A stretch of 59,541 nt of DNA. Origin: Clostridia bacterium. Its GTDB lineage: Bacteria; Bacillota; Clostridia; Christensenellales; Aristaeellaceae. The stretch covers positions 1 to 59,541 of the forward strand of contig JAFSKN010000039.1 in assembly GCA_017448975.1 (NCBI GenBank), in the 5' to 3' direction. Shown here piece by piece: positions 1 through 59,541 of the stretch. The first letter of the stretch is position 1, and each line of letters begins with the position of its first letter. Under the pieces are notes generated by a model, which was given only the letters and a program-made list of their open reading frames with translations, was not told the origin of the DNA and made no database searches. Position numbers and translations under genes: made by a program.

Positions 1-41
1 GCCAGCGTTCGTCCTGAGCCAGGATCAAACTCTTGTGTTTA
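1..41 (-). rRNA. rrs: 16S rRNA, 5' end only
   Basis: Read on the minus strand, the first bases give AGAGTTTGATCCTGGCTCAG, the universal 16S 5' region (the common 27F site), followed by GACGAACGCTGGC at the window edge. Only about 40 nt are inside the window; the gene runs off the left side. The exact mature 5' end is not visible, so the right boundary is approximate. A perfect-spacing promoter lies about 185 bases upstream. Confidence 0.95.
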
Positions 42-225
42 ATCCTTTTAACTTGCGATTCTGGGTTATTCCCTGACTTCGCTTTCGCTCCGCCAATCCC
101 CACAGTCTCAAGTAAAACTCATTTCAGAATTAACTGTCGTTTCTCTCTCTTAATCTGTATCGTTTTCAAGATTCCCGCGCCCCCCAGGTCCCTCTCGCAA
201 GGCCCCGTTTTTCGAGCGCTTGGAT

Positions 226-254
226 ATAATACCACGCCACGACCCCTATGTCAA
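226..254 (-). promoter_or_regulatory. rRNA operon promoter
   Basis: On the minus strand: TTGACA, 17-base spacer, TATTAT, pointing at the 16S gene. The sequence upstream of -35 is A-rich, like an UP element. Between the promoter and 16S the leader holds CTTGAAAACG (161-170), resembling the boxA antitermination core. The rest of the roughly 180-base leader shows no coding capacity. Together with the SIMPL-gene terminator this accounts for the gene-free stretch 42-479. Confidence 0.85.
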
Positions 255-426
255 CATCTTTTTCGCTTTTTCCTCCCCTTTTTTGCTTCTTTAGATCTTT
301 TCCGAACATTTTTATCCACACTTTTTCCACTTATTCTATCAATGCATCCGTACTTTTTCCCATTTATTCGTTATTATTGTTCGGATTTATAAAGAACATC
401 TGTTCTTGTTTTACTTCGCAACATTC

Positions 427-458
427 AAAAACCCCTCCCGGCGATGTCCGTCAGGAGG
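427..458 (-). terminator. Terminator after the SIMPL gene
   Basis: Minus-strand stem CCTCC / GGAGG with an inner CGG / CCG pair and a 6-base loop, followed by GGTTTTTG. It lies about 20 bases past the SIMPL-domain stop codon and separates that operon from the rRNA promoter. Confidence 0.7.
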
Positions 459-479
459 AGTTGATCGGCCAAAAGTTTG

Positions 480-1202
480 TTAATTGATCGCGTATTCCAG
501 CACCACGTCCGCGGTGACGGTAAGGTCTCCGCCGGTGATGGCGGTACCCGCGTCAGCCGTTTTCGCGGAATAAGCATAGGAATTGGTGATGCCATAAGTT
601 TCTCTGAAACAGCCCCCGGAGCTTTGGGTTGCGTCAATACGGATCAGCTCGCCCAGCTCCACCCCCGCAGCAGCGGCCAGCACCTTCGCCTTGGTCATGG
701 CGTCCTCCGCCGCCCGGGTCAGGGCCTTTTGATAGGCTTCGTTGGCCTGGGTGGAAGAAAAGCTGATGCCGTAAGTGGTATTGGCCCCGGCTTCCATGGC
801 CGCGTCCAGCACGGCGCCCACCATGGTCAGATCGTGGATGGTGACCGTCACATTATTATTCACTTGATAATAAGGAGTACGGGTTTCCCGGCCCAGCATG
901 TCCGAGCTGTAATCAGATCCGCTGTACACATTGAACTGGCTGGTCATGATGTCCTTTTCTTCAATGCCCGCCTTTTTGATCGCTTCCAGGACCGCCGCCA
1001 TGCGGTTGGCGTTTTCCTGCTGGGCGTCCTTCACGTTATCGCTTCTGGTTTCCACGCCGATCTGAATGGAGGCGGTGTCTGCCGCCAGGGAAACCACGCC
1101 GCTGCCGCTGACCTGAATCACCCGCTCATTCTCCGCCAGAGCGGGCACGGCAAGGGAAACCATCCATAATACTGCCGCTAAAACTGCCAAAACCTTTTTC
1201 AT
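480..1202 (-). CDS. SIMPL domain (DUF541) secreted protein
   Basis: A 240-residue exported protein. Residues 1-23 are a signal peptide (MKK, hydrophobic run, cleavage after ALA). The mature part begins RVIQVSGSGVVSLAADTASI, the typical first strand of SIMPL/DUF541 proteins. Related proteins (BP26, YggE) are periplasmic or surface proteins of poorly defined role, sometimes linked to oxidative stress. The start overlaps the upstream DUF4349 stop by 4 bases, so the two are translationally coupled in the ECF-sigma operon. A role in envelope stress is inferred from context only. A terminator follows. Confidence 0.88.
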   Translation of the reverse strand: MKKVLAVLAAVLWMVSLAVPALAENERVIQVSGSGVVSLAADTASIQIGVETRSDNVKDAQQENANRMAAVLEAIKKAGIEEKDIMTSQFNVYSGSDYSSDMLGRETRTPYYQVNNNVTVTIHDLTMVGAVLDAAMEAGANTTYGISFSSTQANEAYQKALTRAAEDAMTKAKVLAAAAGVELGELIRIDATQSSGGCFRETYGITNSYAYSAKTADAGTAITGGDLTVTADVVLEYAIN

Positions 1203-2431
1203 TGTTCCTGAACCTTCTTTTCCTTCTTATTTTTTCTGTTCTTTCTGGCGCGGATGATCAGAACGACTGCGAAACCCACCGCCGTCAGGGCGATGATCCA
1301 GGGCAGGGCGGACGCCAGGAAGATGACCATATCCTCTAAGAACCAGCCGAACTCCCGGAAGGAATCCCCGATGCCGGTGAGAATCCTTTCACCCAGGGAC
1401 ACCTCCTTGGTTTCCGTCACCTTGGTTTCCCGCACGAAGACCCTTACGGTGCTGAAATCCACCCTGCTGTCGTAGGATTTAAGCGTGCCGGTGTACCGGT
1501 CGATGTAATACTGGGCGTCGGCGATGGCGGATTCGATCTCGATCAGATCGGACACATCCTGTGCGGAGGCCATCATATCCTGCAGCCGGGCCAGCTTTTC
1601 CTGCTGGGTTTTCAGGCGGGTTTGGGTATCGTAATAGGAATCGGACACGTCCTCCATTTGCTGGGTCATGCCGGTGATGGTGCCGACGCCCTGGGCCCCG
1701 GTCAGAAATTCGTCCAGCCGCCGGGCGGGAATGCGCAGGGTAAGGGACGCGCTGCGGGTCTGCCCGCTGGAAGCGTCGCCGCTGGTGGTCAGATATTCCA
1801 CCCGGCCGCCCATGTCCGCCGCCAAATCCTGGATTTTTTGCAGATCGGCGTCGTAATCGGCGGTTTTCACGTTAAAGCTGGCGCTGCGGATAATTTTTTC
1901 AGTCTGCGCCCCGGCATCGTTGGTATCCTGCGCGTAATCCACCGCTTCCTCTTCGGCGGCTTCCATGGCGGAATACGCTCTGTCGTAGGCCGCGTTCGTC
2001 ATGCTGTCGGCGCCCATCGCTTTGTAGCTGGTGGAACTGGGATCGGAGAGCGCCTGTTCCCTAAAAGAAGAATAAGAAGAAGCGTTGCTGTCTATTGCCC
2101 TGCGGGATGGCAGTCCGTCCCGGCTCGCCAAGGTACCGCCCACCACGAAGACCAGCGCGGCGGCCACGGCGGCCCACTTTTTCCAATAAAATACTTTTTG
2201 AGGCTTTTCTTCCATTTCTTTTTCCTCCCGTATAGCCTGCCGCCAGGAGGAAGAGAAGGAATCCGGTACCTGAATCTCCCCGTCCATCCGGCGGCAATCC
2301 TGCCGCAGGGAAAGCAATGCCGCGCAGGCTTCGCATTCCGCCGCGTGATCCCGCATACGCCGCGCGTCCGCGTCCGGCAGCGCGCCGTCCATGTAGGCGT
2401 CGAGAAGATTTGAAAATTCTTTGCAATCCAT
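1199..2431 (-). CDS. zf-HC2 / DUF4349 anti-sigma-like membrane protein
   Basis: 410 residues. The N-terminus carries the anti-sigma zinc-finger pattern (HAAECEAC, i.e. H-x3-C-x2-C, near residues 29-36). A single membrane helix lies near residues 86-103. The long extracellular part with coiled-coil character matches DUF4349, and a second hydrophobic helix plus a Lys/Arg-rich tail ends the protein. The gene follows the ECF sigma factor by 23 bases, the standard place for a cognate anti-sigma factor. Fusion of the sensor head to DUF4349 suggests the extracellular domain receives the signal. That role is inferred; zf-HC2 binding to sigma factors is established for the family. Confidence 0.85.
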   Translation of the reverse strand: MDCKEFSNLLDAYMDGALPDADARRMRDHAAECEACAALLSLRQDCRRMDGEIQVPDSFSSSWRQAIREEKEMEEKPQKVFYWKKWAAVAAALVFVVGGTLASRDGLPSRRAIDSNASSYSSFREQALSDPSSTSYKAMGADSMTNAAYDRAYSAMEAAEEEAVDYAQDTNDAGAQTEKIIRSASFNVKTADYDADLQKIQDLAADMGGRVEYLTTSGDASSGQTRSASLTLRIPARRLDEFLTGAQGVGTITGMTQQMEDVSDSYYDTQTRLKTQQEKLARLQDMMASAQDVSDLIEIESAIADAQYYIDRYTGTLKSYDSRVDFSTVRVFVRETKVTETKEVSLGERILTGIGDSFREFGWFLEDMVIFLASALPWIIALTAVGFAVVLIIRARKNRKNKKEKKVQEQ

Positions 2432-2454
2432 CGTTTTCGCCTCCTCTCACTTTC

Positions 2455-3015
2455 TTAGACGGATGGGGAAGAAAAAAGTTCCGAAGATTTTTTGAGGATC
2501 ACCGATAATTTTTCCCGCGCCCTGCTGACCCGGCTTTTCACCGTGCCCAGGGGCAATTCCAATATTTCGCCGATTTCCTCGTAGCTTTTGCCCTGCATGT
2601 CCCGCAGGACGATCATCTGCCGCATGTCGGGCGGCAGCAGGGAAAGCCCCTCCCGCAGCAATCGCAGCCGTTCTTTTTCCTCCAGCCGGGCGTAGGCGGT
2701 GGGCGCGGCGTCCGGCACGTCGAACCCCTGGTCCTCCCGCAGGGCGTCCAGGGATACGGCGTCCCGGCGCTTGCGCAGGGCGTCGGTGCACACGTTCATG
2801 GCGATGCGGGTGATCCAGGTGGAAAAGGAGGCGTCCTGCCGGAAGGTATCGAAAGCGCGGAAGGCCCGCAGCATGGCTTCCTGGGCGCAGTCCTGGGCGT
2901 CCTCCCGGCTGCCCATCATATGGAAGCAGACGGAATACACCTGGCGCTCGCTTTCCGCCGCCAGGCGTTCAAACCGTTCCGCCTTCTTCTTTTTGGAAAA
3001 AAGGGGTATTTCCAT
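2455..3015 (-). CDS. ECF-type RNA polymerase sigma factor
   Basis: 186 residues with the two-domain ECF layout. Region 2 (about residues 20-95) includes DAQDCAQEAMLRAFRAFDTF and FSTWITRIAMNVC. Region 4 (about 125-175) includes LLPPDMRQMIVLRDMQGKSY and the recognition helix GTVKSRVSRARE. It resembles SigW-family factors. It heads the sigma / anti-sigma / SIMPL series and is only 21 bases after the secreted-protein gene upstream, so all four are probably co-transcribed. The KKKKAE stretch near the N-terminus is unremarkable. I could not find a confident ECF-type promoter in front of the operon. Confidence 0.92.
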   Translation of the reverse strand: MEIPLFSKKKKAERFERLAAESERQVYSVCFHMMGSREDAQDCAQEAMLRAFRAFDTFRQDASFSTWITRIAMNVCTDALRKRRDAVSLDALREDQGFDVPDAAPTAYARLEEKERLRLLREGLSLLPPDMRQMIVLRDMQGKSYEEIGEILELPLGTVKSRVSRAREKLSVILKKSSELFSSPSV

Positions 3016-3036
3016 TTTCCTTCCCCCTTTCAGGAA

Positions 3037-4251
3037 TCAGACATAGTGATCATAGCATGCCGTAACTTTCCAGCCCGTTTCCTCGCTTTCCCAGACCAGG
3101 ACCACATACCAGTCCGCCCCCTGGTCGGTGATCACGCGGTACACGTTTTCTTCCCGCATGGGTTCCACACTGGCTGCCGCGGTGGGGAAGCCCATTTCCT
3201 CCCCGTCCAGTTCCAGCCAGTAAAGCTGCATGGCCAACTGTTCTTCCCAGGTGACGAACAGCATATCGTCGTTCATGTTCGCAGCAAGTTCGGAAAGCAA
3301 TTGGGCCCGAGGCGCGAATCCGTTCATTTCTCCCGGCGCGGTCTCCATATACTGGCGGATGACTTCCTCCGGCGACGCCTTTGACAGACGCTTTTCCTGT
3401 TCCGTCAGGACGGCATGGGAAACGAGATAGGCCGTGGGATCGTCGATGTCCAGCAGCTCGAAGGCCGTTTTTCCGTCTAAGCTCATCATCCATTCGCCGT
3501 TATGGCGGCCTATGGCGATGAACCCGCCGATGATTTGCCCTTCGGCATGCAGGAGCACGCACCGGAGGTTCAGCGTCACATGCAAATCCTGTTCCCGGTC
3601 TCTTGAAACAAAGCGGCTCCGCTCCGCCGTTTCCCACAGGCCCAAAATGCTGACATCCACTTCCTTGCCCAGCCAGGGCGTAAGATCAAACCCCGCCTGA
3701 CGCAGAAACAGATCGGCCCAGGTAAAATACAGGTCCGCCTCGTCGGCAATGGAGGCGGTCAGCTTTTCCGGCAGTGTGACCGATGTTTCCGCCAAGGTGA
3801 AAAAGGGCGTCCAGCCCCATTCTTTCAGGAAAGCGGCGTTTTTCTCCGACACGCTGAAATCCGGCCCGGCGGTTTCCAGCCAAAGACGGGCAGGATAAGC
3901 CAGCTTCGCCCCAAACGTCCCGTCCATTTGATAAAGCTGCCCTTCCTTTTCCAAATAGGTGGCGCAATACAGATCGTCGTAATACAGGGAAACCGTTTCC
4001 CCGTCCAGGGACAGCTGGATGTCAAATGAACTGTGCTTCTGTTCCGGTGCTTCGGCGGGCACGGCGGCGGACAGTTCCCGACGCGCTGCTTCGATCAGTT
4101 CGGGACGGGTGACGGTATAGGTTTCCTCATTCCCGAACATATACTTTCCGCCCACGGTAACGGTTATTTCTTCCTGTTCTGCCAGAGCCGGACGGAATAC
4201 CGGCAGCAGGAGGACCGCCAGCAGCAGCGCCATCCACTTTCTCTTCCTCAT
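3037..4251 (-). CDS. Secreted protein of unknown function
   Basis: 404 residues counting from the ATG preceded by AGGAAGG at 7-8 bases; the open frame continues upstream but without a ribosome site. Residues 1-24 are a clear signal peptide (RKRK, then a Leu-rich core, cleavage after ALA). The mature protein has no motif I recognise; it is acidic, Trp-rich and without further membrane helices. It is the first gene of the ECF-sigma operon, so it may be part of the envelope stress module. No function is assigned. Confidence 0.75.
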   Translation of the reverse strand: MRKRKWMALLLAVLLLPVFRPALAEQEEITVTVGGKYMFGNEETYTVTRPELIEAARRELSAAVPAEAPEQKHSSFDIQLSLDGETVSLYYDDLYCATYLEKEGQLYQMDGTFGAKLAYPARLWLETAGPDFSVSEKNAAFLKEWGWTPFFTLAETSVTLPEKLTASIADEADLYFTWADLFLRQAGFDLTPWLGKEVDVSILGLWETAERSRFVSRDREQDLHVTLNLRCVLLHAEGQIIGGFIAIGRHNGEWMMSLDGKTAFELLDIDDPTAYLVSHAVLTEQEKRLSKASPEEVIRQYMETAPGEMNGFAPRAQLLSELAANMNDDMLFVTWEEQLAMQLYWLELDGEEMGFPTAAASVEPMREENVYRVITDQGADWYVVLVWESEETGWKVTACYDHYV

Positions 4252-4355
4252 GGAAAATCCTTCCTTTCCCGTGAATTCAATGCCTGCAAATACTTTACGG
4301 AAAAAGGCGGGCTTTTCCTGCCGCCGGGCGCACCAATCATCAGAATTTACAATTG

Positions 4356-5087
4356 TTACAGGCTTTCCCGCCGGAAGCGAAGGACTTTGCTCCCATCCGG
4401 CAGGGTGACTTCCTCGTTCCACATGGAGGCGGGCCGCGTCCAAATCTCCCCCGGGCCGTACAGTGCCTTGTAGATCACCATGGGTTCCAGGGTTTCGGAA
4501 TGGAGCGCCAGCCCCTGCGCCTCATAGCGGTTGCCCTTGTAATGGCGGTAAATCCCTTTGGGGATGCGGACGCGCATACTTTCCAGGCACAGATAGGGGT
4601 ACGCCTGGGGCCAGAAATACATTTGGTTCAGGTCCCGCCACAGGGCCGGGTCTTTCTTGATTTTTTCCGGCATGATCCACATGCCGTCCTGCACCTCGCC
4701 GGGCTGCCAGGTCATGCTTTCGATGGGCACATCCTGATAAAACAGCCACACGTCCCGGAAAAAGCCCCGTTCGGGGCGTTCCCGCCGCTCGGTCATGAGC
4801 AGGCGGGCGCGGCTCGTATCCGGGGTGAAGCCCATTTCCTCCTCCACTTCCCGGACGCAGGCGGTGAAGCTGTCCTCCCCCGCCACGGCGGAGCCCCCCG
4901 TCACCGACCAGATATCCGGCAGGATGTCTTTTTCCTTGGCGCGGCGCTGGAGCAGGGTTTCCCCCTTGCTGTTTAAAAACAGGGCCTCCACCACCAGATG
5001 ATACCGGCCTTCGGGCAGCGGTTCCCCGCGCACGCCGGTCTCCCCCGTCAGGTTCCGATCTTTATCGTACAAATCCCAAATTTCCAT
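4356..5087 (-). CDS. Nudix hydrolase fused to a DUF1653 domain
   Basis: 243 residues. It begins MEIWDLYDKDRNLTGE, typical of isopentenyl-diphosphate-isomerase-like Nudix proteins. A perfect Nudix box starts at Gly65 (G-x5-E-x7-REVEEEMGF), giving the metal-binding glutamates. The C-terminal 60 residues (GIYRHYKGNRYEAQG... onward) match DUF1653, usually a stand-alone protein of about 70-90 residues. An ATG two codons upstream is also possible. I chose the internal one because AGAGAGG then sits 9 bases away instead of 3. Substrate unknown. Monocistronic as far as can be seen. Confidence 0.85.
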   Translation of the reverse strand: MEIWDLYDKDRNLTGETGVRGEPLPEGRYHLVVEALFLNSKGETLLQRRAKEKDILPDIWSVTGGSAVAGEDSFTACVREVEEEMGFTPDTSRARLLMTERRERPERGFFRDVWLFYQDVPIESMTWQPGEVQDGMWIMPEKIKKDPALWRDLNQMYFWPQAYPYLCLESMRVRIPKGIYRHYKGNRYEAQGLALHSETLEPMVIYKALYGPGEIWTRPASMWNEEVTLPDGSKVLRFRRESL

Positions 5088-5202
5088 CGGCATATTCCTC
5101 TCTTTCACCCGTCCATTGTAACAGGAAAAGTGGCAATGCGCAAGCAATTTCCCTTTTCCCGAACCCTTTGCCGCGTTTTTTGCAGGTTTCGCGTTTTGCC
5201 GC

Positions 5203-5231
5203 TTGATAATCATTTCCAGTTCCTATATAAT
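5203..5231 (+). promoter_or_regulatory. Promoter of the diguanylate cyclase gene
   Basis: TTGATA, 17-base spacer, TATAAT. The predicted transcription start is near 5238, which rules out the in-frame GTG at 5234 and supports the GTG at 5282 as the true start. Confidence 0.75.
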
Positions 5232-5281
5232 AAGTGTGTCGGTGGTCAGAATCAAAAGATCAGCAGGAAAGGAAAAAATTT

Positions 5282-6718
5282 GTGTTTCAAAATCATGCTC
5301 CTTTGAGCAAGCATAATGTTTCAAGGCTTACGTTCGTGATCGTGCTGGTCAGTTTTTTGCTGTCCACCTTTGTTTCTCTCTGGTCGCTGAACCTTATGAG
5401 CCAGCGGAACGACCGGGAACTGAACAAAATGATGGCCGCCCGCATTTACGACGCCATCAGCAGCGAATTGAGCGAACCGGTGACGGTGGCTTTGACCATG
5501 GCCAACGACAGTTTCCTGATCAAGGCCCTGCAAAACGAACCGCATCTTTCGGAGGAGGACAGCGTGGCCGCCCTGCAGGATTATTTGGCGGGCATCCAGA
5601 AGGGGCTGAACTACGAATCGGTTTACGTGATTTCCGAAAGCAGCAGGCGCTATTATAATTTCGACGGTCTGAGCAAGATCGTGGACCCGGAGCACGACGA
5701 GCACGATTATTGGTACGGCGTGTTTTTGAACCGGAAGCCGGTGTACGACTTGGACGTGGGCTTTGACGAGCAGAGCGGCGATATCTGGGCCGTCTTTGTG
5801 GACGCCTCCATTCGGGACGAAAGGGGAACTTTCCTTGGCGTATGCGGCGTGGGCGTGCACATGGACCAGAGCCAGGCCCTGTTCAAGAGCCTGGAAAAAG
5901 AGCATCGCGTCAAAATCAATCTGATCGACGCGGAGGGCCAGATTCAGATCGACACCGATGAAGGGGAGCTCATGGGCAAATACCACGCCGATTTGAACTT
6001 AAGCCCAAGCGGCGAATATATTTACCACGATTTAGGCGGCGGCGTTATCGCCGTAAGCAAATACATAGACAATTTGGAATGGTATCTGGTGGTGGAAAGC
6101 GACACCAGCCCCGAGCAGGGCGAATATTTCAACGTGATTTTGCTGAACATCGCCTTATTCTTATTCGTGATGGTCATTCTGATTGTTTCCCTGCGGATCA
6201 TTTCCATGCGCACCATCGCCCTGACCAACGCCTCCCTGCGGGATCAGGACACCCAATTGCTGAACCGCCGGGCCTTTGAGGAAGAAAAAGCGCGGCTTTC
6301 CATGGCGCCCCTGGATGAAAATTACGTGTATGTGACGGTGGACATCAACGGCCTGAAAACCACCAACGATACCTTGGGCCACGCCGCGGGGGATGAACTG
6401 ATCCTGGGCACGGCGAACTGCCTGCGCAAATGCTTCGGGCAGTACGGAAAGATTTATCGCATCGGCGGGGACGAGTTCGCCGCCATGCTGCAAATCAGCC
6501 CGGCGCAGCTGGCCGAACTGCGGGAGGAACTGGAAAAGATGGTGCAAGCATGGTCCGGCGAAAAAATCAAGCAGCTTTCCATTTCCTGCGGCTATGCCTC
6601 CACCCGGGAATTCCCTTCGGAAAACTTTGCCCAGCTGAGCAGGATCTCGGATGAACGGATGTATGAGGCCAAGGCGGAATACTACCGCCGCAACGGCATC
6701 GACCGGCGGAGAACCTGA
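5282..6718 (+). CDS. Cache-type membrane diguanylate cyclase (GGDEF)
   Basis: 478 residues from a GTG preceded by AGGAAAGG at 8 bases. The order is: membrane helix (about residues 15-38), extracytoplasmic region of about 240 residues consistent with a double Cache sensor, second helix (about 290-312), then a GGDEF domain. The catalytic motif is intact (RIGGDEFAAM), and the preceding DxNxLKxxND-like segment (DINGLKTTNDTLGH) is present. It should make cyclic di-GMP from two GTP in response to a small extracellular ligand. The inhibitory RxxD site five residues before GGDEF is absent (GQYGKIYR), so product inhibition through the I-site is unlikely. Confidence 0.92.
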   Translation: MFQNHAPLSKHNVSRLTFVIVLVSFLLSTFVSLWSLNLMSQRNDRELNKMMAARIYDAISSELSEPVTVALTMANDSFLIKALQNEPHLSEEDSVAALQDYLAGIQKGLNYESVYVISESSRRYYNFDGLSKIVDPEHDEHDYWYGVFLNRKPVYDLDVGFDEQSGDIWAVFVDASIRDERGTFLGVCGVGVHMDQSQALFKSLEKEHRVKINLIDAEGQIQIDTDEGELMGKYHADLNLSPSGEYIYHDLGGGVIAVSKYIDNLEWYLVVESDTSPEQGEYFNVILLNIALFLFVMVILIVSLRIISMRTIALTNASLRDQDTQLLNRRAFEEEKARLSMAPLDENYVYVTVDINGLKTTNDTLGHAAGDELILGTANCLRKCFGQYGKIYRIGGDEFAAMLQISPAQLAELREELEKMVQAWSGEKIKQLSISCGYASTREFPSENFAQLSRISDERMYEAKAEYYRRNGIDRRRT

Positions 6719-6742
6719 TTGGGTCAGGCGGGAGATTAAACC

Positions 6743-7492
6743 ATGGACGAAATCTTCAAAAGTCGGGTGACGGAATGGGCGATGCGGAGCTGGAATCAGG
6801 GCGTCTATTGCTTTTCCCACTTCCTTGATTTGGCCCAGCGGTCCGATTTTCTGGCCCTGGTGCCCTCCCTGCCACCCGTTCCCTGGACGCTGTACGGCGG
6901 GGCGGAGGGGTGCGAAAGGCAAATGCTGCGTTTTGGCAGCGAAGACGTCTGCGGCTACGACGCGCCCTTTCCCATTCTGAGCCTTAAAATCGCGCCGGTC
7001 AGCGCGAAGTTCGCCGAACCCCTGACCCACCGGGATTATTTGGGTTCCCTCATGGCCCTTGGCATGGAGCGGGAAACCATGGGCGATATCGTGGTAAAGC
7101 CGGACGGAGCTTACCTGTTCTGTGAGGAACGCATCGCCCCCTACATCATCGAGCATTTTACCCAGGCCCGGCATACCGCCCTGCGCTGCGAAATCGCAAA
7201 AGCCCTGCCGGAAGGGGCGCTGTTTGAGACCCGGCGCGTGGTGGTGCAGGTGGCATCCCAACGGGTGGACGCCCTGATCGCCCACGTATTCAAAATGAGC
7301 CGGGGCGACGCCCAGGCGCTTTTTCCCGCCAGGAAAATCTTCGTATCCGGCCGCTTATGCGAAAGCCCCGGCTGCACCCCCAAGCCCGGCGACATCGTTT
7401 CCGTCCGGGGCTTCGGGCGCTTTAAGTACGCGGGGGTGGACAGCCTTTCGAAAAAAGGCAAAGAAAACACCGCCGTGGAGCTGTTCGTGTAA
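6743..7492 (+). CDS. ylmH: YlmH-family S4-domain RNA-binding protein
   Basis: 249 residues. It contains the YlmH signature RDYLGSLMALGMERETMGDI and a C-terminal S4 domain (about residues 175-235, with VDALIAHVFKMSRGDAQALF). In Firmicutes ylmH usually sits in the division/cell-wall cluster, and the protein binds tRNA or stalled 50S subunits in ribosome quality control. Here it lies 24 bases after the diguanylate cyclase gene and may be co-transcribed with it. The ylm neighbours are absent from this window. Confidence 0.9.
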   Translation: MDEIFKSRVTEWAMRSWNQGVYCFSHFLDLAQRSDFLALVPSLPPVPWTLYGGAEGCERQMLRFGSEDVCGYDAPFPILSLKIAPVSAKFAEPLTHRDYLGSLMALGMERETMGDIVVKPDGAYLFCEERIAPYIIEHFTQARHTALRCEIAKALPEGALFETRRVVVQVASQRVDALIAHVFKMSRGDAQALFPARKIFVSGRLCESPGCTPKPGDIVSVRGFGRFKYAGVDSLSKKGKENTAVELFV

Positions 7493-7499
7493 CGGCGGC

Positions 7500-7528
7500 T
7501 TGCTTTTCCCGCCATGATCTGGTACAAT
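7500..7528 (+). promoter_or_regulatory. Promoter of the ROK kinase gene
   Basis: TTGCTT, 17-base spacer, TACAAT, about 60 bases before the ROK start codon. The leader between is about 55 bases and shows no strong structure. Confidence 0.65.
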
Positions 7529-7588
7529 GGCATCATCAATCCAATATTGTAACATCTTTATTTATCATGACGCGCAGGGAGGTACAAT

Positions 7589-8518
7589 ATGAGCAAAAGA
7601 ATCGGCGTAGATTTGGGCGGCACCACCGCAAAGCTCGGCGTGGTGACCGAGCAGAATGAAATCATCGAACGCAAGGTGATCCCCACCGATAAAAGCCTGA
7701 CCTTTGAAGAAACCATCGCCGTGCTGTCGGAAGGCATTCTGAGCATGGGCGACGTGGGCATCGTGGGCTTCGGCGTGCCAAGCAGCTTAAAGCCCGTGGG
7801 CGACATCGTGATCCACGCCAATAACATGGGCTGGAAAAACAAGGACCTGCGGGGCGAGCTGAAAAAGCATTTGGGCAACATCCCCATCTTCATTGCCAAC
7901 GACGCCGATTCCGCCGCTGTGGGCGAATTCTTCCAGGGCGCGGGCCAGGGCTGCCAGAGCATGCTGATGCTCACCTTAGGCACCGGCGTGGGCGGCGGCT
8001 TCATTTATCAGGGCCGCCTGTACCGGGGCGGAAACGGCTGCGGGTTCGAGCCGGGCCACATGATCGTGCAGCAGGACGGCGTGGTGTGCTCCTGCGGCCT
8101 GCACGGGTGTCTGGAAGCCTATTGCTCCGCCACCGCCATCATCCGGGAAATCACCGCCTGCAAAAAGTCCCTCATTCTCCAGGATATGATCGCGGAAAAC
8201 GGCGGTAAAGGCAACGCCCGCATGCTGTTTGACGCGGTGCGGGCGGATGACCGCTACGCCAGGAGCATTTTAGAAAAATACGTGCACACCCTGGCTATCG
8301 GCATCGGCAGCCTGACCACCATCCTGCGCCCCGAAATCGTGGTCATCGGCGGCGGCGTCAGCGGCGCGGGCGATCTGCTGTTCGAGCCGCTTCGGGAGGA
8401 AGTGAAGCGCACCACCTTCAGCTACGACGTGATCGGCGGCGCGGCCATCATCCCCGCCGCCCTGGGCAACGATGCGGGCATTATCGGCGCGGCCCTGCTG
8501 GATCGGGTGCTGATCTAA
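7589..8518 (+). CDS. ROK family glucokinase-like sugar kinase
   Basis: 309 residues with GGGAGG ahead of the ATG. The N-terminal phosphate-binding loop is VDLGGTTAKLGVV. The central segment LTLGTGVGGG and the zinc-binding CSCGLHGCLEA motif define ROK kinases, with the catalytic Asp in NDADSAAVGEF. This length and set of motifs fit bacterial glucokinases (GlcK), which phosphorylate glucose with ATP. Other hexoses or N-acetyl sugars cannot be excluded. It is a single-gene unit with its own promoter and a strong terminator. Confidence 0.88.
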   Translation: MSKRIGVDLGGTTAKLGVVTEQNEIIERKVIPTDKSLTFEETIAVLSEGILSMGDVGIVGFGVPSSLKPVGDIVIHANNMGWKNKDLRGELKKHLGNIPIFIANDADSAAVGEFFQGAGQGCQSMLMLTLGTGVGGGFIYQGRLYRGGNGCGFEPGHMIVQQDGVVCSCGLHGCLEAYCSATAIIREITACKKSLILQDMIAENGGKGNARMLFDAVRADDRYARSILEKYVHTLAIGIGSLTTILRPEIVVIGGGVSGAGDLLFEPLREEVKRTTFSYDVIGGAAIIPAALGNDAGIIGAALLDRVLI

Positions 8519-8535
8519 AAAACCATAGAAAACTC

Positions 8536-8578
8536 GGGCGGCAATCCCAGCAAGTTGGGTCTGCCGCCTGATTTTTTT
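8536..8578 (+). terminator. Terminator after the ROK kinase gene
   Basis: Stem GGCGGCA-AT-CCCA with loop GCAAGT and TGGG-TC-TGCCGCC, followed by TGATTTTTTT. Confidence 0.85.
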
Positions 8579-8674
8579 CAGTTTTTTCCGGCGGAACTTC
8601 AGGATGGCAATACGGGGGGCGGCAGTAAAAGCAGCGCGCCGTGTACCAGACAGAGAAACCGACCAGCAAACACT

Positions 8675-8769
8675 GTCATCCTGAGCGGCGTGGAGCGAGA
8701 GCGAAACGCCAAGCGAAGGATCATTTCCTGCGAGAGCAGGGGATGTCAACTCTCCACTCTTCACTCTCG
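8675..8769. repeat. CATCCTGAGCG-type imperfect palindrome plus a half minirepeat arm
   Basis: ATCCTGAGCG near 8678 pairs with AAGCGAAGGAT near 8711, enclosing a second GGCGT / ACGCC stem. A short CCTGC / GCAGG hairpin follows. The run ends in one arm of the GAGAGTTGA minirepeat family (TCAACTCTCCACTCTTCACT) without a matching second arm. The 8519-8777 gap otherwise holds only the ROK terminator. Confidence 0.6.
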
Positions 8770-8777
8770 CGTAAGTG

Positions 8778-9809
8778 TTATTCCGCTTTCCTGATTTCCT
8801 CCAGCGCGTCATAGCAGAAATCCTCCGCCTGGCCCGCGTCGTAGCTCATGCCCAGGCCCGTTTCGTAGGCGTTCAGGGCGGCCTGGATCACCCGCTGGTG
8901 CTCGGTGGGCATGTGGCGCAGGGCCCATTCGCCGCCTTCCTTTTTGCTGAGCACCTTGCCCTTGCGGCAGTAAGCCACCGCCCGGGCCAGATTCAAAACG
9001 AAATACACCGGGTTATCATGCAGATGCCCTTCCGCGTCCTCCACGTCATAACGGATGGCGCGGAGGGCGTCTTCACGTTTCACCTGATCGAACACCCGGG
9101 GAACGGCGGGGCCGTGGATCGCCGCGCCGTGGGCGTACAGGTTCAGGAGATGGGCCGTCAGGTCGGGGTCCACCCCGCTGGAGCTGCTGCAAAAGCCCCG
9201 GGGGTCGCGCTCGTAATCCCGCTTCCAGCGGTTGGAATAGTGCAGTTCATAGGGAATGGGATAGGGAATATTCCGGCAGTACTTTTCCAGGATGACGCTC
9301 ATTTCAAAGCCCGCGGGCGGCGCGTCCGGGGACAGGCTGTACAGCGTTTCCACCAGGGCGATCTTCTTTTCCACCGACAGGGGCCGGTGCACCACCACCA
9401 GGAAGTCGATGTCGCTGCGCTCCCACTGGAAACAGTCCGCCGCCAGGGACCCGTGCAGATAAATGCCCAGCAGGTTATCCTGCAGGATCGTATGATACCG
9501 ATCCTTGATCACCTGCATCAGCTGTTCCGCGTCCGGTGCCCCCTTGGGCGGGGCCACCCCGTTTTCCAGCAGGGTTTTCATGGCCTCGAAAGCCTTTTCC
9601 TCATCGTCGCCGTCCACGATCATGGTCACGGGTTCATGCTCGGTCATGCCCAGGGACAGGATGCCCAGCATGGATTTGCCGTTGATGGTGCGGTTGCGGT
9701 GCTCGAAGATAATGCGGGACGTAAACTCGCCCGCCGTATGCACCAAATGCTCAATCTGGGTGCGGTTGAAGGGTGTTACGCCCGATAAATCCAGCGTTTG
9801 CTTGATCAT
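8778..9809 (-). CDS. Crh-like HPr domain fused to AadA-type nucleotidyltransferase
   Basis: 343 residues from the ATG with GGGG nine bases upstream; two in-frame starts lie 9 and 15 bases earlier. Residues 1-85 align to HPr: the LVHTAGEF helix and INGKSMLGILSLG around Ser46. With this start the position equal to HPr His15 is Asn15 and the regulatory serine is exactly Ser46, as in Bacillus Crh (Gln15/Ser46). Residues 110-343 have the nucleotidyltransferase signature (Gly120-Ser121 ... Asp133-x-Asp135) and a DUF4111-like helical C-terminus, as in ANT(3'')/ANT(9) adenylyltransferases. The gene follows whiA, the place where crh lies in bacilli. Substrate unknown; the fusion is seen directly, the regulatory reading is inference. 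Confidence 0.82.
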   Translation of the reverse strand: MIKQTLDLSGVTPFNRTQIEHLVHTAGEFTSRIIFEHRNRTINGKSMLGILSLGMTEHEPVTMIVDGDDEEKAFEAMKTLLENGVAPPKGAPDAEQLMQVIKDRYHTILQDNLLGIYLHGSLAADCFQWERSDIDFLVVVHRPLSVEKKIALVETLYSLSPDAPPAGFEMSVILEKYCRNIPYPIPYELHYSNRWKRDYERDPRGFCSSSSGVDPDLTAHLLNLYAHGAAIHGPAVPRVFDQVKREDALRAIRYDVEDAEGHLHDNPVYFVLNLARAVAYCRKGKVLSKKEGGEWALRHMPTEHQRVIQAALNAYETGLGMSYDAGQAEDFCYDALEEIRKAE

Positions 9810-9825
9810 CGTTTCCATCCCCAAT

Positions 9826-10761
9826 CTAACTTTTATCTTCCAGTATATGTGCCATCAGGGCGCGCATCCGGTGATTGACGCCGGATTTGCCGATGGGCTT
9901 AGCCAGCATCTGGCCCAGCTCCTCTAAGGAGGCTTCGGGATGCAGCATCCGAAGCCTGCCCAGCTCCTGCAAGAGCGGGGGCAGGCCGCCCAGGCTGTGG
10001 GCCAGGGAATAGGCCGTAATGGCCCGGGCCTGCTTTTCCCCCGTGGACAGCTGCTTTTTCAGGTTGGCTTCATCGCAGTTCCGCGCCCGGTTGGCCTGGT
10101 TGCGGGCGTCCCGGGAAATGCGGGTGTTTTCCATATCCAGCAGGGCGCTGTGGGCGCCCATGAGCGCAAGGCAGGAAACCACGTCGTCCCCCCGGCGCAG
10201 GTACACCACCTGGGCGTCCCGGCGCTGGGTCACATGGGGCTGAATGCCGCTTTTTTCCAGCATCTTCATCAGCGCGTCGGCATGGCCGCCGGTGGTTACA
10301 AACTCCAAATGGTATTCCTGATCGGGGGACGTGACACTGCCCGCCCCCAAAAACGCCGCCCGCACGAAAGCCGCCCGGCAGCAGCGCCGGGTGAGCGCCG
10401 CCCGGGGCACGCCCTTGAACACCGTGCCGCCCTCGCTTTCCTGCAACATGCGCAAGGCCACCAGCAGCCGCGTGCTTTCCGCCTCCGGCACCGTTAAAAT
10501 GGACAGCCGCCTGCCCCCCAGCCGCTTGTGGCGGTTGAATTCCAGCAGGGGCGTGATTTCCATGCGCCGTTTGAGCAGCAGGAAAATGCGCTTGGCCAGG
10601 GCGGGGTTTTCCGTTTCGTAAATCACCCGTATCCGGCCCCCGCCTGCCAGCCGCAGGGAGGCGCAGGTCTGGGTCAGGGCGCTCAATTCCGACAGCATGC
10701 AGCAGTGCTTTTCCGGCGTCACCCGCAGCAGTTCTTCTTTTACGCGGGAGGAAAAGCTCAT
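9826..10761 (-). CDS. whiA: DNA-binding protein WhiA
   Basis: 311 residues. It begins MSFSSRVKEELLRV, the usual WhiA start. An N-terminal homing-endonuclease-like fold is followed by the C-terminal helix-turn-helix (about residues 225-305, with LREL-type segments, HPEASLEELGQML and GVNHRMRALM). WhiA acts in sporulation of actinobacteria and in chromosome segregation and division in Firmicutes. The start overlaps the murB stop by 4 bases. The Crh-nucleotidyltransferase gene follows directly. The rapZ and yvcK genes that commonly separate murB from whiA in clostridia are not here. Confidence 0.95.
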   Translation of the reverse strand: MSFSSRVKEELLRVTPEKHCCMLSELSALTQTCASLRLAGGGRIRVIYETENPALAKRIFLLLKRRMEITPLLEFNRHKRLGGRRLSILTVPEAESTRLLVALRMLQESEGGTVFKGVPRAALTRRCCRAAFVRAAFLGAGSVTSPDQEYHLEFVTTGGHADALMKMLEKSGIQPHVTQRRDAQVVYLRRGDDVVSCLALMGAHSALLDMENTRISRDARNQANRARNCDEANLKKQLSTGEKQARAITAYSLAHSLGGLPPLLQELGRLRMLHPEASLEELGQMLAKPIGKSGVNHRMRALMAHILEDKS

Positions 10762-11663
10762 GGATCGTCCCCCACGATGCGCACTTCCGGCTCCAATAAA
10801 ACGCCGGATTCCTTCCGCACCGTATCCTGCACCAGCTTCATGAGCGCTAAGAAATCCGATGCGGCGGCCCCGCCCGCGTTGATCAGGAAACCCGCGTGCT
10901 TTTCGCTCACCCGCGCGCCGCCCACCTGCTTGCCTTTGAGGCCCGCTTTTTCGATCAGCGCCCCGGCGAAGTGCCCTTCCGGGCGCTTGAAAAACGACCC
11001 GGCGCTGGGATAATTCAGGGGCTGCTTTTCCTTCCGCCGGGCGGCGAAATCCCGCATGGCGGCGTCGATCTGTTCCTTATCGCCCTTTTCCAGCCGGAAG
11101 CGGGCTCCCACCACGATCCATTTTTCTTCCATGGCCCGGCTGTGCCGGTAGCCAAAATGCATATCGCTGCCCGGAATTTCAAGCACCGTACCGTGATCCA
11201 GCACGGTCACGCTTTCGATACACTTTCCTAATTCGCCGCCGTAGGCCCCGGCGTTCATATACACGCCGCCCCCCACAGTGCCGGGAATGCCCTGGGCAAA
11301 TTCCAGCCCGGTGAGGGATTCGCTGGCCGCTTCGCAGGCCAGAGCGCTCAGCAGCGCACCCGCCTGAGCTTTGAGGCCCCGTTCCCACGGTTCGATCCGG
11401 GAAAACGCTTTGCCCAGCCGGATCACCAGGCCCCGGAAGCCCCCGTCCCGCACCAGCAGGTTGGAGCCGTTGCCCATGAGCAGCACCGGGACCCCGGCTT
11501 CCTTCGCGGCATTCAGCAGCACGGAAAGCTCTTCCTCCGAAGACGGTTCGGCGAAATAATCCGCCGGACCGCCTACGCGAAGGGTGGTGTACTTATCCAG
11601 GGGGATGTGCTGTTGTACGCTAATGGCTGGCTCCCGAAGCGATAATTTTTCAAAGCAATTCAT
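10758..11663 (-). CDS. murB: UDP-N-acetylenolpyruvoylglucosamine reductase MurB
   Basis: 301 residues. FAD-binding segments include TTLRVGGPADYFAEP and LLMGNGSNLLVRDGGFRGLV. The middle region FAQGIPGTVGGGVYMNAGAY and the C-terminal NYPSAGSFFKRPEG contain the conserved Ser used as proton donor. It reduces UDP-GlcNAc-enolpyruvate to UDP-MurNAc in peptidoglycan synthesis in the cytoplasm. It is the first gene of murB-whiA-X, transcribed from its own promoter. The ribosome site is weak (GGGGTG about ten bases from the ATG). Confidence 0.95.
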   Translation of the reverse strand: MNCFEKLSLREPAISVQQHIPLDKYTTLRVGGPADYFAEPSSEEELSVLLNAAKEAGVPVLLMGNGSNLLVRDGGFRGLVIRLGKAFSRIEPWERGLKAQAGALLSALACEAASESLTGLEFAQGIPGTVGGGVYMNAGAYGGELGKCIESVTVLDHGTVLEIPGSDMHFGYRHSRAMEEKWIVVGARFRLEKGDKEQIDAAMRDFAARRKEKQPLNYPSAGSFFKRPEGHFAGALIEKAGLKGKQVGGARVSEKHAGFLINAGGAAASDFLALMKLVQDTVRKESGVLLEPEVRIVGDDP

Positions 11664-11684
11664 ATTGTCTCTTTCACCCCGGCT

Positions 11685-11713
11685 ATTATATCAAAATTCC
11701 CACGTCCCTGCAA
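11685..11713 (-). promoter_or_regulatory. Promoter of the murB-whiA operon
   Basis: Minus strand: TTGCAG, 17-base spacer, TATAAT, about 22 bases before the murB start codon. Confidence 0.75.
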
Positions 11714-11821
11714 GGGGCCGTGGGCTATATTTTATCCAAAAAATCAGTTTTTAGACCACTTTTTCCATTTTTGCATGTTGGGAAACGCTAAAGAAGCCGC
11801 TTTTCCTAATCTCTTTTATTT

Positions 11822-11885
11822 GGCTTTCTCGGAAGGGGGTCTGGGGGAAACCGCTTTTTGACCTCCAAAGAGCGGTTTCCCCCAG
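11822..11885 (-). repeat. GGTTTCCCCC hairpin element, copy A
   Basis: Minus-strand order: CTGGGGGAAACCGCTCTTTG, 5-base loop, the matching arm (11841-11885), then the tail ACCCCCTTCCGAGAAAGCC. It begins 15 bases past the manA stop codon, in the sense direction, and is preceded by a small TAACA / TGTTA hairpin. Same architecture as copies B, C and D. The stem is nearly perfect (one mismatch). Confidence 0.85.
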
Positions 11886-11900
11886 TAACATTTTTTGTTA

Positions 11901-12845
11901 TCAAACCGTGGGATAAGCCAACAGCGCGCCGGGGGCGGACAGGGTCAGGTCGTAGCCGTCGGCGGGCAGCAGGGCGGTGTGTCCGGCAGGGACGCGGAGG
12001 ACGCCGTTCAGCCATTGCAGGCGGCATTCCTTGATGGCCGTGAAGAACGCGAACCGCCGGGGATCGGCGGGCAAATCGCCCTCGAAATCCTGGAAGCGGT
12101 CCAGGCCGAAATAGTGCTCGTTCAGCAGCCGGAACCGGCCCTTTTCCACTTCCGTTTCGGCGGCGGCGTCCAGCTGGGCGTTCACATCCGTCACGTCCAC
12201 GGCCTTTTGAATGTGCAGCTCCCGCTTGTTGCCGTCCTTGTCCTTCCGTTCCCAGTCGTAGAAGCGGTAGGTCACGTCGCTGCTCTGCTGGATCTCGTAC
12301 AGCACGATGCCCGCGCCGATGGCGTGCACCATGCCGGCGGGGATATAATAGGTTTCCCCCGCGCGCACCTTTACCCGGCGCAGCAGCGTTTCCACCGCTG
12401 CCCCTGCCTGGGAGGCTTTCAGCAGGGCGCCCTTGTCCGTGCCCGCCTTGACGCCGTACACCAATTCGGCCCCCGGCGCGGCGAAGAGGATATGCCAGGC
12501 CTCGGTTTTGCCCAACTTGCCTTCCACCCGGGCGGCGTATTCGTCATTGGGATGCACCTGCACGCTCAAAGTGTCCTTGGCGTCCAGCAGCTTTAAGAGC
12601 AGCGGGAAAGGATGGGCAAAGCCCTTGCCCGTCAGCCTTTCCCCGTATTTTTCGATCAGCTCCGGCAGGGTATTGCCCGCCGGGTCCCGGCTTTCCAGGC
12701 CCGGAATGGCGCTGACCTCCAGGGCTTCCCCGGTATGCTCGCCGGGGATGTCCTTGCGGAACATGCTGCGCAGGGCTTCTCCGCCCCAGGGCGTTGCCGC
12801 GCCCCAGCGATAGGCGGGAGTCATTAAGATCGGTGCGATGGGCAT
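11901..12845 (-). CDS. manA: Mannose-6-phosphate isomerase, class I
   Basis: 314 residues from the ATG with AGGAGG eight bases upstream (another ATG two codons earlier leaves only 2 bases). Zinc-site motifs are present: LSVQVHPNDEYA (His), KTEAWHIL (Glu) and YYIPAGMVHAIGAGIVLYEI (His). The C-terminus is a degenerate cupin-like half. It interconverts mannose-6-phosphate and fructose-6-phosphate, linking mannose and glycan use to glycolysis. An alpha-mannosidase gene lies at the other end of the window. Transcribed alone, followed by repeat copy A. Confidence 0.93.
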   Translation of the reverse strand: MPIAPILMTPAYRWGAATPWGGEALRSMFRKDIPGEHTGEALEVSAIPGLESRDPAGNTLPELIEKYGERLTGKGFAHPFPLLLKLLDAKDTLSVQVHPNDEYAARVEGKLGKTEAWHILFAAPGAELVYGVKAGTDKGALLKASQAGAAVETLLRRVKVRAGETYYIPAGMVHAIGAGIVLYEIQQSSDVTYRFYDWERKDKDGNKRELHIQKAVDVTDVNAQLDAAAETEVEKGRFRLLNEHYFGLDRFQDFEGDLPADPRRFAFFTAIKECRLQWLNGVLRVPAGHTALLPADGYDLTLSAPGALLAYPTV

Positions 12846-12880
12846 TTTCATGTCCTCCTTTTATTGGACGATATAAGCCA

Positions 12881-13000
12881 GAGTTGAGCGTTAAGAATTG
12901 AGAGTTGAGATATAAAGTGCTTTCGTTCCTTTCACTGGATTTACATGGCGAAAATGAAAAGCAAAATAAATCTCAACTCTCAACTCTCCGCTCTCAACTC
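12881..13000. repeat. Inverted GAGAGTTGA minirepeat element R2
   Basis: Left arm GAGTTGAGCGTTAAGAATTG plus AGAGTTGAGATA (12881-12912). Right arm ATCTCAACTCTCAACTCTCC plus GCTCTCAACTC (12970-13000). Core of about 57 bases between them. The arms can fold into a stem of about 30 bp. It fills the interval between manA and the DUF1667 gene. Confidence 0.85.
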
Positions 13001-13038
13001 CAAATCAAAGCGGACTTCAAGCCAGTATGTCTGTTGGT

Positions 13039-13398
13039 TTACTCCACCGCCTTGGTGGCGATCACATCCACCCCGGTGCCGCACACGTCGGCAATCAATA
13101 CGTCCCCGGCGGCGATGGGCGCGGCAAAGGGCTTGGCCATGATGGCCCGCATGCAGTCGTCGATCAGCTTCTTGGGGATAGGCGTGCGGGTTTTGAGGCT
13201 CACGGGCATTTCCCGGTCCTGCACCGGGGCCACGGCGGTGACCATGCGCAGGGGGGCCACGCATTCCTGGCGGGCATAGGTATCGCCCCGCTTGCAGGTA
13301 TTGCCCTTGACGGAAAGCACGGTTTCCCCTTCGTGGGTCACTTCCATGCGGCAGCCAACGGGGCAGTTGATGCAGGTGATGATTTCAGTGGTAGCCAT
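13039..13398 (-). CDS. DUF1667 family protein
   Basis: 119 residues. Cysteine-rich N-terminus (CINCPVGCRMEV, then GNTCKRGDTYARQE) is the DUF1667 hallmark; the C-terminal half ends in a GDVLIADVCGTGVDVIATK segment. In Firmicutes this family normally follows an FAD-dependent glycerol-3-phosphate dehydrogenase and an NAD(FAD) oxidoreductase. Here neither partner is adjacent: upstream is a 370-base hairpin array, downstream an R2 repeat. GTGAGGAATG provides the ribosome site. Four or more cysteines suggest metal or Fe-S binding, but this is not shown. Confidence 0.85.
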   Translation of the reverse strand: MATTEIITCINCPVGCRMEVTHEGETVLSVKGNTCKRGDTYARQECVAPLRMVTAVAPVQDREMPVSLKTRTPIPKKLIDDCMRAIMAKPFAAPIAAGDVLIADVCGTGVDVIATKAVE

Positions 13399-13468
13399 GT
13401 TTCATTCCTCACTTTATTTTTTTGCTTATACAAGAAGATCAGCTAAGAAACGATTTCGCAGGGAGATT

Positions 13469-13793
13469 GTCAAGGGGAACACCCCTTGACGGTAATCCGC
13501 ACCGGCGGCGTGTACGCCGGGAGGACGAAAAATTTCTGTAAGGAGCGCAGACGACTGAAAGAAATTTTTCTTCCTTGCGGTTTTTCCGCCCGGAAATTCC
13601 GCAGGAATTTTAGGAAAAACTGTGCGGGGGGACGAACCGCCGATGACCGCCTGTGGCGGGCATCTCATCGGCGGTGAGATCGGGCGAAACGAGCAATGTC
13701 CGCATGAAGCGGACTTGCGACGATTGAGCCCGCGGATTCGCGGGGGGTATGCAATACCCGCCCGCGCGTTACGAAGCCGAAGGCTGCGTAACG
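13469..13793. repeat. Array of nine consecutive hairpins
   Basis: Nine palindromes almost end to end: 13469-13490 (GTCAAGGGG stem), 13502-13520, 13527-13570 (GAAAAATTTC stem), 13579-13620 (double stem), 13637-13674 (CCGCCGATGA stem with an inner CCGCC / GGCGG), 13698-13714, 13729-13744, 13745-13759 and 13767-13793. The last one contains the pepV stop codon. The first, read on the minus strand, is preceded by GCGGATTACCGTC, a module also ending the array near 19.98 kb. This array fills the 13399-13768 gap; no gene is visible in it. Confidence 0.85.
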
Positions 13794-15166
13794 TCGTTTT
13801 TCTTTCCCGCCAGCCGGATGATGGCGCGGGCAAAAATTCGCGCGTTCTGAAACAGGGATTCTTCCGTGATATACTCGTCCGCCTGATGGGCCATTTCCAC
13901 TTCGCCGGGGAACAGGGCGCCGAAAGCCACGCCCTCCTCCATGGACTGGGCATAGGTGCCGCCGCCGATGGCGATGGTGCGCTTTTCGCCGCCGGTCACT
14001 TCATGATAGGCTTCCAGCAGTTCCTGCACCAGCTCGGTCTGGTCGCTGACGAAGTGCGGCGGCCTGGTGCCGTCGTCTTCCGCTTTCAGGTATTGGAGGC
14101 GCTGGTTCAGCAATTCGTACATGCGGCCCGGATGGAACAGCACGGGATAGCGCACGTCCATGATCGCGTCCACCTTGCCGTTTTCAACGCGGATGATGTC
14201 GAGGCTGGCGGTCAGCTCGCCGGACACATCGTCCCGCATGGCGATGCCGAGTTTTTCCCCGTTATAGGTCATGCCCACGCTGTCGGCCAGTTCCAGCAGC
14301 GCGCCCTGGGCGCCCAGTTCCTTAAACAGCAGCAGCATTTGGCCAATGGCGTTTTTCCCGTGGGAGGGGAAGGCGGCATGACCGGTGAGGCCCGTGGTTT
14401 CCAAAATCACCGCGCCGTTGCCCACGGTGGCCTTCACCGGGAAGCCCAGCTTCTTTCCCGCTTCCTCGGCTTTGGCGGCCAGGTCTTCGTCCCCCTCCAC
14501 CAGGGCGGAGGCGAAGCCGGGGATCACGTTGGTGCGTTCCCCCACCTGCATGGACAAAACCTGTAAGCCCTCGGGGCACAGGTCACCCACAAAGCGCACG
14601 TGGGAGCCGCCCTTTTCAATGTTGATCACCGGATAATCCGCGTCCGGACTGAAACCGGAGCGGGGCATTTCCGTCACTTTTTTATAATACGCCATGTCGG
14701 AGGAACCGCATTCCTCGTCGCAGCCTAAGATCAGGCGCACCTTGCGGCGCAGGGGCACGCCCGCTTCTTTTACCGCCCGCATGGCGTACAGGGCGGCCAC
14801 CGCCGGGCCCTTATCGTCGCTGGTGCCGCGTCCGTAGATTTTGCCGTCCGCGCGCTCGCCGCCGAAGGGATCCTTGGTCCAGCCGTCGCCCACGGGCACC
14901 ACGTCCAGGTGGGCCAGGATGGCCAAGGCGTCCCGGGTATTCCCTTCGCCCAAATCGGCGTGACCGGCGTAACCGTCGAAAATCTGGGTTTTCAGGCCGA
15001 ATTTTTCGCAGTCCGCCATGGCGGCGTCCAGAGCCTTCCGGGCTTCAACGCCAAAGGGCGCGCCGGAGGCCGCGTCCCCCTTCACGCTGGGGATGCGCAC
15101 CCACTTCTGCACCGTTTCCATCATTTCTTCCCGGTACTGCAATAAAAGCTGTTCAATCTTGTCCAT
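13769..15166 (-). CDS. pepV: M20 family dipeptidase (PepV/Sapep type)
   Basis: 465 residues. It has the M20 di-metal motifs: LAILAHLDVVPVGDGW (His, Asp), YGRGTSDDKGPAVAAL (bridging Asp), ILGCDEECGSSDM (catalytic Glu and metal Glu) and a late His in IGGGTYAQSM. A cytoplasmic dipeptidase of this type hydrolyses dipeptides, often beta-Ala-His-like, with Zn or Mn. It is the last gene of the operon from 18797. The final residues DVTQPSAS and the TAA are encoded by the last palindrome of the hairpin array, so the natural C-terminus has been altered or extended by it. Confidence 0.92.
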   Translation of the reverse strand: MDKIEQLLLQYREEMMETVQKWVRIPSVKGDAASGAPFGVEARKALDAAMADCEKFGLKTQIFDGYAGHADLGEGNTRDALAILAHLDVVPVGDGWTKDPFGGERADGKIYGRGTSDDKGPAVAALYAMRAVKEAGVPLRRKVRLILGCDEECGSSDMAYYKKVTEMPRSGFSPDADYPVINIEKGGSHVRFVGDLCPEGLQVLSMQVGERTNVIPGFASALVEGDEDLAAKAEEAGKKLGFPVKATVGNGAVILETTGLTGHAAFPSHGKNAIGQMLLLFKELGAQGALLELADSVGMTYNGEKLGIAMRDDVSGELTASLDIIRVENGKVDAIMDVRYPVLFHPGRMYELLNQRLQYLKAEDDGTRPPHFVSDQTELVQELLEAYHEVTGGEKRTIAIGGGTYAQSMEEGVAFGALFPGEVEMAHQADEYITEESLFQNARIFARAIIRLAGKKNDVTQPSAS

Positions 15167-15169
15167 GGA

Positions 15170-16345
15170 TCATTGTTCCTCCAACGCGGCGCCTAAGCGC
15201 TTGATTCCTTCCTTCAATTGAGAACGGGGGCAGGCGAAGTTCACCCGCATGAAGCCCTCGCCTTCCTCCCCAAAGAACGTGCCGCCCGTGAGGGCCACCT
15301 TGGCCTTCCGGCATTTTCGGGCCATTTCCTCGCAGGTCAGCCCGTATGCCCGCATGTCCAGCCAGGCAAGGTAGGTGGCCTCGATGGGGCTCATTTTTGC
15401 CTTGGGCACGTAGGCCGCCACCCAATCGGCAAGCAGCTTCCGGGTGCCGTCCAGGTAAGCGATCAGCCCGTCCAGCCAATCGTCGCCCTGAGTATAGGCG
15501 GCCCGGGCCGCCAGCAGGGCGAAGGTGTTTCCGCACATCACGCCCGCCGCGTTCAGTTCTTTCCGCAGTTTTTCCAGCAGATCGGGGTTCATGCACACCA
15601 TGGCCGCCTGCTGCAAGCCCGCCACGTTAAAGGTCTTGCTGGCGGAGCAGAGCATCACCGCCCGGTTCCGGCCCTCGGGAATGGACAAAATGGAAACGAA
15701 TTTCCCCGGCGCGTAAACGAAATCGGCGTGGATTTCATCGCAGACCATAGGCACGCCGTATTCCTCGGCCAGTTCGCACAGCCGCGTCAATTCTTCCTTT
15801 TTCCACAGGCGGGAGGCGGGATTGTGGGGGCTGCACAGCATCACGAGCTTCGCGCCCTCCTGCAAAGCCTTTTGCATGGCCCCAAAATCCAGGTCATAGC
15901 GGCCCGTTTCTTCATCCCGCTTTAAGGACACCGCCCGGACGATCCTGCCGTTGCTCTTGATGGAGCCGTAAAAGGGGCCGTAAACCGGGGTCACGATGGC
16001 CACGCTGTCCCCCGGCTGGGTCAGGGCGCGGACGCAGGCTTTGAGGCCCGTGACCACGCAGGGGAGCATGGTGATTTCCCCCGGCTGGATCTCCAGCCCG
16101 TGCCGCCGCCGCCAGAAGCCGATCAGCGCTTCATCGTCCGCCGGATTGTCGATGGTATAGCCAAAGCACGGATGCTCCGCCCTTTTCCGGATGGCCTCCA
16201 CAATGGGGGGAGCGCAGGCAAAATCCATGTCCGCCACCCAAAGGGGGATGCCGTCCGGGTCCATCACGCCCCGGTCGTCCCACTTTTCGCAGTCCGTATT
16301 CCGCCGGTCGATGATCCGGTCAAAAAACGCTTCGTCAAACCGCAT
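15170..16345 (-). CDS. patB: MalY/PatB family PLP-dependent C-S lyase
   Basis: 391 residues of fold-type I aminotransferase. Key segments are PLWVADMDFACAPPIVEAI near the N-terminus, MLCSPHNPASRLW, VCDEIHADFVY (Asp binding the pyridine ring) and SASKTFNVAGLQ with the Schiff-base lysine. Members act as cystathionine beta-lyases (PatB, MalY), forming homocysteine, pyruvate and ammonia; some also regulate. It overlaps the upstream methyltransferase gene by 11 bases and lies three bases before pepV. Its mature function as aminotransferase versus lyase cannot be settled from sequence. Confidence 0.9.
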   Translation of the reverse strand: MRFDEAFFDRIIDRRNTDCEKWDDRGVMDPDGIPLWVADMDFACAPPIVEAIRKRAEHPCFGYTIDNPADDEALIGFWRRRHGLEIQPGEITMLPCVVTGLKACVRALTQPGDSVAIVTPVYGPFYGSIKSNGRIVRAVSLKRDEETGRYDLDFGAMQKALQEGAKLVMLCSPHNPASRLWKKEELTRLCELAEEYGVPMVCDEIHADFVYAPGKFVSILSIPEGRNRAVMLCSASKTFNVAGLQQAAMVCMNPDLLEKLRKELNAAGVMCGNTFALLAARAAYTQGDDWLDGLIAYLDGTRKLLADWVAAYVPKAKMSPIEATYLAWLDMRAYGLTCEEMARKCRKAKVALTGGTFFGEEGEGFMRVNFACPRSQLKEGIKRLGAALEEQ

Positions 16346-16943
16346 CCTGTTTTCCTCCCGCGCAGCGGATCACCCAGAAACCGCCGCTTTTATCCACGGT
16401 GTCCACCTGCTGAAAAATCGTTTTCAGGTACTTCACGGCGGATTCCGCCCCCTGCTGCTTGCGGATCACGATATACAGCGCGCCGTTTTCAGTCAGCTTT
16501 CCGGCGCTCTGGGCGAACAGGCGGTAAATCACCTGCTTGCCCGCACGGATGGGGGGATTGGTGAGAATATAATCAAAAAGGCCGTCCACGTTTTCCAGCC
16601 CGTCGCTCAGCGCCGTTTCCGAGCGCACGCCGTTGGACGCCGCGTTTTTCGCCGCCAGCGCCAGGGCCCGCTCGTTCACATCGCACATCACTACGGCGCA
16701 GCCGGGATATTTTTTTCCAACAGAAACGCCCACCGCGCCCCAGCCGCAGCCCAAATCCAGCACCCGTCCGGACAGTTCTTCCGGCAGAGCCCGCAGCAGC
16801 ACGTCGGTGCCGAAATCCACTTCGCCCCGGGAAAACACCCCGGCGTCCGTCAGGAATCGCAGCCCTTCGCCCCGGTAGACGTATTCCGCTTCCGCGTAGC
16901 GGTGTTCGCTTGCGGGGGACGCGGAAAAATAATGATCACTCAT
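16335..16943 (-). CDS. RsmC-like class I methyltransferase
   Basis: 202 residues. SAM-binding motif I is VLDLGCGWGAVGV and the catalytic NPPIRAG motif marks N2-guanine rRNA methyltransferases of the RsmC/YbxB type. It begins MSDHYFSASPASEHRYAEAE, like YbxB homologues. The likely reaction is m2G formation in 16S rRNA. It overlaps the upstream pseudouridine synthase by 8 bases, consistent with a paired role in ribosome modification. Confidence 0.88.
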   Translation of the reverse strand: MSDHYFSASPASEHRYAEAEYVYRGEGLRFLTDAGVFSRGEVDFGTDVLLRALPEELSGRVLDLGCGWGAVGVSVGKKYPGCAVVMCDVNERALALAAKNAASNGVRSETALSDGLENVDGLFDYILTNPPIRAGKQVIYRLFAQSAGKLTENGALYIVIRKQQGAESAVKYLKTIFQQVDTVDKSGGFWVIRCAGGKQDAV

Positions 16944-17655
16944 GCTTGATCCCCGCCGCCGCGTACAGAGCGGCGATTTCTTCTTCGTTCAGTTCCCGGT
17001 AATCTCCGGGCCGCAGCGCTTCGTCCAGGGAAAGGGGGCCGAAGCGCTGGCGGCGCAGCGCCAGCACCGGCTTGCCAACCGCCCCGAACATGCGCTTGAC
17101 CTGATGGAATTTTCCTTCCCGCACGGTGGCAAGACCCGCGTCCGGGGAAAGGATTTCCAGCCTGGCGGGCAGGGCCGTAAAATCGCCCAAAGGGATGCCC
17201 GCCGCGAAGGCTTCCACGTCCTTTTGTTCCAGCTTCCCTTCCACCCTGGCTTCGTATACCTTGTCCACATGCCGGGCGGGGGAAATCAGCCGGTGGGCCA
17301 ATTCCCCGTCCGTGGTGAGCAGCAGCAGGCCGGTGGTATCCTTGTCCAGCCGTCCCACGGGCATGCAGCCTAAGGAAGCGTACACCGGCGGCAAAAGATC
17401 CATCACCGTTTTCTGCCGGGCGTCCTCCCGGGCGGTAAGCACCCCGGCGGGCTTGTTCATCATCAAATACCGGTCCATCCGGCAGTCCAAAGCCTGGCCG
17501 TCCAGGGTGATCAGCGCCCCTTCCGGCACGGGAAACGCGCCGGAACGCACCGTTTCCCCGTTTACCTGAACCCGACCGCCCTTGAGAAGATCGCGGCAGC
17601 CGGAGCGGGATGCTTCACCCAAACGGGCCAGCAGCTTATCCAGCCTCATGGTCAT
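16936..17655 (-). CDS. 16S rRNA pseudouridine synthase (RsuA/RluB family)
   Basis: 239 residues. The N-terminal S4 domain (MRLDKLLARLGEASRSGCRD) is followed by the catalytic motif II region PVGRLDKDTTGLLLLTTDGE, containing the essential aspartate, and a C-terminal GKFHQVKRMFGAVGKPVLAL. RsuA modifies U516 of 16S rRNA; RluB/E/F relatives act on 23S rRNA. The ATG overlaps the stop of the membrane-protein gene as ATGA; a second ATG two codons in matches the family start better. Confidence 0.92.
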   Translation of the reverse strand: MTMRLDKLLARLGEASRSGCRDLLKGGRVQVNGETVRSGAFPVPEGALITLDGQALDCRMDRYLMMNKPAGVLTAREDARQKTVMDLLPPVYASLGCMPVGRLDKDTTGLLLLTTDGELAHRLISPARHVDKVYEARVEGKLEQKDVEAFAAGIPLGDFTALPARLEILSPDAGLATVREGKFHQVKRMFGAVGKPVLALRRQRFGPLSLDEALRPGDYRELNEEEIAALYAAAGIKHE

Positions 17656-18797
17656 TCCTGCTTGTTTTCGGCGGCCTCCCGTGCTATGCGAGCGGCGTCC
17701 TCAGCCAGCCGGGCGGCCCGCTCGGCGGCCTCCCGGGCCATGCGGGCGGCGTCCTGCGCCTTTCGCACGGCGTCTTTGCTCTCATCGTTTTCCTTCCCGG
17801 AAGGGAAATCTGCGGTTTTGGGAACCGCAGGAACTGCGGGAGCGGCACCCTCGCGCCTGGAGCTCTCATGACCGGAGGAATGGCTGTGGGCATTTTCCCG
17901 CATCAGCGTGCCGATCAGGACGGTGTTGCGGGTCTTTCTCAAAATCCAGAGGGGCACGTACAGCAAAAGCACCACGCCGCCCATCATTACCAGCACTCGG
18001 GTGGGCAGAGGCGAGCGCAGCAGGCGCAGCATCTGGCTCAGCATCTTGTCGGGGCTCAGAGAAAAATCGACGCTTTCGAGCACGTAGGGCACCAGCGCCG
18101 CCCCCAAACCGATCCAGGCAGGCAAAGCCAGAGCAATATTCACCGCGGTGTTCTTCCGCATTTCCTTCCTGTAGTTTTTCAGGATGCGGCGGCTCCAATG
18201 CATGGTCTTGACCGCCCCCAAAGAGCGAACAGGCAGATATTCAAAGGGCAGATCGCGCCACCAGCCGTAGGCGAACAGCAGCCCGAAGATGAGCATCAGC
18301 ACCAGGGCCACCGTAAAGCCCGTGCCGATATTGGGCTCCTGCCCCACGATCAGCGCTAAGCTCTGAATGGGCGTCCAGAAGGTTTTCACGTCCAGTCTGG
18401 CGCGGAAAACCGTAAAATACACCGCGCCCGCCAGGAAGGGCAACCCCCACAGCATGCCCCGTCCGTAACGCAGCAGCCCGGTTTTCAGCCATTTTTTGTA
18501 AACGTCTTTCTTCTTGTGGTTCAGATGCCGGGAAAAGACCATGCGGCGCATCTTTTCCCTGCCCCAGAAACGCATGGGGATCACGCCGGCGATATACACA
18601 GCGGCAGCCAGAACATAGCCCACCCACGCGGGCAGCTTGCCCGCAAATTTGCCGCACAGATATACCGGAACAAAAACCGCGACCCTCAGCATCACCGTGA
18701 TCGCCGCCACCGATACGATTTCGTTCGCATGATTTTTCAAGCACTTCCAGGTCGCTTGCCAGGCAGACGCACCCGTCTGATTTTCTCCGTTGGCCAT
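17652..18797 (-). CDS. Multi-spanning membrane protein with charged helical tail
   Basis: 381 residues. About six hydrophobic segments: near residues 28-50, 58-76, 112-132, 152-178, 208-232 and 258-285. The last 45 residues form an Ala/Arg/Glu-rich helix with an approximate heptad pattern (AARMAREAAERAARLAEDAA), likely a cytoplasmic coiled coil or self-association segment. No family is recognised. It is the first gene of the five-gene operon with the two rRNA-modification enzymes, PatB and PepV, and has its own promoter. Confidence 0.7.
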   Translation of the reverse strand: MANGENQTGASAWQATWKCLKNHANEIVSVAAITVMLRVAVFVPVYLCGKFAGKLPAWVGYVLAAAVYIAGVIPMRFWGREKMRRMVFSRHLNHKKKDVYKKWLKTGLLRYGRGMLWGLPFLAGAVYFTVFRARLDVKTFWTPIQSLALIVGQEPNIGTGFTVALVLMLIFGLLFAYGWWRDLPFEYLPVRSLGAVKTMHWSRRILKNYRKEMRKNTAVNIALALPAWIGLGAALVPYVLESVDFSLSPDKMLSQMLRLLRSPLPTRVLVMMGGVVLLLYVPLWILRKTRNTVLIGTLMRENAHSHSSGHESSRREGAAPAVPAVPKTADFPSGKENDESKDAVRKAQDAARMAREAAERAARLAEDAARIAREAAENKQE

Positions 18798-18837
18798 CCT
18801 TCAACCGCCTTTCACGATTCATAGACTTTCCTATTAC

Positions 18838-18866
18838 ATTATAACGCATAATCCCCGTAAATGCAA
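18838..18866 (-). promoter_or_regulatory. Promoter of the five-gene minus operon
   Basis: Minus strand: TTGCAT, 17-base spacer, TATAAT, 41 bases before the membrane-protein ATG. Confidence 0.75.
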
Positions 18867-18950
18867 CAAAAACCCCTTCGGCGCGGCGGCGGCGCGTTTT
18901 TCCAGTTTTTTCCATTTCACCCATATTTTCAGTAAAATATCCCGCCGCAT

Positions 18951-18979
18951 TTGACATTTTCACCAAAAGGGGGTATGAT
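18951..18979 (+). promoter_or_regulatory. Promoter of the cyclophilin-zapA unit
   Basis: TTGACA, 17-base spacer, TATGAT. Divergent from the promoter at 18838-18866. Confidence 0.75.
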
Positions 18980-19035
18980 GCATACGATGCAAGAAATGCT
19001 TGCCATTTCCGGCTTGAAAAATGGAGGAATAAGTC

Positions 19036-19560
19036 ATGAGCGAAACCCAGCATCCCACGTTTGTGATTGCCCTGGAAAACGGCGGTGAAATAAAGGGCGA
19101 ACTGTATCCCGAATACGCGCCCCAATCGGTAGGCAATTTCGCGTCCCTGGCCAACAGCGGCTTTTATGACGGGCTGATTTTCCATCGGGTGATCCCCGGC
19201 TTTATGATCCAGGGCGGCTGCCCCAAGGGCACCGGCATCGGCGGCCCCGGCTATTCCATCAAGGGCGAATTTGCCCAGAACGGGGTGGAAAACCCGCTCA
19301 AGCACACCTACGGCGTGCTGAGCATGGCCCGCGCCATGAATCCCGATTCGGCGGGCAGCCAATTCTTTATTATGACCAGCGATTCCCCGCACCTGGACGG
19401 GGCTTACGCCGCTTTCGGCAAGGTGCTGGAGGGCATGGAATACGCGGAACAGATCGTGAACACCCCCCGGGATATGCGGGATAAGCCCCTGGAGCCTCAG
19501 CGCATCGCTTCCATCCGCGTGGACACCAAGGGCAGCTACTACCCCTTTAATCAATTATGA
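19036..19560 (+). CDS. ppiB: Cyclophilin-type peptidylprolyl isomerase
   Basis: 174 residues with GGAGG at 8 bases. Conserved cyclophilin features: [20 protein letters not shown] (active-site Arg), [38 protein letters not shown] and the C-terminal [10 protein letters not shown]. It catalyses cis-trans isomerisation of Xaa-Pro bonds. There is no signal peptide, so it is cytoplasmic. The stop overlaps the zapA start by 4 bases. Confidence 0.95.
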
Positions 19561-19868
19561 TCCTGAACAAAGGCATTGAGCGCCGGTATACCCTGCGCAT
19601 CGCGGGACGGGATTACACCATCACCAGCTCCGACGCCCCCGAGCATGTGCATCGGGTGGCCGTATATATCGACCGGAAAATCGCGGAAATGGCCTCCGCC
19701 GGCTTTGTGAACCGGGAAAGCGCCGCCGTGATCGCCGGTATGACGGTGGCGGACGAGCTGCTCACCGCCCAGGACGACAACACCCGCCTGCGCAGGGAAC
19801 TGCTGCAGGCGCGCCAGGAGCTGCGGGAAATAAAGTCCCGTTCAGCTCACGCTGAACGGGACGCATGA
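19557..19868 (+). CDS. zapA: Cell division protein ZapA
   Basis: 103 residues. The N-terminal half ([20 protein letters not shown]) and the following helix matching ZapA, with the C-terminal coiled coil ([18 protein letters not shown]), promote FtsZ bundling at the division ring. The gene overlaps the cyclophilin gene as ATGA and precedes a U32 gene and mutS2, an order common in Firmicutes. The last nine residues ([10 protein letters not shown]) are encoded by a perfect 12-bp palindrome, and the TGA lies in the next palindrome, so the tail is repeat-derived. Confidence 0.9.
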
Positions 19869-20008
19869 AATCGGAATCCTGATTCCGATTTCATGCGGAG
19901 CCGTACACGCTTTGGGCTGCCGCCCGGCCTACGCTGAAAACGGTACACTGTACCGTTTTCCGAGCGCTTCGGCCTCTGCGGATTACAGTCGGGGGAGTTC
20001 CCCCCGAC
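19835..20008. repeat. Array of four hairpins behind zapA
   Basis: 19835-19862: GTCCCGTTCAGC, 4-base loop, perfect 12-bp stem. 19862-19897: CGCATGAAATCGGAATC, 2-base loop, perfect 17-bp stem. 19936-19960: GAAAACGGTAC, 3-base loop, perfect 11-bp stem. 19988-20008: GTCGGGGG stem. The last is preceded by GCGGATTACAGTC, matching the module of the 13.5-kb array, and followed by the same kind of C-rich tail. Confidence 0.85.
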
Positions 20009-20039
20009 ACCCCCCGCTGGTTGCGTTTCTTGATTTCTA

Positions 20040-20045
20040 TATAAT
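20040..20045 (+). promoter_or_regulatory. -10 box close to the U32 start codon
   Basis: TATAAT nine bases before the ATG at 20055. The -35 region is weak at the proper distance. If used, transcription would start within about three bases of the start codon, giving a leaderless mRNA; no Shine-Dalgarno sequence is visible. Confidence 0.5.
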
Positions 20046-20054
20046 AATTAGCAA

Positions 20055-22427
20055 ATGGTAACGAGTTACAGCATGGTACCGCATGATTTGGAGCTGCTCG
20101 CCCCCGCGGGCAGTATGGACGCGCTGAAAGCGGCACTGTCGGGCGGCGCGGACGCGGTGTATTTGGGCGCGGCGGCCTTCGGGGCCCGATCCACGGCGGG
20201 GTTTGATGAAGAAACCTTAAGGGACGCGATGCGTCTTTCCCATCTGCACCGGAAAAAAATTTATGTTACGGTGAACATCCTGATCAAGGAAAGGGAGCTG
20301 GACGAGGTCCGGCGCACCCTTTCCTTGTTGTCATCTTTGGGGGCCGACGCGGTGCTGCTCCAGGATTTGGGGCTGGTGAAGGTCTGCCGGGAGGAGTTCC
20401 CGGAGCTGCCCATTCACGCCAGCACCCAAATGGCGCTGCATAACGCTTCCGGCGTAAGGCTTTTGCAATCCTTGGGCGCGAAGCGGGCGGTGCTGGCCCG
20501 GGAATGTGATATAAACGAAATCCGCAAAGCGGCGCAGACCGGCATGGAAATCGAAGCCTTCTGCCACGGGGCCCTGTGCGTCTCCTGCTCCGGCCAATGC
20601 CTGTTTTCTTCCATGATCGGGGGACGCAGCGGCAACCGGGGCCGGTGCGCCCAGCCCTGCCGCCTGCCCTATACCTATCAGGGGGGGACCGGGGCGTGGC
20701 TCTCCCCCCGCGATCTGTGCGCACGGGACGAGCTGCAGGCCCTGGCGGAGGCCGGGGTGTATTCCTTCAAAATCGAAGGGCGATTAAAGCGGCCAGAATA
20801 CGTGGCCGTGGTGACGCGGGCTTACCGAAACGCCCTGGACTGCTTTTTGGAGGGCCGCTTTTCCCCGGCGGACGAAAAAGAAAAGGAAAGCCTGACCCAG
20901 ATTTTTTCTCGGGGCGGGTTCACCTTGGGCTATCCCGGCGAAAAGCGGGACGCCGCCATCATCGACCCCACCAGGGTGACGCCCATCGGCGTGACCATTG
21001 GGAAGGTAAAGAAAGTCTATCAAAAAGGCGGCGCGCTGCTGGCGGACGCGCCCCTGACAAAGCCCCTGCACAACGGGGACAGCCTGGAAATCGGCAGGCA
21101 GGAGCTGCGCTATTCCGGGCCGGAAGTTCCCGCCGGGCAAACCGCCGTTTTAAGGCTGCGGGACGCCGTTCGTCCCGGCGAGAATGTGCGGCGCACGGAG
21201 GACGAAAGCCAGCTTTCCGCCGCCCGGAAAACTTACGAGGGCGAGGCGCTGAACGCGGCCCTGCCCATCCCCTTTGACGCGACGCTGACTGCCTATCCGG
21301 GAAAAGAAATTTTCCTGCGGGTCACGGATGGAGAAAGCGAAGTGAGCGTGACGGGCGATGTCTGCCAATCTGCCCAGAAAAAGGCATTGGACGAAGAAAG
21401 CGCCAAAAAGGCCTTGAGCAAAACGGGTGGCACACCATTCGTCTTGCGTGATCTTGCTGTGAAAACGGCGGGCGCTTTCGTGCCCGCCTCTGCTCTGAAC
21501 GCCCTGCGGCGGGAAGCGCTGGAAAAACTGACGGAGGCCCGCATCGCTGCCCAGCCCCGGGACAATTCGGCTGCTGCAAAGTTTGATATTCCGAAGCGGG
21601 ATATTCCCGCCCCCCGGCTGATCGTGAAAACCTCCGATTTTGAAATCATTCCGTCTCTGCTGGAAGCGGGGGCGGACGAGGTCCTGTATCTGCCCCGGGA
21701 GTTCCGGGAGGAAGAACTCTCTCCCCTGCTGTATTCCGGCGCTTTTCCCCAGGAAAAGGCGCGGCTGTGCCTGCCCAGCCAAATGACCGAGGCAAGCCAG
21801 AAACGGTTGGAAATCCTTGCGGACACGCTCAGTATTCCCGTATGCCTGTCCAGTCCGAATCAACTGGGCTGCTTCTATTACGGCGATATGGCGGGTGAAG
21901 GCGTCCCGGTGATGAACAGCGAAAGCATCAAAATACTGTCTCATTTGGGCTGCAAAAGCGTCACCCTGAGCCGGGAACTGTCCCAAAGTGAAATCCTTGA
22001 TTTGCCGCTGGATATCTGCGAACTGATTTTGCCCGTCTATGGCCGCGCCCGGCTGATGCTGCTGAACCATTGCCCCATGCGCACAAAGATGGGCTTGACG
22101 GCAAACAGGGAGCAGTGCGAGCTGTGCCGTGAGGGCAAAGGCGCGCTTGGCACCTGCCTCACCGACCGGATGGGGGCCGCCTATCCCCTGCGCCCCCTGC
22201 GTCTGCCCGAGGGCTGCCAAATCGAGCTGATGGCAGACAAGCCCCTGCATTTGTCGGGTCGCTTGCAGGGCATGGAAAATCTTTCCTGGCTGCTGACCTT
22301 CTCCGACGAACCGAAGGAAGAACAGCTCCGCGTCACCGCCCATTATGCCGCCCTCCGGCGGGGGGAAGCGGTAAAGCCGCTGGAGATCAAAAGTACCCTG
22401 GGCCGCTTTGCGGACGGCGTATTGTGA
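20055..22427 (+). CDS. Peptidase U32 family protein (DUF3656, RlhA-like)
   Basis: 790 residues. It begins with LELLAPAGSMDALKAALSGG, a standard U32 start, and carries the U32 signature around ALCVSCSGQCLFSSM and NRGRCAQPCRLPY with four cysteines that can hold an Fe-S cluster. The long C-terminal part matches DUF3656 and ends with more cysteines (NHCPMRTKMG, EQCELCREG). E. coli RlhA, a U32/DUF3656 protein, is needed for 23S rRNA C2501 hydroxylation; that or a related tRNA/rRNA role is likely here rather than proteolysis. An alternative ATG lies six codons downstream. No ribosome site precedes either start. Confidence 0.88.
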   Translation: MVTSYSMVPHDLELLAPAGSMDALKAALSGGADAVYLGAAAFGARSTAGFDEETLRDAMRLSHLHRKKIYVTVNILIKERELDEVRRTLSLLSSLGADAVLLQDLGLVKVCREEFPELPIHASTQMALHNASGVRLLQSLGAKRAVLARECDINEIRKAAQTGMEIEAFCHGALCVSCSGQCLFSSMIGGRSGNRGRCAQPCRLPYTYQGGTGAWLSPRDLCARDELQALAEAGVYSFKIEGRLKRPEYVAVVTRAYRNALDCFLEGRFSPADEKEKESLTQIFSRGGFTLGYPGEKRDAAIIDPTRVTPIGVTIGKVKKVYQKGGALLADAPLTKPLHNGDSLEIGRQELRYSGPEVPAGQTAVLRLRDAVRPGENVRRTEDESQLSAARKTYEGEALNAALPIPFDATLTAYPGKEIFLRVTDGESEVSVTGDVCQSAQKKALDEESAKKALSKTGGTPFVLRDLAVKTAGAFVPASALNALRREALEKLTEARIAAQPRDNSAAAKFDIPKRDIPAPRLIVKTSDFEIIPSLLEAGADEVLYLPREFREEELSPLLYSGAFPQEKARLCLPSQMTEASQKRLEILADTLSIPVCLSSPNQLGCFYYGDMAGEGVPVMNSESIKILSHLGCKSVTLSRELSQSEILDLPLDICELILPVYGRARLMLLNHCPMRTKMGLTANREQCELCREGKGALGTCLTDRMGAAYPLRPLRLPEGCQIELMADKPLHLSGRLQGMENLSWLLTFSDEPKEEQLRVTAHYAALRRGEAVKPLEIKSTLGRFADGVL

Positions 22428-22466
22428 ACGAACCGAAAACAAATTCAAAACCTTTTGCCCGTTTTC

Positions 22467-22496
22467 TTGCAATGCTTTTCTTTTTCACTGTATACT
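22467..22496 (+). promoter_or_regulatory. Promoter of mutS2
   Basis: TTGCAA, 18-base spacer, TATACT, 20 bases before the mutS2 ATG; the start codon has GGGAGGG upstream. Confidence 0.65.
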
Positions 22497-22516
22497 GACC
22501 TTGGGAGGGAAAAATC

Positions 22517-24871
22517 ATGAACGAACGCGCCCTGCGGGTGCTGGAATTTACCAAGATAAGGGACATGCTGGCCGGTTACGCTTTGAGCGATCCGGGCAAG
22601 GAAAAATGCCGCGCTTTAACGCCGCTTTCCGATTTTGCGGAGGTCAACAAGGCCCTGGACGAAACGGAAGAAGCGGTGGCCACTTTGGCCTACGTGGGCG
22701 GCAATCCCCTGATCTCCTTTAACGACGTATCCGAATACCTGTCTTTGGCGGAAAAGGGCTCCACCCTGTCCCAAAAGGCCCTGCTTTCCGTGGCGGAAAC
22801 TTTGCGGGCCGCCCGCGCCGCCCGGAACGCCCTGGTGACGGACAAGGAAAACACGCCTCTCATCACTTCCATGGCTTCCCGCCTCCAGCCCCTGCGCACC
22901 CTGGAAACGGACATCACCGAGGCCATTTTGAGCGAGGACGAAATTTCCGACCACGCTTCCCCCGCCCTGCTGGACATCCGGCGGCACATCCGCCAGGCCA
23001 ACGACCGCATCCGGGAAAAGCTCAACAGCATGGCCCATGGAGCCAGCTATTCCAAATACCTGATGGAATCCATCGTCACCGTGCGCGGAGGCCGCTACGT
23101 GCTGCCGGTCAAGGCCGAGCACCGGGGCGACGTGCCCGGTCTGGTGCACGACCAGTCCGCCACCGGTGCCACCCTGTTCATCGAGCCTCTGGCCGTGGTG
23201 GAATTGGGCAACGAGCTGAAAGAATGGCACATGAAGGAACGGGACGAGATCGAGCGCATCCTTGCCGCCCTCTCCCAGCAGGTGGCCGACAGTGCGGGCC
23301 TCATTTCCCAGAACTTAGCCATCTTAGCGAACCTGGATTTCATCTTTGCCAAGGGCATGCTCAGCCGGGAAATGGACTGCGTGCGCCCCAAAATGAACGA
23401 GGAAGGCAAAATCAATTTAGTGCGGGTGCGCCATCCCCTCATTTCCCGGGACACGGTGGTGCCCTGCTCCCTGTGGCTTGGCGAGGAATTTACCTCCCTG
23501 ATCATCACCGGCCCCAATACCGGCGGCAAAACGGTGACGCTGAAAACTTTGGGGCTTATGACCCTCATGGCCCAAAGCGGCCTGCATATTCCGGGAGCCC
23601 TGGGCACGGAGCTTTCCACCTTTGAGGAGGTGTACGCCGACATCGGCGACGAGCAGAGCATCGAACAGAGCCTGTCCACCTTCTCCAGCCACATGACCAA
23701 CATCGTTTCCATCATGAACGCGGTGACGCCGAGAGACCTGGCCCTGTTCGACGAGCTGGGCGCGGGCACCGACCCCACCGAGGGCGCGGCTTTGGCCCAG
23801 GTGATTCTGAACGCCTTGCTCAAAATCAAGACCCGCACGGCGGCCACCACCCATTACAGCGAGCTGAAAGCCTACGCCCTGTCCACTAAGGGCGTGGAGA
23901 ACGCCAGCGTGGAATTTGACGTGGCCACCCTGCGGCCCACCTATCGCCTGTCCATCGGCGTGCCGGGCAAAAGCAACGCCTTTGAAATCTCCCGCCGTTT
24001 GGGCCTGCCGGAATACCTGATCGAGGAAGCCAAGGACCTGCTTTCCCACGATACCATTCGCTTTGAGGACGTGATCGCCAACGCGGAATACCACCGCCAG
24101 ATCGCCGAAAAGGAACGGGAGCTGGCCGAGCAGGCCCGGGCGGAAACAGTGCGTCTGCGCAACGAAGCGGAAAAGCTGTACCGGGACATGGAGGAAAAAA
24201 AGGACGCCTCCAACCGCAAGGCCAAGGAGGAAGCCCGCCGCATCATGGAAAAGGCCCGGCGGGATTCCGAACAAATTCTGTATGATTTAAAGAAAATGAA
24301 GAAGGCGGGCGGGGTGCCCGATCACGAGGTCAACGCCCTGAAAAAGCGCTTGGAGGACGGCATCGACAGCCTTGCCGAAGGACTGAAAACCCCCACGGGG
24401 AACTTTGCCGAACCGCCCAAGACCGTGAAAGTGGGCGACATCGTGGAAATCACCCACCTGAACACCAAGGGCACCGTGCTTTCCCTTCCGGACGCCAAGG
24501 GCGAAGTGCAGTTGCAGGCGGGCATCATGAAGCTGAAAGCTCATTTGAGCCAGCTCCGCTTGGTGAAGGAACCGCCGCAGAAGAAAAAGCAGACCGTTTC
24601 CGTGCAAAGCGGCGCGTCGGCCCCCTCCGTGGGCATGAGCTGCGACGTGCGCGGCATGGCCCTGGACGAAGCCATCGCCGAGGTGGACCAATATTTGGAC
24701 GGGGCCATGATGGCCGGGCTGCATGAAGTGACCATCGTGCACGGCAAGGGCACCGGCGTGCTGCGGGAGGGCATCCAGAAGCATTTGAAATCCTGCTCCT
24801 GCGTCAAATCCTACCGCCGGGGCAAGTACGGCGAGGGGGAAGAAGGGGTCACGGTGGTGGAGTTAAAATAA
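22517..24871 (+). CDS. mutS2: Endonuclease MutS2
   Basis: 784 residues, the usual MutS2 size. Core (about 1-300), ATPase domain with Walker A GPNTGGKTVTLKTLG (about residue 332), ABC-type DELGAGTDPTEGAAL and the switch region TTHYSELKAYA. A coiled-coil Lys/Glu-rich stretch (about 510-600), KOW-like segment and C-terminal Smr nuclease domain (about 705-784, CDVRGMALDEA and HGKGTGVLREG) follow. MutS2 acts against recombination and in Firmicutes also rescues collided ribosomes through its Smr domain. Domain order is complete. Confidence 0.96.
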   Translation: MNERALRVLEFTKIRDMLAGYALSDPGKEKCRALTPLSDFAEVNKALDETEEAVATLAYVGGNPLISFNDVSEYLSLAEKGSTLSQKALLSVAETLRAARAARNALVTDKENTPLITSMASRLQPLRTLETDITEAILSEDEISDHASPALLDIRRHIRQANDRIREKLNSMAHGASYSKYLMESIVTVRGGRYVLPVKAEHRGDVPGLVHDQSATGATLFIEPLAVVELGNELKEWHMKERDEIERILAALSQQVADSAGLISQNLAILANLDFIFAKGMLSREMDCVRPKMNEEGKINLVRVRHPLISRDTVVPCSLWLGEEFTSLIITGPNTGGKTVTLKTLGLMTLMAQSGLHIPGALGTELSTFEEVYADIGDEQSIEQSLSTFSSHMTNIVSIMNAVTPRDLALFDELGAGTDPTEGAALAQVILNALLKIKTRTAATTHYSELKAYALSTKGVENASVEFDVATLRPTYRLSIGVPGKSNAFEISRRLGLPEYLIEEAKDLLSHDTIRFEDVIANAEYHRQIAEKERELAEQARAETVRLRNEAEKLYRDMEEKKDASNRKAKEEARRIMEKARRDSEQILYDLKKMKKAGGVPDHEVNALKKRLEDGIDSLAEGLKTPTGNFAEPPKTVKVGDIVEITHLNTKGTVLSLPDAKGEVQLQAGIMKLKAHLSQLRLVKEPPQKKKQTVSVQSGASAPSVGMSCDVRGMALDEAIAEVDQYLDGAMMAGLHEVTIVHGKGTGVLREGIQKHLKSCSCVKSYRRGKYGEGEEGVTVVELK

Positions 24872-24874
24872 CAT

Positions 24875-24991
24875 AGAGTTGAGAGTTGAGCGTTGAGATT
24901 TATATTGTTTTTGCATTCATCCTTTATATCCGGCAGTCGAAAAACGCATCTAAATATATCTCAACTCTCAACTCTAAACGCTCAACTCTCT
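24875..24991. repeat. Inverted GAGAGTTGA minirepeat element R3
   Basis: Left arm AGAGTTGAGAGTTGAGCGTT plus GAGATTTA (24875-24903). Right arm AAATATATCTCAACTCTCAA and CTCTAAACGCTCAACTCTC (24958-24991). Even the AGCGTT variant unit of the left arm is matched by AACGCT in the right arm. Core of about 54 bases. A small CTGATC / GATCAG hairpin follows at 24995-25011. Confidence 0.88.
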
Positions 24992-25047
24992 CGCTGATCG
25001 AAGCGATCAGATTATCATCGTAGTTTGAGTCCCGGAGGTGATTCATC

Positions 25048-25737
25048 GTGAAGGACAAGCAGACCATCATGGTGGTGGACGACGATCCGAACATCGCCCA
25101 ATTGGTGAAGCTGTATTTGGAAAAGGAAGGGTTTGAAGTATCCGTGGAGACCCGGGGGGACGAGGCGGTGGCCGCGTTCCAGAAGAACCCGCCCAGCCTC
25201 ATGCTGCTGGACATCATGCTGCCCGGCATGGACGGCCTGCAGGTGTGCCGCGCCATCCGGCAGATCAGCGCCATTCCCATCATCATGCTCTCCGCCAAGG
25301 ATGAAACCTTTGACAAGGTGCTGGGCCTGGAATTGGGGGCGGACGACTATATCACCAAGCCCTTTGAGGGCAAGGAGCTGGTGGCCCGTGTCAAGGCCGT
25401 GCTGCGCCGTTCCTCTCCGGGGGAAAGCGAAAAGGACACCCTGTCCTTCCCCGGCCTCACCATCAGCCTGGAAAAATACGAAGTCCACTATCAGGGCAAG
25501 CTGCTGGAAATGCCGCCCAAGGAGCTGGAAGTGCTTTATTTCCTGGCCGCCCACCAGAACCGGGTGTTCACCCGGGAACAACTGCTGGAACAGGTGTGGG
25601 GCTTTGATTTCTTCGGCGACAGCCGCACCGTGGACGTGCACATCAAGCGCCTTAGGGAAAAATTGCAGGACAGCGAAGCCTTGGGCTGGACCATCCGCAC
25701 CGTGTGGGGCGTGGGGTACAAGTTTGAAGTAAAGTAA
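25048..25737 (+). CDS. OmpR/PhoB-type response regulator
   Basis: 229 residues from a GTG with GGAGGTG at 7 bases. The receiver domain has the acidic pocket MVVDDDPN, the phospho-acceptor Asp in LMLLDIMLPGMDGL, and YITKPFEGKELVARV with the conserved Lys. The C-terminal winged helix (about 130-229) contains SRTVDVHIKRLREKLQD. It should be phosphorylated by the kinase encoded about 740 bases downstream and bind DNA as a dimer. Targets unknown. Confidence 0.95.
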   Translation: MKDKQTIMVVDDDPNIAQLVKLYLEKEGFEVSVETRGDEAVAAFQKNPPSLMLLDIMLPGMDGLQVCRAIRQISAIPIIMLSAKDETFDKVLGLELGADDYITKPFEGKELVARVKAVLRRSSPGESEKDTLSFPGLTISLEKYEVHYQGKLLEMPPKELEVLYFLAAHQNRVFTREQLLEQVWGFDFFGDSRTVDVHIKRLREKLQDSEALGWTIRTVWGVGYKFEVK

Positions 25738-25762
25738 TAAATTGTTGAAGGAAAGCGGTGAA

Positions 25763-26365
25763 ATGATGGCGCCGGAAAACGGCACGCTGCGCTGGTATCA
25801 GGAAAACGCGGAGGAATTCATCTCCCGCACGGGAAATGTGGATATGACGGCGCATTACCGCGCGTTCCTTTCCCATGTTTCCCCCGGCGGGCGCATCCTG
25901 GATTTGGGCTGCGGGGCCGGCAGCGCTTCCCTGTACTTTACCCAAACGGGCTATCAGGTGCTGGCCGTGGACGGATGCCGGGAGCTGTGCGAGCATACCC
26001 GGCGACGGGCGGGCTGCCCTGTTCGCTGCATGCGCTTTGATGAACTGGATTATACCGGCGCTTTTGACGGCGTTTGGGCCTGCGCGTCTCTTTTGCACCT
26101 GCGAAAAGCCGAACTGCCCCAAGTGCTCCGTCTGATCCGCAAAGCACTGAAGAAAAACGGCGTCTTCTACGCTTCCTTCAAATATGGCGAAGCGGAAAGG
26201 GACCATAACGGCCGGGTCTTTTCCGATTTCACAGAGGATTCCCTCCTTGCGCTGCTGGATGAAGCGGGCGGCTTTCAGGTGATCGACCTTTGGACCACCA
26301 GCGACGCCCGCCCCGACCGGACGGACGAACGATGGGTCAATGTGCTGTGCCGCGCCAATAGCTAA
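25763..26365 (+). CDS. Class I SAM-dependent methyltransferase
   Basis: 200 residues from an ATG with GAAGGAAAG upstream. Motif I is ILDLGCGAGSASLYF, motif II VLAVDGCREL, and the region WACASLLHLRKAELPQVLRL is typical of small-molecule (UbiE/Tam-like) methyltransferases. It lies 25 bases after the response regulator gene and before the histidine kinase gene, splitting the two-component pair. Whether it is part of the signalling operon's output is open. Substrate unknown. Confidence 0.85.
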   Translation: MMAPENGTLRWYQENAEEFISRTGNVDMTAHYRAFLSHVSPGGRILDLGCGAGSASLYFTQTGYQVLAVDGCRELCEHTRRRAGCPVRCMRFDELDYTGAFDGVWACASLLHLRKAELPQVLRLIRKALKKNGVFYASFKYGEAERDHNGRVFSDFTEDSLLALLDEAGGFQVIDLWTTSDARPDRTDERWVNVLCRANS

Positions 26366-26368
26366 GAG

Positions 26369-26406
26369 CGAAAAAGAATCAAGCGAAGGAAGCTTGCTCT
26401 TTTTCG
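26369..26406 (+). terminator. Hairpin after the methyltransferase gene
   Basis: CGAAAAAGA-AT-CAAGC, 7-base loop, GCTTG-C-TCTTTTTCG. The stem is strong and its 3' arm is T-rich, so it can act as a terminator or attenuator between the regulator and kinase genes, or on either strand. Confidence 0.6.
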
Positions 26407-26474
26407 GGCATCAGACATGCCAGCTATATAAATCCGCACGCTGAACTCTTATCAATTCAAGCCATAAAGGCGAG

Positions 26475-27989
26475 GTGGTTTTTCTGCGCAGCCTGAGCAT
26501 GTTTTCCCGGCTGCTGATCGTGTTCTTAGCGGTGATATTGGTGTGCGTGGGCGTGCTGTCCGCGCTTTCTTATATCAACCTGCGGGACAGCGCCATCGAC
26601 AGCCGCATGAACGCCCTGAAAACCCAGGCCAGGGATATGGCATACTTAGCCAGCCGCCAGTCCTACGATTCCTTTTCCTCCATTTTGGGCACCAGCAGCA
26701 CGGCGGAGGAATACATGAAATGGAAATCCCGCCGCATTTACCAGGAATACAACGCCTATATCATGGTGGTGGACCGCAGCGGGAAAACCTTCGTTTACTA
26801 CAACGAATCCACTTTGCAGGACGAATCCCTGCAAAACGCCCTGAACCCGGATGAAATCGCCGCCTACATGGAGCAGGCCCTCCAGGGCAAGGAAGTGGTA
26901 CGGCAGACCCAGAGCGCCGCGGGGCCCCTGTTTACCGTGCTGGTGCCCTGGGTGCAGGAAAACGCCCTCACCAACCAGCGCACCGTCATGGGCTTTATCC
27001 TCATTCAGACCGCCGCCCAAACCGTGCACGCCGCGTATCAGGGGCTGATCTGGCAAACAGCCCTGGCGGCAATCGCCATGTTTTTGCTGGCGGCGGCGGT
27101 GGTGTTCTTTATCGCCCGGCAAATGAGCCGTCCGCTTGCGGCCATGGCCCAGGCGGCGGGCAGCATGGCAAGGGGCGATTTTCAGACCCGCGCCCCGGAG
27201 GAGGGCGGCAAGGAAATCCAGGAATTGTCCCAGGCATTCAACCAAATGGCGGCTCAGCTTTCCAGCTTAGAGCAATCCCGCCGGGATTTCGTGGCCAACG
27301 TATCCCACGAACTGCGCTCCCCCATCACCTCCATCCAGGGCTTTGCCCAGGGCATGCTGGACGGCACCATTCCCCCGGAGCAGCACGCCCAGTATTTGCA
27401 GGTGATCACCGACGAGACCCACCGGCTTTCCAAGCTGATCGGCAGCCTGCTGAACCTGTCCCGCATGGAAAACGAGGAAACCAGTTTGGCCTACACCGAT
27501 TTCGACGTGAACGAGCTGGCCCGGCGGGTGCTTATTTCCCGCATGACCCAGATCGAAGACAAGCAACTGGAAATCGACGTGCAATTTGATTCCGACCCCT
27601 GCTTCGTTCACGCCGACGCGGATCAAATTCAGCAGGTGATCATCAACCTGCTGGACAACGCCATCAAGTTCACCCCGGAAAAAGGAACGGTCACCATCCA
27701 TACGAAAGAAGAAAAAGATCACGTTTCCCTGCGGGTGAAGGATACCGGCGTTGGCATCCTGCCCCAGGACGCGCCGCACATCTTTGACCGCTTCTATAAG
27801 GCCGACAAGGCCCACACCGTGGGCAAGGGCACCGGATTGGGCCTGGCCATCTGCTACCGCATCATGGAACGCCACGGCCAGCATATCCGTTTAGTCAGCG
27901 GGGATGGCGGGGCCGAATTTGAAATCACCCTGGAAAAAGGCAAAAACGCCGGAGGACAGCATGGAGATTCAGGCAAGAGCGAAGATTAA
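26475..27989 (+). CDS. HAMP-domain sensor histidine kinase
   Basis: 504 residues. Helix 1 (about 9-32), extracellular sensor of about 150 residues, helix 2 (about 190-214), HAMP (SRPLAAMAQAAGSMARGDFQ), HisKA with phospho-acceptor FVANVSHELRSPITSIQGFA, and HATPase with N-box IINLLDNAIKFTPEKG and GTGLGLAICYRIMERHG. The partner is the response regulator upstream. The GTG start overlaps the GAGGTG ribosome-site sequence; a CTG three codons later would have normal spacing, so the exact start is uncertain. The 3' end overlaps ispE by 29 bases. Confidence 0.93.
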   Translation: MVFLRSLSMFSRLLIVFLAVILVCVGVLSALSYINLRDSAIDSRMNALKTQARDMAYLASRQSYDSFSSILGTSSTAEEYMKWKSRRIYQEYNAYIMVVDRSGKTFVYYNESTLQDESLQNALNPDEIAAYMEQALQGKEVVRQTQSAAGPLFTVLVPWVQENALTNQRTVMGFILIQTAAQTVHAAYQGLIWQTALAAIAMFLLAAAVVFFIARQMSRPLAAMAQAAGSMARGDFQTRAPEEGGKEIQELSQAFNQMAAQLSSLEQSRRDFVANVSHELRSPITSIQGFAQGMLDGTIPPEQHAQYLQVITDETHRLSKLIGSLLNLSRMENEETSLAYTDFDVNELARRVLISRMTQIEDKQLEIDVQFDSDPCFVHADADQIQQVIINLLDNAIKFTPEKGTVTIHTKEEKDHVSLRVKDTGVGILPQDAPHIFDRFYKADKAHTVGKGTGLGLAICYRIMERHGQHIRLVSGDGGAEFEITLEKGKNAGGQHGDSGKSED

Positions 27990-28800
27990 CTGGACGTTGA
28001 ACGTGACGGGGAAGCGGCAGGACGGCTATCATCTGCTGGATATGCTGATGCAGCCCATCGCCCTGCATGATACCCTGATTATTGAAAAAGCGGAAGGGCT
28101 GGCCCTGACCGTGGAAGGTATGGGCGATTTATCCGCCGGGGAAGATAATTTGGTGCTCCGCGCCGCCCGGGCCCTGCAAGCGCTGTGCGGCATTTCCCGG
28201 GGAGCCAGTCTGCATTTGATCAAGCGCATCCCCATGGGAGCGGGCCTGGGCGGCGGCAGCGCCGACGCGGCGGCGGCCCTGAAAGGGCTGAACAAGCTGT
28301 GGGGCATCGGCCTCGACCTGCCCGCCCTGTGCCGGATCGGGGAACGGCTGGGCGCCGACATCCCCTTCTGCCTCCACGACGCGCCCCGGCGGGCCCAGGG
28401 CATCGGAGAAATCCTGACAACCATTGAAAGCGGCGTCTTTCCGCTGATCCTGCTGCAGCCCTGCGCCGCCCTGTCCACCAAGGAAGTATTCACCGCTTAT
28501 CACGCTTCCGCCGGCATCGTGCCGCCGGATACGAAAAAGGCCCTGGAAGCCCTGCAATATGGCGACCTGAATGCCCTGCGCGTCTGCGGGGGCAACGTGC
28601 TGGAAAGCGCCTCCATCCCCCTGCGGCCTCAGATCGCCGAGGCCAAGGAAGCCCTGTACCGGTCCGGCGCGGCCTTCGCGCAAATGACCGGTTCCGGCTC
28701 CGTGGTTTTCGGCGCTTACGAAACCGCCGCCCAGGCGCAAAGGGCTTACGAACTGCTGAAAGACCGTTATTCCCCCTGTATCCTCACTGAAACAGCCTGA
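27961..28800 (+). CDS. ispE: 4-diphosphocytidyl-2-C-methyl-D-erythritol kinase
   Basis: 279 residues from an ATG with GGAGG at 5 bases, inside the 3' end of the histidine kinase gene. GHMP kinase features: ARAKINWTLNVTGKRQDGYH at the N-terminus, the ATP loop PMGAGLGGGSADAAAAL and the C-terminal MTGSGSVVFGAY. It phosphorylates CDP-methylerythritol in the non-mevalonate isoprenoid pathway. Functionally unrelated to the upstream kinase; the overlap suggests coupling by compaction. Confidence 0.95.
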   Translation: MEIQARAKINWTLNVTGKRQDGYHLLDMLMQPIALHDTLIIEKAEGLALTVEGMGDLSAGEDNLVLRAARALQALCGISRGASLHLIKRIPMGAGLGGGSADAAAALKGLNKLWGIGLDLPALCRIGERLGADIPFCLHDAPRRAQGIGEILTTIESGVFPLILLQPCAALSTKEVFTAYHASAGIVPPDTKKALEALQYGDLNALRVCGGNVLESASIPLRPQIAEAKEALYRSGAAFAQMTGSGSVVFGAYETAAQAQRAYELLKDRYSPCILTETA

Positions 28801-28814
28801 TTTGGGAGAACCGC

Positions 28815-30290
28815 ATGGAAAAAGTGCCCCGGAAAAAAAAGCGGCAGCCGCTGAAAGGCCGCACCGTGCTGCTGATCCTGCTGTGCTGTGCCGCGCTGGC
28901 AGGCGGCGGATTGTATATCCTGCGTTCCCTGCCCGTTTCCCTGCCGCCCGTCTCGGAAAAAGAAACTGTGCTGCTGCTCAGCCGCCCCGAGGAGGACATT
29001 GCCTCCGTCGCCATCGCGCCCCGGGGCGGAACGGCCTATCCCCTGATCCGGCAGGGAAATACCTTCGCGCTGCTGGGGCAGGAGGCTGTGGCGCTGCGAT
29101 CCGATATCTTAGACGATTTAATGGTCACGCTGACGGAGCTGCCGGTGGAAAACACCGTGCTGCAAAGCCTCAGCGCCGCACAGGGTTTGCGTCCCTCGGA
29201 TTTCGGCCTGGACCCTGCCCTTGCCCGCGTCACCGTGACCTATACCGACGGGGAAAAGAAGGAGCTGCGGGTGGGCAATCTGACCCCCGACGAGGAAACG
29301 CCCCAGCGCTACTGCATGGTCAGCGGCTCCGATACGCTGTATACCATTTTGGAAGCGGACAGCGTTCCCCTCCTGCGGGAAATGGATTCCCTGCGGGATT
29401 TTGCTCAGCCCGCTATGGACGGTTCCCTGCTGGACCGCATCGAAATCACCGGTCAAATCGAATGGGTCCTGCATTACACCCCCTCCGGCTGGCAAATGGA
29501 CGCGCCTTTCTCCTATCCCCTCTCCGCCCAGCGCACCGACGCGCTGCTGAAAAAAATCGAAAGCATGGGCTTCGCCGCGTGTTTAGGGCATGCGGATAAA
29601 CTGAACCTGAAAGATTACGGCCTGGACACCCCCGCCCTCACCATTACCCTCACCCAGGCCGCCACGGTGATCACCGGGGAAACGGCGGACGGGGAGCAGG
29701 TCAGCGTGCCCGTACCGGAAACGGTGTATACCCTGCGCATCGGCAGCGAAACCGGCAAAAGCGGCGTCTATGTGCAGTGGCAGGATCAGGTGTTCACCGC
29801 CAGCAATTTCCTCCTGGGCTTTTGGAAAGAACTTGAGCCCCTGGATTACCTGCTGCAAACCCCGGTGAACCTGCTGGTAAACGACTTAAACGAAGTACGC
29901 TTTACCCGCGGCGGCGGCACCCATGCCTATCAGGTGCGCATGGTGGAGCAGATCACGGAAAACAACCAGATCGCCGTGGACGAATACGGCCGCGTGCTCT
30001 ACGACTGCGCCGTGAATCGGGCCGGCGAAACCCAGGATATGGACGCGGAAGCCTTCCTTGCCTGGTACACCCGGCTGGCCTCCCTGGCCGGAGACGGACG
30101 GCTGCCGGAGGGCTGGACGCCAGAAGGCGCCGAAAAACCTCGGGCGGAAATCGTCCTCGTCAACGATCACCTGACCCGCACCATCACCCTTTGGCCTTAC
30201 GACGCTCTCCACGACGCCATCGCCGTGGACGGCGTGGCGCTTTCCTACATCCGCAATACCTGGCTGGACGAAATCGGCGAAGCGCCATAA
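28815..30290 (+). CDS. DUF4340 domain membrane-anchored protein
   Basis: 491 residues. A Lys/Arg-rich start (PRKKKRQPLKGR) precedes one membrane helix (about 17-37), then an extracytoplasmic part containing two repeats of the DUF4340 type (around DYGLDTPALTITLT and GLRPSDFGLDPALARVTVTY). DUF4340 proteins often accompany gliding/ABC-2-type export genes, which are not here. It starts 14 bases after ispE. Function unknown. It is followed by repeat copy B and a terminator. Confidence 0.82.
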   Translation: MEKVPRKKKRQPLKGRTVLLILLCCAALAGGGLYILRSLPVSLPPVSEKETVLLLSRPEEDIASVAIAPRGGTAYPLIRQGNTFALLGQEAVALRSDILDDLMVTLTELPVENTVLQSLSAAQGLRPSDFGLDPALARVTVTYTDGEKKELRVGNLTPDEETPQRYCMVSGSDTLYTILEADSVPLLREMDSLRDFAQPAMDGSLLDRIEITGQIEWVLHYTPSGWQMDAPFSYPLSAQRTDALLKKIESMGFAACLGHADKLNLKDYGLDTPALTITLTQAATVITGETADGEQVSVPVPETVYTLRIGSETGKSGVYVQWQDQVFTASNFLLGFWKELEPLDYLLQTPVNLLVNDLNEVRFTRGGGTHAYQVRMVEQITENNQIAVDEYGRVLYDCAVNRAGETQDMDAEAFLAWYTRLASLAGDGRLPEGWTPEGAEKPRAEIVLVNDHLTRTITLWPYDALHDAIAVDGVALSYIRNTWLDEIGEAP

Positions 30291-30301
30291 CAGAAATTAT
30301 C

Positions 30302-30365
30302 CTGGGGGGAACCGCTCTTTGTAGCCAAAGAGCGGTTCCCCCCCAGCCCCCCCTCCGAGAAAGCT
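30302..30365 (+). repeat. GGTTTCCCCC hairpin element, copy B
   Basis: CTGGGGGGAACCGCTCTTTG, short loop, matching arm (30302-30346), then the tail CCCCCCTCCGAGAAAGC. It begins 12 bases after the DUF4340 stop, in the sense direction. One A-to-G change in the 5' arm is matched by T-to-C in the 3' arm relative to copies A and D. Confidence 0.88.
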
Positions 30366-30368
30366 ATA

Positions 30369-30416
30369 AAAACAGAGCATACATCCTTCCCATTGCAGGG
30401 CTGTATGCTCTGTTTT
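30369..30416 (+). terminator. Intrinsic terminator behind copy B (bidirectional)
   Basis: AAAACAGAGCATACA, 18-base loop, TGTATGCTCTGTTTT: a perfect 15-bp stem with a T run on either strand. It can serve the DUF4340 gene and, on the minus strand, the nucleotidyltransferase gene. Confidence 0.85.
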
Positions 30417-30422
30417 ATTATA

Positions 30423-30492
30423 AAGTTCAGTTGCTCTGCTCGGAATCCAGAATGAACAGACTATATCATCTGCGCTCTGAACTCTGAACTCT
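30423..30492. repeat. Minirepeat element R8 (decayed)
   Basis: AAGTTCAGTTGCTCTG on the left and GCTCTGAACTCTGAACTCTC on the right (30470-30492) with a TATAT-containing core. The left arm is degenerate. Unit is AGAGTTCAG rather than GAGAGTTGA, as in part of R4. Confidence 0.6.
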
Positions 30493-30504
30493 CTTGTTTA
30501 TGTC

Positions 30505-31419
30505 TCACCATAAAGAATCCGGGTAAATCCCCTCCCGCTTCATCCGTGCGATGGCCGCCTGCACCTGGGGCATATCGGGCTGATAGGTGACGCCGTACCA
30601 TTTTTCCGGGCAGGGCAGCACCCGCACCTTTGCCTTGCCCTCGGCAATCAGCTGATTGGGGATCAGGGGCAGGAAATATTCGCATTTCAGGGGATTCTTG
30701 GGCAGATTCTCCTGAAGGAACCCGGCGAAGCGGTTTTCGATCTCCGTCAGGATATCCGGGGTAAAGCCCCAGAAATTCATGGAAACGGTAGTCCCGGCGG
30801 GCAGGAAAGTGAAGGTCTGGCCGTCGTCCTCGGTATACGCCGCGCCGCCGTCCCGGGGCTCAATGTGGGTCCGCTCCACAATACCGGTCAGGAACTGGCC
30901 GGTGGGGTCCATGGCACACACGCCCCGGGCCACGTGGCCGTTTTCCGTCAGGGTGTTTTCCACCTGATAGCCCACCATGGCGTATTCATGCTCCGCGTGG
31001 GGGGATACCAGATAATCGTACAGGGTCTTGAACGCGCCTTTTCCGTAAAAATCGTCGGCGTTGATCACCGCGAAGGGGGCGGTGATGGCGTCCTTGGCGC
31101 ACAGCACGGCGTGGCCCGTGCCCCAGGGCTTCACCCGGCCTTCGGGAATGGAAAACCCGGCGGGCAGGATTTCGGGCCGCTGATGCACATATTCGATTTC
31201 CGCCGCGCCGCCAATGCGTTTGCCCAGCGTTTCCCGGAACAGGGCCTCGTTTTCCGGCTTCACGATCAAAATGATCTTGCCAAAGCCCGCCCGCACCGCG
31301 TCAAAAATGGAAAAATCGATGATCCAATGGTTCTGGGGGTCCACCGGCGCCATCTGCTTCAGGCCGCCGAACCGGCTGCCCAGCCCCGCCGCCATGATTA
31401 CTACCTGGGGTTTCTGCAT
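30505..31419 (-). CDS. Sugar-phosphate nucleotidyltransferase family protein
   Basis: 304 residues with AAGGAGG upstream of the ATG. N-terminal nucleotide-binding signature VVIMAAGLGSRFGGLKQMAP, then GTGHAVLCAKDAI and the metal-binding VINADDFYGKGA. It resembles glucose-1-phosphate thymidylyl/uridylyl-type enzymes but has a longer C-terminal part (PEKWYGVTYQPDMPQVQAAI). Likely activates a sugar phosphate with NTP for polysaccharide or envelope synthesis. Sugar and nucleotide are unknown. Single gene with its own promoter. Confidence 0.85.
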   Translation of the reverse strand: MQKPQVVIMAAGLGSRFGGLKQMAPVDPQNHWIIDFSIFDAVRAGFGKIILIVKPENEALFRETLGKRIGGAAEIEYVHQRPEILPAGFSIPEGRVKPWGTGHAVLCAKDAITAPFAVINADDFYGKGAFKTLYDYLVSPHAEHEYAMVGYQVENTLTENGHVARGVCAMDPTGQFLTGIVERTHIEPRDGGAAYTEDDGQTFTFLPAGTTVSMNFWGFTPDILTEIENRFAGFLQENLPKNPLKCEYFLPLIPNQLIAEGKAKVRVLPCPEKWYGVTYQPDMPQVQAAIARMKREGIYPDSLW

Positions 31420-31482
31420 GAAGGATTCCTCCTTGAATCACTGTGACTTTTTTGCGGGCGTATCTTCCGCCCGTTCGGAATG

Positions 31483-31511
31483 ATTATAGCCCCTTTTTCC
31501 TTTTTTGTCCA
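31483..31511 (-). promoter_or_regulatory. Promoter of the nucleotidyltransferase gene
   Basis: Minus strand: TGGACA, 17-base spacer, TATAAT, about 64 bases before the start codon. Confidence 0.65.
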
Positions 31512-31534
31512 TCCTTCTTTCCGGCCGTTCGCTG

Positions 31535-31609
31535 ACGCAAAAATGCGTTTATGATAGGACGCAGCATCAGCACCACCGCCTTCGGTCAGGGGGCTGGCGT
31601 TCTGATGCT
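31535..31609. repeat. Small hairpin cluster
   Basis: ACGCA-AAAA-TGCGT (31535-31548) followed by AGCATCAG / CTGATGCT (31563-31609) enclosing ACCG-CCTT-CGGT. It lies between two divergent promoters (31.48 and 31.73 kb). No gene is visible in 31420-31788. Confidence 0.5.
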
Positions 31610-31726
31610 CATGGGGCTCCCGCAGATATTGAACTGACGCTGAACGGCGCACAGGGCTTTTGGCTTTCTTATGGGTAAACTATTGTTAAAAATGTTGGAA
31701 TAAATTGGTTTTTTACATTCCTTCTC

Positions 31727-31755
31727 TTGCCATTTTGCCGCAAATTCTGTATAAT
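31727..31755 (+). promoter_or_regulatory. Promoter of the DeoR regulator gene
   Basis: TTGCCA, 17-base spacer, TATAAT, 33 bases before the ATG. Confidence 0.75.
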
Positions 31756-31788
31756 AAGATGGATCGATCAAAAACGAGGTGCAATTGC

Positions 31789-32544
31789 ATGAAAACCAGG
31801 CGTTTAACGGAAATGGAGGGCTATATCCTCACCCACGGCTCCGTTCCCATGGATGAGCTGCGCGATGTTTTCAATATTTCCATGAACACGGCGCGGCGGG
31901 ATATTGCGGAGCTGGTTCAGGGCGGACGGGTGGAAAAGGTTTACGGCGGCGTGAAGGCCAAGGAAAAAGTGCTGCCGCTGGTACCCTACGAGGTGCGCAG
32001 CAGCGCTCCCAGCCGGACCAAAGAGGCGATCGGCAAAGCGGCGGGAAATATGGTGCATGACGGCGATATCATCTTTATCGACTCGGGCACCACCACCCCC
32101 CACATCATGGATGCCATCAAGAACAAGCGCATCACCATCATCACCAACAACATTGAGGTGATGCTCCGGTCGCTGGATCATGAAAATATCCGGCTGATCG
32201 TGCTGCCCGGGGAAGTACACCGCAAAACCCACTCCATCACCGGGGAGGATTCGGCGGCGTATTTGAGCCATATGAACACCAATTACGCTTTCATGGCCGC
32301 CACCGGCGCGTCTATGACCAACGTAACCAACTCCAGCCCCCTGGAATATTCCATCAAGCAGGCCGCCGTGGCCCACACGGAAAAGGCGGTGCTGCTGGTC
32401 ACCGGCAGTAAATTCGGCGTGACCAGCCTGCTTTCATACGCTTCCCTGGATCAGTTCCATGCCGTAATCACGGACAGCACCATTCCCTCCGAATACCGCG
32501 ATCATCTGGAAAACTCGCGGGTCGAACTGAAAATCGTGGATTAA
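31789..32544 (+). CDS. DeoR/GlpR family transcriptional regulator
   Basis: 251 residues. The N-terminal winged helix contains SVPMDELRDVFNISMNTARR DIAE, the DeoR pattern, followed by GRVEKVYGGVKAKE. The C-terminal sugar-phosphate-sensing domain has IIFIDSGTTTPHIMDAIKNK and IKQAAVAHTEKAVLLVTGSKFG. Members repress sugar-use genes and are released by a phosphorylated sugar. Neighbouring candidates for control are the HAD phosphatase (convergent) and the divergent nucleotidyltransferase; neither link is shown. Confidence 0.9.
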   Translation: MKTRRLTEMEGYILTHGSVPMDELRDVFNISMNTARRDIAELVQGGRVEKVYGGVKAKEKVLPLVPYEVRSSAPSRTKEAIGKAAGNMVHDGDIIFIDSGTTTPHIMDAIKNKRITIITNNIEVMLRSLDHENIRLIVLPGEVHRKTHSITGEDSAAYLSHMNTNYAFMAATGASMTNVTNSSPLEYSIKQAAVAHTEKAVLLVTGSKFGVTSLLSYASLDQFHAVITDSTIPSEYRDHLENSRVELKIVD

Positions 32545-32551
32545 GCCAACA

Positions 32552-32588
32552 AAAATGGAAGGCGTTTCAATTTCGCCTTCCGTTTTTG
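32552..32588. terminator. Bidirectional terminator between deoR-type and HAD genes
   Basis: AAAAATGGAAGGCG, 8-base loop, CGCCTTCCGTTTTTG. It serves both convergent genes. Confidence 0.88.
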
Positions 32589-32589
32589 T

Positions 32590-33120
32590 TTACCGGTTTT
32601 CCAGTTGATCCGCCAGGGCAAGCAGCTCCTCCGGGGTGTGGATGCGATAATCCGCGTGATCCTCGGGCAGCTCTTCGTCAAAGGGCCGACGCTTGCTCCA
32701 GTCCAGCAGCACGGAGATGAGGCCGAAACGGTTGGCTCCCCGAATATCCCGGCTCACGTTGTTGCCGATCATGAGGATGCGTTTCTTGTCCGCTTCCGTC
32801 AGGCCCATGGCCTCCATGGCGGCGGAAAACATTTTGGGGCTGGGCTTGTCCTCTCCCACCGTCTCCGAAATGATCCAGGCGGAAAAGATGTGATCCAGGC
32901 CGTTTTCCCGCATGGTATTGCGGAAGCTTTGGTTCAGCCCGTCCGCTACCATCACGATGGCATAGCCCGCTTCATACAGGCGCAGATAGGTTTCTTTCGC
33001 CCCGGGGATACAATCCGCGTGAATCACCACGCCCTGATCGTTCCGCACCTCGGTGCCCTCGTCGATGATGGTATCGCCGATATCGGTAAAGATGATCAGG
33101 CGCTTTTTTACGTTTGCCAT
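32590..33120 (-). CDS. HAD superfamily hydrolase
   Basis: 176 residues. Motif I IIFTDIGDTI keeps the nucleophile Asp but has Gly in place of the usual +2 Asp, as in several HAD subgroups. Motif III/IV are DKPSPKMF and ILMIGNNVSRDIRGANRFG. It ends in a short helical tail. Probably a phosphatase on a small metabolite. The start is the ATG with GAGGGG nearby; the open frame runs further upstream over the divergent DUF1858 promoter, which argues against a longer protein. Confidence 0.85.
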   Translation of the reverse strand: MANVKKRLIIFTDIGDTIIDEGTEVRNDQGVVIHADCIPGAKETYLRLYEAGYAIVMVADGLNQSFRNTMRENGLDHIFSAWIISETVGEDKPSPKMFSAAMEAMGLTEADKKRILMIGNNVSRDIRGANRFGLISVLLDWSKRRPFDEELPEDHADYRIHTPEELLALADQLENR

Positions 33121-33187
33121 AAAATCCACCCCTCTTCCGCTGTATAGGATCATCATATCATATTCATCCTGTTTTTTCAATGCGGGA

Positions 33188-33216
33188 TTGACATTCCGCC
33201 CCGCATCATGTAAGAT
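33188..33216 (+). promoter_or_regulatory. Promoter of the DUF1858 gene
   Basis: TTGACA, 17-base spacer, TAAGAT, 40 bases before the start codon. Confidence 0.75.
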
Positions 33217-33256
33217 GGGGACTGGACCGAAAGGGTCCGAAAGGAGCGCAAAAAAT

Positions 33257-33466
33257 ATGGAAATGACTGTGAACAAGAGCATGAGCATCGGCGAAGTGCT
33301 GAATATCCACCGGGGCACCGCCCGCATCCTGACCGCCTTCGGCATGCACTGCTTAGGCTGCCCCCATTCCATCATGGAATCCTTGGAGGACGCCTGCGCC
33401 GTACACGGCACCAACGTGGACGAGCTGGTGCATCAGCTGAACGAATTCCTGGCCGAAGCGGAATAA
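33257..33466 (+). CDS. DUF1858 domain protein
   Basis: 69 residues with AAGGAG ten bases upstream. Pattern MSIGEVLNIHRGTARILTAF then GMHCLGCPHSIMESLEDAC matches DUF1858, the short domain also found at the N-terminus of ScdA/YtfE-type iron-sulfur repair proteins and hybrid-cluster proteins. The CxxC pair may bind metal. The ferritin-like gene starts four bases after the stop, so the two form an operon that probably deals with iron or oxidative/nitrosative damage in an anaerobe (inferred). Confidence 0.88.
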   Translation: MEMTVNKSMSIGEVLNIHRGTARILTAFGMHCLGCPHSIMESLEDACAVHGTNVDELVHQLNEFLAEAE

Positions 33467-33470
33467 AGCC

Positions 33471-33923
33471 ATGGACATCCGCCGCGCGGGAGAAGCCCTG
33501 TATATCGCCTGCCAGATGGAAAAGCGGGCCATCCGCCTGTATGAACGGGCGCTGGCTGTATTTGCGGACGGCGCCTGCCAGGACGCCGTCCGCTCCATTC
33601 TGGCGGAAGAGAGAAATCATCTGAACCAGTTTTCCAACATGGGCGCGGAAACGCCCGATTTTGAGCGGGCTCAGCTGCTCTCCGCCAAGGCGGCGGAGGT
33701 GCTGTTTTCCGGCGGGCTGATGGAGGCCCAGCGCAAAGGCGCGTTTGATTCCGTCCGCAGGCTGTACGCTTTCGCGGCCCAGGAGGAGGAAGAAGCCATC
33801 CGGCAATACTCCGCTTTCGCCTCTTCCCTCGCCGGAAGCGCGTCCAGCGCCTTTTCAGCCATCGCCTTAGAGGAAAAGCAGCATTTGCACAAACTGAATT
33901 CCCTGCTTTCCCAGGCAGAGTAA
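33471..33923 (+). CDS. Ferritin-like / rubrerythrin-type diiron protein
   Basis: 150 residues of a four-helix bundle. Candidate diiron ligands are spaced as in ferritin-like proteins: Glu in QMEKRAIRLYERAL, EERNH, then QEEEEAIRQYSAF and LEEKQHLHKL (two ExxH motifs). No rubredoxin-like Cys4 domain is present, so it is not full rubrerythrin. It directly follows the DUF1858 gene and lacks an obvious ribosome site, consistent with coupling. Confidence 0.82.
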   Translation: MDIRRAGEALYIACQMEKRAIRLYERALAVFADGACQDAVRSILAEERNHLNQFSNMGAETPDFERAQLLSAKAAEVLFSGGLMEAQRKGAFDSVRRLYAFAAQEEEEAIRQYSAFASSLAGSASSAFSAIALEEKQHLHKLNSLLSQAE

Positions 33924-33937
33924 ACACGATCATCGTA

Positions 33938-34102
33938 TTGAGAGTGGAGAGTTGAGAGTGGAGAGTGGAGAGCAGAGAGTTCAGCGTTCAGATTAGATCG
34001 TGATGACAAAGGGAACCTCTGAATCTGTACGATGTACTCTGAACACTGGAACCCATGATTGTTCAACTATATCAATCTGAACTCTCTGAACTCTCCACTC
34101 TA
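33938..34102. repeat. Inverted minirepeat element R4 (variant units)
   Basis: Left arm built from GAGAGTGGA, GAGAGTTGA and AGAGTTCAG units, ending AGAGTTCAGCGTTCAGATTA. Right arm (from about 34070) ATCAATCTGAACTCTCTGAA then CTCTCCACTCT. The two variant unit types occur in mirror order in both arms, so a stem of about 30 bp forms. Core of about 70 bases also holds a GATCGTGATG / TGTACGATG region. Confidence 0.85.
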
Positions 34103-34150
34103 TCCGAATCCCACTATTGAAATTTTTTGTAAAAAGGAAATTTGCTCGAA

Positions 34151-35161
34151 ATGATGCAGCAGCTTACCGTAGCTTCCCTGAGCCGGGACATGAAATTTGA
34201 AGGCTTTCTGCTGGTTCGCTCTGCGGATCAGCGCACTTCTTCCAACGGCGGCAAATACCTGGATCTGACCCTGTGCGATACCACCGGCGATATCAACTGC
34301 AAAATGTGGGACGGCACCGTGCAGCCCCCCAAGCAGGGCGCGGTGATCAAGGTGCGGGGCACGGTGCAGGAATACAACGGGCGGCTGCAAATGCGCATCG
34401 AGCGCCTGCGCAATCCCTCCCCGGCGGACGAAGTGGACGTAAGCCAGCTGATGCCCTGCGCGCCGGAACCGCCTCAGGATATGCTGCGGGAAATCAACCG
34501 GGCCATCGACAGCATGAAAACGCCGGAGCTGCAGGCCATCCTTCGGGAAATGATTTTGATGTGCGGCGATAAGCTCAATTACTATCCCGCCGCCCAGCGG
34601 GTGCACCACGCAGAGCGCAGCGGCCTGCTGCACCACACCGTGAGCGTGCTTAGGGCGGTGGAAGCGGTGCTGCCCCTGTACCCCTTCCTGGACGGCGACC
34701 TGCTGCGGGCCGGGGCCATCGCCCACGATCTGAGCAAGACCGCCGAGTTCATCAGCGACGAGGCGGGCAACGTGTCCGACTATTCCGCCGAAGGGCAATT
34801 GCTGGGCCATTTGGTTCACGGCGTGGCCCAGGTGCGGGAAGCGGCCCGGCGCGCCAACGTGACCGGGGAATATGTGCTGCTGCTTTCCCACATGATTATC
34901 AGCCACCACGGCCTGCCGGAGCACGGCAGCCCCCGGCCTCCCATGTTCCCCGAGGCCGAAATGCTGCACCTGCTGGACGATATGGACGCCAAAATGAACG
35001 AAATGGAAGGCGTCCTGCGGCGCACCCCCGCGGGCGCGTTCTCCGAAAAAATCTGGACCCTGGACCGGCGGCTGTACCATCCCCGCGTTCGCAGCGCGGC
35101 GCCGGAGCAGGACGATTCCGCCCTGTCTTCCGCCAGCGACCTCTATTCCGGGCTTTTGTAA
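34151..35161 (+). CDS. yhaM: 3'-5' exoribonuclease YhaM family protein
   Basis: 336 residues from the ATG with AAGGAA about ten bases upstream. N-terminal OB fold (about 10-95, with LDLTLCDTTGDINCKMWDGT), then an HD domain: HHAERSGLLHHTVSVL, AIAHDLSKTAEF (HD pair) and LLSHMIISHHGLPEHGSP. YhaM is a metal-dependent 3'-5' exonuclease that trims RNA ends. It sits directly behind a long inverted-repeat element. Confidence 0.93.
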   Translation: MMQQLTVASLSRDMKFEGFLLVRSADQRTSSNGGKYLDLTLCDTTGDINCKMWDGTVQPPKQGAVIKVRGTVQEYNGRLQMRIERLRNPSPADEVDVSQLMPCAPEPPQDMLREINRAIDSMKTPELQAILREMILMCGDKLNYYPAAQRVHHAERSGLLHHTVSVLRAVEAVLPLYPFLDGDLLRAGAIAHDLSKTAEFISDEAGNVSDYSAEGQLLGHLVHGVAQVREAARRANVTGEYVLLLSHMIISHHGLPEHGSPRPPMFPEAEMLHLLDDMDAKMNEMEGVLRRTPAGAFSEKIWTLDRRLYHPRVRSAAPEQDDSALSSASDLYSGLL

Positions 35162-35198
35162 ATTCTGCGGAAATCTCCCCCGGCGGCATGCAAAACGC

Positions 35199-35227
35199 TT
35201 GACGAAAGATGAAGAAACTGTTACAAT
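35199..35227 (+). promoter_or_regulatory. Promoter of the secreted-protein gene
   Basis: TTGACG, 17-base spacer, TACAAT, about 70 bases before the ATG. Confidence 0.75.
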
Positions 35228-35296
35228 ACTATAAAGATATCGTTTCTTCCCGCTTTCCCCCGCCGGGAACGCGATGCTGATCCAAGGAGGTTTTTT

Positions 35297-36067
35297 ATGA
35301 TGAAAAAGCTTTGTCTGTTTATAGCGCTGGTGCTGCTGCTGGGCAGCGCAGCGGCAAACGGGGCGCTGGCGAGCGGAAGCAATCTGCAGGCCGATCCCAT
35401 GGCCGTGTCCACGGCTTCCCCGTCTTCCTCTTTCTCTCTGCCGGAGGGATATGATCCCGCCTCGGAGGAGGACTACGGCGGCTATTCCTACAGCAGCCAG
35501 GCTTCCAGCAGCTATAACAGCTCCATGTACGCCGGGGCCACCCCCATTCCCCTGGATCCCATCGATATGCCCACCCCCACCCCCAAGCCTACGCTGACCT
35601 TCAGCTACGGTCTGGTTACGTCGGACAAGCTGCGCCTGAGTTTTGAAGCCCCTTTGGGCTGGGGCGTCGATTTGTCGGGCACCGATTCGGTGAAGCTGAT
35701 CAATCCGAACGCCCTGGACGGCTACTGCGCCACCATCACCGTGCGCGTGTATTCTGTGGCCTCCTCCTTCAAGCTCGCCGATCTGCGCACCGAGCTGCGC
35801 AATACCCTCAAGGAGATCGGCCAGTACAATTTCTCCAAATGGAGCACCACGGAAACCGCCTCCCGCACCTTGCTCAAAAAGGATGGCTACTACGCCGACT
35901 ATAAGGGCAAATACTATGACGGAACGGCGATCTATGGCCGGGTGATGCTGGCGCTGCTGGACGGAAACCAGGTGATCATGGTGCATCTTTCCTGCCCCGA
36001 CGGCTACTTCAACAGCAGCTATAAGGCCGTGATCAACCATGTGCGCGAAACACTGAAGCAGATCTGA
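35297..36067 (+). CDS. Secreted protein of unknown function
   Basis: 256 residues with AAGGAGG six bases upstream. A signal peptide (MMKKLCLFIALVLLLGSAAA, cleavage near ALA) precedes a Ser/Tyr/Pro-rich linker of about 65 residues that is probably disordered (repeated SSYS, PTPTPKP). A compact C-terminal domain of about 150 residues (from LTFSYGLVTSDKLRLSF) resembles small exported PsbP/DUF-like folds only in general pattern, and I assign no family. Transcribed from its own promoter, closed by a terminator. Confidence 0.72.
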   Translation: MMKKLCLFIALVLLLGSAAANGALASGSNLQADPMAVSTASPSSSFSLPEGYDPASEEDYGGYSYSSQASSSYNSSMYAGATPIPLDPIDMPTPTPKPTLTFSYGLVTSDKLRLSFEAPLGWGVDLSGTDSVKLINPNALDGYCATITVRVYSVASSFKLADLRTELRNTLKEIGQYNFSKWSTTETASRTLLKKDGYYADYKGKYYDGTAIYGRVMLALLDGNQVIMVHLSCPDGYFNSSYKAVINHVRETLKQI

Positions 36068-36098
36068 TCCTGTGTGCCGCGAAATCGGGCGGCATCCC

Positions 36099-36134
36099 AC
36101 AGCCGCGGCGAACAGATACCGCCGCGGCTGTTTT
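36099..36134 (+). terminator. Terminator after the secreted-protein gene
   Basis: ACAGCCGCGGCG, 8-base loop, CGCCGCGGCTGT, TTTTAA: strong GC stem with T run just before the polysaccharide deacetylase gene. Confidence 0.85.
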
Positions 36135-36157
36135 AATGGAAAGGAAGTACCTCATTG

Positions 36158-37486
36158 ATGAAACATCTGATTGCGCTGTGTTTGGCGCTCCTGATTCTTG
36201 CGGGCATGCGCCCGGCCAGCGCGGAACGCGACGCCATTCCGGATGTGCTTCGCTTTTCCCAAACGCAGGCGGCGAAGGAGTATGTGCGGAACGACGGCCA
36301 ATACATCCTGCGCACCTACCCGCAGACGGCCAACGAGGCGGTGAACGCGGAAATGGCCGCCCTGATCGACAGCATGGCGAAAAAGGCCCGCCCGTTCCTG
36401 CCCAGGGCGAAATTTGAAGTCATGTCCTGCCTGGATGTGGGCTGCACCATTTTCCGCACCGGCAGCCAGTGGATGAGCTTTCTGACCATCGCGCTGATCG
36501 ACCACGAACGGGAGCAGACCTATGTGGATTTCGACGCCCGGGTTTACGATATGGTTTCCGGCAGCCGTGTGGCTTTAACCGATTTGTTTGCCCCGGACAG
36601 CCCCGCCTGGGACATGATGGCCCAGGCCGTCAGGGAACAACTGACGGATTATTTCATGACCGAAGCCCCGAACAGCGCCGCTTTGGATGCCCTGTGCGCT
36701 CGGGAAGCCCTGGAAACCGCCGCCTTTACCCTCACCCCTGCCAAGCTGGAGCTGCACTACCGGGCCGATAGCCTGTATCCCGGCAAAAACACCCTGATGC
36801 ACGTGAAGCTCTACTATTCCGCCCTGCGGCCCCTCATGACCGATCTGGGCCAGAAAATCACCGACAACAGCCGGTACAAACTAATTGCCCTCACCTACGA
36901 CGACGGCGGCGCGAAAGCCACCACCAAGGAGCTTCTCCTTGTTCTGCGCCGTTTCGGCGCCAACGCCACCTTTTTTATCGTAGGCAAACAAATGCAGGGC
37001 AACCATTATAACATGTGCCGCCAGCACGACGCGGGCTTCGCCTTAGCCAGCCACAATTATGAGCATGTCTATACAGGAATCACTGAACAAACCGTAAAAG
37101 ACTGGAAAGCAACATTTGACGCGGAGATGGACGCCCTCGTGGGCGTGCGTCCCGCTTATATGCGCGCCCCCGGCGGCCTGTCCGCTGCGTTTATCAAAGC
37201 CAACGTGGGTTTGCCTTTGATCGATTGGAGCCTCACTTCACACGACGCCGGCAATACAAACGAGAAGGAAGTTGGCAAACAGGTGAGCAGCAATGCCAGG
37301 GACGGCGACGTGGTGCTGATGCACGATCTGAATCCCCTCTCCTATAAGTACACCGAAATCATCCTGGAGAACCTGGAAGCAAAGAATATTCTGTGTGTCA
37401 CGGTAGATGAACTGTTTGACCATTACGGGGTTCCCCTGCTTCCCAACCAGAACTATACAGGCTGCCTGGAGCAAGCCGCGCAATAA
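36158..37486 (+). CDS. Secreted polysaccharide deacetylase with DUF3298-like N-terminus
   Basis: 442 residues. Signal peptide (1-24, cleavage after SA), then a region like DUF3298/RsiV (about 50-220, ending LYYSALRPLMTDLGQ) and a NodB deacetylase domain (about 245-430). NodB motifs: TYDDGG (canonical TFDDGP, Asp kept), SHNYEHVYTG (metal His pair), RAPGG, DWSLTSHDAG and VLMHDL. It likely removes acetyl groups from peptidoglycan or another surface glycan. It lies directly upstream of spoIIID, where sporulation-linked deacetylases are common, but a spore role is only inferred. Confidence 0.88.
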   Translation: MKHLIALCLALLILAGMRPASAERDAIPDVLRFSQTQAAKEYVRNDGQYILRTYPQTANEAVNAEMAALIDSMAKKARPFLPRAKFEVMSCLDVGCTIFRTGSQWMSFLTIALIDHEREQTYVDFDARVYDMVSGSRVALTDLFAPDSPAWDMMAQAVREQLTDYFMTEAPNSAALDALCAREALETAAFTLTPAKLELHYRADSLYPGKNTLMHVKLYYSALRPLMTDLGQKITDNSRYKLIALTYDDGGAKATTKELLLVLRRFGANATFFIVGKQMQGNHYNMCRQHDAGFALASHNYEHVYTGITEQTVKDWKATFDAEMDALVGVRPAYMRAPGGLSAAFIKANVGLPLIDWSLTSHDAGNTNEKEVGKQVSSNARDGDVVLMHDLNPLSYKYTEIILENLEAKNILCVTVDELFDHYGVPLLPNQNYTGCLEQAAQ

Positions 37487-37492
37487 CGCAAG

Positions 37493-37521
37493 GCATTTTT
37501 TCTCCCGCCGCCGCATACCCT
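37493..37521 (+). promoter_or_regulatory. Possible sigma-E promoter of spoIIID
   Basis: GCATTTT, 14-base spacer, CATACCCT. Compared with the B. subtilis sigma-E consensus (KMATATT-14-CATACAAT) six of seven and six of eight positions match. In B. subtilis spoIIID is a sigma-E gene. The ribosome site GGGAGGCGGGG follows about ten bases on. Confidence 0.45.
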
Positions 37522-37543
37522 GTCCCGAAGGGAGGCGGGGATC

Positions 37544-37879
37544 ATGCGGCAGGAAATTCAGGATCGCTGCATGCGGCTGGGGCAGTATATCGTTCGCACG
37601 GGGGCTACCGTGCGCCAGGCCGCCGAGCGCTTCGGCATGAGCAAAAGCTCCGTCCATAAGGACGTACACGAACGGCTCCGGGCCATTCACCCCGGCCTCT
37701 ACGCGGAGGTGCGGGAAATTCTCGATTATCACCACGCCGTGCGCCACCTGCGCGGCGGCGCGGCCACCCGCCTTCGCTGGAAGCTGATCCGGCAAAGTAA
37801 AATGGGATTTTCTGGGGGAAACCATTCTTTGGAGGCCAAAGAATGGTTTCCCCCAGACTCCCTTCCAAGAAAGCCATAA
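37544..37879 (+). CDS. spoIIID: Sporulation transcriptional regulator SpoIIID with repeat-encoded tail
   Basis: 111 residues. Residues 1-85 are SpoIIID throughout: LGQYIVRTGATVRQAAERFG, MSKSSVHKDVHERL, EVREILDYHHAVRHLRGGAA. It regulates mother-cell genes during sporulation. B. subtilis SpoIIID is about 93 residues and its homology ends near this point. Here the last 26 residues (from MGFSGGNHS to SLPRKP) are encoded entirely by hairpin element copy C and its tail, including the stop codon. The native stop has apparently been lost to the element. Whether the tail is tolerated or functional is unknown. Confidence 0.93.
   Translation: MRQEIQDRCMRLGQYIVRTGATVRQAAERFGMSKSSVHKDVHERLRAIHPGLYAEVREILDYHHAVRHLRGGAATRLRWKLIRQSKMGFSGGNHSLEAKEWFPPDSLPRKP
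37811..37875 (+). repeat. GGTTTCCCCC hairpin element, copy C (inside spoIIID)
   Basis: TCTGGGGGAAACCATTCTTT, loop GGAGG, matching arm (37811-37857), then tail CTCCCTTCCAAGAAAGCC. Relative to A and D the inner stem CCGCTC / GAGCGG has become CCATTC / GAATGG on both arms. It lies in frame inside the 3' end of spoIIID. Confidence 0.9.
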
Positions 37880-37884
37880 AAATA

Positions 37885-37925
37885 CCGTCTCTTTGTCGGA
37901 TAAAACCAGCAAAGAGACGGTTTTT
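37885..37925. terminator. Bidirectional terminator between spoIIID and the vor operon
   Basis: CCGTCTCTTTG, 14-base loop, CAAAGAGACGG, TTTTTG; on the minus strand the hairpin is followed by TATTTTTATGG. It lies between the convergent copies C and D. Confidence 0.88.
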
Positions 37926-37975
37926 GCCTTTATGGTTGAATGAAAAATCTTGTGGATTTTGCCGATTCCTTTTAT

Positions 37976-38039
37976 GCTTTCTCGGAAAGGGGTGCGGGGG
38001 AAACCGCTCTTTGGCATCCAAAGAGCGGTTTCCCCCGCA
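37976..38039 (-). repeat. GGTTTCCCCC hairpin element, copy D
   Basis: Minus-strand order: TGCGGGGGAAACCGCTCTTT, loop, matching arm (37993-38039), then tail ACCCCTTTCCGAGAAAGC. It begins 15 bases past the vorC stop codon, in the sense direction, and converges on copy C. Confidence 0.88.
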
Positions 38040-38054
38040 AACTTTTTCCCGCTT

Positions 38055-38579
38055 TTACTCTCCCAAAAACGCCTGCTTGTTCAGCGGGATCAGGGCGGCT
38101 TTCTTGCCGGTGAATTTTTCTTCAAAGACCTTGAAAATGGTTTCGGGCTGCACCACCTGGGTGCCCCGCACCACTTCGCCAAGCATGACCATGTTGGCCA
38201 CCTTATCATTGCCTAATTTGGCACTGCGGGCGGCCAAATCCACGGCCACGGCCTTGATGTCGTCCCGGTTGGGCTTGCGGTCGATGATGGATTCGTTATA
38301 GAACATCCATCCGCCGGGCTTTACCATGGGCTCGAACTTGTCCATGGAGGGCAGGTTCATCACCACCGCGATATCCGCCTCGTAAATCAGGGGGCAGGAA
38401 ACGGGCTTATCGGAAACCACCACGGTGCAGTTGGCGGTGCCGCCGCGCATTTCGGGGCCATAGGAGGGCAGGAAGGTGGCTTCCTTGCCTTCCAGCATGG
38501 CCGCCTGGGCGATCATCTGGCCCATGAGCAGCACGCCCTGGCCGCCGGAACCGGCGAAAAACATCTTATACGTGCTCAT
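38055..38579 (-). CDS. vorC: 2-oxoacid:ferredoxin oxidoreductase gamma subunit
   Basis: 174 residues starting MSTYKMFFAGSGGQGVLLMG, the standard gamma-subunit start, with GPEMRGGTANCTVVVSDKPV in the middle. It overlaps the beta-subunit gene by 4 bases (ATGA). Together with VorD, VorB and VorA it forms a CoA-dependent oxidoreductase that turns 2-oxoacids (by family match branched-chain, such as 3-methyl-2-oxobutanoate) into acyl-CoA plus CO2 and reduced ferredoxin. Substrate choice among 2-oxoglutarate and branched oxoacids cannot be proven from sequence. Confidence 0.88.
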   Translation of the reverse strand: MSTYKMFFAGSGGQGVLLMGQMIAQAAMLEGKEATFLPSYGPEMRGGTANCTVVVSDKPVSCPLIYEADIAVVMNLPSMDKFEPMVKPGGWMFYNESIIDRKPNRDDIKAVAVDLAARSAKLGNDKVANMVMLGEVVRGTQVVQPETIFKVFEEKFTGKKAALIPLNKQAFLGE

Positions 38580-39328
38580 GCCTGTTCCTCCTTTGCGGGT
38601 TCCTTGATGACCCCGATGGGATAGTAGGCCATCACGTTGCTGCGCACCCATTCCAGGGCCTTCACGGGGGTCATGCCCCAGTTGGTGGGGCAGGTGGACA
38701 GGAATTCGATCAGGGTGAAGCCAAGGCCCTGCTGCTGAATTTCAAAGGCTTTGCGGATGGCCTTTTTCGCCTGCCGCACGTGGGCGGGGCTGTCCAGCGC
38801 CACGCGCTCCACATACGCCGCGCCGTCGATGGTTGCCAGCATTTCGCTCATTTTCACGGGCATGCCGTTCAGTTCCTTGCTGCGGCCGTCCTGGCTGGTG
38901 GTGCTCTTCTGGCCGATCAGGGTGGTGGGGGCCATCTGGCCGCCGGTCATGCCGTAAATGCCGTTGTTGATGAAGAAGGTGGTGAACTTTTCCCCGCGCA
39001 CGGCGGCGTGAATGATTTCGCCGGTGCCGATGGAGGCCAGGTCGCCGTCGCCCTGGTAGGTGAACACGATCTTATCCGGGTGTACCCGGCGGATGCCGCT
39101 GGCAACGGCGGGGGCGCGGCCATGGGCGGCCTCGCACATATCCACGTTCATGTACTGGTGGGCCATAACGGAGCAGCCGATGGGGGCCACGCCGACGGTG
39201 TTGCCCAGCATGCCCATTTCGTCCAGCACTTCCATGATCAGCCGGTGGGCGATGCCATGGGTGCAACCGGGGCAGTAATGGGTGGGCATTTCGGTCATGC
39301 CCTTGGTGTATTCAAAGATGGGCTTCAT
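38576..39328 (-). CDS. vorA: 2-oxoacid:ferredoxin oxidoreductase beta (TPP) subunit
   Basis: 250 residues. Cysteine-containing start THYCPGCTHGIAHRLI, and thiamine pyrophosphate motif VFTYQGDGDLASIGTGEI followed by INNGIYGMTGGQMAPTT. This is the catalytic cofactor-binding subunit. It overlaps both neighbours by 4 bases (ATGA on each side), giving tight translational coupling for a fixed subunit ratio. Confidence 0.92.
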   Translation of the reverse strand: MKPIFEYTKGMTEMPTHYCPGCTHGIAHRLIMEVLDEMGMLGNTVGVAPIGCSVMAHQYMNVDMCEAAHGRAPAVASGIRRVHPDKIVFTYQGDGDLASIGTGEIIHAAVRGEKFTTFFINNGIYGMTGGQMAPTTLIGQKSTTSQDGRSKELNGMPVKMSEMLATIDGAAYVERVALDSPAHVRQAKKAIRKAFEIQQQGLGFTLIEFLSTCPTNWGMTPVKALEWVRSNVMAYYPIGVIKEPAKEEQA

Positions 39329-40419
39329 TTCAATCCCTCCAATACAGCCTTGGCGCGCTGTGCCACCTCGGGAGAGGTGGGCACCATACCGCCGGTACGG
39401 TGGGCCAGGAATACGGGCAGACGGCCGTTCAGCGCCAGCTTCACGTCGGTGATCATCTGGCCCATGCTGAGTTCGGCGGAAATGACGGCTTTGGTGGTGC
39501 TAAAGTCGATTTCGTCAAAGGCCTTTTCCGGGAAGGGCCACAGGGAAATGGGCCGGATAAGGCCCGCTTTGATGCCCTGGGAGGCCAAAATTTCGCAGGC
39601 TTCCCGGCAGATGCGGGCTGTGGTGCCAAAGGCCACGAACACGATTTCCGCGCCCTTCAGGTTTTCGCTTTCGTACCGGGCCAATTCGGTTTCCATCTGC
39701 GCGTATTTCTTGAACAGCTTTTCCACGTGCTCTTCCAGCTTTTCGGGCTGCATGCGCAGGGACTTCACCACCCGGCGGTTCTGGTCGCCGCCCCGGTCGG
39801 CATAACCGGTGCAGGCCCAGTCCCGCTTGCCCGCGATTTCATTGGGGGCCAGAACGGGCTTGAATTCCGGCAGGCGCACGGGCTCCATCATCTGGCCGAT
39901 CATGCCGTCGGCTAAGATCATGATGGGATTGCGCCAGTACTGGGCCATGTCGGTGCCCTCGTAGAGCAGATCCACGGCTTCCTGAATGGAAGCGGGAGCG
40001 AACACGGGAATCTTATAGTCGCCGTTGCCGCCGCCCCGGGTGACCTGATAATAGTCCGCCTGACCGGGCTGAATGCCGCCGATGCCGGGGCCGCCGCGGG
40101 ATACGTTCATGGCAAGCAGCGGCACTTCCGCGGAGCAAAGGAAGCTCATACCCTCCTGCATCAGGGCGATGCCGGGAGAAGAAGAAGAAATAAACACCGT
40201 GCCGCCGGCGCTGCCCGCGCCGTACGCCATGTTGATGGCACCCAGCTCGCTTTCCGCCTGCACGAAGCAGCCCCCGTGCTTGGGCAGTTCCCGGCTCATA
40301 TACTCGGGAACCTCGCTCTGGGGGGTGATGGGATAGCCGAAATACAGCCGCGCGCCGCCGCGGATGGCGGCCTCGGCAAAGGCCTCGTTGCCCTTCATGA
40401 GCACTTTATCGGTGATCAT
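39325..40419 (-). CDS. vorB: 2-oxoacid:ferredoxin oxidoreductase alpha subunit VorB
   Basis: 364 residues. Segments typical of VorB/KorA: RLYFGYPITPQSEVPEYMSR, AESELGAINMAYGAGSAGGT, SSSPGIALMQEGMSFLCSAE and GGPGIGGIQPGQADYYQVTRGG. The closest family by pattern is the 3-methyl-2-oxobutanoate dehydrogenase alpha subunit. It overlaps vorD by 4 bases upstream. An acyl-CoA synthetase gene lies about 2 kb away, so reversible acyl-CoA / acid conversion could connect to this enzyme, which is inference. Confidence 0.92.
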   Translation of the reverse strand: MITDKVLMKGNEAFAEAAIRGGARLYFGYPITPQSEVPEYMSRELPKHGGCFVQAESELGAINMAYGAGSAGGTVFISSSSPGIALMQEGMSFLCSAEVPLLAMNVSRGGPGIGGIQPGQADYYQVTRGGGNGDYKIPVFAPASIQEAVDLLYEGTDMAQYWRNPIMILADGMIGQMMEPVRLPEFKPVLAPNEIAGKRDWACTGYADRGGDQNRRVVKSLRMQPEKLEEHVEKLFKKYAQMETELARYESENLKGAEIVFVAFGTTARICREACEILASQGIKAGLIRPISLWPFPEKAFDEIDFSTTKAVISAELSMGQMITDVKLALNGRLPVFLAHRTGGMVPTSPEVAQRAKAVLEGLK

Positions 40420-40643
40420 TGGTCGCCCTCCTCCAACTGATAAATGGCAATCGCGCCGTCAGGACACATCAGCGCGCAGCTTTGGCAGCCGATGCACGCT
40501 TCCTGGTTCACGGCGCAGGCGGGGTGATACCCCTTGGCATTGACGTTCGCCGCCATGCCGATGACGCCCTTGGGGCAAACGGAACGGCACAGCTCGCAGC
40601 CCTTGCACTTTTCCGGACGGAAAACCAGCTTAAACGCCCGCAT
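40416..40643 (-). CDS. vorD: 2x[4Fe-4S] ferredoxin subunit VorD
   Basis: 75 residues from the ATG with AAGGAG eight bases upstream. Two classical cluster motifs: CKGCELCRSVCPKG and CIGCQSCALMCPDG. It carries electrons from the thiamine-diphosphate centre to free ferredoxin. First gene of vorDBAC; a short hairpin cluster separates it from the ParA-like gene. Confidence 0.93.
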   Translation of the reverse strand: MRAFKLVFRPEKCKGCELCRSVCPKGVIGMAANVNAKGYHPACAVNQEACIGCQSCALMCPDGAIAIYQLEEGDQ

Positions 40644-40680
40644 ACATATTTCTCCTTCCTTATTTTCTCGCACGGCCTGC

Positions 40681-40755
40681 GCGTCTTCGACGCTTGCCCG
40701 CGCTTTTCACGTTTTCATGCTTGACGCATTCCGCGTCACAAACCTAAAGGTTTGT
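40681..40755. repeat. Cluster of three short hairpins
   Basis: GCGTC-TTC-GACGC (40681-40693), GACGC-ATTCC-GCGTC (40723-40737) and ACAAACC-TAAA-GGTTTGT (40738-40755). It lies between the ParA-like gene and vorD. Similar in style to the arrays at 13.5 and 19.9 kb but shorter and without the GCGGATTAC module. Confidence 0.75.
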
Positions 40756-40763
40756 TCCTAAGA

Positions 40764-41450
40764 TTATTTATCCAGATAGGCGGGCCGCATATACAGCCCC
40801 AGAGGACGGAGAGGCGCAATGCCTTTTAGCTCCTCCGGCTGAACGATGCCCGCGGGATAACAGGTGAATAATAATGGAATGTGCATATCCTCCGACAGGA
40901 TTTTGGCCTTTTCGTACCCTTCCCGGATGATGCCCGAAGTGGTTTCCCGGAGCAGGTGCGTGTTGTTCACCAGCCCAGTCACCCGTATCTGCAATTCGTT
41001 TTGAATGGCTTCCACGTGCTCCCGTGCCGTTTCCACGGTAAGGGTCTCATACCGGCGGAAGTTCACCACCGCCCACAGCTCGTGATCGCTGCCCTCAAAA
41101 TACTTGCCGAATTGGCGCAGCACCCGGGCCCCGGCGTCATTGCCGCCCAAATCAATAATGGTCTGGCAGCCCTCGTCCTCCAGGGGCGCGCGGAGGGCGG
41201 CGGTCAGGGCGGGCAATTCGGCGGTGGCGCCGGTGGAATGGAAGATGTCGCCGTACACGGCAACGCCGTGGGCTTCCAGCAAATCCATCCGTTCCCTGGA
41301 ACGGAAATAGGGGTTCGCCACGTCCAGGTCCACGATGGCAAGCCGGGGATAATCCCGCTTTTCAGCCTGTGCCAATTCCATAGCCAGGCTCACTGCCAGT
41401 TCCGTTTTCCCGCTGCCGTAATGGCCCGCGATCACGGTCATGCGCCGCAT
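40764..41450 (-). CDS. P-loop ATPase of the ParA/MinD-like class next to vor genes
   Basis: 228 residues from the ATG with AAGGAGG at 7 bases. Walker A is AGHYGSGKTELAVSLA; Walker B-like segments are AIVDLDVANPYFRSRER and TIIDLGGNDAGARVL. It lacks the deviant KGGxGK of true ParA. It is commonly found beside vor/kor genes in clostridia and may serve cofactor or cluster assembly of the oxidoreductase, but its role is not established. It lies upstream in the same direction as vorDBAC, under its own promoter. Confidence 0.8.
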   Translation of the reverse strand: MRRMTVIAGHYGSGKTELAVSLAMELAQAEKRDYPRLAIVDLDVANPYFRSRERMDLLEAHGVAVYGDIFHSTGATAELPALTAALRAPLEDEGCQTIIDLGGNDAGARVLRQFGKYFEGSDHELWAVVNFRRYETLTVETAREHVEAIQNELQIRVTGLVNNTHLLRETTSGIIREGYEKAKILSEDMHIPLLFTCYPAGIVQPEELKGIAPLRPLGLYMRPAYLDK

Positions 41451-41487
41451 GGCTCTCCCTCCTTCCCGTTCAAAAGGGTACCATGTC

Positions 41488-41516
41488 ATTATGAAACCGT
41501 GCGCGGAAAATGTCAA
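41488..41516 (-). promoter_or_regulatory. Promoter of the ATPase-vor unit
   Basis: Minus strand: TTGACA, 17-base spacer, CATAAT, 38 bases before the start codon. Confidence 0.7.
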
Positions 41517-41561
41517 CCCAAAAAGGATGTATTTCCTTTGTACAATTGAAAAAATGATTGA

Positions 41562-41590
41562 TTAATAAATAGCGGTTCTTCTGATATACT
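41562..41590 (+). promoter_or_regulatory. Possible promoter of the antitoxin gene
   Basis: TTAATA, 17-base spacer, TATACT. The -35 is weak; TTGATT four bases earlier would give a 21-base spacer. Confidence 0.45.
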
Positions 41591-41612
41591 GTTATTGCAG
41601 GAGGTGATCGGT

Positions 41613-41813
41613 ATGACAAGCACGGCTACCGTAAGCAGAGAGCAGCTAAAAGGAATCTTCGATATCGACAGGCTGGCAGATACGACCTTCAAAGTAACGA
41701 TCACGCCAATTTCGGAAGCCGAAGCGGATGAAATCGAGTTCAAGAGCCTGAAAGGAATCGCCGGAAAGCCGCTGGACGCGGATGAAATCAGGAAGGAACG
41801 GTTGAAGCTATGA
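41613..41813 (+). CDS. Antitoxin-like small protein of a type II pair
   Basis: 66 residues with AGGAGG eight bases upstream. No family is recognised for the N-terminal half (TATVSREQLKGIFDI), but the acidic middle and the Lys/Arg-rich end DADEIRKERLKL are like VapB-type antitoxin tails. The stop overlaps a downstream ATG as CTATGA, the usual antitoxin-toxin coupling. The following reading frame starts like a PIN toxin and breaks off, so this antitoxin appears to be an orphan. Base composition is lower in GC than neighbouring genes, suggesting transfer. Confidence 0.7.
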   Translation: MTSTATVSREQLKGIFDIDRLADTTFKVTITPISEAEADEIEFKSLKGIAGKPLDADEIRKERLKL

Positions 41814-41872
41814 GGGTTTTGCTGGACACGAATATTGTGTTGGAAATTGCATTTTTTTCGTTCTCTGAATAA
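41810..41872 (+). pseudogene. Truncated PIN-domain (VapC-like) toxin
   Basis: Reads MRVLLDTNIVLEIAFFSFSE and stop. MRVLLDTNIVLEI is the first strand and catalytic-Asp loop of PIN ribonucleases (about 130 residues in full). After about 13 residues it is replaced by unrelated AT-rich sequence, directly before the T-box promoter. The rest of the toxin is not found in the window, so the remnant is non-functional. Confidence 0.75.
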
Positions 41873-41890
41873 ATGAAGAAGAAAAATTGA

Positions 41891-41919
41891 TTGACATTTT
41901 TGATTTGTTCTGCTACACT
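41891..41919 (+). promoter_or_regulatory. Promoter of the T-box leader
   Basis: TTGACA, 17-base spacer, TACACT, starting 19 bases after the toxin remnant's stop. Confidence 0.8.
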
Positions 41920-41925
41920 ACATGC

Positions 41926-42209
41926 AATCGCATACCGAAAGGCGATGACGAAGAAGGCGGATGGAATGTCCACCCACAGAGAGCCGGGAGCGCTGAAAAC
42001 CGGCGGCGGGGATCCATCAGGCTGTGGCTTCCGAGCCGGGCATCTGAACAGGGCGGTTCCCCCCAGTAGGATGCTCCGTGAACGCCGCGTCAGTGCGAAG
42101 GGCTTCATGGGAGCCCATAAGGGGCGCGATCACACCGCGCAATTTGAGTGGTACCGCGAGCTGATGCTTATTCAGCCCGTCTCAAAGAAACACTTTGGGG
42201 CGGGCTTTT
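41926..42209 (+). promoter_or_regulatory. T-box riboswitch leader
   Basis: Stem I elements: GATGACGAAGAAG (kink-turn side), CACAGAGAGCCGG with GCTGAAAACCGG (distal AGAGAG bulge and loop), GATGGA / TCCATC pairing and CTTCCGAGCCGGGC on the return side. The antiterminator T-box sequence is GAGTGGTACCGCG at 42146-42158. The terminator is AGCCCG-TCTCAAAG, loop, CTTTGGGGCGGGCT, TTTTG (42174-42209). Uncharged tRNA should favour readthrough. The specifier codon is not certain; GTG (Val), TGT (Cys) or CTG (Leu) in GGCTGTGGCTTC are candidates. This accounts for most of the 41873-42357 gap. Confidence 0.85.
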
Positions 42210-42224
42210 GTCTGCCCCGCAGGA

Positions 42225-42322
42225 GGAGAGTTGAGAGCGGAGAGCTGAGAGTTGAGATATAATATAGTCAAACCATTCTGGCTGCTGTCTTTATTCACTA
42301 AATAAATCTCAACTCTCAACTC
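42225..42322. repeat. Inverted GAGAGTTGA minirepeat element R5
   Basis: Left arm GAGAGTTGAGAGCGGAGAGC plus TGAGAGTTGAGATATAATA (42225-42262). Right arm AAATCTCAACTCTCAACTCC (42304-42322). It lies in the 5' untranslated region between the T-box terminator and the acyl-CoA synthetase ribosome site. Confidence 0.85.
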
Positions 42323-42357
42323 CTACCCTTGAACGATTACCGTAGGAGGGAACGAAA

Positions 42358-44631
42358 ATGCCGACCCAGGCCCCCGAAATGCTGCGGGACGTGGCCGCCC
42401 GTATCCGCGAACTGAAAGATATTTCCGGCTATACCACTGCTGATCTGGCCCGCATGACGGGCTTTTCCGAGGCGGACTGCGCCTGGTATGAAACGGGCAG
42501 CGTGGAAATGCCCTTTTCCTTCGTCCACAAGTGCGCCGCCGCCTTCGGCGTGGACATCGTGGATCTGATCGAGGGCACCAGTCCCCGCCTGTCCAATTAC
42601 ACCGTCACCCGCCATGGGGAAGGCGAAGTGGTCACGGACATCAAGGGCATCAAGATGCTGAACCTGGCCCCCATGTTCCGCAAGCGCATCGTGGAACCGT
42701 ACCTCACCCGCTATTCCTACGACCCCGCCCTCCAGGCGGCCCCCATCGAAACGGTGAGCCATCCCGGCCAGGAATTTGACTATATTCTGTCCGGCGTGCT
42801 GCGGGCCCAGATCGGCGAACACACGGAAACCCTGCGGGCGGGCGATTCCGTGTTCTTCGATTCCTCCACCCCCCACGGCCTCATCGCCGCCGAGGGGCAG
42901 GACTGCGTATTCCTTGCCGTGGTCATCCCCGGCGAGGAAACGGATTACAACCCCCACATCCACGACGCCGCCGCCCCGGCGCAGCAAGCCCAGGCCATCA
43001 TCGCCGACCGGTTTGTGGACGCCAAGGTAAACGATAAAGGCACGCCCGTGTCCGTCCATTACCACGATATTGACCGCTTCAATTTCGCCTTCGACATCAT
43101 GGACGGGCTGGCGAAAGAGCATCCGGACCAGCTGGCCATGGTGCATCTGGACATCAACAAGAAGGAGCGCCGCTTCTCCTTCCTGGATTTCCATAAGATG
43201 AGCAACCGGGCCGCCAATTACTACAAGTCCCTGGGCATCAGGAAGGGCGACCGGGTGATGCTGGTGCTGCGCCGCCAGTACCATTTCTGGATCACCATGC
43301 TGGCTATGGAAAAGATCGGCGCGGTGGTGATTCCGGCCACCGACCAGCTGCTTTGCAAGGATTACATTTACCGCTTCCAGACCGGCGAGGTCAGCGCGGT
43401 GGTATGCACCAGCCACGGCCAGGCGGCAGGCGAGATCGAAAAGGCCCTGCCCGAATGCCCCGGCATCAAAACCAAAATCTTCTGCGGCGGGCAGCGGGAG
43501 GGCTGGCACGATTTTGACAGCGAATACAGCGTGTTTTCCTCCCATTTCGACCGGACGGAGGACGCGGCCTGCGGCGACGATCCCCTGCTCATGTTCTTTA
43601 CCTCCGGCACCACGGGCTATCCCAAGCTGGTATGCCACAGCCACAAGTACCCCCTGGGCCATTACATGACCGCCAAATTCTGGCATAACGTCCTGCCCGG
43701 CCAGCTCCACCTGACCATTTCCGACACAGGCTGGGCCAAGGCCTGCTGGGGAAAGATCTTCGGCCAGTGGATGTGCGAAGCCGCCCTGTTCGTGTACGAT
43801 TTCGACCGCTTCCACGCCGACGATATCCTGCCCCTGTTCAAGCAGTACAACATCAAAACCTTCTGCGCGCCGCCCACCATGTACCGCATGCTGATCAAGG
43901 AGGATTTGAGCAAGTACGACCTTTCCTCCATCCGCTACGCAACCATCGCCGGCGAAGCCCTGAACCCTGAGGTGTTCCAGAAGTTCAAGGAAGCCACCGG
44001 CATCACCATCATGGAGGGCTTCGGCCAGAGCGAAAGCGCCATCATCATCGGCAACCTCACCGGCATGACCCCCAAGCCCGGCTCCATGGGCAAGCCCGTG
44101 CCGCTGTACGACGTGGATCTGGTGGACCCCAACGGCAATCCGGTACCCGTTGGCGAGGTGGGTGAAATCGTGATCCATACCGGGGAAAACAATCCGCCCT
44201 GTGGCCTGCTCACCGGCTACTACGGCAGCGATGACAAGAATGTGAACGGCAACTGGCACGACGGCCTCTACCACACCGGCGACACCGCCTGGCGGGACGA
44301 GGACGGCTACTTCTGGTACGTGGGCCGGGTGGACGACCTGATCAAGTCCTCCGGCTACCGCATCGGGCCTTTCGAGATCGAAAGCGTCATCATGGAGCTG
44401 CCCTACGTGCTGGAGTGCGGCGTTTCCGCCGCGCCGGACCCCGTCCGCGGCCAGGTGGTCAAGGCCAGCATCGTGCTGATCAAGGGCAAGGAAGGCACGG
44501 AAGAACTCAAGAAAGAAATTCAAAGCTACGTGAAGCAGCGCACCGCGCCCTACAAATATCCCCGCATCGTGGTTTTCCGGGACGAGCTGCCCAAAACCAC
44601 CAGCGGCAAAATCCAGCGCGCATTGCTGTGA
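42358..44631 (+). CDS. XRE-cupin-acyl-CoA synthetase fusion protein
   Basis: 757 residues with GGAGGG ahead of the ATG. Residues 8-70: XRE-type helix-turn-helix (TTADLARMTGFSEADCAWYE). Residues 115-195: cupin (PGQEFDYILSGVLRAQIGEH, FFDSSTPHGL). Residues 235-757: AMP-forming acyl-CoA synthetase, with FTSGTTGYPKLVCHSHK (phosphate loop), GFGQSESAI, YHTGDTAWRDEDG, GRVDDLIKSSGYRIGPFEIE and the catalytic Lys in PKTTSGKIQRAL. It should activate a carboxylic acid with ATP and CoA. The DNA-binding and cupin domains suggest self-regulation by a ligand. A T-box leader precedes it. Organic-acid substrate unknown. Confidence 0.92.
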   Translation: MPTQAPEMLRDVAARIRELKDISGYTTADLARMTGFSEADCAWYETGSVEMPFSFVHKCAAAFGVDIVDLIEGTSPRLSNYTVTRHGEGEVVTDIKGIKMLNLAPMFRKRIVEPYLTRYSYDPALQAAPIETVSHPGQEFDYILSGVLRAQIGEHTETLRAGDSVFFDSSTPHGLIAAEGQDCVFLAVVIPGEETDYNPHIHDAAAPAQQAQAIIADRFVDAKVNDKGTPVSVHYHDIDRFNFAFDIMDGLAKEHPDQLAMVHLDINKKERRFSFLDFHKMSNRAANYYKSLGIRKGDRVMLVLRRQYHFWITMLAMEKIGAVVIPATDQLLCKDYIYRFQTGEVSAVVCTSHGQAAGEIEKALPECPGIKTKIFCGGQREGWHDFDSEYSVFSSHFDRTEDAACGDDPLLMFFTSGTTGYPKLVCHSHKYPLGHYMTAKFWHNVLPGQLHLTISDTGWAKACWGKIFGQWMCEAALFVYDFDRFHADDILPLFKQYNIKTFCAPPTMYRMLIKEDLSKYDLSSIRYATIAGEALNPEVFQKFKEATGITIMEGFGQSESAIIIGNLTGMTPKPGSMGKPVPLYDVDLVDPNGNPVPVGEVGEIVIHTGENNPPCGLLTGYYGSDDKNVNGNWHDGLYHTGDTAWRDEDGYFWYVGRVDDLIKSSGYRIGPFEIESVIMELPYVLECGVSAAPDPVRGQVVKASIVLIKGKEGTEELKKEIQSYVKQRTAPYKYPRIVVFRDELPKTTSGKIQRALL

Positions 44632-44650
44632 GGTGTTTTCTGTCATTCTG

Positions 44651-44679
44651 CGGCCTCCCGCCTTGGGAGGCCGTTTTTT
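44651..44679 (+). terminator. Terminator after the acyl-CoA synthetase gene
   Basis: CGGCCTCCC, GCCT loop, GGGAGGCCG, TTTTTT. Confidence 0.9.
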
Positions 44680-44683
44680 CATG

Positions 44684-44715
44684 AAAAAGCTCCGGTGGGA
44701 CGTACCCGCCGGAGC
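44684..44715 (-). terminator. Terminator after the MerR regulator gene
   Basis: Minus strand: GCTCCGGCGGGTACGTCCCA with CCGGAGC, then TTTTTC. Confidence 0.8.
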
Positions 44716-44723
44716 GAAAGCCG

Positions 44724-45539
44724 TTATTTCTTTTTTACCGGATAGCAGATTTCCGTCACGAATTCATCCGGGTTCTGGGTCTCGTGGGGACTGACGTGGT
44801 AAATGTTGAACATAGGCCCCGCCGGTTCATAGCCGTTTGCTTCGATCCATGCCACCACAGCGGCGTATACGTCCGTGATCTGCGTATAGCTTCCCTGATA
44901 GGTGCAGCTGGCTACCGTTTCCTCCGGCAGGGTGCGGAACTTCACGTGTTCCGTATCGGGATAGCTGCCCTTCACGGTCTTCCACGCCATCATTTCCACA
45001 TTTTCTTCCTTGTATTCCCCGTCCAGATAGGTCACCGCGCAGAGGCAGGGATCGTCTTCCGTAAGATGCATGCGGCAGGTTTCCTCCGCCAGCGTCCCCC
45101 AGATCATCCCCTCATCCTCGTAGCGGGGCAAGGTCATCCGCACGGTGGCGGCGTAGCGCTCCGGAATGGTTTTGACGGTCACATTATAGCGCATGTTTTC
45201 TTCCTTTCTCAGCCTTTTTCGGGCTGCGTCCAGCAGCGTAAGCTTATGCGCCGTATCGCGGGCCAGAGCTTCCAGCTCCCTTTTCCGGTCACATAGGAAT
45301 TGTTCCATTTGTTCCCGGTCCTCATACACCGCGAGGATTTTCACGATATCCGCCAGGGAGAAGCCCATATCCTTCAGCGCCGTGATGCGGCATACTGTGG
45401 GAAGCTGATCCTCCCGGTAATACCTGTAATCCGTGAAGCGGTCGATTTCTGCCGGTTTCAAAAGCCCGATCTCATCGTAGTGGCGCAGCATCCTGACGCT
45501 GACCCTGGACAGTTTTGAAAATTCTCCGATTTTCAGCAT
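44724..45539 (-). CDS. MerR family regulator with GyrI-like ligand domain
   Basis: 271 residues. The N-terminal MerR head MLKIGEFSKLSRVSVRMLRH continues with YYREDQLPTVCRITALKDMG and a dimerisation helix. From about residue 118 (MRYNVTVKTIPERYAATVRM) a GyrI/BmrR-like effector domain binds hydrophobic small molecules. It is likely an autoregulator: its own promoter has the 19-base spacer that MerR proteins untwist. The nearby MATE exporter is a plausible further target but lies on its own unit. Confidence 0.9.
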   Translation of the reverse strand: MLKIGEFSKLSRVSVRMLRHYDEIGLLKPAEIDRFTDYRYYREDQLPTVCRITALKDMGFSLADIVKILAVYEDREQMEQFLCDRKRELEALARDTAHKLTLLDAARKRLRKEENMRYNVTVKTIPERYAATVRMTLPRYEDEGMIWGTLAEETCRMHLTEDDPCLCAVTYLDGEYKEENVEMMAWKTVKGSYPDTEHVKFRTLPEETVASCTYQGSYTQITDVYAAVVAWIEANGYEPAGPMFNIYHVSPHETQNPDEFVTEICYPVKKK

Positions 45540-45580
45540 GGCGGTACCTCCTTATGCTGATTCCCTTTGAGCTCGGACAC

Positions 45581-45611
45581 ATGATAATGCCTGCCACAAT
45601 GAGAGAGTCAA
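45581..45611 (-). promoter_or_regulatory. MerR-type promoter with 19-base spacer
   Basis: Minus strand: TTGACT, 19-base spacer (CTCTCATTGTGGCAGGCAT), TATCAT. MerR-family promoters typically have 19-20-base spacers. A weak CTCTC ... GGCAG dyad is present between the boxes. Confidence 0.65.
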
Positions 45612-45683
45612 GCGTTTTTTTCGGGCTTTTTGAAAAATAATCCCCCGGCGCTGCCAGGGGACATGAAACAATCAGAAAACCTT

Positions 45684-47027
45684 TTACCCGGCAGCCTTTT
45701 TCGCCAGGGCGCTGTGGGAATAGCGGAGGATCAGCAGAGAAGAGCACATGATCCAGCCCATGGGATAGGCCAGAGCCACAGCTAAGAAGCCAGCGCCCAG
45801 GGCCTTGGTGACGGCCAGATAGATTTGGCGGAACACCACGAAGGAGGCCAGCATGATCACCGTGGGCATGGTGGCGTCCCCCACGCCCCGCAGGGCTCCG
45901 GCGTAAATCTGGTTAAAGCAGATGGTAACGTAGAAGGGCGTCACGATGCGGATAAACCGTTCCCCGAATGCCACCACTTCCTCCTCCGGGGAGAAGATAA
46001 AGAGCAGAGGCCGCGCCAGCACGAATACCATCAGGCCCAAGACCACCGTGGAAGCAAGGCTCATGAGCGTGGCGGTGCGCACGCCCTCCCGGGCGCGTTT
46101 TTTCTGTTCCGCGCCCCAATTTTGCCCCACAAAGGTGGTGGAACTCATGCTGATGGCCTGCACCGGGATCAGGGCGAACGCGTCCACTTTGTTGTAAATG
46201 CCGTAGCCCGCCATGCAGGCGGAGCCGAAATAATTGATATAGGACTGTACAAACACATTGGAAAACGCCGTAATGGCGGACTGGATGCTGCTGGGCATGC
46301 CGATTTTCAGGATATTCCGCAGGGATTCCCGATCAATGCGCAGCTCCTTCCAGCGCAGGCCGTAGTCCCTTTCCTCCCGGGTCAGGGTGACCAGGATCAG
46401 CAGGGCGGAAGTGATCTGGGACAGGATGGTGGCATAAGCCACGCCGTCCACCCCCATGCCAAAGGCCAGCACAAAAAGCAGATCCAGCGCCGTATTGAGC
46501 AGGGCGGAAAAAATCAGGAACAGCAGAGGCCGCCGGGAATCGCCCACGGCCTTTAAAATGCCGCTGCCCATGTTGTAAAACAGGATGCCCGAAATGCCGG
46601 CGAAATAAATGGACAGGTAGGTATGGGATTCCCCCATCACTTCCTCCGGCGTCTGCATGAAGCGCAGCATGGGGTCGATGATCACCTGCCCCACCAGCGT
46701 GGCAAGGAGGCTCACAAGAAACGTGAGGGCGATGGTGGTGTGCACTGCCTTGCCTAAGCCCTGCCGGTCATGGGCCCCGTAGCGCTGGGAAATCACCACC
46801 GACGCGCCGGTGGCCAGCCCCGCGCAAAAACCCACCACGGTATTGATGATGGGGCCGGTGGAGCCCACCGCCGCCTGAGCGTGCTGGCCAACGAACTGGC
46901 CCACCACCACGGTGTCCACCGTGTTGTACAATTGCTGAAACAGCAGGCCCAGGGCCATGGGAACGGAAAACCGCACCAAATGCCGCCAAATGCTGCCCTG
47001 GGTCATGTCAGAATCCGTTCTGGCCAC
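45684..47027 (-). CDS. MATE family efflux transporter
   Basis: 447 residues from a GTG with AAGGGGG at 7 bases; ATGs 6 and 12 codons upstream lack a ribosome site. About twelve membrane helices arranged as two six-helix halves. MATE signatures are VPMALGLLFQQLYNTVDTVV at the start of half one and IGMPSSIQSAITAFSNVFVQ for half two. It exports cationic compounds using Na+ or H+ gradients. Third gene of the tetR-bioY-MATE unit, 54 bases after bioY. Confidence 0.92.
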   Translation of the reverse strand: MARTDSDMTQGSIWRHLVRFSVPMALGLLFQQLYNTVDTVVVGQFVGQHAQAAVGSTGPIINTVVGFCAGLATGASVVISQRYGAHDRQGLGKAVHTTIALTFLVSLLATLVGQVIIDPMLRFMQTPEEVMGESHTYLSIYFAGISGILFYNMGSGILKAVGDSRRPLLFLIFSALLNTALDLLFVLAFGMGVDGVAYATILSQITSALLILVTLTREERDYGLRWKELRIDRESLRNILKIGMPSSIQSAITAFSNVFVQSYINYFGSACMAGYGIYNKVDAFALIPVQAISMSSTTFVGQNWGAEQKKRAREGVRTATLMSLASTVVLGLMVFVLARPLLFIFSPEEEVVAFGERFIRIVTPFYVTICFNQIYAGALRGVGDATMPTVIMLASFVVFRQIYLAVTKALGAGFLAVALAYPMGWIMCSSLLILRYSHSALAKKAAG

Positions 47028-47081
47028 GCTTAATCCCCCTTCCATGCTTTCTTGAAACATCAAACCAACAATTCCAATTTC

Positions 47082-47609
47082 TCAAATTCTCATCGCTTTG
47101 CGCAGCCTTGGCGTCAGGAACGCCGCCAAAAGAATTTTGGCCGCGTCTCCCGGCAGGAAGGGGATCACGCAAAGGGAAAGGCTCTCCTCAAGCGTGCGGC
47201 CCGACATCCGCACGAACCAGGCGGTGCCCATCCCGTAGCACACGGCGGTGCCCAATAAGAGCAATACGCAGCGGCCCCAAAAACGTTCCAGCAGGCGGGG
47301 AAGATTCAGCCCTGCGATCAAAGCGTAAAACAGGTAGCCCACGATATAGCCGCCGGTGGGCCCCAGCAGCCTGCCCGCGCCGCCCTGAAAGCCCGCGAAC
47401 ACCGGCACGCCCACGGCCCCCAGCAGGATATACGCCCCCACCGCCAGCGCCCCATAGCGCCAGCCCAGCAGCAGGCCGCACAGCATCACACCCAAGGTAG
47501 CCAGAGAAACGGGCACGGGACCAATGGGCAGCTGCAATTGGGAAAAAACAGCGATCAATGCCGTGAACAGGGCGCAGAAAACCAGTCTGCGGGTATCCGT
47601 TGTTTTCAT
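47082..47609 (-). CDS. bioY: Biotin transporter BioY (ECF S-component)
   Basis: 175 residues, six membrane helices. BioY motifs: QLPIGPVPVSLATLGVMLCG near the N-terminus, GGAGRLLGPTGGYIVGYLF in the middle, and FLPGDAAKILLAAFLTP near the end. It binds biotin and normally works with the energy-coupling EcfAA'T module encoded elsewhere. Placement behind a TetR regulator (4-base overlap) and before a MATE pump is unusual. Confidence 0.93.
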   Translation of the reverse strand: MKTTDTRRLVFCALFTALIAVFSQLQLPIGPVPVSLATLGVMLCGLLLGWRYGALAVGAYILLGAVGVPVFAGFQGGAGRLLGPTGGYIVGYLFYALIAGLNLPRLLERFWGRCVLLLLGTAVCYGMGTAWFVRMSGRTLEESLSLCVIPFLPGDAAKILLAAFLTPRLRKAMRI

Positions 47610-48202
47610 TGCTCCCGGTTCCTTTCCACAATCCGGCGCAGATAATCGATCAGTTCTTCTTCCGTGCAGGGCTTCCTGTTGGCATACCACCATCGCAGCG
47701 CGGCCAGCATGCCGCCCACATAAAACTCCGTCAGAACGGGGATCGCGTGAGCGCTGTTCTCCTGATTCATGCCGCCGCGTTCATTCAGGCGAAGAACCAC
47801 CTCGTCCGCGCAGTGCCGCAGAAAAGCTTCCAGCATTTTTATGCCCCTTTCGCCCGTCTCCATGACCACTTTCTCATACTGCGGATGCAGATTCATATAG
47901 TCCATCACACGGGAAGACAGCAGCACAAAATAATCGCCCGGTTCCTTGGGCGGATCATCTTCGGCAATGAACGCGGAAAACTCCTTCAGCCTGTCTTTCC
48001 TGCGCCATAGCATAAAATCGTGCATGTCTCGAAAATGCTGATAGAACGTTGTGCGGCGGATCACGGCCTCATCGCACAATTCCTGCACCGTGATTTGATT
48101 CCATTCCTTTCGGAGCAACAACCGACCCATGGCCTCCGTCAGCTGCTGATAGGTGCGCTGAATCCGGCGGTCTATTTTGCCGTTCTCTGGTCCTTCCGTC
48201 AT
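47606..48202 (-). CDS. TetR/AcrR family transcriptional regulator
   Basis: 198 residues. The N-terminal helix-turn-helix (about 12-60) contains WNQITVQELCDEAVIRRTTF and YQHFRDMHDFML. The C-terminal domain is of the TetR_C_7-like kind with LLSSRVMDYMNLHP and a long final helix. It probably represses its own operon with bioY and the MATE exporter; the ligand is unknown. The downstream overlap with bioY is ATGA. Confidence 0.9.
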   Translation of the reverse strand: MTEGPENGKIDRRIQRTYQQLTEAMGRLLLRKEWNQITVQELCDEAVIRRTTFYQHFRDMHDFMLWRRKDRLKEFSAFIAEDDPPKEPGDYFVLLSSRVMDYMNLHPQYEKVVMETGERGIKMLEAFLRHCADEVVLRLNERGGMNQENSAHAIPVLTEFYVGGMLAALRWWYANRKPCTEEELIDYLRRIVERNREQ

Positions 48203-48254
48203 TTTTCCTCCTTGGGGAGCTTCCCTCAGATAATTGACACATTGTTATGTATGT

Positions 48255-48283
48255 AGTATACTGTAACAGGGAAAAAAAGTCAA
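48255..48283 (-). promoter_or_regulatory. Promoter of the tetR-bioY-MATE operon
   Basis: Minus strand: TTGACT, 17-base spacer, TATACT. AGTATACT is a small palindrome over -10, and TGTTA ... TAACA half-sites flank it; these could be the regulator's operator, which is a guess. Confidence 0.7.
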
Positions 48284-48347
48284 ACCTTGCCTTTTTTTCG
48301 TTCATTTTTCAGCATTTTCTGATAAATAAAATAGAGGAGCGATCATC

Positions 48348-48920
48348 ATGAATTTTCAATCCGTCTGTAAAAAACTGAAGGAAAGCTGGATTTTCTCCGC
48401 CATCGTTATTATTGTACTGGGTCTGGTGCTGGTGCTGTTCCCTGCCGCCACCCTTAGCGCCATCAACTACATCATGGGCGGTCTGGCGATCGCCATGGGC
48501 GTGATCCGCACCGTGCGGTATTTCAAGCAGGATCACACCTATCCCTACCTGTTCCAAAGCGATCTGGTGGTGGGACTGCTCAGCGTAGGCTTCGGCATTT
48601 TCATGGTATCCCAGCCGGTCAAGGTGCTGTCCCTGCTGCCCCACGTTTTCGGCATCCTCATGGTGGGCTTCGGCGTCGGCGGCATCCTGCGGGCCGTGGA
48701 CGCCAAGAAAGCGGGGATTTCATACTGGGGCGTGCTGCTGGCGCTGTCCATCCTTTCCATCGTGCTGGGCTGGCTGATCATGGCCAACCCCTTCGGGACC
48801 ATGGAAACGGTGACCATCGTGATCGGCGCTGGCCTGATCTATCAGGGCGTCACCGATATCGTTACCGTCCTGGCGGTGGCCAAGCGCATCACCCAATGGA
48901 AAAATACGCCGCAACAGTAA
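48348..48920 (+). CDS. DUF308 (HdeD-like) membrane protein
   Basis: 190 residues with six membrane helices in three pairs, as in HdeD/DUF308: IFSAIVIIVLGLVLVLFPAA, GGLAIAMGVI, LVVGLLSVGFGIFMVSQPVK, FGILMVGFGVGGILRAVD and GVLLALSILSIVLGWLIMAN. HdeD in enterobacteria is linked to acid stress at high cell density; function in Firmicutes is not known. Ribosome site is GAGGAG. Single gene with terminator. Confidence 0.88.
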   Translation: MNFQSVCKKLKESWIFSAIVIIVLGLVLVLFPAATLSAINYIMGGLAIAMGVIRTVRYFKQDHTYPYLFQSDLVVGLLSVGFGIFMVSQPVKVLSLLPHVFGILMVGFGVGGILRAVDAKKAGISYWGVLLALSILSIVLGWLIMANPFGTMETVTIVIGAGLIYQGVTDIVTVLAVAKRITQWKNTPQQ

Positions 48921-48933
48921 AACGCGCATGCTC

Positions 48934-48976
48934 CATCCCCCTGCCGCATATGCTCCGGCAGGGGGATGATTTTTTT
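48934..48976 (+). terminator. Terminator after the DUF308 gene, overlapping the next start codon
   Basis: CATCCCCCTGCCG, loop, CGGCAGGGGGATG, ATTTTTTT. The ATG in the 3' arm is the start of the next gene, and AGGGGG is its only ribosome-site candidate. Confidence 0.85.
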
Positions 48977-49760
48977 GAAAAAGCTGCTTGTGATCTTTTT
49001 ATTTCTGGCGCTGTCCAGCGGTCTTTTGTTCTTGTTACCCCAAGCTCTCCGCGCCCCGGAAACGCCGGAAAAAGCCTTTACCATCCTGCGGGTATGGAAC
49101 GCGGACGGGGAACCCGCGGTGCACTCCTGGCTTCGGGGCCAGGCCAGGGCGTATGAAAAAGCCACCGGTCAGCGGGTGTATTTGCGCGCCGCCCCGGACG
49201 GCGCGGGTCAAAGCCTGCTTCCCGACGCGCTGATCCTGCCGGAAGGCGACCAATTGCTGGCCCTGCGGGGCTACGCCCTGATCGTTCGGGACGAAAACCC
49301 CGCCGTGACCCCCGCCCCCACCGGGGCCCTGTTTTTCCGGCCCTCTCTGCCCCCGGAACCGGCGGAAACCCCCGCCCCCTGGCCGGAGGAAAGCGAGCTT
49401 CGCGCTGTCCTGTGCCCCGAAGCGCTGATGAACACCCTGCCCGGCACGGTATTCAGCAGCCAGCCCGCCGCTGATTTTGCCCGGGGCAAAGCCGACGCCG
49501 CCCTGCTCACGCCGGGCCAGGCCGCCGGGCTGAATACGGGCTATCGCGCCTACGCCGTCCCGGAGGGGAAGGGCTTTCTGGCCGTCAGGGGCCAGGCGTA
49601 CAGCGAAGCGGGGGAAGCCTTTCTCCATTGGCTTCAAAGCGACGCCGCGCAGCGCGCTTTGGGCCAGGCAGGACTGTTTTCTCCCCGCCTGCGGCTCTAC
49701 GGCCCCGATGACCCCGTACGGTACTTGATTGAAAACAGCATAACGAAAAGTGGAAATTGA
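48966..49760 (+). CDS. Secreted binding-protein-like protein
   Basis: 264 residues. A signal peptide or anchor (FLKKLLVIFLFLALSSGLLF) precedes a region resembling the ends of type 1 extracellular solute-binding proteins (TILRVWNADGE at the start, AFLHWLQSDAAQRALGQAGL near the end), but it is about 100-150 residues shorter than typical. A Pro-rich linker lies in the middle. No transporter genes are adjacent. The start codon lies within the upstream terminator hairpin, and a TTG three codons on would have better spacing. The last residues (TKSGN) are encoded by repeat R6. Confidence 0.65.
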   Translation: MIFLKKLLVIFLFLALSSGLLFLLPQALRAPETPEKAFTILRVWNADGEPAVHSWLRGQARAYEKATGQRVYLRAAPDGAGQSLLPDALILPEGDQLLALRGYALIVRDENPAVTPAPTGALFFRPSLPPEPAETPAPWPEESELRAVLCPEALMNTLPGTVFSSQPAADFARGKADAALLTPGQAAGLNTGYRAYAVPEGKGFLAVRGQAYSEAGEAFLHWLQSDAAQRALGQAGLFSPRLRLYGPDDPVRYLIENSITKSGN

Positions 49761-49845
49761 AAAGTGAAAAGTGGAAATTTGATTTGACGCCGCTTTGCCG
49801 GACCTTTGACGGCACACATGATTCATTTCCACTTTTCAATTTTTT
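49744..49845. repeat. Inverted minirepeat element R6 (AAAAGTGGAAA variant)
   Basis: Left arm AAAAGTGGAAATTGAAAAGT plus GAAAAGTGGAAATTTGA (49744-49781). Right arm CATTTCCACTTTTCAATTTT (49826-49845). Units differ completely from GAGAGTTGA, but the two arms match each other. The left arm contains the stop of the binding-like gene. Confidence 0.85.
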
Positions 49846-49860
49846 GTTTGAACGCACAGT

Positions 49861-49889
49861 GTATATTTTCCCTTTTTCCGGGCATACTG
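49861..49889 (+). promoter_or_regulatory. Possible forespore (sigma-F/G) promoter of gin
   Basis: GTATA, 17 bases, CATACTG preceded by GG. This resembles B. subtilis sigma-G/sigma-F promoters (GYATA ... CATACTA). In B. subtilis csfB (gin) is expressed first by sigma-F, then sigma-G. Confidence 0.45.
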
Positions 49890-49916
49890 CTGCTGAAAAA
49901 GGAGGGAAATTCTGCC

Positions 49917-50123
49917 ATGAAGGAAGAAACCTGTATCCTCTGCCGCCGTCCCGCCGCCCTTGGGCTGCATATCATGGGCTGTCTGATCTGCTTTTCCTGC
50001 GAAAAAAAGCTGGTTCACGGCGCCGTTCCGCCTCTGCGCCGCCGTCGGCTGATGAAACTGTATTTAGGCTTTCCCCCGGCCCCCCTTCCGAGAAAGCCGC
50101 TTGGATTGGTTGTACATCCTTGA
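49917..50123 (+). CDS. gin: Sigma-G inhibitor Gin/CsfB-like zinc-finger protein
   Basis: 68 residues with AAGGAGGG upstream. CILCRRPAALGLHIMGCLIC followed by FSCEKKLVHG gives the C-x2-C ... C-x2-C zinc finger and the Glu-Lys after it, the Gin pattern. Gin binds sigma-G and keeps it inactive until the right stage of forespore development. After KLYLGF the sequence PPAPLPRKPLGL is encoded by a partial hairpin element (copy E), as happens in spoIIID. Family proteins are 60-65 residues, so the true tail has probably been replaced. Confidence 0.83.
   Translation: MKEETCILCRRPAALGLHIMGCLICFSCEKKLVHGAVPPLRRRRLMKLYLGFPPAPLPRKPLGLVVHP
50067..50098 (+). repeat. Partial GGTTTCCCCC element, copy E (inside gin)
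   Basis: GGCTTTCCCCCGGCCCCCCT then TCCGAGAAAGCC. It keeps the tail of the family but lacks the 19-bp hairpin; here the tail itself pairs as GGCTTTC / GAAAGCC. Followed by a TTGTACA / TGTACAA hairpin (about 50108-50138). Confidence 0.7.
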
Positions 50124-50170
50124 ACAATAACCCGGCTGTACAAACACGCCGGTAAGATCAATATTTGTCC

Positions 50171-50199
50171 TTGCGTTTTTCCGGCCTCTGCGGTATAAT
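50171..50199 (+). promoter_or_regulatory. Promoter of the ABC-F gene leader
   Basis: TTGCGT, 17-base spacer, TATAAT. It gives a leader of about 200 bases before the ABC-F ATG. Confidence 0.7.
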
Positions 50200-50229
50200 A
50201 AACCCAGCACGAACGAAAGAGGTGGAAGG

Positions 50230-50241
50230 ATGCGCAAATAA
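50230..50241 (+). CDS. Three-codon leader ORF (Met-Arg-Lys)
   Basis: ATG CGC AAA TAA preceded by AGAGGTGGAAGG, a strong ribosome site. It lies about 25 bases after the predicted transcription start of the ABC-F leader. Very short upstream ORFs are known in drug-responsive attenuators of ABC-F genes (for example the Listeria lmo0919 leader), where an antibiotic-stalled ribosome changes RNA folding. A second possible ORF of 27 codons starts at 50273 and reaches across the terminator-like hairpin, ending at 50356. Confidence 0.55.
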   Translation: MRK

Positions 50242-50298
50242 CGGTACTGCCGTTTTCAGCGGACAGCGAAAGATGAGCGTGAAATCATGCCTTGTTTT

Positions 50299-50339
50299 CG
50301 TGCGTCCCGGCAGGCCGGAGTTGAAGCGCGTTCTTTTTT
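50299..50339 (+). terminator. Attenuator-like terminator in the ABC-F leader
   Basis: CGTGCGTC with CCGG-CAGG-CCGG inner hairpin, closing arm GAAGCGCG, then TTCTTTTTT. Pairing is imperfect (one wobble, one mismatch, an internal loop), so this is a proposal, but the T run inside a leader without other function supports it. Confidence 0.45.
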
Positions 50340-50406
50340 GCGTTCATTTGCATTGAAAAATCGCCTCTGTTGCCGCGCCTGCGTTCTATTGCTATGGAGG
50401 TTATTT

Positions 50407-51894
50407 ATGGCGCGGATACAGGTATCTCATTTGACTTTTGCCTATGAAGGCAGCCCCGATCTGATCTTCGACGACGCCAGCTTCCAGGTGGACACCGACT
50501 GGAAGCTGGGCTTTATCGGCCGCAACGGGCGCGGCAAAACCACGCTGCTTCGTATTTTGGCGGGAGTACTGCCCACAAATGGGGCGGTGTCCTCCCCCGT
50601 TCCCTGCGATTATTTCCCTTTCCCTGTAAAAGACAATCAAAAAACGCCCCTGGACATCGCGGCGGACATCGATCCGGAGGGCCAGGTGTGGCGCTTTATG
50701 AAGGAAATCGCCTGCTTAGACGTATCGGATGATATCCTGGCCCGCCCCTTTGCCACCCTGTCCGGCGGAGAACAGGCCAAGGTGCTTTTGGCGGCGCTCT
50801 TTTCCCGGCAGAATCATTTCCTTTTGATCGACGAACCCACCAACCATCTGGACATGATGGGCCGCCGGGTGGTGAGCCGTTACCTGAACGGCAAAAAGGG
50901 CTTCATTCTCGTCTCCCACGACCGGGCGTTTCTGGACGGCTGCGTGGATCACGTCTTATCCATCAATCGGGCCGGCATCGAGGTGCAGAAGGGCAATTTC
51001 AGCACCTGGGAGGAAAACAAACGGCGGCAGGACGAATTTGAAATCAACCAGAATGCCAAGCTGAAAAAGGAGATCGCTTCCCTGAAAACCGCCGCCCGCC
51101 AGGCCAGCGCCTGGGCGGACAAGGTGGAAAGCAGCAAAATGGGGGCTTCCCCCAGCGCCCACGAGCGGCCCAAGAATGCCCGATCTTACATGGGCGAGCA
51201 ATCCCGCCGCATGCAGCAGCGCCGGAAGAACTTAGAAAACCGGATGGAAAAGAACATTGAGGAAAAGGAAGGGCTGCTGAAAAATTTGGAGCTGGCGGAC
51301 GATTTGAAAATCTTCCCCCTGGTCCATCCCGCCGGGCGGCTGATCCAATGCCGGGACGCTTCCATCGCCTACGGGGACCGCACCATTTTGGCGCATTTGA
51401 CCTTCACCCTGGAAAACGGGGATATTCTGGCCCTGGTGGGCAAAAACGGCTGCGGCAAATCCAGCGTGATGAAAGCCCTCGCCGGGGAAATCGCCCCGGC
51501 GGCGGGGGAAATTCGGTCAGCCAGCGGGCTGATCTTGTCCGTGGTGCCCCAGCAGGCGCATCTTTCCGGCAGTCTGCGGGATTATATCCTGCAAAATGGC
51601 ATCGACGAAACCCAGTTCAAAACCATCCTGCGCAAGCTGAACTTTTCCCGGGAGCAGTTTGAAAAGCCCATGGAGGATTTCAGCGCCGGGCAGCAGAAAA
51701 AGGTGCTGCTGGCCTGCAGCCTGTGCACGCGGGCGCACCTGTACCTGTGGGACGAGCCCCTGAATTACATCGACGTGCTTTCCCGCATGCAGATCGAACG
51801 GCTGATCGCTCAGTTCCGCCCCACCATGATTTTGGTCGAGCACGACCAGACCTTCCTGGAACACCTGAATGCCCGCGTGCTGCGGCTGGACTGA
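50407..51894 (+). CDS. ABC-F family ATPase, likely ribosomal protection protein
   Basis: 495 residues from the ATG with GGAGG at 7 bases. Two ATPase domains without membrane parts: Walker A GRNGRGKTT (residues 38-46), signature LSGGEQAKV, Walker B LLIDEPTNHLD; then a Lys/Glu/Arg-rich linker (about 205-310) and second Walker A GKNGCGKSS, signature FSAGQQKK and LYLWDEPLNYID. Overall size and the leader fit the antibiotic-resistance ABC-F proteins (Lsa/Vml-like) that displace drugs from the ribosome. No drug spectrum can be read from sequence. Confidence 0.88.
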   Translation: MARIQVSHLTFAYEGSPDLIFDDASFQVDTDWKLGFIGRNGRGKTTLLRILAGVLPTNGAVSSPVPCDYFPFPVKDNQKTPLDIAADIDPEGQVWRFMKEIACLDVSDDILARPFATLSGGEQAKVLLAALFSRQNHFLLIDEPTNHLDMMGRRVVSRYLNGKKGFILVSHDRAFLDGCVDHVLSINRAGIEVQKGNFSTWEENKRRQDEFEINQNAKLKKEIASLKTAARQASAWADKVESSKMGASPSAHERPKNARSYMGEQSRRMQQRRKNLENRMEKNIEEKEGLLKNLELADDLKIFPLVHPAGRLIQCRDASIAYGDRTILAHLTFTLENGDILALVGKNGCGKSSVMKALAGEIAPAAGEIRSASGLILSVVPQQAHLSGSLRDYILQNGIDETQFKTILRKLNFSREQFEKPMEDFSAGQQKKVLLACSLCTRAHLYLWDEPLNYIDVLSRMQIERLIAQFRPTMILVEHDQTFLEHLNARVLRLD

Positions 51895-51964
51895 GGGAGC
51901 ACATAAAGTGGAAAGCGTTCTTGAAATTACTTTCGGATCGTCATCGTGTTTTTCCTTCATGGCA

Positions 51965-51993
51965 TTGACAGGCGGCGTTTAGGGCATTATCAT
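51965..51993 (+). promoter_or_regulatory. Promoter of the GNAT-prmA unit
   Basis: TTGACA, 17-base spacer, TATCAT, 27 bases before the GNAT start codon. Confidence 0.75.
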
Positions 51994-52020
51994 AGATACA
52001 GACAGAAGGAGGCGCTGCCC

Positions 52021-52542
52021 ATGTACGAAGGGAAGCTTGTTCGGCTTCGGGCCTTTGACAATAGCGATTTGATGCATTGCCTGAATTACAGCAATGATTA
52101 CGAGGTCATGCGCGGGGCCTCCGGGGCCATTCTGTTCCCCTCCACGGTGGACGACGAAGCCCGGGCCATGGGCCAAAACACCAGCTATACCTCCGGGGAA
52201 TACCAATTCGCCATCGAAACCATCGTAGGGAATCGCTTCATTGGCAAATGCGGCTTCACCCGGGTGAACTGGAAAAACCGGCTGGCTGAGCTGGCGATCC
52301 TCATCGGGGAAAAGGACTGCCGGGGCAAGGGCTACGGGGCCGACGCCATCCGCACGCTCTGCAAATTCGGCTTCGAGGAAATGAACCTGCACAAGATCAA
52401 GGCCCTGGTGTTCGATTTTAACGAACCGGCCCTGCGCTGCTACGAAGCCTGCGGATTCCAAAGAGAAGGCTTACTGCTTAAGGAAATGTACCGGGAGGGC
52501 GCGTATCACGACGTGGTCGTGCTGGGGCTGATTCGGGATTAG
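52021..52542 (+). CDS. GNAT family acetyltransferase (RimJ/RimL-like)
   Basis: 173 residues with AAGGAGG at 8 bases. Motif A GEKDCRGKGYGADAIRTLCK binds acetyl-CoA; the C-terminal NLHKIKALVFDFNEPALRCY and EACGFQREGLLLKEMYREGA are typical of RimJ/RimL-type N-acetyltransferases. Substrate unknown (protein N-terminus or small amine). The prmA gene, coding for another ribosomal-protein modifier, follows after 11 bases. Confidence 0.9.
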   Translation: MYEGKLVRLRAFDNSDLMHCLNYSNDYEVMRGASGAILFPSTVDDEARAMGQNTSYTSGEYQFAIETIVGNRFIGKCGFTRVNWKNRLAELAILIGEKDCRGKGYGADAIRTLCKFGFEEMNLHKIKALVFDFNEPALRCYEACGFQREGLLLKEMYREGAYHDVVVLGLIRD

Positions 52543-52553
52543 GAGGAATCAGT

Positions 52554-53477
52554 ATGGATTACACAGAAGTAACCGTTTCCACCACCACCCAGGGGGCGGA
52601 TCTGGTATCGGATATTTTTCTGCGCTTGGGGGCCGTGGGCACCCAAATTCTGGACCGGGCGGATCTGCCGGACCCGAACAAGCCCACCGCCAACTGGGAG
52701 CTGATGGATCAATCGGTGATCGACGCCATGCCCGAGGATGTGCAGGTGAAAGCCTGGTTCGATGAAGACAGCCTCAAAAGGGTGATCGGTCCCCTGCGGG
52801 AACAGCTTTCCCTGCTGAAAGCGCCCAACCTGGGCACCCTCCAGGTGAGCATGCAGGGCGTGAAGGAAGAGGACTGGGCGGAAAACTGGAAGCAGTATTA
52901 CAAGCCCTTCCGCATCGGGCAGCATATGGTGGTCAAGCCCACCTGGGAGTCCTGGGACGCCCAGGCGGGGGATCTGATCATCGAAATCGACCCCGGCATG
53001 GCCTTCGGCACCGGCACCCACGAGACCACCGCCATGTGTGTGAGCCTGATCGAAGCCTACTATCAGGGCGGCACTTTATTGGATGTGGGCACCGGCAGCG
53101 GCATCCTGGCCATTGCCGCCGCCCGCTTGGGAGCGAAGGGCATCGTGGCCGTGGATATCGACCCGGACGCCGTGCGCGTCGCCAGGGAAAACGTGGTCCA
53201 CAACGGCCTGGACGCCATGATCGATGTGCGCAAGGGCGACCTGCTCCAGGGCCTTTCCCAGCAGTTCGATTTCGCCGTGGCCAACATCCTGGCCCCCGTG
53301 ATCTGCATGCTGGCCGCGCCGCTGAAAAAGCACCTGACCCCCGGGGGCCGCTTCATCTGCTCCGGCATCATCGCCGAGGCCGAGGCGGACGTGAATAAAG
53401 CCCTCCTGGACGCGGGCTACATCATCGATGAAATCCGCCATCAGGGCGATTGGGTGGCTTTCGCCTGCCATATCTGA
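52554..53477 (+). CDS. prmA: Ribosomal protein L11 methyltransferase PrmA
   Basis: 307 residues with AGGAGG upstream. The central region FGTGTHETTAMCVSLIEAY and motif I LLDVGTGSGILAIAAARLGA, followed by VAVDIDPDAVRVARENVVHN and FAVANILAPVICMLA (NxxA motif), are standard for PrmA. It trimethylates L11 at lysines and the N-terminus using SAM. Confidence 0.95.
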   Translation: MDYTEVTVSTTTQGADLVSDIFLRLGAVGTQILDRADLPDPNKPTANWELMDQSVIDAMPEDVQVKAWFDEDSLKRVIGPLREQLSLLKAPNLGTLQVSMQGVKEEDWAENWKQYYKPFRIGQHMVVKPTWESWDAQAGDLIIEIDPGMAFGTGTHETTAMCVSLIEAYYQGGTLLDVGTGSGILAIAAARLGAKGIVAVDIDPDAVRVARENVVHNGLDAMIDVRKGDLLQGLSQQFDFAVANILAPVICMLAAPLKKHLTPGGRFICSGIIAEAEADVNKALLDAGYIIDEIRHQGDWVAFACHI

Positions 53478-53543
53478 AGAAAAAAAGCCGGTAAAGAATT
53501 TCATCCGCTTTCCCATCGGTCAGCGGAAAGGGAGGAAGCTGCC

Positions 53544-54197
53544 TTGATACAGGCGGTGATTTTCAATTTGGACGGGGTGCTGGTGCGCACCGACGCATGC
53601 CACTACGAAGCCTGGAAGCAACTGGCCCATGAACAGGGAATCCCCTTTAGCGACGATGTCTTCCGGGCCATCGTGGGCAGAAAACGGATGGACGGTATGC
53701 GCGTGCTGATGAAAAAGGCCGAGCGAGCCTATTCGCCCATGGAGCTGTGGGCCCTGTCCGCCCGGAAAAACGATTTGTTCAACGATATGATCCTGAAATT
53801 GGGGCCGGACAGCGTTTTGCCCGGCGCGGTCGATACCGTTTCCCGCCTGCGGGAAATGGGGATCAAAACGGCGGTGGCGTCCTCCAGCGAAAACGCCTCC
53901 TGCATCCTGCGCCAACTGAAGCTCACGCCGCTTTTCGACGCCGTGGTGGATGGGCAGGAGGCGGAAAAGGGCAAGCCCGATCCCGAAGCGTTCCTGCTGA
54001 CCGCCCGCAAGCTGCGCATGCCCACCAGCGAATGTTTGGTGATCGAAAACTCCGCCGTGGGCCTGGAAGCCGCCCGGCAGGCGGGCATGAAAGCCCTGGC
54101 CTTGGGTGGCGCCGCGTGCCCCCAGGGGCTCGGGGATATTGATTTGCCCGGTATGCTAAGGGACGGAACAATAGGACAATACCTGGTCAGCGGCTGA
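53544..54197 (+). CDS. Beta-phosphoglucomutase-like HAD protein with Asn in place of the nucleophile
   Basis: 217 residues from a TTG start with GGGAGG at 8 bases. Layout and cap domain match beta-phosphoglucomutase/HAD-IA enzymes: motif II VASSSENAS, motif III Lys in EKGKPDPEAF, motif IV VIENSAVGLEAARQAGM. Motif I reads FNLDGVL rather than FDLDGVL: the first Asp, the phospho-acceptor nucleophile, is Asn (codon AAT), while the general acid/base Asp is kept. Without the nucleophile the standard mechanism is not possible. Could be a pseudoenzyme, or a recent single mutation or sequencing error. Confidence 0.85.
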   Translation: MIQAVIFNLDGVLVRTDACHYEAWKQLAHEQGIPFSDDVFRAIVGRKRMDGMRVLMKKAERAYSPMELWALSARKNDLFNDMILKLGPDSVLPGAVDTVSRLREMGIKTAVASSSENASCILRQLKLTPLFDAVVDGQEAEKGKPDPEAFLLTARKLRMPTSECLVIENSAVGLEAARQAGMKALALGGAACPQGLGDIDLPGMLRDGTIGQYLVSG

Positions 54198-54205
54198 CGA
54201 ACGAA

Positions 54206-54306
54206 AGAGAGTGGAGAGTTGAGAGTGAAGAGTTGAGATTTATATAGTCATGTATAGAATCCAGAGCGGTCATACTATCATCTCAACTCTCAACTCACAA
54301 CTCTCT
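54206..54306. repeat. Inverted GAGAGTTGA minirepeat element R7
   Basis: Left arm GAGAGTGGAGAGTTGAGAGT plus GAAGAGTTGAGATTTA (54206-54243). Right arm ATCTCAACTCTCAACTCACA plus ACTCTCT (54279-54306). Core of about 35 bases containing TATATAGTC. Confidence 0.87.
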
Positions 54307-54378
54307 ATTGTCATAATAGACTTTCAGAGGATACATCAGAAGCAATGCCCTGATTGAAAAAGCAGAAGGAGGTTTTCC

Positions 54379-55758
54379 ATGCTCAAACAGGATGTGGCCC
54401 AGGCAGTGCTGGCGGAAGCGCTGAAAACGGGCGGTGACTTTGCCGAAATCTTCTTAGAAGACCGGCTGAACAACGGCATCTCCATGCTCTCCGGCAAGGT
54501 GCAGAGCGTGAACAGCCGCCGCCTCCACGGTGCGGGCGTGCGGGTATTCAGCGGTTTGCAGGGGGTGTACGTGTACACCAACGACACCAGCCGGGAGGGC
54601 CTCCTGGCCTGCGCCAAGCGGGCGGCCCTGGCCGTGAAGGGCGAAAAATTTTATACCGCCGGGAACCTTAAATGGACGGATGTGCCCAACATTCATTTCA
54701 TTCAGGAAATGCCCGATCAGGTGAAAAATGCCCGCAAGGTGGCGAAAATGAAGGAAGCCCAGGCGGTCTTAAAGGAAGAACCGGAAATCGTCCAGGGCAG
54801 CATCGGCTATACCGACAGCGTGCAGCGGGTGTGGATCGCCAATAGCGACGGCTTGTTCACCACGGATACGCGCGTCTATACCCGCATGAACGTTTCCGCC
54901 ATCGCCTCCAACGGCGCGGAAAACCAGACCGGCGGCGTGTCCCCCGGCGGCATGCAGGGCTTTGAAATCTTCAACAGCAAAATCGACCCGGAGGCCATGG
55001 CGAAGGAAGCCGCCCAGCAGGCCCGCACCATGCTCCACGCCCCCGTCTGCCCCGCCGGGATCATGCCCGTAGTGATCGACAACGGTTTTGGCGGCGTGAT
55101 CTTCCACGAAGCCTGCGGCCATTCCCTGGAAGCCACCTCCGTAGCCGTGGGCAACAGCGAATTCTGCGGAAAACTGGGCCAGAAGGTGGCTGCCGACTGC
55201 GTGACCGCCATCGACGACGGCACCATCCCCAACGAATGGGGCAGCCTGAACATCGACGACGAGGGCACCCCCACCACCAAGCTGGTGCTGATCGAAAACG
55301 GCATCCTGAAAAACTACATGATCGACAAGCTGAACGCCCGCCGCATGAACATGCCCATCACCGGCAGCGGACGGCGGCAGGGCTACATGTTCGCCCCCAC
55401 CTCCCGCATGCGCAACACCTACATCGCCGCCGGCAACGACGATAACGACGAGATCATCGCCACCATGGGCGACGGCCTGTACGCCAAAAAGATGGGCGGC
55501 GGCAGCGTGGAGCCCACCACCGGCAAGTTCAATTTCGCGGTCAGCGAAGGGTATCTGGTGAAGGACGGCAAGATCGTCCATCCCGTGCGCGGCGCGTCCC
55601 TCATCGGCCGGGGCAGCGTAATTCTGCCCAAGATCGACCGGGTGGGCAAGGATATGCAGATGGCCCAGGGCATGTGCGGCTCCATCAGCGGCAGCATCCC
55701 CACCAACGTGGGCCAGCCCATGATCCGGGTCAGCTCCATGACCGTGGGCGGACGATAA
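54379..55758 (+). CDS. tldD: Metalloprotease TldD
   Basis: 459 residues with AAGGAGG upstream. The zinc-site motif VIFHEACGHSLEA is HExxxH, followed by the late GTGFARGTIAGN-equivalent region rich in Gly (MGGGSVEPTTGKFNFAVSEG). TldD with TldE degrades unfolded peptides and matures some modified peptides and microcins. The pmbA/tldE gene follows 17 bases on. TldD/E-linked RiPP precursors are not visible in the window. Confidence 0.95.
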   Translation: MLKQDVAQAVLAEALKTGGDFAEIFLEDRLNNGISMLSGKVQSVNSRRLHGAGVRVFSGLQGVYVYTNDTSREGLLACAKRAALAVKGEKFYTAGNLKWTDVPNIHFIQEMPDQVKNARKVAKMKEAQAVLKEEPEIVQGSIGYTDSVQRVWIANSDGLFTTDTRVYTRMNVSAIASNGAENQTGGVSPGGMQGFEIFNSKIDPEAMAKEAAQQARTMLHAPVCPAGIMPVVIDNGFGGVIFHEACGHSLEATSVAVGNSEFCGKLGQKVAADCVTAIDDGTIPNEWGSLNIDDEGTPTTKLVLIENGILKNYMIDKLNARRMNMPITGSGRRQGYMFAPTSRMRNTYIAAGNDDNDEIIATMGDGLYAKKMGGGSVEPTTGKFNFAVSEGYLVKDGKIVHPVRGASLIGRGSVILPKIDRVGKDMQMAQGMCGSISGSIPTNVGQPMIRVSSMTVGGR

Positions 55759-55775
55759 GGAAGGGAGGAACAGGC

Positions 55776-57119
55776 ATGACCATCGATCAATTCATTCAGG
55801 CTTTATTGGACGAAGCCCTGAAAGCCGGAATCGAAGCGGCGGAAATCTATCTTTCCTCCGGCGATCGCTTCCGGGCCATGTGCGTGAAGGGCGAAATCAC
55901 CAATTACACCGTCAACGCCACAAGAGGCCTTTCCCTGCGGGGTCTGTACCAGGGCAAAATGGGCTATGCCGCCACAGAAGCCTTTGACGAAGCGGCGGTT
56001 TCCCAGCTGGTGGAAGCGGTGAAGGAAAGCGCCAGCCTTACAGAGGACGAGGACGTTCAGGAAATCTACCGGGGCGACAGGGAATACCCCAAGGCGGACA
56101 ATTACAACCCCGCCCTGGACCAGGTGGACGAAGCCCGAAAACTGGCCCTGATTCAGGACATCGAAAAGAAAGCTCTGGCATTGGACGATAGGATCGCCGC
56201 GCTCAACTACAACATGATTTCCACCAGCAGCGGCGAAACCCGCATCGTCAACTCCTACGGGCTGAACCTGAAGCACCGGGACAACATGGCCGTATGCTAC
56301 GTCAGCGCCACCGCCAAGGAAAGCGGCCGGGTCTCCACCGGCTCCGGCTTCAAAGTGACGCGGAATTTCGACGAATTGGACGCGGACGCCATCGCCAGGG
56401 AAGCGGTGGAAGAAGCGCTGTTCATGCTCAAAGCCGCCCCCGTGCCCAGCGGCACCTATCGGGCCATTATTGATGCCAAGTGCATGCCGGATATGCTCGG
56501 CGCGTTCGACGGCGTCTTTTCCGCCGAAAGCGCCCAGAAGGGGCTGAGCCTTCTGGCGGGCAAGGAAGGGGAAATGATCGCTTCCGAGGCGGTGACCCTC
56601 ATGGACGATCCCCTGCTCCCCGGCGGCCTGGGCAGTCAGCCCTTTGACGCCGAGGGCGTCGCCACCCGCACCAAAGCCGTCATTGAAAAAGGAAAACTGA
56701 CCACATTGCTTCACAACCTGAAAACCGCCCGGAAGGCCGGGGTGAAAACCACCGGCAACGCCGCTAAGTCGGGCTACGCCGGGGCCGTCAACGTGAGCCC
56801 CAGCAACTTCTTCCTGGCCCCTGGCAAAAAGACCCTGGCAGAACTGATGCAGGACATGGGCGACGGCCTCGTCATCACCGAGGTCAGCGGCCTGCACGCG
56901 GGCGCCAACGCCATCAGCGGCGATTTCTCCCTGATCGCCCAGGGCTATACCGTGAAAAACGGCAAAAAGGATCAGCCCGTGGAACAGATCACCGTGGCGG
57001 GCAACTTCTATCAGCTGCTGAAAAACATCCGCGCCGTGGGCAGCGATTTGACCTTCCCCGGCAGTGCCATCGGCAGTCCCTCTGTGGATGTGGGCGAAAT
57101 CTCCGTGGCTGGGAAATAG
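55776..57119 (+). CDS. pmbA: TldE/PmbA family protein
   Basis: 447 residues with GGGAGG upstream. It matches TldE/PmbA along its length (AEIYLSSGDRFRAMCVKGEI, GLSLRGLYQGKMGYAATEAF, TRTKAVIEKGKLTTLLHNL, and FFLAPGKKTLAELMQDMG) and lacks the HExxxH motif, as expected for the non-catalytic partner of TldD. Both form one unit closed by a strong terminator. Confidence 0.93.
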   Translation: MTIDQFIQALLDEALKAGIEAAEIYLSSGDRFRAMCVKGEITNYTVNATRGLSLRGLYQGKMGYAATEAFDEAAVSQLVEAVKESASLTEDEDVQEIYRGDREYPKADNYNPALDQVDEARKLALIQDIEKKALALDDRIAALNYNMISTSSGETRIVNSYGLNLKHRDNMAVCYVSATAKESGRVSTGSGFKVTRNFDELDADAIAREAVEEALFMLKAAPVPSGTYRAIIDAKCMPDMLGAFDGVFSAESAQKGLSLLAGKEGEMIASEAVTLMDDPLLPGGLGSQPFDAEGVATRTKAVIEKGKLTTLLHNLKTARKAGVKTTGNAAKSGYAGAVNVSPSNFFLAPGKKTLAELMQDMGDGLVITEVSGLHAGANAISGDFSLIAQGYTVKNGKKDQPVEQITVAGNFYQLLKNIRAVGSDLTFPGSAIGSPSVDVGEISVAGK

Positions 57120-57154
57120 GGCTGAGGGTTCACTTTAGCGAGGAATATGAAAAG

Positions 57155-57189
57155 GGTCTCAGCGCTTTGTTGCTGAGACCACTTTTTTT
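57155..57189 (+). terminator. Terminator after tldD-pmbA
   Basis: GGTCTCAGC, 8-base loop, GCTGAGACC, ACTTTTTTT. A further GGGGGCGTGCG / GCACACCCCC hairpin without T run lies at 57197-57220. Confidence 0.9.
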
Positions 57190-57320
57190 CCGGTCTGGGG
57201 GCGTGCGGACGCACACCCCCTTATTGAATGGGCATACTATCTCATTTTGCCGGTCATGCGGCAAATCATTCACCCATCAGGCAATAGGCGGCACCACGCA
57301 GGTGAGCTATTGCTTCTTTT

Positions 57321-58424
57321 TCAGCGCTTTACCCGGGCGCTGCCGTTCTTCATGATGGATTCCACTTCTTCTTTGCTGGCCATGCTGGTATCGCCGGGGG
57401 TGGTCATGGCAAGCGCGCCGTGGGCCGCGCCGTAATTGACGGCCAGTTCGGGGTCGCCGGTGGTGATCAGGCCGTATACCAGGCCCGAGGCGAAGGAATC
57501 GCCGCCGCCCACGCGGTCCAGGATCTCCAGGCCGTCATAGGCCTTGGACATATGCACCTTGCCGTCCGCCCAGCAAATGGCTTTCCAGTCGTTGATGGTG
57601 GCGGTTTTCACGGTGCGCAGGGTGGTGGCGATGGCCTTGAAGTTGGGATACTGACGGGCGGCTTCCGCGATCATCTTGTAGTAGCCGTCTAAGTTCAGTT
57701 CCTTCAGGTTTTCGTCATTGCCTTCCACCTGCAAGCCTAAGCAGGCGGTGAAGTCTTCCTCGTTGCCGATCATCACGTCCACGTACTGGGCCACTTCTTT
57801 ATTCACCTGCCGGGCTTTTTCCAGGCCGCCGATGGCCGACCACATGGAGGGACGGTAGTTCAGGTCGTAGGAGATCATGGTGCCGTATTTCTTGGCGACC
57901 TTGCAGGCTTCGATGACGGTTTCGCAGCTCTGTTCCGACAGGGCCGCGTAGATGCCGCCGGTGTGCAGCCAGCGCACGCCCAACTTGCCGAAGACGTATT
58001 CAAAATCGAAGTCTTCCGGCTTGGCCTGGGAAATGGCGGTGTTGGCGCGGTCGGAGCAGCCCACGGCGCCCCGGATGCCGAAGCCCCGTTCCGTGAAGTT
58101 CAGGCCGTTGCGGCACAGACGGCCGATGCCGTCTGTCTTCTTCCAGTAAATCAGGCTGGTGTCCACGCCGCCCTGTTCAATAAAGTCCTTGAGCAGCTTG
58201 CCCACTTCGTTGTCGGCAAAGGCGGTCAAAACGCCGGTGCGCATCCCGAAGCACTTGTGCAGGCCGCGCACCACGTTGTACTCGCCGCCGCCCTCCCAGG
58301 CTTTGAATTCCCGGGCGGTGCGGATACGACCCTCGCCGGGGTCCAGGCGCAGCATGATTTCGCCTAAGGATACGGCGTCGTATTTGCATTCATTGGCGGG
58401 TTTCAAATTCAGGTTCAGCATCAT
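57321..58424 (-). CDS. kdgK: PfkB family sugar kinase, 2-dehydro-3-deoxygluconokinase-like
   Basis: 367 residues with AGGAGG upstream. PfkB motifs: AWEGGGEYNVVRGLHKCFG near the N-terminus and the catalytic VGGGDSFASGLVYGLI (anion hole and base Asp) near the C-terminus. The DYNYRPSMW-like segment SYDLNYRPSMWS is characteristic of KdgK-type ketodeoxygluconate kinases. With a KdgF-like cupin gene 17 bases upstream this fits uronate degradation, though fructokinase-like activity is possible. Confidence 0.85.
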   Translation of the reverse strand: MMLNLNLKPANECKYDAVSLGEIMLRLDPGEGRIRTAREFKAWEGGGEYNVVRGLHKCFGMRTGVLTAFADNEVGKLLKDFIEQGGVDTSLIYWKKTDGIGRLCRNGLNFTERGFGIRGAVGCSDRANTAISQAKPEDFDFEYVFGKLGVRWLHTGGIYAALSEQSCETVIEACKVAKKYGTMISYDLNYRPSMWSAIGGLEKARQVNKEVAQYVDVMIGNEEDFTACLGLQVEGNDENLKELNLDGYYKMIAEAARQYPNFKAIATTLRTVKTATINDWKAICWADGKVHMSKAYDGLEILDRVGGGDSFASGLVYGLITTGDPELAVNYGAAHGALAMTTPGDTSMASKEEVESIMKNGSARVKR

Positions 58425-58440
58425 TCTTTCCTCCTGATTC

Positions 58441-58812
58441 TCAATTTCTTTTGTTCCCTGTGGATGAATTATTCAATGATTGATTCCGAAAATCCTGCCG
58501 CGACGGCGTAAAAATATCCAGCAGCGTGCCTTTTTCCAGGCATATCGTGCCGTGGGGCAGGCCGGAGGGCACCACGATGGAATCGCCAGGGTTCAGCTCC
58601 ACGCTTTCCCCCTCCACCGAATAGCTGAATTTTCCGGAAAGCACGTAACTGCATTGGGTGTGGGGATGGGTGTGTACCGCCCCCACCGCGCCAGTTTCAA
58701 AGGAAACCTCTACGGACATGAGGTTTTCATCGTAGGCCAGGATGCGCCGGGTGACCCCGCCGCCCAAATCGATCAGCTTTTGTTCGTCGTGAAGAGTAAC
58801 TTTTCCTTTCAT
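58441..58812 (-). CDS. Cupin domain protein, KdgF-like
   Basis: 123 residues. A single cupin barrel: AVGAVHTHPHTQCSYVLSGK carries the metal-binding His pair and Glu/Gln, and NPGDSIVVPSGLPHGTICLE the last His. KdgF linearises unsaturated uronate in pectin and alginate breakdown, and it usually lies near kdgK, as here. It overlaps the upstream alpha-mannosidase-like gene by 4 bases. Function is inferred from context and fold. Confidence 0.82.
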   Translation of the reverse strand: MKGKVTLHDEQKLIDLGGGVTRRILAYDENLMSVEVSFETGAVGAVHTHPHTQCSYVLSGKFSYSVEGESVELNPGDSIVVPSGLPHGTICLEKGTLLDIFTPSRQDFRNQSLNNSSTGNKRN

Positions 58813-59541
58813 GCCTGAATCTCCTCCTGTTTCAGCGGGATGCCCACCGTGATGATTTCAAAGGGCGATACATAGACGCCGCGGAAGGGTTCGGCCTCCG
58901 CGTCCTCCAGCATGTTCATCAGGTACACGTCCTCCGGGAAGCGCACCAGCCTGCGGCTTCCATCCTGTTCGGACAGGCGCAGCACAATGTATTTTCTATT
59001 TTCCGATACCTTCACGCTTTGCAGCCACAGGCCGCTTTCGCATATCGCTTTCCGCCACGCTTCGGGCAGTTTCGGCGCAGCCTTGATCAGCGGCACGTTA
59101 TAGGCGAAGGCCAGTTTGTTGATCCCCGCCTGTACCGCGTCGCCCTCATGGGGGACGATCAGATATTTGATATGATGCCGCCCCATGTCACTGGTGATAT
59201 CGGGCCGGATGGTGGAGCGCAGCAGGCTCAGGCTCACTTCGCCGTCCTCAATGCCCACGCCGTACTTGCCGCTGTTGACGATAGCCACCCCCGCGCCGGT
59301 TTCGGAAAGATCGAACCACTTATGATGACAGACCTCGAAGCGGGCCTGCTCCCAGGTGGTGTTTTTGGTCAAGGGGCGCTTGACGAACCCCGCGCTGGTA
59401 TCGCAGGTGAGCTCTCGGGTGAGGATGTTGGGGCCGAAATTCACCTTCATCAAGCGGTGCTTTTCCTGCCAGTCCGCGGTGTGCTCCACTTCGATTTCCC
59501 GGCTGTCCCGGAACAGGCGGATCACCATGCGCCAGGCGCTC
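58809..59541 (-). CDS. GH38 alpha-mannosidase, C-terminal part (runs off the edge)
   Basis: The reading frame is open to the right edge, so the gene is partial; at least 243 residues of its C-terminus are present. Segments like EHTADWQEKHRLMKVNF, HHKWFDLSETGAGVAIVNSG, KYGVGIEDGEVSLSLLRSTI and RPDITSDMGRHHIKYLIVPH match the C-terminal beta domains of family 38 alpha-mannosidases. The catalytic N-terminal domain lies outside the window. A Met 13 bases from the edge is not a likely start because homology continues upstream of it. It is coupled by ATGA to the cupin gene. Confidence 0.8.
   Translation of the reverse strand, partial: SAWRMVIRLFRDSREIEVEHTADWQEKHRLMKVNFGPNILTRELTCDTSAGFVKRPLTKNTTWEQARFEVCHHKWFDLSETGAGVAIVNSGKYGVGIEDGEVSLSLLRSTIRPDITSDMGRHHIKYLIVPHEGDAVQAGINKLAFAYNVPLIKAAPKLPEAWRKAICESGLWLQSVKVSENRKYIVLRLSEQDGSRRLVRFPEDVYLMNMLEDAEAEPFRGVYVSPFEIITVGIPLKQEEIQA

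Follow-up and report, generated by a model that had tools for sequence, protein, structure and literature searches.

The usual view of HPr kinase is that it controls HPr and Crh in their free form. Arg17, which Crh shares with HPr, lies near the phosphate of Ser46 when either protein is bound to CcpA. HPr domains are found also within multidomain proteins such as FPr/FruB, DhaM and EIIA-HPr, in all of which they carry His15. The gene order in Bacillus subtilis is glmR-whiA-crh, as given in the passages of PMC10714963 concerned with this region, and Crh, as portrayed in parts of PMC9631020, lacks His15 but is a potential substrate of HPr kinase at Ser46, and in its unphosphorylated form inhibits MgsA. 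Among nucleotidyltransferases, the closest described enzymes are ANT(9) and the ANT(3'')(9) enzyme AadA; and, according to the relevant passages of PMC3710099, a related helical domain is found in GlnD and GlnE, nucleotidyltransferases whose substrates are proteins. In the window, by which is meant the whole 59,541-nt stretch of DNA analysed, a single open frame joins an HPr-like domain of the Crh kind to an AadA-type nucleotidyltransferase. This frame, its relatives, and the proteins on which HPr kinase may act in the same genus are described below.

The fusion gene, its neighbours and its distribution

The fusion gene lies at 8778..9809 on the minus strand, with its ATG at 9807-9809 and its stop codon at 8778-8780, and encodes a protein of 343 aa. 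Numbered from the Met of this ATG, Asn occupies position 15 and Ser position 46 in NGKSMLGILSLG, exactly as the first-pass annotation of this DNA had claimed when placing the frame and the HPr numbering; the same start Met is aligned in relatives despite their differing upstream sequence. The HPr/Crh-like domain occupies aa 1-85 (9555..9809, minus strand), and both profile and fold place it in the HPr family (PF00381): the Pfam model PTS-HPr matches aa 20-83 above its cut-off (E 4.9e-15), and structure comparison of an AlphaFold model, which drew on only 7 sequences (mean pLDDT 67, pTM 0.45) and is too shallow for domain packing, predicts an HPr fold for the N-terminal domain. The profile of the fusions also matches the Crh structure 1mo1 (E 1.3e-12). 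The doubt whether the first 85 residues might adopt some other fold was therefore not borne out. The remainder consists of an AadA-type nucleotidyltransferase with an AadA_C helical domain (aa ~92-340; 8790..9536, minus strand). AadA_C (PF13427) matches aa 238-331 (E 3.1e-25; 88.8 bits against a cut-off of 22.2), and the N-terminal half of the transferase falls under the Pfam cut-offs (Polbeta, 24.7 against 26.9 bits; NTP_transf_2, 17.7 against 21). The GS-x11-DxD signature earlier noticed in this second domain is present as G120-S121...D133-I-D135.

Directly upstream of the fusion, with 16 nt between its end and the fusion start codon, lies whiA (9826..10761, minus strand; TIGR00647, 228.9 bits against a cut-off of 44.1), whose start is overlapped by 4 nt by murB (10758..11663, minus strand; NF010480, 374.3 bits against a cut-off of 259). 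The linkage to whiA that had been claimed by comparison with Bacillus Crh is thus present, in the gene order murB-whiA-fusion, and whiA is found directly before the fusion also in G032 and G567, two genomes from outside the genus. Convergent with the fusion gene is a gene for a ROK-family sugar kinase (7589-8518, plus strand; TIGR00744, 232.8 bits, below the cut-off of 260.35). An ORF at 5234-6718 (plus strand), recognised by eye, resembles a diguanylate cyclase, with the GGDEF-type motif RIGGDEFAAML and an N-terminal sensor-like part.

When the own genome and 59 relatives were searched, the full-length fusion was found in 28 of the 29 genomes of the genus and in G032, which belongs to another genus. 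The single genus genome without it (G017) is 95% complete and has HPr kinase; the genus genomes are drafts, 65-96% complete, and single absences carry little weight. Across the family, matches to a fusion profile at E 1e-20 occur in 118 of 308 genomes, in 31 of which a match spans both domains in one frame, and in 87 of which none does so. The fused set is made up of the 28 genomes of the genus (g1) together with G032, G566 and G567, and represents three of the 50 genera of the family. Matches were obtained in 34 of 396 genomes sampled from the order, 21 of 391 from the class and 19 of 398 from the phylum; fusions among them are confined to G000 and G001 in the order sample and to the own genome in the other two, and the remaining matches are transferase-only or HPr-only. 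The search for the domain pair across the Firmicutes thus gave 31 fused among the 308 family genomes and no fusion outside the family in the order, class and phylum samples, which as samples may miss rare cases. No phage record covers at least 80% of the fusion query. Plasmid records matching it number 4960, and 9 of them reach the same coverage of 80% or more; in the six of these that were inspected, annotated as aadA1 or Spw and ~26% identical, the upstream stretch is not an HPr gene.

In none of the genus genomes searched is the fusion replaced by two separate genes for its parts. Where unfused parts were found within one genome of the order sample, they are carried by separate contigs (G084, G351 and G369) or, in G070, share a contig at a distance of ~2.8 Mb, which would come down to ~1.1 Mb were the contig circular. 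An assembly or frame error joining two genes, which the first-pass annotation had named as a danger, can be dismissed: every genome involved is a draft assembly, but 31 genomes from three genera have the pair in a single frame, and the unfused parts are unlinked in the four genomes just named. Since the one-frame pair is present in 31 of 308 family genomes, the join is due neither to chance nor to assembly, and the HPr-AadA-type fusion is real. Both of its domains are under purifying selection, with dN/dS values, obtained by an in-house Nei-Gojobori script on 16 pairs of fused genes of our choosing, of 0.02-0.28 for the HPr domain and 0.06-0.18 for the transferase domain. Because the join is real and has been kept by selection in these gut bacteria, the enzyme may be one that is switched by carbon state.

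The origin of the HPr domain was traced in 25 chosen genomes of the order, of which 23 were found to have whiA. Behind it lies an unfused HPr-like gene in 14 (13 detected by BLAST, that of G046 by profile), the fusion in G032, and in eight neither by those tests; on alignment, Ser46 is present in all 14 of the unfused whiA-linked proteins and His15 in none. A midpoint-rooted tree of 50 HPr domains selected from a longer list (14 of them fused; 85 columns) gathers the fused domains into one clade (99/100), with which an unfused protein, the whiA-linked HPr of G057, groups (97/92). Likewise, in a tree of 51 transferase sequences, comprising 19 fused enzymes (11 close relatives having been dropped), 30 standalone enzymes, one plasmid relative and one ANT(9), the fused enzymes form one clade (100/99), nested among the standalone ones at weaker forks with 80-89% bootstrap and with a long outgroup branch. 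The two trees fit a single fusion event between a whiA-linked HPr and an AadA-type enzyme.

Serine-46 proteins and HPr kinase in the genus

Residue conservation was followed in 29 aligned fusions, those of the 28 genus genomes and of G032; counts of 30 fused copies given below add G567, and counts of 31 add G566 as well. Codon 15 (9765..9767, minus strand), in the place of the catalytic His of HPr, specifies Asn in 18 of the 29, Ser in nine, and Thr and Asp in one each, and never His. Codon 46 (9672..9674, minus strand), the site of HPr kinase, specifies Ser in 29/29, within an invariant NGKSMLG (N43-G44-K45-S46-M47-L48-G49 in the window protein); Arg16 and R40 are invariant too. The sequences TPFNR...NGKSMLG in G567 (Asn15, Ser46) and TPFTR...NGKSVLG in G566 (Thr15, Ser46) bring Ser46 to 31/31 fusions and Met47 to 30/31. 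The emphasis first laid on Asn15 therefore holds for the window protein, which has Asn and no His there, but does not extend to the fusions as a group, where Asn, Ser, Thr and Asp alternate and what is conserved is the lack of His together with Ser46. The description of the domain as Crh-like is sustained, in 29/29 fusions as well as in G567 and G566, by the absence of His15, the presence of Ser46, the association with whiA and the HPr fold. A role as phosphocarrier is ruled out by the absence of His15 from 29/29 fusions, and to judge by these residues the HPr domain of the fusion is one that no longer carries phosphate for sugar uptake. Position 17 in the 29 fusions is variously K (8), T (7), L (5), M (4), V (2), A, S or Q (1 each), and since Arg is not conserved there, a role for the fused domain as co-repressor with CcpA appears less likely.

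To place the fusion among its paralogues, HPr-family matches at E up to 0.01 were gathered from all 29 genus genomes, aligned and counted. The matches divide as follows. Fourteen HPrs in ten genomes have His15, within GIHARP or GMHAR(Q/H), and at position 46 have Lys (10), Asn (3) or Gly (1); 27 small HPr-like proteins and the 28 fusions all have Ser46 and none has His15 (55/55). The small proteins are found in 26 of the 29 genomes, being missing in G009, G016 and G020. Examples are L099 4570-4845 and L102 4173-4400, with 25 more in the genus; they read SILGIFSLD at the Ser46 site, have no His15 loop, and are 75 aa long in L102 and L103. Such a protein is not confined to the genus, occurring in certain genomes elsewhere in the family and the order, and is apparently shortened around the His15 site. 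On its sequence, the small protein is a candidate for a second Ser46-only target of HPr kinase.

The two His15 HPrs of the own genome (L101 3810-4067 and L100 5294-5665) have Lys46 and Asn46, respectively; with Ser46 so replaced, these sugar-uptake HPrs look to be cut off from HPr kinase. Elsewhere in the order both sites are kept, in one HPr of G049 and two of G042. A His15 HPr domain at G032:C164:6820-7053 (L112) lies within a 635-aa open frame, and is perhaps another HPr fusion. The contig-59 HPr of the own genome is near an Enzyme I-type match. Matches of this type at E <1e-110 are found in 7 of 22 genus genomes, the same seven of these 22 that have His15 HPrs; the other PF02896 matches in the 22 genomes are weaker, several of them in frames of ~880 aa, the size of pyruvate phosphate dikinase, and some are cut by contig ends.

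HPr kinase/phosphorylase was detected in 28 of the 29 genus genomes (21/22 and 7/7), and also in G032 and G567; in G566 it appears as two partial matches at contig ends. The kinase whose presence in the own genome had at first been presumed is indeed there, full-length by its profile score (HPr(Ser) kinase/phosphatase, 376 bits against a cut-off of 240) and with the P-loop GESGVGKS. In G009 (81% complete) the fusion is present and HPr kinase was not found. Nineteen genus genomes gave no His15 HPr, and 18 of these have HPr kinase (all save G009) and 18 the fusion (all save G017). The searches for HPr kinase and WhiA gave no match in a control genome of B. subtilis, a species that has hprK; true copies can be missed by these searches, and absences are weak. 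The same species has whiA, on the gene order given in PMC10714963. As Ser46 without His15 is seen only in the fusion and the small protein, and the kinase is present, only these two would be open to phosphorylation at Ser46; among the genus proteins found, they alone could be Ser46 substrates of HPr kinase.

Active site and acceptor side of the transferase

The roles of residues in AadA, as set out in passages of PMC6065190, were mapped onto the fusion by printed alignments; the mapping of Glu-87 is from 7uy4 and 6sxj, the 4cs6 alignment being shifted by two residues there. D133 and D135 (9405..9413, minus strand), which correspond to the metal ligands D47 and D49, are present in 30/30 fused copies; E169 (9303..9305, minus strand), at the position of the catalytic base Glu-87, in 30/30 fused and 30/30 standalone enzymes; and K289 (8943..8945, minus strand), matching the ATP phosphate contact Lys-205, in 30/30 fused copies. 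The full set of ATP/Mg residues S121, S132, D133, D135, E169, D216, R276, K289 and Y315, equivalent in that order to S36, S46, D47, D49, E87, D130, R192, K205 and Y231 of AadA, is invariant in the 30 fused copies. By this residue count the fused transferase has a complete ATP/Mg site, of the polymerase-beta type, which, with the AadA_C match above cut-off, upholds the original assignment of the second domain as AadA-like.

The acceptor side is less well preserved. The place of AadA Asp-182 is position 266, which is Asn in 16 of the 30 fused copies, His or Lys in four each, Arg or Asp in two each, and Gln or Ala in one each; that of His/Asn-185 is position 269, which is Tyr in 30/30 fused copies and in 28/30 standalone relatives. 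The place of Trp-112, position 195, is aromatic and mostly not Trp (W in 11, H in 14 and Y in five of 30), and that of Trp-173 is taken in fused copies by Glu, Gln, Ala, Ser, Asn, Asp or Pro. The best NCBIfam match of the fusion is ANT_9 (E 1.7e-25), at 89.7 bits where 340 would be required, and it scores under every curated ANT cut-off in the NCBIfam match list. Membership of the ANT(9)/ANT(3'')(9) enzymes was rejected on that score and on the lack of the Asp-182 and His/Asn-185 determinants described in those passages. The early suggestion that the substrate is possibly not a drug gains from the replacement of these two contacts: streptomycin and spectinomycin are unlikely acceptors, at least when bound in the known way.

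Standalone relatives of the transferase, from Bacillota, are 32-46% identical to it in 17 loci, and 46.7% for G510. Among 20 such loci no cluster of neighbours is shared by more than 4, the transferase itself apart, and BLAST found whiA beside none; greedy ORF picking missed the transferase in three of this set (L170, L173 and L180), and in L227, L229, L230 and L233 elsewhere. A relative without HPr domain, 35.6% identical, is carried by two Campylobacter jejuni plasmids (L239 6998-7780 and L240 6986-7780), where it is situated among aad9, aph and GNAT genes and annotated as an adenylyltransferase domain protein, itself unlisted as a resistance gene. Because this plasmid relative lies within an aminoglycoside-resistance cluster, an antibiotic acceptor for the fused transferase is possible. 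A role in defence was discarded: PADLOC gave only weak matches over the transferase fold, to the candidate system PDC-S09 (best 3.5e-7), and PHROGs none.

Possible functions and comparison with known systems

The reading that we put forward, tentatively and at somewhat less than an even chance, is that a Crh-type phosphoserine domain, derived from a whiA-linked HPr, regulates an active nucleotidyltransferase; the regulation and the acceptor are what we infer here. Of the steps involved, the most certain is that HPr kinase/phosphorylase would phosphorylate Ser46 of the fusion when carbon is plentiful, and dephosphorylate it otherwise. Next in certainty, by analogy with free Crh, which inhibits MgsA only in the unphosphorylated state, the phosphorylation state of the HPr domain may alter how active the attached transferase is, or which partner it has: when carbon is scarce the domain might hold the transferase in one state, from which phosphorylation of Ser46 would release it, or the reverse. 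Third, the transferase would move a nucleotide from ATP to an acceptor hydroxyl, the acceptor being perhaps a protein, or a small molecule either made by the cell or present in the rumen, other than streptomycin or spectinomycin bound in the known mode. A protein acceptor is possible because GlnD and GlnE are protein-modifying relatives. The reading is favoured by the invariance of Ser46 and its surroundings where residue 15 drifts, by the division of Ser46 and His15 among the HPr-family proteins of the genus, by the HPr kinase found there, by intact ATP/Mg residues beside altered drug contacts, by the single fused clade in each tree and by the precedent of Crh and MgsA; what speaks against it is the lack of a conserved Arg at position 17, the fusion of G009 where no HPr kinase was found, the kinase of G017 without a fusion, and the plasmid relative among resistance genes.

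An unlikely alternative, albeit one to be taken seriously, is that an ordinary Crh-like effector, binding CcpA, MgsA or some other partner in its phosphorylated or its unphosphorylated form, has become joined to a drug-modifying transferase that thereby gained expression from the whiA operon, with no allosteric link between them. It is perhaps relevant that in the order an HPr-like gene linked to whiA commonly has no transferase attached (14 of 23 genomes with a whiA match), and that standalone transferases are found in varied neighbourhoods, including the resistance cluster of the two plasmids; but such an arrangement accounts less readily for the retention of the fusion in 31 genomes, for the purifying selection on its two domains, for the failure to find separate parts replacing it in any genus genome, and for the two AadA drug contacts that are not kept.

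It is tempting to go beyond the regulated enzyme preferred above, and to suppose that the link between HPr kinase and the PTS has been severed in this lineage, where the sugar-carrying HPrs have lost Ser46 or are not found, and that the kinase writes instead on two Ser46-only proteins, one of which has captured a nucleotidyltransferase to become a carbon-status nucleotidylation switch of the GlnD/GlnE kind. We regard this as distinctly doubtful. If true, carbon state as sensed by HPr kinase would be passed on as a nucleotide added to a protein or a metabolite, the carbon analogue of what GlnD and GlnE do in the control of nitrogen.

Improbable, in our estimate, is a role of the HPr domain as a targeting module that attaches to a partner of HPr, be it HPr kinase, a CcpA-like regulator or a glycolytic enzyme, so that the transferase nucleotidylates the protein so reached, as a carbon counterpart of the nitrogen enzymes GlnD and GlnE. 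HPr and Crh do dock on proteins, as in the structure entries 1zvv (CcpA-Crh) and 1kkl (HPr kinase-HPr), the helical domain is related to that of GlnD and GlnE in the passages of PMC3710099 already mentioned, and the acceptor contacts of AadA are changed while the catalytic residues are kept; against this, the AadA_C domain retains the ATP-contacting residues of small-molecule enzymes. A little less probable again is a plain aminoglycoside or aminocyclitol resistance enzyme, in which a degenerate HPr prefix would aid folding or solubility. The best NCBIfam match and the position of a relative between resistance genes on the two Campylobacter plasmids would agree with this, but the ANT_9 score is far short of its cut-off, two of the four spectinomycin determinants proposed in the passages of PMC6065190 are lacking, and a passive prefix leaves the invariant Ser46 loop unexplained.

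Several consequences follow for how such proteins are viewed. With the fusion it can be tested cleanly whether an HPr domain bearing phosphoserine is able to switch the enzyme attached to it directly, and what purpose HPr kinase serves in bacteria where no PTS was found; it is also a reminder that not every AadA-type sequence has to be a gene for drug resistance. No fusion of HPr with a nucleotidyltransferase was met with in the literature searched, which comprised titles, abstracts and passages, with most subscription journals outside its scope.

With Crh of Bacillus the fusion has in common the HPr fold, the lack of His15, the presence of Ser46 and a gene directly behind whiA; Crh differs in being a free small protein with Gln15 (in the parts of PMC9631020 that describe it), where the fusion has Asn, Ser, Thr or Asp and an attached transferase. 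With ANT(9) and AadA it shares the enzyme fold and the full ATP/Mg residue set, but it has Asp182 and His/Asn185 replaced, an additional N-terminal HPr domain, and ANT scores below cut-off. Its nearest transferase relatives, the standalone AadA_C-type enzymes of Bacillota, annotated 'aminoglycoside adenylyltransferase domain-containing protein', have no HPr domain. FPr/FruB, DhaM and EIIA-HPr resemble it in housing HPr within a multidomain protein; those are, however, phosphocarrier proteins, FPr/FruB as PTS fusions presented in the passages of PMC2405797 consulted and the others by the names of their NCBIfam models, whereas here it is the Ser46 side that has been kept. Both parts of the fusion are of known kinds, and it is their combination, together with the division of His15 and Ser46 between paralogues in a lineage that has kept HPr kinase, that appears to be new.
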